The notes below the pieces were generated by a model that was not told the origin of the DNA, made no database searches, and worked only from the letters and a program-made list of their open reading frames with translations. Shown piece after piece: positions 1-24,162 of a DNA stretch of 24,162 nucleotides. The position numbers were made by a program, and so were the translations under genes. The first letter of the stretch is position 1. Every line of letters begins with the position of its first letter. The stretch comes from a virus, in the IMG/VR virus record IMGVR_UViG_3300020021_000208, positions 1 through 24,162 of that record; one strand, 5' to 3'.

Positions 1-1601
1 TCGTTGAGATCACCAAGCCAGACGGCGAGATCGAACGAGCGCTCCGCGAGTACGCAGACGCGAACGCCATGAATCTCGGCGTCTACTACCGCACTCCGAC
101 GAACCCGATGTGGCGGTTGACGACCGATCGCGGCGCGGCGAATCCTCTGCTCGATGACCTGCGAGTGGTCTATGGCTCTGGGCAAGATCTCCCATCGCAG
201 TATTTGCGAGGTTCGCTTGCTGTGCGTCGCGCCTTCCTCGCCGGGTTGATCGATGGCGACGGATCGTCCGACGGAGTCGCCGTCGAGCTGACGTGGAAAC
301 ATAAACGCTGGGCTCAGCAGTTGGTGTTCCTGGCGCGTTCCCTTGGATTCAGGGCTCGTATCAAGGAGAAGCGCGTGCAGCTCCCCGGGTGGGAAGTCGC
401 TCGCTCATACTGGGGGGTCACTATGTCAGGTGACACCGCTCAGTTGCCGCTCCGCTTGGAGCGAAAGCACGCTCGGTGCGATCTCCGCACCGGATTCACG
501 GTCGAACGGTGTGGTCTCGGCAAGTACGCCGGGTGGACTCTCGACGGTGATGGTCGGTTCTTGCTTGGTAACTTCGTCGTCACACATAACACCGAGATCG
601 CCTCTGCGATCATCAAGGTGCTCATCGAGAAGCGCACCTTGTTCCTCGTCCACACCAAGCAGCTCCTCAACCAAGCGCGAGAGCGCATCGCTCTCCGTCT
701 CAGTACGATCGAGGAACACATCGGCGTGATCGGCGACGGAAGGTTCGAACCGAAGCACATCACCGTAGCCACCGTGCAGAGCCTCACCCGAGCCACCGGG
801 AAAGCTCAGAAGAAGATCATCGCGAAGTACCTCAAGACGATCGAGGTGCTCATCCTGGACGAGACACACCATGCGTCCGCGAAGTCGTTCTACCGACTCG
901 TGCAACGCATCGACGCGCCGTGGCGCTTCGGCATGTCCGGCACGCCATTCGGTCTCGCGGACGGCAAAGGTTTGATGGTCGAGTCCGCGTTCGGCCCGGT
1001 GGTCGCGAAGGTCACCAACCAGGAGCTGATCGATCTCGGCGTCAACGCGAAGCCGACCATCGCCATGATCGAGGTCGACCGGCCGAAGATTCCGACCGAT
1101 CTCGACTGGCAGAGCGTCTACAAGGAGGGCATCGTCCTCAACGCGCATCGCAACAAATTGATCGTGAAGCGCGCCATCAAGTTCGCCGCGAAGGAGTGGC
1201 CGACGCTCATCATCGTGCGCGAGTTGTGGCACGGCGACAACCTCGCCGAGATGCTTCGTCACGAAGAGGTCAAGCACGCGTTCGTCCACGGACAGATGCC
1301 GACGTCGGAGGTCGAGCGCCAGAAGGCTCGACTCACCGAAGGCAAGATCCACGTGCTCATCGCGTCACCGATCTTCGGCGAGGGTGTCGACATCCCGTCC
1401 GTGCGTGCGCTCATCATCGCCGACGGTGGTCAGTCGGCCGCCGCGGTGCTGCAGAAGATCGGTCGTGGTCTTCGCAGGAAAGCCGGTGACAATCGTCTCG
1501 ACGTGATCGACTTCAGCGACCTCACGCACAAATGGCTCTCGCGTCACAGTCAAGAACGCATCGCACTTTACGAAGCAGAAGGTTTCCGCGTCATCTCGTA
1601 G
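1..1601 (+). CDS. uvsW: UvsW-type SF2 DNA helicase, 3' part, with intein (5' end outside window)
   Basis: The reading frame is open from base 3, so the gene begins upstream. Bases 3-590 encode the C-terminal part of an intein. Extein resumes at 591 with Thr-Glu-Ile-Ala-Ser, the residues expected right after the GK of a Walker A motif. Helicase motifs follow in order: motif Ia-like LFLVHTKQLL (about 640), motif II LDETHH (855-872), motif III MSGTPF (about 931-948), and a RecA-like second lobe ending in motif VI QKIGRGLRR (about 1451-1477). This is the order in the UvsW/DEAH-like SF2 family, which in T4 drives branch migration, unwinds R-loops and starts recombination-dependent replication. The neighbouring gp41-, gp61-, gp32-, UvsX- and gp46/47-type genes fit that role. 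SF2 helicase is certain; UvsW rather than another SF2 member is likely. Activity should depend on intein splicing. Confidence 0.88.
   Translation, partial: VEITKPDGEIERALREYADANAMNLGVYYRTPTNPMWRLTTDRGAANPLLDDLRVVYGSGQDLPSQYLRGSLAVRRAFLAGLIDGDGSSDGVAVELTWKHKRWAQQLVFLARSLGFRARIKEKRVQLPGWEVARSYWGVTMSGDTAQLPLRLERKHARCDLRTGFTVERCGLGKYAGWTLDGDGRFLLGNFVVTHNTEIASAIIKVLIEKRTLFLVHTKQLLNQARERIALRLSTIEEHIGVIGDGRFEPKHITVATVQSLTRATGKAQKKIIAKYLKTIEVLILDETHHASAKSFYRLVQRIDAPWRFGMSGTPFGLADGKGLMVESAFGPVVAKVTNQELIDLGVNAKPTIAMIEVDRPKIPTDLDWQSVYKEGIVLNAHRNKLIVKRAIKFAAKEWPTLIIVRELWHGDNLAEMLRHEEVKHAFVHGQMPTSEVERQKARLTEGKIHVLIASPIFGEGVDIPSVRALIIADGGQSAAAVLQKIGRGLRRKAGDNRLDVIDFSDLTHKWLSRHSQERIALYEAEGFRVIS
3..590 (+). 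other. Intein C-terminal part with LAGLIDADG endonuclease motif, in the helicase Walker A motif
   Basis: The stretch LAGLIDGDG (237-263) is a LAGLIDADG homing-endonuclease motif. The end GWTLDGDGRFLLGNFVVTHN followed by Thr matches intein C-terminal splicing blocks F and G: penultimate His, terminal Asn at 588-590, and Thr as +1 nucleophile at 591. 196 codons are inside the window; the N-terminal splicing block is upstream and cannot be checked. The insertion point is inferred to be GK/T of the ATP-binding loop, a common intein site because it is very conserved. The segment is somewhat less GC-rich than the flanking extein, consistent with separate origin. Inteins of this type self-splice from the precursor and can home into intein-free alleles. 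Confidence 0.9.
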
Positions 1602-1808
1602 AGATCGTCAAAATAATCGCCTGTGGATGGTCTGTGGATCGAATCGTTTTTGCCGACGACGATTTCTATCCACAGGCTCCTGTGAGAATGAACTGCGGGA
1701 TCCTGGGTACCAAGCAACTTGACTCTCGTGACCTGCGTGCGTTACGGACACAGAGTGATTCCTGACCGTGCTTCGACGTCACATTCTAAGGAATCCAAGC
1801 GTGACAAC
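1602..1808. other. Intergenic region with dyad and DnaA-box-like 9-mers (candidate origin)
   Basis: This is the largest gap between genes, 207 bp. It holds a perfect 10-bp inverted repeat, GCCTGTGGAT (1619-1628) and ATCCACAGGC (1668-1677), with an inner 6-bp pair AATCGT (1642-1647) and ACGATT (1659-1664). The arms contain DnaA-box-like words: TGTGGATGG (1622-1630), TGTGGATCG (1633-1641) and, on the other strand, CTATCCACA (1666-1674), compared with the consensus TTATCCACA. A short A/T-rich run, CAAAATAAT, sits at 1609-1617. No U-tract follows the dyad, so it does not look like a terminator. Origin, operator or RNA hairpin are all possible; origin is inference from position and words. Confidence 0.45.
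1719..1747 (+). promoter_or_regulatory. Weak candidate promoter before the 1809 gene
   Basis: TTGACT (1719-1724), a 17-nt spacer and TTACGG (1742-1747) resemble a sigma-70-type promoter with a good -35 and a poor -10. The position, about 60 nt before the first gene after the gap, is reasonable. The -10 match is weak, so this is only a candidate. Confidence 0.25.
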
Positions 1809-2360
1809 ATGGCGCACCGCCGACGTGAAGTAGCTGGAGAACTTTGCATCCTTTACCACGAGGCGATCCGCAGCGAGGTGGCGAACGCGACCAAGGCTAG
1901 CGCCAAACGCGTCATGCCATCGCGCAAGCTCGACGAGGTCGACAAGCCGACCCGCAAGGCCTTCTTCGCCGCCGCACGCTGCTGCATCGAGCTGGAAGCT
2001 GACCCACGTGAATACATCGTTGCGCAGTTCGGGATGTGGCGCGAGGCGAGCGCATTCTACAAGAAGCTCCTCTGGCCTATGCCAACGCACCTCGGAACGC
2101 TCGCCGCGCGTGTGCGGTTCCTCCAGCACAAGGCTCGTGAGGAGATCCGCGTCGACCGCGTCTGCGAGGTCGAGGATCAGGACGACAAGCGTCGTTGGTT
2201 CGTCGAGGAGCGTCAGCTCAAGAGCATCGCTCGCATGCAGCGCCGGGACCAGGTCGACGTGCTCACCGAACAACCCGAGGAGTTCTCGCGCGACTTCCTG
2301 AAGCACAAGGGTGTGTGGGATGTAGTCTGCGACCTGTGGGAAGAAAGGCAGCGGAGTTGA
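1809..2360 (+). CDS. Unknown protein, 183 aa
   Basis: I do not recognise a family. The protein is charged and predicted largely helical, with one Cys pair (ARCC, about residue 57) and a Trp-rich segment around FGMWREASAFYKKLLW. The ATG at 1809 is chosen because the open frame further upstream runs through the non-coding dyad region and has no ribosome site. An AAGGA at 1788-1792 is rather distant (16 nt). The gene ends in TTGA, overlapping the start of the glycosylase-like gene, so the two are probably translated together. It is the first gene after the candidate origin and lies ahead of the replicative helicase, so a role in replication initiation is conceivable but not shown. Confidence 0.75.
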   Translation: MAHRRREVAGELCILYHEAIRSEVANATKASAKRVMPSRKLDEVDKPTRKAFFAAARCCIELEADPREYIVAQFGMWREASAFYKKLLWPMPTHLGTLAARVRFLQHKAREEIRVDRVCEVEDQDDKRRWFVEERQLKSIARMQRRDQVDVLTEQPEEFSRDFLKHKGVWDVVCDLWEERQRS

Positions 2361-2905
2361 TCGATCTCAACCACGAGATCGCGTGGAGACTCGGTCGCAA
2401 GCACTTCGACTACGTCGGTGCGATCCCGCCGCAGCCACGTGGCATGTTGATCGGCGAGGCGCCAGGACCGAACACGAACGCGAAGCTGCCTCTGTACCCG
2501 ATGCCTAATAATTCGGCAGCTGGGCGCCTGTTGAAGTACGCCGACGTCGAGCCGGTCGAGTACATCGGCAAGCTCATCCGTACGAACCTGTGCGACGGCG
2601 CGTGGTCGGCGCGTCGCGCGGTCGCCGGGCGCACGCGCGCGACGACATGGCTCCTGAATCCAGACAACTTTCATGATGGTGAACCGTTGCGGGTGTTGCT
2701 GCTCGGCGTACGCGTCGCTCGCACGTGGGCGTGTCATGGACCATTCGGGATCACGACGATGATCTATCCACACGCCGGCGTCGAGCTGCGAGTCGCATGG
2801 ATCCCACACCCATCTGGGCGGTGTCTCCTCTACAACGACCGCAGGAATCAGCTGCGCGCTCGTCGCGCCGTGCAGTGGGCGATCGGCGAGAGAACTGACC
2901 CATGA
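2357..2905 (+). CDS. Uracil-DNA glycosylase superfamily-like protein
   Basis: 182 aa from a TTG start that overlaps the previous stop (TTGA) and is preceded by GAAAGG at good spacing; a GTG at 2336 is an alternative. Two motifs of the uracil-DNA glycosylase fold are visible. GEAPG at residues 33-37 corresponds to the water-activating loop, and HPSG at 151-154 to the C-terminal minor-groove/catalytic His loop. Between them are GRLLKYADV and LLLGVRVA, the usual helix and strand. Family 4/5-type enzymes remove uracil from DNA, but this group also has phage members of unknown substrate. The four Cys of a family 4 iron-sulfur cluster are not evident, so it is a divergent member. Overlapping ATGA links it to the replicative helicase, suggesting action at the fork or in base repair. 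Confidence 0.7.
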   Translation: MIDLNHEIAWRLGRKHFDYVGAIPPQPRGMLIGEAPGPNTNAKLPLYPMPNNSAAGRLLKYADVEPVEYIGKLIRTNLCDGAWSARRAVAGRTRATTWLLNPDNFHDGEPLRVLLLGVRVARTWACHGPFGITTMIYPHAGVELRVAWIPHPSGRCLLYNDRRNQLRARRAVQWAIGERTDP

Positions 2906-4269
2906 AGCAACGGTCACGGTCTCGATTCGATGCCGTCGGTGATGAGATTGTGTCCTCAGAGGACACGTCGATCACGCCATCATGGAAGGTCGATTATTCG
3001 AAAGACTTCGAGCGGAAGATGCTCCGCACGCTCTTCCAAGATTCTGACTTCTCGACCACGACCGGGACGCACCTCTCGCACCAGTACTTCTCGACGCCTG
3101 CCCTGCGATGGCTCGCGCAGAAACTCGTCGGTTACAACAAGGAGTTCGGTGTCGGCTGCAGCAAAGATGCACTGCAGATCGAGTTGGAACGCGACGTCAA
3201 GATCGGTCGACTCACGAAGTCGAACCGCGACGCCGCGAAGGCGCTCGTCGACACGATAGACGCGGTGGTCAAGGACCGGTCGTACGTCAAGGATGAGCTG
3301 TTCCGATTCATAAAGAACCAGACCGTCGACCGCGCGATCCGCGCGAGCATCGACCATCTCGACGCACAAGACTTCGACGCAGTAGATCGCGAGCTGCAGA
3401 AGGTCCTCGACGTGCGCACGTCGGCGGACGGTGGGCTCGGACACTTCTTCGTGCGTGATCGTCAGCTGCGTCGCGAGCGTCGCAAAGGCTACGCATACAA
3501 CGGTGTACCGACCGGGTTGTTCGTCGACGAGAAGCTAAAGCCGAAGGGCATCCCTCCGAAGTCGCTCACCACGATCGTGGCTCCATCGGGCGTCGGCAAG
3601 TCCGGTGTGCTGATGTTCATGTGCAAGAGCGCCGTCGTCATCGGCGAGAGGAAGGCGCTCTACATCACCACGGAGCTGTCCGAGGAGGTCGTGTGCGATC
3701 GCTTAGACGCGTCGTTCACCGGCGTGTCGATCAACATGCTGGAGAAGGAGCGCAAGGACGTCAGCCTCAAGGTGCGCAGCCTCGGCAAGAAGTACGGCGA
3801 GTTCCTCGTGGTCAAGGAATTCCCGCCGGCGATGCTCTCGCCGAACGGCCTCCGCGCGTACATCCGCCAGCTGGAGAGCGTCGGCTTCTACCCGGATGCC
3901 ATCTACGTCGACAGCGCCGACGACATGATTCCGGACAACCCGGGTCGCGAGCGCGACTCGTACGAGGACTACGGGCAGGTATGGCGCGGACTCCGCAAGC
4001 TCAGCTATGACGTCAACGCTCCGGTCGCCACAGCGAGTCAGACGCAGCGCGGGGCGCTCAACAAGGAGCACGTCGACTGGGACTCCATCGCCGACTCCGC
4101 CAAGAAGGTGATGGTCTCCGACCTCGTGATGATCCTCCAGCAGACGCGCGAGGAGCACAAGCAGAAGGTCGGTCGTTTCTACATCGGCAAGAATCGGTTT
4201 GGCTCGGCGAAGTCGGAGTGGAAGGCACGTTTGGATTGGGGTCGCATCGATATTCGAACGACCGGATGA
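2902..4269 (+). CDS. DnaB/gp41-type replicative DNA helicase
   Basis: 455 aa. The ATG overlaps the preceding stop (ATGA). An N-terminal helical domain (about residues 30-180) precedes a RecA-like ATPase core. Walker A is APSGVGKS (227-234), a catalytic Glu lies in TTELSEE (about 256-262), Walker B is AIYVDSADD (333-341), and the sensor/arginine-finger region is ATASQTQRG followed by GKNRFG near the C-terminus. This order is that of DnaB and T4 gp41 hexameric helicases, which unwind the lagging-strand template 5' to 3' and recruit primase. The primase gene is about 1.1 kb downstream on the same strand. Unlike the other helicase in the window, its Walker A is uninterrupted. Confidence 0.93.
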   Translation: MKQRSRSRFDAVGDEIVSSEDTSITPSWKVDYSKDFERKMLRTLFQDSDFSTTTGTHLSHQYFSTPALRWLAQKLVGYNKEFGVGCSKDALQIELERDVKIGRLTKSNRDAAKALVDTIDAVVKDRSYVKDELFRFIKNQTVDRAIRASIDHLDAQDFDAVDRELQKVLDVRTSADGGLGHFFVRDRQLRRERRKGYAYNGVPTGLFVDEKLKPKGIPPKSLTTIVAPSGVGKSGVLMFMCKSAVVIGERKALYITTELSEEVVCDRLDASFTGVSINMLEKERKDVSLKVRSLGKKYGEFLVVKEFPPAMLSPNGLRAYIRQLESVGFYPDAIYVDSADDMIPDNPGRERDSYEDYGQVWRGLRKLSYDVNAPVATASQTQRGALNKEHVDWDSIADSAKKVMVSDLVMILQQTREEHKQKVGRFYIGKNRFGSAKSEWKARLDWGRIDIRTTG

Positions 4270-4323
4270 ACGCGATAAGCTGGCTCGGATCGGCATCAAG
4301 ACCATTGGATAGGAGTTCGTAGG

Positions 4324-4941
4324 ATGGCAACCAAATCTAAATCAACCAACGGGAACGGCGCCGGCGAACACGTGTCGCTGGCGCGTGCGGAATACAGCGC
4401 CTTCCTGGCTCGCGAGGAGAGTTACCAACAGTTGCTCGCGGACACCGAGAAGACCAAGAGCATCAACCGTGACCTGACCTCGACGTGCGACGTGCAGGCC
4501 AGGAACTTGACCACGCGTGACCTCCGCGTCGTCCACCTCGAACGTCTCGTCGCGCTGCAGCAGCAGTTCCTCGACATGATCCGAGACGGCACGAAGGTCG
4601 GTTCAGTCGCCGAACTGTCCGAGTTCTGGCGTCAGTGGCAGGTCAACGTCAACAAGCAGCTCGACGCGCGCAAGCTCACGCGTGAGGAGGTCGACAACTT
4701 CGAGCCCGACCTCTTCAGGACGTGGCGCAACTGGGTAAACGACGCGGGCAAGAAAGACCGCTCGCTCAACGAGGCCGGCACGCGAGCCGAACACGACGCG
4801 ACGTTCTCTGGCACCGCGAAGGAGATGCAGGAGCACACGATCGTGCGTTTGCGTCAGGACAACGCCAAGCTCGCCAACCAGCTGCTCGTGCTCGAAGCCG
4901 AGATGGAACAGTTCAAGACCAAGCCGCAGGAGAAGCCATGA
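4324..4941 (+). CDS. Unknown coiled-coil protein, 205 aa
   Basis: AGGAG at 4311-4315 lies 8 nt before the ATG. The N-terminus is Lys/Ser/Gly-rich and probably disordered. The middle contains ERLVALQQQFLDMIRD and a Trp-rich segment (EFWRQWQVN, RTWRNWVND). The last 40 residues form a heptad pattern (VRLRQDNAKLANQLLVLEAE) that predicts a coiled coil. I recognise no family. It sits between the replicative helicase and primase genes, where a helicase loader or primosome accessory would fit, but nothing in the sequence shows that activity. The stop overlaps the next ATG. Confidence 0.85.
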   Translation: MATKSKSTNGNGAGEHVSLARAEYSAFLAREESYQQLLADTEKTKSINRDLTSTCDVQARNLTTRDLRVVHLERLVALQQQFLDMIRDGTKVGSVAELSEFWRQWQVNVNKQLDARKLTREEVDNFEPDLFRTWRNWVNDAGKKDRSLNEAGTRAEHDATFSGTAKEMQEHTIVRLRQDNAKLANQLLVLEAEMEQFKTKPQEKP

Positions 4942-5150
4942 ACGACAGACAACGCGCAGAAGTGACCAAAGAGTTGATCCGCGCGCAGGACGCGCTCCAC
5001 AACGCTCACCGCATCGCGGCCTGCGCGAACGAACTGGACCTCGCCGCCGACCTTCGCAAACGTCGCGTCGCGCTCGGCGACGCGATCACGAGCGTCAACG
5101 GTGGCCCGGTCAAGGTCCGCGCTACCGAGCTGCTCGGGTCGTTCCGATGA
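4938..5150 (+). CDS. Small unknown protein, 70 aa
   Basis: ATGA overlaps at both ends couple it to its neighbours. The protein is helical and rich in Ala, Arg and Leu (KELIRAQDALHNAHRIAACANE), with no recognisable domain. An in-frame start far upstream would overlap the coiled-coil gene heavily and is rejected. Confidence 0.75.
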   Translation: MNDRQRAEVTKELIRAQDALHNAHRIAACANELDLAADLRKRRVALGDAITSVNGGPVKVRATELLGSFR

Positions 5151-5377
5151 ACGACGACGCCGAGAGGTTCGCGCCGATCGACGCTAGACGAGTCGCGCGG
5201 ATCAGCAATCGCTTCGGCGACAAGCGCCACGACATTAGCAGCAGGCGTTTCGTGCGGGTCGTTGGCCACGCCTCGTTGATCCTCGCGGCGTGCGGCTGTG
5301 GTCACAGGGTCGTCAAGGTCGGCGTCTGTCCGATCTGCGGCGGCGCGGAGCTGTCCGCCGAGGAGCGCACCTCGTAG
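5147..5377 (+). CDS. Small zinc-ribbon-like protein, 76 aa
   Basis: Starts with an ATGA overlap. The C-terminal half has CGCGH (about residues 49-53) and CPICGG (about 63-68), four Cys that could hold one zinc ion. The N-terminal half is basic. The stop codon touches the primase ATG, so it may act with or near the primase, but no specific function is recognisable. Confidence 0.72.
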   Translation: MNDDAERFAPIDARRVARISNRFGDKRHDISSRRFVRVVGHASLILAACGCGHRVVKVGVCPICGGAELSAEERTS

Positions 5378-6406
5378 ATGATCGCCAACTTCAAAGCGAT
5401 CGACCGAGCGTTCGACACCGAGCGCTACATCCTCTCCGTGCACCCGAACGCACCGCGCAGCGGCGGCAACTTCATCATCACGTGCCCGCACTGCGAGAAG
5501 GACAAGTTGTGGGTGCTCTACGTCGACCGCGAAGACGTCCGCGCGCCCGCGTGGCAGTGCTTCTCCGGTGAGTGCAGCGACAGAGGCCGCACGGCGTTGT
5601 CGCTGGTGCGTCGGATCGAGGACTGCGACACGTTCGCGGCGCTCCTCCTCATCCAGAAGTTCCAGAAGGGCAACGAGCCGATCATCGACCTGCGCAGGCT
5701 CGTCGAAGATCGTCTGATCGGCGACGTCGAGGTGTGGGACGACAAGCCGATCGTGCCGGTGCCGTTGCCGGACGAGTTCGTCAAGGTCGCGTTCGGCGCG
5801 AAGCGATCGGACCTGCCGTCGTATTTCACGAAGCGAGGCATCGGTCCGAAGAAGGCGCATCGGTGGGGTCTCGGGTGGTGCGACGACGGTTACTTCAAGA
5901 ACCGTCTAGTGGTCCCTGTGACCAGCGGAGACGACGTCTCGTTCTTCGTCGCACGTTACATGAAGGAGAAGCCTCCGAAGGGTGTCAAGAAGACGCTCTA
6001 CCCGAAGGGCGCCAAGCCGGGCCGTCACCTCTTCAACTATGATCGCGCGAAGACGTGCGAGCGCATCCGCATCGTCGAGGGTGTGCTCGACGCGATCCAC
6101 ATCGGCAAGTCTGCGGTTGCCACCTTCGGCACGTCGCTCTCCCAGTACCAACTGAGGTTGCTCATGCAGTCTGCGGCGAAGGAGATCACCATCATGTGGG
6201 ATCTCGACGCCTACGACAAAGCGCTCATGCTCGCAGATCGACTCGCGGACCTCTGGACGGTGCGCGTGGTGAAGCTTCCCGACGCGCGAGACCCTGACGA
6301 GCATGACTTGAAGGACCTCGAAGCGATGGAGGACGCCGCGACAGCTCTCGACACCTCCGGCGCACGTCGTGCGTACGTGCTCAGTCGTCTTGAACGTGCC
6401 AGCTGA
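5378..6406 (+). CDS. DNA primase (zinc-binding plus TOPRIM)
   Basis: 342 aa. The zinc-binding domain has C36-P-H-C39 and C61/C66. A typical DnaG core segment follows, YFTKRGIGPKKAHRWGLGW (about 149-167). The TOPRIM domain has the catalytic Glu in IVEGVLDA (232-239) and the metal-binding acids in WDLDAYD (274-280). Primases of this type, DnaG in bacteria and gp61 in T4, make RNA primers for Okazaki fragments together with a DnaB-type helicase, which is encoded at 2902. The length is close to T4 gp61 and shorter than bacterial DnaG, with no obvious helicase-interacting C-terminal domain. The ATG directly follows the preceding stop; GAGGAG (about 5353) is 12-14 nt upstream. Confidence 0.93.
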   Translation: MIANFKAIDRAFDTERYILSVHPNAPRSGGNFIITCPHCEKDKLWVLYVDREDVRAPAWQCFSGECSDRGRTALSLVRRIEDCDTFAALLLIQKFQKGNEPIIDLRRLVEDRLIGDVEVWDDKPIVPVPLPDEFVKVAFGAKRSDLPSYFTKRGIGPKKAHRWGLGWCDDGYFKNRLVVPVTSGDDVSFFVARYMKEKPPKGVKKTLYPKGAKPGRHLFNYDRAKTCERIRIVEGVLDAIHIGKSAVATFGTSLSQYQLRLLMQSAAKEITIMWDLDAYDKALMLADRLADLWTVRVVKLPDARDPDEHDLKDLEAMEDAATALDTSGARRAYVLSRLERAS

Positions 6407-6426
6407 CTTGTGCTGCTTGCGATCAT

Positions 6427-6451
6427 GTAGTAGCTTTGCGGCCTACTTTTT
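6427..6451 (+). terminator. Weak terminator-like hairpin after primase
   Basis: GTAG (6427-6430) and CTAC (6443-6446) can pair around an internal GC/GC pairing and are followed by five T residues (6447-6451). The stem is short and imperfect, so termination would be partial at best. It lies immediately before a promoter, where an operon boundary makes sense. Confidence 0.3.
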
Positions 6452-6452
6452 G

Positions 6453-6482
6453 TTGACAACGTCACCGTAAACGACGTATCAT
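6453..6482 (+). promoter_or_regulatory. Promoter with palindromic -35 region (copy 1)
   Basis: TTGACA (6453-6458), 18 nt, then TATCAT (6477-6482). The -35 lies in the palindrome TGACAACGTCA (6454-6464), followed by CCGTAAAC. The same arrangement recurs at 15993 before the gp47-type gene. Predicted transcription starts near 6489, leaving a leader of about 16 nt with GAGGACCAAGAGCAG before the ATG at 6505. The -35 match is perfect for a housekeeping sigma factor. The palindrome could also be an operator for a repressor or activator. Confidence 0.7.
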
Positions 6483-6504
6483 CAACGCCGAGGACCAAGA
6501 GCAG

Positions 6505-6699
6505 ATGACAGACGAGAGCAACTATCGCGAGGTGACCGAACAGTGCGTCACCGGTTTGCCTACGCGCGCCGCTGCGGAATCGCTTCGCGACCTCACCCAG
6601 CGCGGGCTCAAGCAACGAAACCAAGACGACGACTACATCATTCGGATCAACGAACGCGATGGAGTCTTCGACATGATCGTCATGACGCGAGTCAACTAG
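6505..6699 (+). CDS. Small unknown protein, 64 aa
   Basis: First gene after the 6453 promoter, with GAGGA 10-15 nt before the ATG. The protein looks like a compact alpha/beta fold (ESLRDLTQRGLKQRNQDDDYIIRINERDG). No family is recognised. A gene placed first after the promoter is probably well expressed. Confidence 0.75.
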   Translation: MTDESNYREVTEQCVTGLPTRAAAESLRDLTQRGLKQRNQDDDYIIRINERDGVFDMIVMTRVN

Positions 6700-6707
6700 G
6701 AGCCCAC

Positions 6708-7469
6708 GTGAAGAAGCCGAAGAAGAAATCGACCAAGAAACCGAAGGCCGTCCTGAAGAAGGTGGCGAAACCGACCAAGAAGCCGGCGGCCAAGCCGCCC
6801 GAGGAGACCATGGATCGCACGTCACTCAAGTCCATCGTGTCCCAGCTCAAGGACATGGGCTCTGACATCAAGGCGCTCAAGAGCGACACCGATGAGCTTC
6901 TCCAGAAGAAGGTCAACGAGGCGTTGCAGAAGCTCCCAGCGCCGGATCTGCTCAAGAAGCTGGAGACCATCGTCCCAGAGAAGCTCGTGTCGGTCCTCAA
7001 GCGAGACTGCATCGGGCTCTTCATCGACCTCTCCGACGTCTCGTGTGTGCGTTGTCCTGACGCAGGTCTGTGCGCGCGCACCTTCATCAACAACCTGAAG
7101 AGCGGTCTCAAGGGCGTCGACGCTGCGTTGCCGTCGACCGAGGTCGTCGAGAAGAAGGCCGCGAAGACGTCCATCACGCCGGTGTCACGCTACGAGGCCA
7201 AGCGTCTCGTGTTCGTACGCGACCAACCGAACCCCAACCCGAATGGTGATCCCTACCACGACACGTTCCAGGCGGTGCTCGACGAGCAGCCGGACACGCT
7301 GTCAGACCTTCGTGAGATCGTCGAGCGTGACTTCGAGATCGAGAACGACGGTGACTTCATGAAGTTCGTGACCACGATGCGCGACCCGAAGGAAGGCATC
7401 ATCAAGCTCGACGTCGACCTATCGGAGAAGAACAAGAAGGACCTGCGCGAGTCAGGTGTTGAAGTCTAG
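6708..7469 (+). CDS. Unknown protein with Lys/Pro-rich N-terminal tail, 253 aa
   Basis: A GTG start at 6708 follows TAGGAG (6697-6702) at 5 nt. The first about 30 residues are Lys/Pro/Ala repeats resembling a histone H1 tail and probably bind nucleic acid. A helical, coiled-coil-like segment follows (IVSQLKDMGSDIKALKSD). Next comes a Cys cluster, CVRCPDAGLC (about residues 109-118), then an acidic C-terminal region. I recognise no family. The Cys cluster could bind zinc. Neighbours are replication genes. The frame is open upstream over the 6505 gene, but no start there has a ribosome site. Confidence 0.78.
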   Translation: MKKPKKKSTKKPKAVLKKVAKPTKKPAAKPPEETMDRTSLKSIVSQLKDMGSDIKALKSDTDELLQKKVNEALQKLPAPDLLKKLETIVPEKLVSVLKRDCIGLFIDLSDVSCVRCPDAGLCARTFINNLKSGLKGVDAALPSTEVVEKKAAKTSITPVSRYEAKRLVFVRDQPNPNPNGDPYHDTFQAVLDEQPDTLSDLREIVERDFEIENDGDFMKFVTTMRDPKEGIIKLDVDLSEKNKKDLRESGVEV

Positions 7470-7533
7470 GCAAGGCACGCTCGCCGAGTGGGCCGAGATC
7501 ATTTTGGGTAGAACAACCAAGGAGACAGAGCAG

Positions 7534-7968
7534 ATGGGTACGAAGAATTTGTTTGTAGTGACGATGCCGGCGACCGTGACCGTGGTGGCCGAGGGTTCAG
7601 ACGCCGACGAGGCGACTGCGGCGGCGATCAAGACGACCAAGGCCGTGCTCGGTCAATCGCTCGGCGTCCTCAGCGTCGTCGGCGACGCGAAGGTCACCGC
7701 CATCACCGTCGGCAAGTCGGACAAGGCGAAAGCCAAGGTCAAAGACGACGACGATGAAGAGGAGACCGACGAAGAGGAGGAAGAAGAAGAGGAGGAGGAA
7801 GAGGAACCTGCTCCCAAGAAGAAGTCCAAAGCCAAGGACGACGACGAAGAGGAAGAGGACGAAGAGGAGGAGGAAGAAGAGGAAGAAGAGGAGAAGCCTG
7901 CTCCCAAGAAGAAGGCCAAGGACGACGGCGGCGGCAAGAAGAAGATCAAAATCAAGCTCAAAGGATAG
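7534..7968 (+). CDS. Highly acidic low-complexity repeat protein, 144 aa
   Basis: GGAGA at 7521 lies 8-9 nt before the ATG, which is why this start is preferred over a GTG at 7456 without a ribosome site. Residues 1-65 look like a small folded domain (NLFVVTMPATVTVVAEG, then an Ala-rich helix). From about residue 70 the protein consists of long Asp/Glu runs alternating with PAPKKKxKAKDD blocks, and it ends in a basic tail. The acidic part is a 30-codon unit present twice. DNA-mimic-like or chaperone-like acidic tails are known in many unrelated proteins, so function cannot be assigned. It immediately precedes the polymerase gene. Confidence 0.8.
   Translation: MGTKNLFVVTMPATVTVVAEGSDADEATAAAIKTTKAVLGQSLGVLSVVGDAKVTAITVGKSDKAKAKVKDDDDEEETDEEEEEEEEEEEEPAPKKKSKAKDDDEEEEDEEEEEEEEEEEKPAPKKKAKDDGGGKKKIKIKLKG
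7750..7914 (+). repeat. Tandem 90-bp acidic/PAPKKK coding repeat
   Basis: The 18-mer CCTGCTCCCAAGAAGAAG occurs at 7807-7824 and again at 7897-7914, exactly 90 nt apart. Each copy is preceded by a purine-only GAG/GAA tract and followed by a KAKDD-type coding sequence. The spacing is a whole number of codons, so unit gain or loss would keep the frame. Confidence 0.85.
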
Positions 7969-7999
7969 ATAGAGAACAACTAGAGCTAGATGTTGGACG

Positions 8000-8030
8000 C
8001 GAGCGCGGTGGTGTCTGATCACCGCGTTCG
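8000..8030 (+). promoter_or_regulatory. RNA hairpin just upstream of the DNA polymerase ribosome site
   Basis: CGAGCGCGGTG (8000-8010) pairs with CACCGCGTTCG (8020-8030), 11 pairs with one G-U, around a 9-nt loop GTGTCTGAT. The ribosome site AGGA (8042-8045) begins 11 nt later and the polymerase ATG is at 8051. No T-run follows, so it is not an intrinsic terminator. T4 polymerase gp43 represses its own translation by binding a hairpin at its ribosome site. A similar operator here is inference. Confidence 0.5.
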
Positions 8031-8050
8031 ATCGAGCACCTAGGAACCGA

Positions 8051-11000
8051 ATGGCTGACAGACCACCCACCATCTTCGCCGAGACTCCGAAGCAAGCTCG
8101 TAGCCTGATGGACGAGTTATTCAAGGAAGCTTACAAGCCAGGCAAGATCACCGGCGTCGACACGGAGTTCGTGCCGATCTCGAACGAGCCCGTGCTGATG
8201 TCATATTCGTGGGGCAAGGGCATTCGGCGCGTCGTGCGCGCGGAGCTGGTGAAGGAGTTCTTCGGGGACTGGCTCGTCGACGACCAGACCAAGCTCGCCT
8301 ACCAGAACTACAAGGCCGACGTCGAGACCTTCGAGTACCTCGGCATCTCCCACAAGGAGCTGGTCGCGAGCTTCTACATCGACGTCATGGTCGCCGGCGT
8401 GCTGCGAGACGAGACGCTCGTGAAACATGGCCTCAAGGCGCAGATGTTCCACTGGTTGAGGTGGTACAGGCGCGAGTACGGTCAGACGTTCGTCTACGTC
8501 CCGGTCGGCAAGAAGAAGGCGATCGTCATGGATCCTCGGCAGGTCATGGACAACCTGCCGCCGGACGCGCTGCTCAACGCCGTGCTCAAGTGGGGTGGTG
8601 CGAAGGGCATCCACAAGACCGGACCGCGCGACGCCGACGCGTGGAAGTGGGCGATGCTCGACTACGCGGGCGTAGACGCCGAGGGCACGCAACGTCTCGC
8701 GGTCGACCACCGTTCCTACCTGAAGAAGACCGGATATTGGGACAGCTACGTCAGCGTCGATCTGCCATTCACGACGACCCTCATGCAGTGCCAGGCGAGC
8801 GGCGCGTTCATCGATCAGCCGACGCTTCGCAAGATCCTCCGCAAGCAGGAGATCCGGATCCTGCGGGCCGAGCACTGCTTCCGCGCCGCGGCTGGCAACC
8901 CGAAGCTCAACCTGCGGTCAGGTCCACAGATGAAGAAACTCTTGTTCGGAGAGTGGGAGTGGCCCGCGCACCCGACCAACAAGAGCGAGAAGACCGGCGA
9001 GCCGTCGATGGACAAGGAGGTCCTGCAGTGGTGGCTCAAGAAGCACAAGCTGGAGATGGCTGAGGTGAAGCTCGCGTTCAACAACGCGAGCACGATGAAA
9101 GGGACCTTCCTCGAAGGCATCTTGCTCGGGATGAGCGACGACGGGCGCCTGCGTTCAGATCTCAACCAGATCGGTGGCAAGACAAGTGGTCGAATCAGCT
9201 CACGCAAGTTCGACGTGCTGGTGGAGACGCATCGGACGCTCAAGAACGGCGACGTCAAGACGATCATCTCCAAGGAGAAGGCTGGCGCCAACGTCCAGAA
9301 CATCCCTGCTCGACACGAGAAGGACCCGGACGGGATCCGTCGCGCGTTCCGCGCTCCGAGGATCGGCGAGACCACAGCATGGGGAGAGCCTGCGACCGAG
9401 AAGCACAAGCTGATCGTTTGCGTCGTTCCTGAGACGAGGGTTCTCAAGGCGGACATGACATGGGTCGCCGCTGGCGACATCATGCCTGGAGACAAGCTGG
9501 TTGGGTTTGATGAAGATCTTGCGGTCAAGACGAAGTTGAACAGCCACGGTAAGCCTTACAAGATCCGTGCAGGGCAAGGAGCGAAGCTGAGGGAGTCGAT
9601 CGTGCAGAGCGTTCGACTCCTCAAGAAGGATTGTTTTCGAGTCGTCACCGATCGAGGAACGGTGACTTCAAGCGACGAGCACATGTGGGTCGCGAAGAAG
9701 CGGAGTTCCCGCTACAGCAACCTGCGCGAATGGATCCGTACCGACGACCTCGAACCAGGAGATGAGATCACGTTCTTGTGTTCTCCGTGGGACGTCGACA
9801 CGTCGTACTCCGGTGGTTACCTGGCCGGCGTATTCGACGGTGAAGGTTGGGTGCATCGCGGCAGTGTCTGCTTCGGACAGAACAAGGGTCCTACGCTCGA
9901 CATGGTCAAGACGCTGCTCACGCATTGTGGATTCGACTACGTCGAACGTCCGCAGAACAAGAAGCGTCCGAAGATGCGGCAGTTAGAGCTACGAGGAAAC
10001 CGGGCAGCGATGCGTTTCCTCGGTTCGATTCGACCGAAGAGATTGCTCAACACCTACATGAAAGATCGTTGGCAAGGCACTTCGACGTGGGGCAACGGCA
10101 TGTCCGTCGCTCGTGTTCTAAAAGTTGAACGCGTGCACGATGCTGCGGGTGGGCACAGCCGCGACGTCGTAGCGATCAAGACGTCGACGAAGACCTTCAT
10201 CGCAGAAGGAATGCTGAGTCATAATTGCGATTACAGTGGCTTCCACCTCGTGCTCGTCGCCAACTTCATCGCGAAGCTGCCGGGCAAGCCAAAGTCCGCG
10301 ATGGTCGACGTGATGAAGAAGTACGGCACGCCGAGCGCCGTGCACGTCTACACCACGATCCAGATGTTCAAGCATGCCGAGGCACATCGGTGCGACTCGT
10401 CGTCGCCGTGGTGCAAGGTCGTCGACAAGAAGACGAACAAGATCACCGCCGACTGGAAGAAGTTCCACGCGCCTGGCAAGTCGTACTCGCTCAAGGAGTT
10501 CACGATGGACGACTGGGGAATGGTCAAGCCGATCTTCCCCGACCAGTACACGTACTCGAAGAACACCAACTTCGCGCTCATCTTCCTCGGCTCGCCGTGG
10601 ACGCTCGCCTACAACACTGGCCGCGATCCCGAAGACGAGGATCAGCTCAACGAGTGCAAGCGTCACTTCGACGACTGGTACGAGCTTTACCCGGAGATCC
10701 CCGAGTACCAGAACTTCATGATCGACCACGGCTACGAGCACGGCTGGGTCCCGAAGATCGGCGGCGGACGCGGTCACGTCCGCAAGATGCTCGAAGGCTG
10801 CGACAAGAACGGCAACTACATCCACGACGAAGAGAAGCGCAAGAAGATGCGCAAGCACGGCGAGCGCGTGTGCACGAACACGCCGGCACAAGGCAGCGAG
10901 GCGGCGATCGTCAAGATGGCGATGAACCTGATCCGCATGGACAAGGAGATGATCGAGCTGCGCTCTGCACCGCTGTTCCCGGTCCACGACGAGGTCGTGT

Positions 11001-11140
11001 GCGAGGCGCCGGAACGCACGAGCGCGCTGGCACTAGAGCGACAGGTCTACTTGATGAAGCAACCGTACAAGGACGAGCTGGAGATCGCGCTCGCCGTAGA
11101 AGGCGCCATCGGCGACGATTGGATTTCCGCCAAGCCGTAG
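8051..11140 (+). CDS. polA: Family A DNA polymerase with 3'-5' exonuclease, interrupted by an intein
   Basis: 1029 aa precursor; 760 aa after removal of a 269-aa intein. The exonuclease motifs are complete: D37-T-E39, N86-xxx-D90 and Y205-xxx-D209. The polymerase domain has motif A (CDYSGFHLVLVA, starting at residue 726), motif B (K837-N-T-N-F841) and motif C (V978-H-D-E981). No 5'-3' exonuclease domain is present, as usual for phage PolA. The motif A Asp is intact, but the Glu that acts as steric gate (E. coli E710) aligns with His, the Arg two residues later is Val, and the motif B Arg (R754) aligns with Tyr. AGGA (8042-8045) precedes the ATG by 5 nt. This is presumably the phage replicase working with the helicase, primase and SSB encoded nearby. 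Confidence 0.95.
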   Translation: MADRPPTIFAETPKQARSLMDELFKEAYKPGKITGVDTEFVPISNEPVLMSYSWGKGIRRVVRAELVKEFFGDWLVDDQTKLAYQNYKADVETFEYLGISHKELVASFYIDVMVAGVLRDETLVKHGLKAQMFHWLRWYRREYGQTFVYVPVGKKKAIVMDPRQVMDNLPPDALLNAVLKWGGAKGIHKTGPRDADAWKWAMLDYAGVDAEGTQRLAVDHRSYLKKTGYWDSYVSVDLPFTTTLMQCQASGAFIDQPTLRKILRKQEIRILRAEHCFRAAAGNPKLNLRSGPQMKKLLFGEWEWPAHPTNKSEKTGEPSMDKEVLQWWLKKHKLEMAEVKLAFNNASTMKGTFLEGILLGMSDDGRLRSDLNQIGGKTSGRISSRKFDVLVETHRTLKNGDVKTIISKEKAGANVQNIPARHEKDPDGIRRAFRAPRIGETTAWGEPATEKHKLIVCVVPETRVLKADMTWVAAGDIMPGDKLVGFDEDLAVKTKLNSHGKPYKIRAGQGAKLRESIVQSVRLLKKDCFRVVTDRGTVTSSDEHMWVAKKRSSRYSNLREWIRTDDLEPGDEITFLCSPWDVDTSYSGGYLAGVFDGEGWVHRGSVCFGQNKGPTLDMVKTLLTHCGFDYVERPQNKKRPKMRQLELRGNRAAMRFLGSIRPKRLLNTYMKDRWQGTSTWGNGMSVARVLKVERVHDAAGGHSRDVVAIKTSTKTFIAEGMLSHNCDYSGFHLVLVANFIAKLPGKPKSAMVDVMKKYGTPSAVHVYTTIQMFKHAEAHRCDSSSPWCKVVDKKTNKITADWKKFHAPGKSYSLKEFTMDDWGMVKPIFPDQYTYSKNTNFALIFLGSPWTLAYNTGRDPEDEDQLNECKRHFDDWYELYPEIPEYQNFMIDHGYEHGWVPKIGGGRGHVRKMLEGCDKNGNYIHDEEKRKKMRKHGERVCTNTPAQGSEAAIVKMAMNLIRMDKEMIELRSAPLFPVHDEVVCEAPERTSALALERQVYLMKQPYKDELEIALAVEGAIGDDWISAKP
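9419..10225 (+). other. Full-length 269-aa intein in DNA polymerase motif A
   Basis: The intein begins with Cys in CVVPETRVLKADMTWV (block A), has the block B-like stretch TSSDEHMW (penultimate His context for N-terminal cleavage), and ends with block G MLSHN (Asn 10223-10225) followed by Cys as +1 residue. A single endonuclease motif, LAGVFDGEG (9821-9847), is visible; a second is not clear, so the endonuclease may be reduced or degenerate. The insertion lies one residue before the catalytic Asp of polymerase motif A (LIV/CDYSG), so no active polymerase forms without splicing. All splicing residues appear intact. Confidence 0.93.
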
Positions 11141-11180
11141 AGGAAGTGTGGTAGATGCATCAAACGAGGAGCAAGAGCAG

Positions 11181-11393
11181 ATGAACGACGAAGAGATGGT
11201 CCTGAAGTTCGCGGACACCATCATCACGCAGATGAGGACGCTCGGCGTGGAGTTCCACGACGACGTCGGCGAGCGCATCCCGCGAGACTCTGCACAGGAG
11301 TATAGAATCCTCAATCATCTCGCACGTCACTGCGCGCAGGTCACGGTCAGCAAGATCGATTGTCAGACCGCTGTGCGAGAGTCCGCGACATGA
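11181..11393 (+). CDS. Small unknown protein, 70 aa
   Basis: GAGGAG (11166-11171) and the leader GAGGAGCAAGAGCAG precede the ATG. An in-frame GTG at 11148 lacks a ribosome site. The protein is acidic and helical (NDEEMVLKFADTIITQM), with no recognised domain. Its stop overlaps the ATG of a 22-codon frame. Confidence 0.72.
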   Translation: MNDEEMVLKFADTIITQMRTLGVEFHDDVGERIPRDSAQEYRILNHLARHCAQVTVSKIDCQTAVRESAT

Positions 11394-11458
11394 ACGCTGC
11401 GACCTGGTTATCGGCGACGTTGTCCCTCAAAGGGATCAGCGAGAGCAGATCATCATGA
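11390..11458 (+). CDS. Possible 22-aa coupled micro-ORF
   Basis: An ATG at 11390 overlaps the preceding stop (ATGA). The frame ends in TGA at 11456-11458, overlapping the next gene's ATG at 11455. The peptide is MNAATWLSATLSLKGISESR plus two Ser. Double stop/start overlap is the same coupling used across the window, and without this frame ribosomes would cross 60 untranslated bases. It may be a real microprotein or only a coupling device; chance cannot be excluded. Confidence 0.35.
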   Translation: MNAATWLSATLSLKGISESRSS

Positions 11459-11910
11459 CGTTTTGGAAAAATCGTGAAGTTGGATCAATACGCGCAATTC
11501 ACCCGGCGACCGGCAAGATCATCGAGGTCTTCCCGCAGAAGGACGCCCGTATCGGCAGCGACCTCGATCAGGAGCTGCGCCGTCTGCCCGGCGTGATGAG
11601 CTGGTGGCTGGCGCTGCGCGACCGCGCCGAGATGCACCTGCGCGACGCGAAGCACGAGGAGCACAACGCGTCCGAAGACCTCTACGAGGAACAGCGGACG
11701 AAGAGCCCTAAGGCCACCGAGACCGCCATCAAGATGGCCGTTAAGGTCCAACCTCGGATGCGCAAGGCGTTCCGCGCTCGCATGGACGCGCAGTACATGT
11801 ATCAACAACTCAAGAGCCAGGTCGACGCCATCGCGGAGAAGCGGTGGTCTCTGCTCGGCCTGACGAAAACGGCGCTCATGGAGCGAGGCACCAAAGACAG
11901 CATCAGTTGA
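11455..11910 (+). CDS. Possible UvsY-like recombination mediator, 151 aa
   Basis: The protein is almost wholly helical and charged. Its first 35 residues include VGSIRAIHPATGKIIEVFPQ; long helices follow, and the C-terminal pattern ARMDAQYMYQQLKSQVDAI plus a Trp-Leu-Leu segment resembles UvsY-like proteins. UvsY in T4 loads UvsX recombinase onto gp32-coated single strands. Size (T4 UvsY is 137 aa) and position immediately before the gp32-like and RecA/UvsX genes support this. Sequence similarity by eye is weak, so the call rests mostly on context and pattern. Any other helical accessory protein is possible. Confidence 0.5.
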   Translation: MTFWKNREVGSIRAIHPATGKIIEVFPQKDARIGSDLDQELRRLPGVMSWWLALRDRAEMHLRDAKHEEHNASEDLYEEQRTKSPKATETAIKMAVKVQPRMRKAFRARMDAQYMYQQLKSQVDAIAEKRWSLLGLTKTALMERGTKDSIS

Positions 11911-11964
11911 TCGACGAGCCGAGTTGGCCTGACGATCTTGAACAACCCTGAACAGGAGCTACAG

Positions 11965-12939
11965 ATGGCGAAGATGGATAAGACGAGCAAGAAGCGACGC
12001 ACTGACGACGGCGGAGAAGACCTCGACGAGATGCGCGAGGCGTTCAAGCACCACAAGGAGCGTTCCAAGGGCGGCGGTGGTGGTGACAGTTCTTGGGACA
12101 AGCTCGGCGACGGCAAGAACATGCGTCGCGTGTTGCCGCGCCCCGGCGAGAAGAAGTTCTACACGGAGGGCTGGACGCACTTCAACGTCGGCCCGAACAA
12201 GCGCGCCGTGCGCTGCATCGACGAGGCGCACATCAACGCCGACAAGGGGCTCCCCGAGTCGACCACGAAGTGTCCGCTGTGCAAGAAGTTCCTGCGCGAG
12301 CAGAGCCGCATCAACAGCGAGTATCAGAAGGGTGACAAGGACGGCCACGCCGAGTGGAAGGCGGCCAAGGACAAGTACGTCCCGCGGCACCAGTTCTACG
12401 CGAACGTCCTGGCCGAGGGCGACGACGACGACGTCGAGGTCCGCATCCTCGCGTTCGGTTCTCAGATCTGGGGCGCGCTGCTGAACTACTACCTCGGCGA
12501 CGACACGTCGATCGGTGACTTCACCGACCCTGAGAGCGGCCGGTGGATGAACCTCAAGAAGGTCAACAAGGGCGGGCGCGACAAGCGCAACGTCGGCTAC
12601 GAGGTGTATCCGGCGAGCGAACAGACCGACATCTCCGACGCGTGGGACGACATCAAGGAGGCGCTCCATGACCTCGATGCCGCCACCGGCAAGCTCATGT
12701 CGAAGGACGAGGTCATCGCGATCATGAAGGGCATCGACCTCGACAAGGGCTCCGACGACGGAGACGACGATGACGACGACTCGGATGACAGCAGCAGTCG
12801 TCGTAAGGTCAGCAAGAAGCGTCGCGACGAGGACGAAGAAGAGGAAGATGACGGCGAAGACGCCGGCGACGACGATGACGAGCCGGTGAAGAAGTCCAAG
12901 TTGTCCGTCTCGATGAAGAAGAAGCGTCGCGACGACTGA
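11965..12939 (+). CDS. gp32-like single-stranded DNA-binding protein
   Basis: 324 aa. AGGAG (11954-11958) precedes the ATG by 6 nt. The N-terminus is basic (KTSKKRR) with a Gly run. A core with a likely zinc site follows: H72, C84 and C103-P-L-C106, comparable in order to the His-Cys-Cys-Cys set of T4 gp32. The core then has aromatic and basic residues (HQFYANVLAEG, QIWGALLNYYLG) typical of an OB-fold that stacks on single-stranded DNA. The tail from about residue 265 is extremely Asp/Glu-rich, as in SSB proteins where it binds partner proteins, but here it alternates with KKRR blocks and ends KKKRRDD. It coats single-stranded DNA at the fork and in recombination; recA follows. Confidence 0.88.
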   Translation: MAKMDKTSKKRRTDDGGEDLDEMREAFKHHKERSKGGGGGDSSWDKLGDGKNMRRVLPRPGEKKFYTEGWTHFNVGPNKRAVRCIDEAHINADKGLPESTTKCPLCKKFLREQSRINSEYQKGDKDGHAEWKAAKDKYVPRHQFYANVLAEGDDDDVEVRILAFGSQIWGALLNYYLGDDTSIGDFTDPESGRWMNLKKVNKGGRDKRNVGYEVYPASEQTDISDAWDDIKEALHDLDAATGKLMSKDEVIAIMKGIDLDKGSDDGDDDDDDSDDSSSRRKVSKKRRDEDEEEEDDGEDAGDDDDEPVKKSKLSVSMKKKRRDD

Positions 12940-12948
12940 GTCTCGTGT

Positions 12949-13091
12949 GCGAGCGTGGCTACGGGGTTTTTCATGGTACGTGCCGCCTAACCTCGGATCC
13001 CTGAAGCAGCTATTCGGTCAGTCGGCTGTAAAGAGCACGGCTGTGGAGCACGGGCCGACTGTAGACCGCTAAGTAGCTGTGCCACGCTCGC
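12949..13091 (+). ncRNA. Candidate structured RNA between the SSB and recA genes (recA leader)
   Basis: Four mutually compatible helices fill this non-coding gap. P1 pairs 12949-12959 (GCGAGCGTGGC) with 13081-13091, 11 perfect pairs closing the whole element. P2 pairs 12962-12968 with 12989-12995 (7 pairs, one G-U). P3 pairs 13006-13013 (GCAGCTAT) with 13073-13080 (8 pairs, two G-U). P4 pairs CAGTCGGC (13019-13026) with GCCGACTG (13054-13061). P3 and P1 3' strands are adjacent, giving a three-way-junction-like fold. Five T follow at 13097-13101, then the recA ribosome site AGGAG (13108-13112). It does not match tRNA or tmRNA by eye. It may be a cis-regulatory leader, an attenuator or a separate small RNA. 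Confidence 0.5.
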
Positions 13092-13119
13092 CCACCTTTT
13101 TCGTGACAGGAGAACAACG

Positions 13120-14190
13120 ATGCCGAAGAAGAATAAGAAGGCGGAATGCGACTGCGACTGGTGTCGTGGTCGTGACTTCGTACGTGGTCCTGATTGCACG
13201 AATCCTAAACCTCGCGCACGAGAGGAAGAGATCCGTGCGATGCGCAAGGCGCACAGCACCGGCGCGAAGAAGCAACCCGAGCCTCCGAAGGTCGACAAGG
13301 CGAAGGACAAGAAGCTCGCGGCGTTGTTCGAGAAGCTCAGCAAGAAGTACAAGGGCGAGGTCGTGACCACGATCGCCAGCGGACACCGTTCGGCGAACAT
13401 CAGCGCGATGCCGAGCGGATGGCCAGTCATGGACGATCTCGTCACCGGCGAGACCGACGCTGACGCTCGCACGATCATCGGATCAGGGCTCGGTTGGCCA
13501 CGAGGTCGCATCATCGAGATCTTCGGAGAAGAGAGCGTCGGTAAGACCAGCCTCGCGCTCCAGATCGTCGCGGCGTTCCAAGCCGCCGGCGAGACCGCGG
13601 CGTACGTCGACGCGGAGCACGCGCTCGAAGTCGACTACGCGAAGAAGCTCGGCGTCAACCTGGAGACGTTGAAGCTCGTGCAGCCCGACGACGGCGGCGA
13701 GCGCGCCATGTCGGTCGTCAACTCGCTCGCCGAGAGCGGGCTGTTCGGCGTCATCGTGGTCGACTCGGTGTCCGCCCTCGTCCCGCAGTCAGAGATGGAG
13801 GCCGACTTCGAGGACAACGTCCAACCTGCGCGTCAGGCGGTGCTGATGTCGCGTGCGCTGCGCAAGCTCACCGGCGTCGTCCAGAAGAACAACGTGCTGC
13901 TCGTCTTCATCAACCAGATCCGGATCAAGATCGGCGTCCGGTTCGGCAACCCGAAGACGACGTCCGGCGGTCAGGCGCTCCGGTTCTACGCGAGCGTCCG
14001 CTTCGAGCTGACCAACATGAAGACCCAACGCAAGGGCGACCGCGTGACCGGTCGTCGCATCCGCGTGCGCACGGTGAAGAACAAGGTGGCTCCGCCGTTC
14101 CGCGACGTCTATGCTGATTTAGAACCAAATCATGGGTTCCGTAGGATATATGGGGATCCGGACTTCTCACATGGAGCTGACGACGACTAA
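13120..14190 (+). CDS. recA: RecA/UvsX-type recombinase
   Basis: 356 aa. AGGAG (13108-13112) lies 7 nt before the ATG. The RecA core has Walker A GEESVGKTS (136-144), the catalytic Glu in VDAEHALE, Walker B VIVVDSVSALVP, loop L1 EMEADFEDN, and NVLLVFINQIR followed by loop L2 and FGNPKTTSGGQALRFYAS. It forms filaments on single-stranded DNA and exchanges strands. Two oddities are visible. The first 26 residues hold four Cys (C10, C12, C15, C26) in a basic extension that could bind zinc. The protein also ends soon after the last core strand, without the C-terminal domain of bacterial RecA. The last 80 bases overlap the HNH gene. Confidence 0.95.
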   Translation: MPKKNKKAECDCDWCRGRDFVRGPDCTNPKPRAREEEIRAMRKAHSTGAKKQPEPPKVDKAKDKKLAALFEKLSKKYKGEVVTTIASGHRSANISAMPSGWPVMDDLVTGETDADARTIIGSGLGWPRGRIIEIFGEESVGKTSLALQIVAAFQAAGETAAYVDAEHALEVDYAKKLGVNLETLKLVQPDDGGERAMSVVNSLAESGLFGVIVVDSVSALVPQSEMEADFEDNVQPARQAVLMSRALRKLTGVVQKNNVLLVFINQIRIKIGVRFGNPKTTSGGQALRFYASVRFELTNMKTQRKGDRVTGRRIRVRTVKNKVAPPFRDVYADLEPNHGFRRIYGDPDFSHGADDD

Positions 14191-14770
14191 ACCAATCCTG
14201 ACGGTGTGCATCGTTTGTTTAGTTCCAACCATTCTAAGGACGAAGAACGAACGTCGATGGTTTCATCGTGGACGACCATACTGCTCGACTAAGTGTCGCG
14301 ACCGGTACATCGCTGAGCACACTGGAGGTCGACCGACTGAATTGATGGAGATGCGGTTCTGGAAACGCGTCGACAAGAATGGTCCGAAGCAACCGCACAT
14401 GAAGACGCGGTGCTGGGAGTGGGTCGGGTGCTTGACGAGCGGGTATGGGAAAATGAAAGACAGCGATGGAGTCGCAAAACAAACAACGCATGTCTCGTGG
14501 TTTCTCCGGTATGGAAGATGGCCAGATCAGTTCGTGCTGCACAAATGTGATCATCCGTCCTGCGTCCGCCCGTCGCACCTCAAGCTCGGAACTCAGAAAC
14601 AAAACATCGCGGACATGTGGAGCAGAGGTCGCGGAAAGGCTCCGTGGCATCAGATGACTGAGAAGGTGATCAGAGTCATGAAGAAATACAACGTATCGAA
14701 AGACGTCATTGATGCTGTCGTAGCTGATCTTGGCGCTCGCGCTAGAGAGCGACTTCTGAGGCGCCGATGA
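14150..14770 (+). CDS. HNH homing-type endonuclease
   Basis: About 206 aa. Starts at 14132, 14150 and 14171 are in frame; 14150 has AGGA close upstream (3 nt), so the exact start is uncertain. The N-terminus carries a treble-clef-like set, CIVC and CSTKC. The nuclease domain follows: RFWKRVDK, CWEWVGCLTSGYGKM, THVSWFLRYG, then LHKCDHPSCVRPSHLKLGT with the His and Asn of the HNH fold, and QNIADM. The C-terminal helices (TEKVIRVMKKYNVSKDVID) look like the DNA-binding tail of such enzymes. The gene is less GC-rich than its neighbours and overlaps the recA end, which suggests insertion of a selfish free-standing endonuclease gene. Confidence 0.87.
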   Translation: MGIRTSHMELTTTKPILTVCIVCLVPTILRTKNERRWFHRGRPYCSTKCRDRYIAEHTGGRPTELMEMRFWKRVDKNGPKQPHMKTRCWEWVGCLTSGYGKMKDSDGVAKQTTHVSWFLRYGRWPDQFVLHKCDHPSCVRPSHLKLGTQKQNIADMWSRGRGKAPWHQMTEKVIRVMKKYNVSKDVIDAVVADLGARARERLLRRR

Positions 14771-15060
14771 CTGAGATCCTCTGTTACCTGCTCTCCGCGC
14801 TCGTGCTGTGTCTCGCGTTCTTCACGAGACCGACGCATGCCGCGTGCCCGCATGGTTGGTGGATGCCTGAGGGTGTTCGTCGCACCGGCGAGTTCGTGTG
14901 TCGTCCGGTGCCGGTCGGCGACGACGTGCGGACACCTCGCGGGATCCTCGTCGACCACAGCGTGCAACCTGACGGTCACGTCTACCTGCGCGTGTATTGT
15001 CAACCAAACGCGATCCCCACGATCGTCGACACCACCGTGTTCTGCACGAGGGAGAACTAG
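14767..15060 (+). CDS. Small secreted protein with signal peptide, 97 aa
   Basis: The ATGA overlap couples it to the HNH gene. The first about 25 residues form a signal peptide: hydrophobic core ILCYLLSALVLCLAFF, then TRPTHA/A as a type I cleavage site. The mature part has four Cys (CPHG, VCRP, YCQP, FCTR), which could form two disulfides outside the membrane. No positive residue lies before the core, so membrane orientation is less certain. No family is recognised. Export from the host cell could serve envelope modification, superinfection exclusion or lysis, but this is open. Confidence 0.72.
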   Translation: MTEILCYLLSALVLCLAFFTRPTHAACPHGWWMPEGVRRTGEFVCRPVPVGDDVRTPRGILVDHSVQPDGHVYLRVYCQPNAIPTIVDTTVFCTREN

Positions 15061-15336
15061 ATGCGTCATCTCACAGTCACGGACAGCGACATGATCGAGT
15101 CGATCGGCTTCGACGTCAGCACGTACAAGGGCACCTCGTCGTTCGGCTCTCTGGAGGTCGTGTTCAAAGCGTCGCCCGACACCGTCTACCGGTACGAGAA
15201 CGTCCCGGGCACGTCCTTCGTCGCGTTGGCTTCGGCCGCGTGCGTAGGCAGCATCGGCAAGCAGTTCGCCGATTCGTTCAAGAAGACCAAGTTTCCGTTC
15301 ACGAAGAGCCAACGGGCACCCACACTCAAGAAGTAG
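15061..15336 (+). CDS. KTSC-domain protein, 91 aa
   Basis: Starts directly after the previous stop. The segment SIGFDVSTYKGTSSFGSLEV leads into VVFKASPDTVYRYENVPG and ALASAACVGSIGKQFADSFK, the pattern of the KTSC domain (first seen at the C-terminus of some lysyl-tRNA synthetases). The conserved SIG(Y/F), VYRY, VP and S..G..F residues are present. Stand-alone KTSC proteins are common in phages and bacteria; their role is unknown, with nucleic-acid binding suggested. Confidence 0.8.
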   Translation: MRHLTVTDSDMIESIGFDVSTYKGTSSFGSLEVVFKASPDTVYRYENVPGTSFVALASAACVGSIGKQFADSFKKTKFPFTKSQRAPTLKK

Positions 15337-15351
15337 AAGAGGACCAAGACC

Positions 15352-15603
15352 ATGAGAATCTACGTCGCCCACAGGACCGACACCGACGAGGTCGAGCACC
15401 TCGCGGAGGGCTCGTTCACCAAGCTCAAATCCAAGATGAAGGCGTGCGGCTCCGGCGCGGAGTTCACCGTCGTCGAGCACAACTTCAAGCCCAACCTGAC
15501 CAACGTGTGCCAGGCGATCGTCGACGTCACCGAGCTGGACGCCGAGGAGTCGTGGGATTTCCGCGTCAACGATCAAGGACAATTGCGAGAGGTGAAGCCA
15601 TGA
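15352..15603 (+). CDS. Unknown protein, 83 aa
   Basis: The leader AGAGGACCAAGACC precedes the ATG, a variant of the leader seen before several other genes here. The sequence alternates strands and helices (MRIYVAHRTDTDEVEHLAEG) and resembles a small alpha/beta fold. No family is recognised. The stop overlaps the next ATG. Confidence 0.78.
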   Translation: MRIYVAHRTDTDEVEHLAEGSFTKLKSKMKACGSGAEFTVVEHNFKPNLTNVCQAIVDVTELDAEESWDFRVNDQGQLREVKP

Positions 15604-15989
15604 AGAAGAACAAGTTCCCGAAGAAGCTGCTAGTCGTCATCGAAGAAGACACCGATGACGCGTACCTGATACCTCACGAGAGGGCGGAGGACATCAGCGA
15701 GTCGTTCGCCGACAAGCCTGTCGCAGTGTACGAGCTGATCACGATCGGCAAGTTCACAGTCGATAAGCATCTCGACGCCGCGAAGTTCGATTCACCGAAG
15801 AAAGCCAAGAGCATCATCGACGTCACGAACATGCGCCACAACGACATGATCGACTTGGTGCAGAAGCTTCGTCTGAAGCTCTACACGAAGGGCATGAGCA
15901 CGAAGAAGCTGCGAGAGCACCTCAGCGATTACATCAAGGAGAACGGGATCACCATTCGACATCTTGTCGATCTCGGCGAGCGAGGGTAG
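15600..15989 (+). CDS. Unknown protein, 129 aa
   Basis: ATGA overlap with the preceding gene. The N-terminus KKNKFPKKLLVVIEED leads into a strand-rich part (AVYELITIGKFTVDK). The C-terminal half is basic and helical (DLVQKLRLKLYTKGMSTKKL, then SDYIKENGITIRHL), which could bind DNA or a partner. No family is recognised. It is the last gene before the promoter at 15993. Confidence 0.78.
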   Translation: MKKNKFPKKLLVVIEEDTDDAYLIPHERAEDISESFADKPVAVYELITIGKFTVDKHLDAAKFDSPKKAKSIIDVTNMRHNDMIDLVQKLRLKLYTKGMSTKKLREHLSDYIKENGITIRHLVDLGERG

Positions 15990-15992
15990 CTG

Positions 15993-16021
15993 TTGACGTT
16001 GTCACCATAAACTGTTAGTCT
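15993..16021 (+). promoter_or_regulatory. Promoter with palindromic -35 region (copy 2)
   Basis: TTGACG (15993-15998), 17 nt, then TAGTCT (16016-16021). The palindrome TGACGTTGTCA (15994-16004) is the exact reverse complement of the one at 6454-6464. Both copies share CCRTAAAC next to it and GCCGAGGACCAAGA in the leader. It drives the gp47-type nuclease gene at 16043. Confidence 0.65.
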
Positions 16022-16042
16022 CTGCGCCGAGGACCAAGACAG

Positions 16043-17152
16043 ATGCGGATAGCAATTTTTTCTGACGCTCATATCCATGACTGGCAGGAGTTCTCGATCG
16101 AACGGTCTAGGCTCCACCACGGAGTGAGCGTGCTGCGTCAGGTGCGCGAGTACAGCCTCAAGCACAAGGTCGAAGCGGTCCTCTTCGGAGGCGACCTCTT
16201 TCACAAACGCGGCGTGCTCTACACGCTTCCGTACAACCTCGTGGTCGCGGAGCTGGCGGAGTGGCGTAGGTTCCATCTGCCGCTCTACGCGAACGTCGGC
16301 AACCACGATGCGGCCGACCGTCTCGCGAAGGTCCACGCGCTCTCCGCGCTGGAGAGCGCCGGGCTGCTCAGGACCATCGATCACACCGGGTGGGCGAACT
16401 GGATCATCAGCTCTGACAAGGTCGGCGGCGACGGCGTCTCGGTCACCGCGGTCGCCTACTGCTCCGAAGCCGACGAGCTGCGCCGCCGCACGGACGCTGC
16501 TCTAGAAGACCGCCGTGAGCGTCGGCGAGACGCAGATTACCCGACCGTCGGCCTGTTCCACCACGGCTTCCGCGGAGCGCGTGTAGGAACGTCGCTGGAG
16601 TACGTGGTCAAGGAGGACGCGGACGCCGACGCCTACGCGTCCGAGTTCATGGCGATGTTCTCCGGGCACTACCACGCCCACCAGGAGATCGGGTCCCAAG
16701 GCAACGCATGGTACGTGGGTTCTCCAATGGAGTTCGTGCGCGGCGAGACCTCCCCGAAGGGCTTCCTGGTGCTCGACACGGAGAAGGCCGAGATCGAACA
16801 GGTCGACCTCGACCTGCCGCGGTTCGTGAAGCTCACCGGCGCCGAGATGGGCGACAAGGACTTCGACGTCGCGAAGCACGTGCGAGGCAACTACGTCGAC
16901 GTCGTGTTCGACGAGCTGTCGATGCCGTGGGAGAAGCTGGAGTCCACCCTCCACAAGATCGGAGCCCTGGGTCTCCGCGCGTGCCCGACGCGGTCGGACA
17001 AGCTGCCGAAGTCGTCTCGCCTGCAGGTCGATCCCGCCTCTGGAGATCGCGCGCTGTTGGAGGCTTACATGGACCACGTCAACGTCGACCCGAGCGAACG
17101 CGCGGACCTCCTCCGCGTCGGTCTCGAACTGATCGAGGAAGCAACCAAATGA
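16043..17152 (+). CDS. sbcD: SbcD/Mre11/gp47-type nuclease subunit
   Basis: 369 aa. Metallophosphoesterase motifs are all visible: D8-A-H10 (SDAHIH), GGD51-LFHKRG, the GNHD motif G-N87-H-D89, H173-H174 and G-H209-Y-H211. These bind two Mn ions and give nuclease activity on double-strand ends. The C-terminal third is the part that contacts the SbcC/gp46 ATPase. That partner is encoded at 20359, separated by small genes instead of being adjacent as in T4 and most bacteria. GAGGA in the leader, 11-15 nt upstream, serves as ribosome site. In T4 the complex degrades host DNA and resects ends for recombination. Confidence 0.93.
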   Translation: MRIAIFSDAHIHDWQEFSIERSRLHHGVSVLRQVREYSLKHKVEAVLFGGDLFHKRGVLYTLPYNLVVAELAEWRRFHLPLYANVGNHDAADRLAKVHALSALESAGLLRTIDHTGWANWIISSDKVGGDGVSVTAVAYCSEADELRRRTDAALEDRRERRRDADYPTVGLFHHGFRGARVGTSLEYVVKEDADADAYASEFMAMFSGHYHAHQEIGSQGNAWYVGSPMEFVRGETSPKGFLVLDTEKAEIEQVDLDLPRFVKLTGAEMGDKDFDVAKHVRGNYVDVVFDELSMPWEKLESTLHKIGALGLRACPTRSDKLPKSSRLQVDPASGDRALLEAYMDHVNVDPSERADLLRVGLELIEEATK

Positions 17153-17286
17153 TCGTCGTTTTGACTCTCCGCGAAATCATCGGGATGATCTTGATAGCGT
17201 TGGCCGGTGTCGGTCTCTGCATTTCGTGGTTGATAACTGAGCGAAGGGCTCGGCGGGCACGCCGAGAGAAGAACAAGTCCAAATGA
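17149..17286 (+). CDS. 45-aa single-pass membrane peptide
   Basis: An ATGA overlap with the gp47-type gene defines the start. One hydrophobic helix (IIGMILIALAGVGLCISWLI, about residues 10-29) is followed by a very basic tail (ERRARRARREKNKSK). The positive-inside rule predicts the tail in the cytoplasm. No family is recognised. Small basic membrane peptides in phages include holin-like and exclusion proteins, but the location in a replication operon does not favour lysis. Confidence 0.65.
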   Translation: MIVVLTLREIIGMILIALAGVGLCISWLITERRARRARREKNKSK

Positions 17287-17475
17287 GATCGCACGGCTCA
17301 GGAAGTGCGCGGTGGCTAACGCACGCGACACCGCGTGACGACGTCCAGAGCGCCGAGAATTTCGTCGGCGACTCGATCAAAAGAGCGGCGGCACGTTGAC
17401 GGCTACGATCTTCACTGCTCGCGTGGAGCAAGAGTGGGAACTGAACACCGTGTATGAAGCGAAGAGGACAAAGTA
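17287..17475. other. Intergenic gap with hairpins, 189 bp
   Basis: The stem CGCGGTG (17308-17314) / CACCGCG (17329-17335) encloses a 14-nt loop. These are the same seven-base arms as in the hairpin before the polymerase gene. A second small hairpin is TGCTC (17416-17420) / GAGCA (17426-17430). TTGACG (17396-17401) resembles a -35 but has no good -10 at 17-18 nt; TACGAT (17404-17409) resembles a -10 without a -35. GAGGA before the 17476 ATG is the ribosome site. No coding frame is credible. Confidence 0.45.
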
Positions 17476-18129
17476 ATGGGTTTCAAGAGCGTTCGATTGT
17501 TGAACGAAGCCATCCATAAAGAGATGGACGCGATGCGCAAGTTGCTGATGAAGGCCGCGGTTCCGGGACCTATCACCGACGACGGACAGAACACCATCGA
17601 GACCCTCAACGTCTTGCGTGGCTTGTTCGACGAGATGGCGGCGTTCGCCGACCGACCCACGATCGCCGAGGTCCACAACCAGTCGGCGAGCGACTACGTG
17701 GCGACGATGAAGCCGCTGGTCCGTCGCTACCATCAGCAGCTCATGACCGTCGACCTGCTCGCACCTGCGCTGTGCGAGGACCTAAAGGCGACCGGCTGCG
17801 TGCTGATCCTCATCGGCGAGGGCAACACGCTCGTCCGTACGGCGCACGACCCGAGCCACCCCGAGGTCGAGCTGGCGATGGAGATGATGCTCGCCGCGAT
17901 CGACACCGGCACCCGACAGACGCTCGAAGAAGGTGCGACACAGGTCGAGAGCGACCTCAACCTTCCGCCGTTGAACGAAGACGAGCAAGTCAACTCCGGC
18001 ATCCCAGAAGACCGCAACGCCCGGATGGCTTGCCTGAAGCAGGCCGAGGAGGTCGGGTGGGACACGCCTGAAGGTGAGGCGCTCCGCGAGCGCGCGAAGT
18101 CCTTCGCCGACGACGAGGAGCTGACGTGA
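17476..18129 (+). CDS. Unknown protein, 217 aa
   Basis: GAAGAGGA about 8 nt upstream supports the ATG. The protein is mostly helical, acidic in its C-terminal third (LPPLNEDEQVNSGIPEDRNA) and ends with DDEELT. A hydrophobic strand, GCVLILIGEGNTLVRTAHD, sits in the middle. No family is recognised. It opens a run of eight or nine small coupled genes. Confidence 0.8.
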   Translation: MGFKSVRLLNEAIHKEMDAMRKLLMKAAVPGPITDDGQNTIETLNVLRGLFDEMAAFADRPTIAEVHNQSASDYVATMKPLVRRYHQQLMTVDLLAPALCEDLKATGCVLILIGEGNTLVRTAHDPSHPEVELAMEMMLAAIDTGTRQTLEEGATQVESDLNLPPLNEDEQVNSGIPEDRNARMACLKQAEEVGWDTPEGEALRERAKSFADDEELT

Positions 18130-18332
18130 GCAGCGTCGGCGAGGAACTGCCGAAGGAGATCACGCGCGTCCGCGACGAGTTGATCCCGGCGTACCTTGAG
18201 TGCGGCGTCGGCGGGATGCCGGCGGTGATCCTGATGCGCGCCGACCTCGACGAGGCCAGCAAGGCGATGATCGAGGGCGACGTCGTCGCGATGGTCCTCG
18301 TCTACCAGAAGCTCAAGGACTGGAAGCTGTGA
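18126..18332 (+). CDS. Small unknown protein, 68 aa
   Basis: A GTG start in a GTGA overlap, and a stop that overlaps the next GTG. Helical sequence (EITRVRDELIPAYLECGVGG, then ADLDEASKAMIEGDVVAMVL). No family is recognised. Confidence 0.72.
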   Translation: MSSVGEELPKEITRVRDELIPAYLECGVGGMPAVILMRADLDEASKAMIEGDVVAMVLVYQKLKDWKL

Positions 18333-18580
18333 CGCTCGAAGAAGCGGTCGAATCGGTCGAGGACGCGAAGCTCAAGGCGCACGCCGCCGCGCGCAAGCTC
18401 CTACCTGGGATGGCCGGGCAGACCAGCACGATCGTCAACGCTGCACGTCTCCACGTGATCGAGATGTTGTTGGCCAACCTGATGGCAGAGAATTCCCAGC
18501 TGCCGGAGACGATCGAAGTCAGAACCGCATTGGAGCTGCGCGACTATTGGGAATGCGTGGCCGAGGAGATCGCCAAGTGA
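18329..18580 (+). CDS. Small unknown helical protein, 83 aa
   Basis: GTGA overlap at the start; the longer open frame upstream lies over the preceding gene and is not used. Ala-rich helices (VESVEDAKLKAHAAARKLL; ARLHVIEMLLANLMAEN). No family is recognised. Confidence 0.72.
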   Translation: MTLEEAVESVEDAKLKAHAAARKLLPGMAGQTSTIVNAARLHVIEMLLANLMAENSQLPETIEVRTALELRDYWECVAEEIAK

Positions 18581-18900
18581 AGAACAAGCTCTACGACACG
18601 GTCAAGACCGGTGACCTACGCACGGTCGTCGCTCACCTCAACAAAGGCGAGCAGATCATAACCACCGACGGGATGATCGTCATCAAGGCCAACGTCAAGC
18701 TGAAGGCTATCGAGGAGTTTCGCGGGCGAGACTGGGTGCTCAAGAGATACGACCTCACGAGCATGGTCGAGGTCGAAGAGGCTCGCGACGACCGACCACC
18801 GCCGACCGAGATGCCGATCCCTCGCGACAACTTCGACGGCGACATCCCCGAGGCGCGAGTCGTATCGTTGTGGGAGCGCGTCTTCGGATCGCGATGGTGA
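18577..18900 (+). CDS. Unknown protein, 107 aa
   Basis: GTGA overlap at the start. The first 70 residues look like a small strand-rich fold (GEQIITTDGMIVIKANVKLK), then a Pro-rich linker (RPPPTEMPIPRDN) and a C-terminal amphipathic helix VVSLWERVFGSRW. The order resembles proteins with a partner-binding C-terminal peptide; this is only suggestive. Confidence 0.7.
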   Translation: MKNKLYDTVKTGDLRTVVAHLNKGEQIITTDGMIVIKANVKLKAIEEFRGRDWVLKRYDLTSMVEVEEARDDRPPPTEMPIPRDNFDGDIPEARVVSLWERVFGSRW

Positions 18901-19184
18901 AGACGCCATACCAACAGGCAGCCATGATCACGGACTCCTACCTCGATCACAAATTAGGTCACTCATATGGAGAAGAAGAGATGCTCGACAACACCGTTCT
19001 GAAATCGATCCTCGACAAGTTCGCGCCCGGTGTGGACGTCGCCGGCGACGGCGTCTACGGGATCAAGTGGCTGAGCACGACCACCTTCTATCGCCACACC
19101 GAGGAGTACGTCATGGTGGAGCAACGCCTCGCCTACAAGTTTGCCCTGGAACAAGCATTCCCCGGCAAGAAAGGCGTGATGTGA
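18894..19184 (+). CDS. Small unknown protein, about 96 aa
   Basis: Three starts are possible: ATG 18894, GTG 18897 (GTGA overlap) and ATG 18981, which has GGAG at 18969-18972 and would give 68 aa. The region before 18981 is less GC-rich and encodes a less regular sequence. The C-terminal part (ILDKFAPGVDVAGDGVYGIK; EEYVMVEQRLAYKFALEQAF) is the likely folded domain. No family is recognised. Confidence 0.6.
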   Translation: MVKTPYQQAAMITDSYLDHKLGHSYGEEEMLDNTVLKSILDKFAPGVDVAGDGVYGIKWLSTTTFYRHTEEYVMVEQRLAYKFALEQAFPGKKGVM

Positions 19185-19447
19185 TCACCGCCAAAGACTA
19201 CGTCGCGATGCGCGAAGGACTCCGCGACGTCTTCATCGAACAACGCATCGACGAAGCGATTTCAAATCACGGCGTCTTCAAGATTGGAGCCGATGGTGCC
19301 GTGACGATCGCGACGCGGTTGTTCCCGAGCGCGAACAACGCGGACCTCGAACGCGTGCTCGCCCGGTACCGCGCTCACGGGTGGGATTGCGAGATCGTCG
19401 ACGACAGTCGCGACGGTAATTTCATCCGCTTGATGGTGCGGTCGTGA
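19181..19447 (+). CDS. Unknown protein, 88 aa
   Basis: GTGA overlap at start and end. Likely a helix-strand-helix-strand fold (YVAMREGLRDVFIEQRIDEA; LERVLARYRAHGWDCEIVDD). No family is recognised. Confidence 0.72.
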   Translation: MITAKDYVAMREGLRDVFIEQRIDEAISNHGVFKIGADGAVTIATRLFPSANNADLERVLARYRAHGWDCEIVDDSRDGNFIRLMVRS

Positions 19448-19728
19448 ACAACGACGTGTTCAAGACCTTCATCACGCCGTTCGTCGACGATATGATCGAG
19501 CAGGCTGGTGGGTTCGAGGTCGTGCGCGACAACTACAAGCGGTTGCCCGACGCGATCTCTCACTTCATCGCTGGCGGAGTGTTCGGTCTTGTTCGGCAGG
19601 CTTCAGTCCCGATGCTATGGCGAGATAAGTTCATTCCCAAAGGCGCCATTATTCTCAACCAAGAGGAGATCCGTCGCGTGCTCGACCTCATCCGCCTGAT
19701 GTTTGAGACTGAGAGCACGACGTCGTGA
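19444..19728 (+). CDS. Unknown protein, 94 aa
   Basis: GTGA overlap at both ends. Helical with a hydrophobic middle (AISHFIAGGVFGLVRQASVP), not long enough or hydrophobic enough to call a membrane helix with confidence. No family is recognised. Confidence 0.72.
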   Translation: MNNDVFKTFITPFVDDMIEQAGGFEVVRDNYKRLPDAISHFIAGGVFGLVRQASVPMLWRDKFIPKGAIILNQEEIRRVLDLIRLMFETESTTS

Positions 19729-20066
19729 GCGACACCAACCGGTCTGAACGCGCGCGCATGCACGCCGGTTTGTCCGTCGGGCAGGCGGCGAAGTTCCTCA
19801 AGATGGACCGCGACGACCTGATCAGGTCCGAGAAAGCGGAGACGCTCGACGACGACCTCGTGCCGAAGCTTTGCGACGTCTACTACGTGTGGTCGGAGTG
19901 GATCAAGGGCGAGGTCCCGCAACATGACTACGAGTCGATCGACAAGATGGTCGTCTGCTCACGCAACGTCGACGTCGGCGAGCCGCTCACGTCGCACGAC
20001 CGCGACATCCTCGCGGAGTTCGCCGCGTCGATGCCTCACAACACCAAGACGTCGGAGAAGAAGTGA
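19725..20066 (+). CDS. Helix-turn-helix (XRE-like) protein, 113 aa
   Basis: GTGA overlap at the start. Residues about 10-40 (ARMHAGLSVGQAAKFLKMDR, then DLIRSEKA) match the pattern of an XRE/Cro-type HTH: LS..QAA..L...R..L...E. The segment LCDVYYVWSEWIKG follows where helix 5 normally sits. It could regulate phage promoters such as those with palindromic -35 regions, but its position inside a small-gene cassette does not prove regulation. Confidence 0.72.
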   Translation: MSDTNRSERARMHAGLSVGQAAKFLKMDRDDLIRSEKAETLDDDLVPKLCDVYYVWSEWIKGEVPQHDYESIDKMVVCSRNVDVGEPLTSHDRDILAEFAASMPHNTKTSEKK

Positions 20067-20362
20067 CGCAACGCGGAACCACCAACCGGAACGAACGTGG
20101 CAGCACGTGCAATCGTCGAGCATGCTGGAAGTGGCTAGTGAACAGGTTCCAGGCCGACGTCTACATCGGTCCAGCCGTCCCAACATGCAGGTGCTACCGC
20201 TGCGGTGCGTTGCTGACTGACGCGACCGTCACGGTCGATCGCATCATCCCCGGGTGCGAAGGCGGCACCTACCGCAGGAACAACATCCGCCCGTCCTGCA
20301 TGGATTGCGCTTCAGCTACAGGTGCCTTCATGGGTCATGAGCGTCGCGCGAGGTCTAAATGA
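20063..20362 (+). CDS. HNH-type nuclease-like protein, 99 aa
   Basis: GTGA overlap at the start. Motifs CRCYRC (about residues 42-47), TVDRIIPGCEGGTYRRNNI and RPSCMDCASATG make a zinc-supported HNH fold with two Cys pairs. The first catalytic His of the usual VDHI(I/V)P is Arg here, so catalysis may be altered. The stop overlaps the gp46-type gene ATG. Confidence 0.75.
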   Translation: MTQRGTTNRNERGSTCNRRACWKWLVNRFQADVYIGPAVPTCRCYRCGALLTDATVTVDRIIPGCEGGTYRRNNIRPSCMDCASATGAFMGHERRARSK

Positions 20363-22194
20363 GGATCACGTCGATGAACGTCAAGAACTTCCTCTCGTTC
20401 AGCGAGGCGGTGTTCGACTTCGAGAACCAAGGGCTCGTGCTCGTCGAGGGCGACAACCGCGACGACGAGTCCGCCAAAAGCAACGGCTCTGGCAAGAGCG
20501 CGATGATCGACGCGCTCGTGTGGTGCCTGTTCGGTACCACGCTGCGCGGCTACGAGAACGACGAGGTCGTCAACCGCAAGGTCGGCGAGGACTGCCTGGT
20601 GTCCGTGGTGATCGAGGTCAACGAGACGTTCGTCATCCAGCGCGCACGCAAGCACTCGAAGCTGAAGAACTCGCTCCGCGTGACCGATGCCGACGGAGAC
20701 ATCAGCGGGCCGAGCAACGCCGAGACGCAAGAGGTCGTGGAGAAGCTCATCGGCTGCACGCTGCACACGTTCCTGTCGAGCGTCGTGTTCGGCCAAGACA
20801 GCGCCTACCGCTTCAGCTCGCTCACCGACAAGGCTCAGAAGGAGATCCTCGACGAGGTGCTCGGCGTTGAGCGATTCTCCGCCGCGTGCGACGCAGCTCG
20901 TGCGCAGGCCGCCGTCGTGGGCGCTCGGCTCGCGGTCGTCAACCGCGACCTGGAGAAGGCCAACGAGGCGCACGACGTCGCGGAGTCCGAAGAAGCCGAC
21001 CTCCAAGAGAAGAACGAGCGTTACGCAGCGGAACACGTCGAGAAATTCGCGGAGGAGAAACGTAAGCTCAAGGTCGCGAAGGACTGGATCAAGAAGAACG
21101 CCAAGAGCGAAGACCTCGACAAGCTCAAGACGGCGTTCGACAAGATCGTCAAGAACGTGACGACGCTGGAATCAGCGGTCGACATCTGCAGGTTGGCGTC
21201 CCGAGAGGCGGTCGCCATGCACACGAGCGCCAAGATGAAGGTCGACGAGCTGCGCGCCCACGTGAAGCGTCACGACGCACTCACCGGAGACTGTCCGACC
21301 TGCGGACAGAACATCGACGACATGCAACGCGACCGCGTGGTGGGCGACTTCAAGAAGAAGCTCAAGCCCGCCGAAGCAGCGCTCGCCAAGGTCAACGTCG
21401 CGGTCGCCGAGATCGAGCAGCAGCTCGCCGACGCCGAACGCAAGGTCAAGGACGAACGCAAGGCGGCCACCATCGCTCAGGTCGCGATCAACGAGCACAA
21501 CATCGAGGCCGCCAACTTGGTCTCCTGGAAGCGCAGGGTCGCCGACCACGAGCAGCGGATCGCGGAGCTGGCGGATGAGACCAACCCGTATTCCGCTCTC
21601 GTCAAGAAGGCCGCAGCTCGCCGCGCCAAGCACGAGGCCGAGGTCAACATCCTGGCCAAGGAGGTCGAGGCTCAAGAAGCCGTCCTGAAGCTCGCGGATT
21701 TCTGGGTGAAGGCGTTCGGGGCTCGTGGCCTGCGCTCGCTCCTGCTCGACAGCTCGCTGCCATTGCTCAACGAAGAGGCCGGCAGGATCTCGCGTGCGGT
21801 CACCGGTGGAGCCATCTCCATCGAGTTCAGTGCGGAGTCCGAGCTGAAGTCCGGCAAGACGATCGATCGCTTCGAGGTCCGCGTCGACAACAAGCACGGC
21901 GCCGCGAGCTACCTCGGCAACAGCGCCGGCGAGAAGGCCAAGGTCGACCTGTGCGTCGGTCTCGCGCTCCAGCGTCTCGTAGCGTCGCGCAGCTCGGCGT
22001 CGTTCAACGTCTGTTTCTTCGACGAGGTCTTCGATCACCTCGACGCCGCCGCGCACGAGCGCGTGGTCGAGGTGCTGTCCGAGGTCGACAAGGAATCGGT
22101 GTTCGTCGTCTCGCACAACGAAGACCTCCGCGCGTGGTTCCCGAACACGCTGACGATCGTTAAGCGGAAAGGTTTCTCGACGGTGGAACCATGA
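20359..22194 (+). CDS. sbcC: SbcC/Rad50/gp46-type ATPase subunit
   Basis: 611 aa. ATGA overlap at the start. Walker A NGSGKS (42-47) is followed by a Q-loop region (SSVVFGQDSAYRFSS). Two long coiled-coil arms flank a zinc hook, C312-P-T-C315-GQ. The C-terminal half has the ABC signature NSAGEKAK (about 521-528), Walker B with catalytic Glu CFFDEVFDHLD (about 551-561) and a His switch, VSHNED. This is the SMC-like ATPase that partners the gp47-type nuclease encoded at 16043. The length is close to T4 gp46 (560 aa), with much shorter arms than bacterial SbcC. Confidence 0.95.
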   Translation: MRITSMNVKNFLSFSEAVFDFENQGLVLVEGDNRDDESAKSNGSGKSAMIDALVWCLFGTTLRGYENDEVVNRKVGEDCLVSVVIEVNETFVIQRARKHSKLKNSLRVTDADGDISGPSNAETQEVVEKLIGCTLHTFLSSVVFGQDSAYRFSSLTDKAQKEILDEVLGVERFSAACDAARAQAAVVGARLAVVNRDLEKANEAHDVAESEEADLQEKNERYAAEHVEKFAEEKRKLKVAKDWIKKNAKSEDLDKLKTAFDKIVKNVTTLESAVDICRLASREAVAMHTSAKMKVDELRAHVKRHDALTGDCPTCGQNIDDMQRDRVVGDFKKKLKPAEAALAKVNVAVAEIEQQLADAERKVKDERKAATIAQVAINEHNIEAANLVSWKRRVADHEQRIAELADETNPYSALVKKAAARRAKHEAEVNILAKEVEAQEAVLKLADFWVKAFGARGLRSLLLDSSLPLLNEEAGRISRAVTGGAISIEFSAESELKSGKTIDRFEVRVDNKHGAASYLGNSAGEKAKVDLCVGLALQRLVASRSSASFNVCFFDEVFDHLDAAAHERVVEVLSEVDKESVFVVSHNEDLRAWFPNTLTIVKRKGFSTVEP

Positions 22195-22418
22195 AGGACC
22201 ATAAAAAGATCATCGTGACTGTCGCTGGCTGCGTTGGCACCGGCAAGTCAACCATCATCAAAGTGATCACAGACGCTCTAGCCGCTGCAGGGCTCGTCTT
22301 CAAATCGATGGATTTTAAGAGCGACGACGGATTCCACGAGAAGAGGTTGGACGCCATGACTCGTCACGGGATCCACATCACCGTGAAGGCTAAGCAACGT
22401 CGGAGAGTCCTCAAGTGA
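22191..22418 (+). CDS. Miniature P-loop protein, 75 aa
   Basis: ATGA overlap with the gp46-type gene. A clear Walker A, GCVGTGKST (residues 13-21), is preceded by a hydrophobic strand and followed by a helix and KSMDFKSDDGFHEKR. The chain then ends in a basic tail (AKQRRRVLK) before any Walker B, lid or core could be completed. It is far shorter than a kinase or ATPase domain (usually over 150 aa). It is either a degraded kinase-like gene or a small NTP-binding protein. The frame has no visible break. Confidence 0.72.
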   Translation: MKDHKKIIVTVAGCVGTGKSTIIKVITDALAAAGLVFKSMDFKSDDGFHEKRLDAMTRHGIHITVKAKQRRRVLK

Positions 22419-22624
22419 AGGCGCCGTCGGTGTTCATCGTCGTCCAGACCAACGGCGACGGCTACGGTCACAACAGCATCACATACCTGGAGTGGTACTT
22501 CGACGAGGACGAAGCGAAGGCACGCGAGAAGCACTTCAGAGAAGTGACCACAACGCCAGGATTCTGGTTCGACGTCGAGGAGGTCCCAGCTCCTGACCCG
22601 ATACCGAAGAGGAGGTCGTGGTGA
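22415..22624 (+). CDS. Small unknown protein, 69 aa
   Basis: GTGA overlap with the P-loop gene. Sequence APSVFIVVQTNGDGYGHNSI leads into an acidic helix, DEDEAKAREKHFREV. Fold probably alpha/beta. No family is recognised. Confidence 0.72.
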   Translation: MKAPSVFIVVQTNGDGYGHNSITYLEWYFDEDEAKAREKHFREVTTTPGFWFDVEEVPAPDPIPKRRSW

Positions 22625-22947
22625 GAGACACGTCGACCGAAGCATTGATCTCGATCTCGCACATCCGCGGCGCCCTCAAGAAGACGGTGTTCGAGAAGAT
22701 CAGGACGATGTCTGCGTGGGGCTCCACGTGCGATGAACTCGAAGAGGTTCTCGACTTGTCGCACCAGACGTTGAGCGCTCGCGTCCGTGAGCTTTGGCAG
22801 GAAGGCTTCATCAACAGGACCGACCGGACTCGGATGACGCGCTCAGGTCGGCAAGCTCGCGTGTACACTGCTCGCAAGGCACGAAAGAAGAGTCCGCCGA
22901 TCGAAAGACGTTGTGAGCACTGCGGACAAGTCATAGTCAAGAGGTAG
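22621..22947 (+). CDS. Winged helix-turn-helix protein, 108 aa
   Basis: AGGAGG (22610-22615) lies 5 nt before GTG 22621, which overlaps the previous stop; GTG 22618 is too close to the ribosome site. The central part (STCDELEEVLDLSHQTLSAR, then VRELWQEGFI and a basic wing RTRMTRSGRQARVYTA) is a winged HTH of the MarR/ArsR-like shape. A CEHCGQ pair near the C-terminus could contribute to a metal site. Such proteins are frequent in actinophages and probably bind DNA. Confidence 0.78.
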   Translation: MRDTSTEALISISHIRGALKKTVFEKIRTMSAWGSTCDELEEVLDLSHQTLSARVRELWQEGFINRTDRTRMTRSGRQARVYTARKARKKSPPIERRCEHCGQVIVKR

Positions 22948-22990
22948 CTGGTCGTGTTACTAGAACAACGAGGATCAAGAGTAGAAGAGG

Positions 22991-23359
22991 ATGACCAACC
23001 GAGACGATGAGATCAGACGGATGCGAGCGAGACATTCGTTCGCGGCGATCGCCAAGCTCGCGGTCGCGGCAGCCGCAAGCAAGGGTCGACTCGTCAGCGA
23101 GGCTTGGGCGACTCGCGACGCCTCGTTCCGCAAGAAATGTGATCACGAGTTCGAGCCAATCGGCGACACCGGTCGGTGGGAGCAGTGCGTGATCTGTGCT
23201 CGCTGTCGCAGGGTCGGAAGCACGAAGGTGCTCGGCGTGACCGACGTGTTGAAGTGTTGCGAGTGCGGCGACGTCCACAAGGGCATCAGTCGCTTGAATC
23301 GAAACGGTTCCCATTCAGAGTGTCCGAAGTGCGGACACGGAGTCTACGCCTGGCCATGA
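22991..23359 (+). CDS. Zinc-ribbon protein, 122 aa
   Basis: GAAGAGG directly precedes the ATG, and a longer leader ACGAGGATCAAGAGTAG lies before it. After a basic N-terminus (IRRMRARHSFAAIAKLAV), Cys pairs occur at CDHEFE...CVICARC, CCECG and CPKCG. They would hold two zinc ions in rubredoxin/ribbon-like knuckles. A nucleic-acid-binding role is usual for such proteins, but no family is recognised. Confidence 0.75.
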   Translation: MTNRDDEIRRMRARHSFAAIAKLAVAAAASKGRLVSEAWATRDASFRKKCDHEFEPIGDTGRWEQCVICARCRRVGSTKVLGVTDVLKCCECGDVHKGISRLNRNGSHSECPKCGHGVYAWP

Positions 23360-23631
23360 AAGAACACGATCCACAGACCGTCGGACCGAATGTCTACCGT
23401 CACTACAAAGGTGGTCTCTACCGCGTGCTCGACGACAACGTGATGTGCTCAACGAACGGCCTGGACGACGGTAAGCGTATGGTGCTCTACGTGTCGATGA
23501 CGAACGGTCGAGTCTTCACGCGCACCCATGAGCAGTTCTTCGAGCTGATCACCGATGGGACCTTGACCAAGGAAGCCCAACCACGTTTGTTCCGGCGTTT
23601 CGCGTGGGTGCCGAAAGGAGTAAAGCTGTGA
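23356..23631 (+). CDS. DUF1653-like protein, 91 aa
   Basis: ATGA overlap at the start. VYRHYKGGLYRVLDDNV followed by RMVLYVSMTNGRVFTRTHEQ and FFE matches the pattern of DUF1653: YRHYKG..Y.V, a middle V.Y strand with a ...G..W/F.R...F pattern, and a final RF. The domain is widespread in bacteria and phages with no established function. Confidence 0.78.
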   Translation: MKEHDPQTVGPNVYRHYKGGLYRVLDDNVMCSTNGLDDGKRMVLYVSMTNGRVFTRTHEQFFELITDGTLTKEAQPRLFRRFAWVPKGVKL

Positions 23632-23978
23632 AGAAGAAACCGAAGACGTTCGCCGCACAACGCGAGAACGACGCTGAGAACCCCGCGTGGGCTGGCGAGC
23701 GGAAACGGAAACCGAAGGGTCCGAAGTTGAAGCTTCGCACCGAGGCGGAGTACCAGGAGCTTCGCTCGATGACCGTCGAGCTGGCGAACTGCGCGGTGCT
23801 CGTGCTCCAGACGCGTGGCAAGCTCGGCGTCGGCTCCGGCATGATCTTCAACGGCAAGACGAAGAAGCTCGTGCACTGGACCACGCGGTTCTTCGACGCG
23901 CTCGACGCGGTCGGCATCAGCTACGACCGCGACGTCTACCTCAACATGGAAAAGAAGAAGCCATGCTTATCGGGTTGA
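23628..23978 (+). CDS. Unknown basic protein, 116 aa
   Basis: AAAGGAG (23614-23620) lies 7 nt before GTG 23628, which overlaps the previous stop. The N-terminal 40 residues are very basic (KKKPKTF, GERKRKPKGPKLKLR) and look like a nucleic-acid-binding tail. A compact domain follows (ELANCAVLVLQTRGKLGVGS, then KKLVHWTTRFFDALDAVGIS). No family is recognised. Confidence 0.75.
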   Translation: MKKKPKTFAAQRENDAENPAWAGERKRKPKGPKLKLRTEAEYQELRSMTVELANCAVLVLQTRGKLGVGSGMIFNGKTKKLVHWTTRFFDALDAVGISYDRDVYLNMEKKKPCLSG

Positions 23979-24003
23979 CGCCACAATGAACCATGGCTAG
24001 TAT
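23975..24003 (+). promoter_or_regulatory. Promoter for a leaderless or nearly leaderless transcript
   Basis: TTGACG (23975-23980), 17 nt, then TAGTAT (23998-24003). A start site 7-8 bases after the -10 falls at 24010-24011, at the ATG of the next gene. The -35 overlaps the preceding gene's stop codon. Leaderless mRNAs are frequent in actinobacteria. Confidence 0.6.
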
Positions 24004-24010
24004 GGGTAAC

Positions 24011-24162
24011 ATGAGCCGATTTGACCTCGTTGAGATGTGTGCAGGAACGGCGGCTGTCGCACTCGCGGCAATCGCCGGGCCATGCTTCCCGGCCTCGCGT
24101 CGTGGAAGCAAACAGGGTTGGACCATGCCCATCCTGGAGGCGCTGGGAGTTGCTGTACCCGT
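24011..24162 (+). CDS. Probable DNA methyltransferase, 5' part (cut by window end)
   Basis: About 50 codons are visible: MSRFDLVEMCAGTAAVALAA, then a short linker, SRRGSKQGW and MPILEALG. The pattern ELCAGTAAV (an SAM-binding DxFxGxG-like motif I) followed by a GSK-aromatic element resembles the N-terminus of D12/Dam-type adenine methyltransferases in phages. Starts at 23993 and 24002 are in frame but would lie upstream of the predicted transcription start. The rest is outside the window, so the call is tentative. Confidence 0.5.
   Translation, partial: MSRFDLVEMCAGTAAVALAAIAGPCFPASRRGSKQGWTMPILEALGVAVP

Follow-up and report, generated by a model that had tools for sequence, protein, structure and literature searches.

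Comparative evidence for a structured noncoding RNA between the ssb and recA genes of two related phages

The 180-nt gap between ssb and recA in the window analyzed here, a viral record of 24,162 bases, very probably encodes a genuine structured RNA of the + strand. The element folds as a three-way junction, its pairing is under selection, as seen against the homologous gap of a second phage (IMGVR_UViG_3300050138_000298; loci L004/L011/L015, called L011 below) that emerged from protein and pattern scans, and no reading frame is conserved in it. Our best explanation is that it acts in cis as an intercistronic leader or processing element of recA on the ssb-recA mRNA, a role that we propose tentatively, at a little below even confidence.

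Upstream of the gap come, in order, an intein-containing DNA polymerase A gene, two small genes, and a gp32-like ssb gene; 3′ of recA lie an HNH endonuclease gene and then more replication and repair genes. As the first-pass annotation had stated, it is the only long gap in this part of the operon, which holds for the stretch from polA to recA. The flanking genes are as follows:

11965 to 12939, + strand: ssb, gp32-like single-strand-binding protein (start ATG 11965 or 11974)
13120 to 14190, + strand: recA/uvsX-type recombinase (PF00154, 4.5e-82; phrog_97, UvsX-like)

The ssb product of the window itself had no family match, and its relatives match Pfam gp32 PF08804 (9.7e-11) and phrog_1192, single strand DNA binding protein (2.3e-24); an AlphaFold model of the window SSB had a mean pLDDT of 40 and was left aside. 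The polymerase intein is of the LAGLIDADG type (9419-10225, after KLIV and before CDYSGFH), and that of L011 sits at another site, before TNFALIF. The C-terminal part of a second LAGLIDADG intein lies at 69-590, within a helicase-like open reading frame (69-1601). The HNH endonuclease frame (14132-14770) overlaps the 3′ end of recA; L011 lacks it after recA and has a different HNH-like gene at 6390-6866. In the window, a cysteine-rich stretch, ECDCDWCRGRDFVRGPDC, takes the place of the RecA N terminus (13135-13225) and cannot be aligned with L011 or other relatives.

A nested element of four helices had been described in the gap from the sequence alone. Its closing stem, 11 bp of perfect pairing (12949-12959/13081-13091), is exact and is lengthened by GUG/CAC (12945-12947/13093-13095), P1 having 14 bp in all. 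The helix 12962-12968/12989-12995 is present in the MFE fold, as is 13006-13013/13073-13080, which really has 9 bp (13006-13014/13072-13080); the remaining one, placed at 13019-13026/13054-13061, exists but takes the register 13020-13027/13053-13060 in the MFE fold. The description had missed 5 bp at 13015-13019/13064-13068, which unite the last two helices into one arm of 22 bp, and the fold is therefore a three-way junction rather than four nested helices. Its parts are as follows:

12945 to 13095, + strand: whole structured RNA, three-way junction, 151 nt (MFE fold; kept in L011 at 3620-3775; CM self-match 187.7 bits)
12945 to 12959, + strand: P1 5′ strand, GUG-U-GCGAGCGUGGC (15/15 identical in L011)
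12962 to 12995, + strand: P2 arm (12962-12968/12989-12995; tip 12974-12977/12982-12985; UUUUUC in the internal loop)
12996 to 13005, + strand: junction strand GAUCCCUGAA from P2 to P3, unpaired in the folds of both the window and L011 (7/10 columns identical)
13006 to 13027, + strand: P3 5′ strand, 22 nt, all paired (9+5+8 bp; 21/22 identical, one pair-keeping change)
13028 to 13052, + strand: P3 apical loop, 25 nt, with GAGCACG at 13033-13039 and 13046-13052
13053 to 13080, + strand: P3 3′ strand, with 3-nt bulges GUA (13061-13063) and CUA (13069-13071) (27/28 identical)
13081 to 13095, + strand: P1 3′ strand, GCCACGCUCGC-C-CAC (15/15 identical in L011)
13096 to 13119, + strand: linker C-UUUUU-CGUGACAGGAGAACAACG with the recA ribosome-binding site, 24 nt (13095-13119, 25/25 identical in L011)

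P3 abuts P1 directly, with 0 unpaired nt on the 3′ side, and the U5 run begins one nt past P1. Both GAGCACG copies are kept in L011, where the spacer between them differs by 2 nt; a 3-bp helix that the program drew inside this loop is broken in the L011 alignment and was dropped. On inspection of the predicted fold, the P1+P3 helix appears long enough for a candidate RNase III site.

The predicted folding energy of 12940-13119 is -76.3 kcal/mol on the + strand (z of -3.0; 1/200 shuffles) and -64.2 on the - strand (z of -1.4). Several other windows of a 601-window grid over the genome have z near or below -3, and fold energy by itself is weak evidence in a G+C-rich genome; the real evidence is the comparison with L011. 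Very stable folds are also predicted on both strands of a coding region at 4960-5220 (-82 to -89 kcal/mol per 160 nt). The L011 element folds with a z of -3.3, and the two gaps are 92.6% identical, fourfold-degenerate sites being 67% (ssb) and 70% (recA) identical. Five substitutions fall within the 47 core pairs of the structural alignment, and all five keep a standard pair, each via G-U (GU to AU, UA to UG, UG to UA, GU to GC, and CG to UG). None of the 47 pairs is broken by substitution (P = 0.0019); when the same substitutions were placed at random, a mean of 4.2 pairs was broken, and none was broken in only 0.19% of trials. P1 carries no change and P3 carries two; most changes belong to P2, to the junction strand, or to the spacer of the apical loop. 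P2 is the most variable arm, with three one-sided pair-keeping changes and one terminal pair lost through an indel. The first-pass annotation had held that a lack of compensatory changes in related phages would speak against the RNA: in the two sequences compared, substitutions keep the pairing, as in conserved structured RNAs generally, but all five changes are one-sided and none is a double compensatory change.

The involvement of G-U in every kept change identifies the + strand RNA as the molecule under selection; a DNA cruciform or a - strand RNA was rejected because the kept G-U pairs exist on the + strand alone and would otherwise be lost. A conserved leader peptide was likewise rejected, as indels of 1 and 2 nt shift the frame; a GTG frame of 18-19 codons at 12945 has the same end in both phages and no ribosome site, and by eye its sequences differ after the start of P2. 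The 25 nt through to the recA start codon are identical in the two phages, and identity falls a few codons into recA; recent exchange between phages of the whole module, 150-200 nt long, could add to the high identity. That the gap has no RNA function, being a recently exchanged DNA module or a chance fold in G+C-rich DNA, would fit the z of -3 reached elsewhere in the genome and the mere two known copies, but the pair-keeping changes (P = 0.0019) and the strand asymmetry, both in a noncoding region, make us regard this as quite improbable.

The known members of this RNA, as judged by sequence searches, are two, those of the window and L011. SSB and RecA proteins were scanned against viral contigs and DNA patterns were searched; in a covariance-model check of the resulting loci and 19 whole records, the element was found only in L011. 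Searches of phages and plasmids gave no further homolog, nor did about 300 actinobacterial genomes, a group that may not be the phage's host. The loop motif shared with L012/L013 lies inside a coding gene and is due to chance, as are pattern matches L120-L123 in genome contigs; the weak model match of L121 (20.4 bits, 48 nt, 81% G+C) passes over the greater part of the model. We also rejected the idea that GAGCACG is a signal used throughout the genome, its frequency being probably codon driven. The earlier view of a real structured RNA belonging to no class that could be named is borne out: no Rfam 15 family reached its gathering threshold in the window, and a permissive scan of the gap returned just a microRNA family (E = 1.7), far below its threshold. 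A brief literature search found no description of this element, which does not prove that none exists.

Related phages, taken as the clade defined by ssb and recA, differ at this junction. In seven of them (L017, L020, L021, L023, L024, L027, and L038), the distance from the ssb stop to the recA start is about 0-10 nt. The gap of L014 is 105 nt long (1855-1959) and weakly structured (z of -1.7), and as a candidate homolog it was not significant (p of 0.13-0.45); its last 30 nt resemble the recA leader of the window, and the spacing UUUUUC-N4-CAGGAGA is common to both. Three others have tRNA-Leu-like RNAs in the gap:

L018, 3897 to 4043: tRNA-Leu-like RNA, acceptor stem and T arm kept
L019, 1399 to 1523: tRNA-Leu-like RNA, acceptor stem and T arm kept
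L016, 3903 to 3950: tRNA-Leu-like RNA, acceptor stem and T arm kept

These are not normal tRNA genes. Their anticodon region is enlarged in L018 and L019 and largely deleted in L016, and the L019 RNA, which has a 58-nt insertion in place of the anticodon arm, scores 33.3 bits, above the Rfam gathering threshold for tRNA. Their acceptor stems differ by paired changes (GUUGAGA/UCUCAAC versus GUCGAGG/CCUCGAC), and over the whole gap the three match one another beyond all 400 shuffles (p below 1/400). Inteins were also seen in recA of two related phages (L019, 1540-3711, and L043, 513-2642). The tRNA-like RNAs share the ssb-recA site with the window element, and two of the three are folded RNAs of similar size; unlike it, they keep a T arm and an acceptor stem, and they have no sequence similarity to it.

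In a tree of ssb and recA, phages with a tRNA-like RNA branch from either side of the deepest split and also neighbor the group of the window; on this distribution, the tRNA-like RNA was probably in the gap first. The window and L011 fall inside lineages with the tRNA-like RNA. This placement and the common insertion site might suggest that the element descends from the tRNA-Leu-like RNA, having diverged and lost the T arm; P3 adjoins P1 in the way that a T arm adjoins the acceptor stem, and N7-UGGC followed by UGGUA near the 5′ end recalls, by eye, the start of a tRNA-Leu. Such descent seems improbable to us, as the window and L011 elements have no similarity above shuffles to the three RNAs (p of 0.44-1.0), which do match each other, and no tRNA was recognized: ARAGORN found no tRNA or tmRNA (a cloverleaf with T arm and anticodon) in the window, and RF00005 had no match in the gap. 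Replacement of the tRNA-like RNA by the junction element is the likelier course. We speculate, with considerable doubt, that a new phage RNA family has displaced an older tRNA-like RNA from its intercistronic position, unrelated but functionally equivalent RNA modules holding the junction between SSB and recombinase genes; if so, folded RNAs would serve as mRNA punctuation in different members of one phage group.

We favor an element that works in cis on recA, be it a spacer, a processing site, or a leader with a protein-binding loop, because a conserved linker and the recA ribosome site lie directly behind the element; the better folding of the + strand than of the - strand is in keeping with this. 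Carried as a structured noncoding RNA within the + strand ssb-recA transcript of a small phage group, the element would part recA from ssb translation, the genes nearly abutting in relatives without it. It might further protect or define the 5′ end of the recA message and give recA its own ribosome site, with the long bulged P1/P3 helix as a putative platform for cleavage or protein binding and the repeat-bearing P3 loop as a putative site at which a factor from phage or host binds. An invariant apical loop is superfluous for a plain processing or spacing signal, which counts against this explanation. Several relatives have no element at all, so ssb and recA can in general be expressed without it.

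Both options raised at first, a recA leader and a separate small RNA, stand as the main ones. As the latter, a stand-alone phage small RNA, cut out of the operon transcript or transcribed from a promoter of its own, might act in trans through base pairing or protein binding by the GAGCACG repeats, a possibility that we take seriously while doubting it. The compact closed fold, with P1 forming the ends and a U5 run one nt after it, would suit such an RNA, as would the invariant loop repeats, and the site is one used for RNA genes, since three relatives carry a tRNA-like RNA gene there. The linker to recA, however, is as conserved as the RNA itself, and GAGCACG is common in the coding sequence of the genome, so that no target stands out. 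Nor was a σ70-like promoter or a classical terminator recognized nearby, which is weak evidence; 11900-14300 contains no intrinsic terminator, in the sense of a short G+C-rich hairpin followed by a T run, the U5 run here following a 151-nt multi-arm fold.

The proposal that the element is sensed by the SSB encoded just upstream fared worse. By analogy with T4 gp32, which represses its own mRNA, the gp32-like SSB would repress recA through an operator; the upstream gene is gp32-like, the structured RNA sits 5′ of a ribosome site, and M13 gp5, which represses another gene, is a precedent for such control (PMC535899). The T4/RB69 gene 32 operator consists of a pseudoknot of about 28 nt and then >40 nt of mRNA that is rich in UUAAA, less structured, and spans the ribosome site, and it sits upstream of gene 32 itself (PMC535899). 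It resembles the present case in being a structured RNA 5′ of a ribosome site, in the replication/recombination region and adjacent to a gp32-type SSB gene, but here a 151-nt junction lies downstream of ssb. We saw no short pseudoknot, and the ribosome site is not covered by a long unstructured region rich in UUAAA: the linker measures 24 nt, and 13096-13180 contains no UUAAA or UAAA. Most relatives with this SSB, close ones included, have no element, and we consider an SSB operator very unlikely.

To our knowledge, few structured phage RNAs are known outside model phages. The present element is backed by comparison and not by folding alone, and its defined anatomy offers targets for mutagenesis. 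Related phages, in which this junction is empty or occupied by a tRNA-like RNA, form a natural comparison set for the contribution of a folded RNA between two recombination genes.

Among known systems, T7 has RNase III processing signals between its genes, and the present element shares with these the layout of a long hairpin, bulged on one strand, between genes of an early-type operon; it differs in its three-way junction and invariant apical loop, and cleavage would here be a candidate activity. The packaging RNA of phi29 is a three-way junction of about 150-170 nt with paired ends. It is similar to our element in size, architecture, and closed ends, but it belongs to another phage type and gene context, and the two have no sequence or Rfam match.
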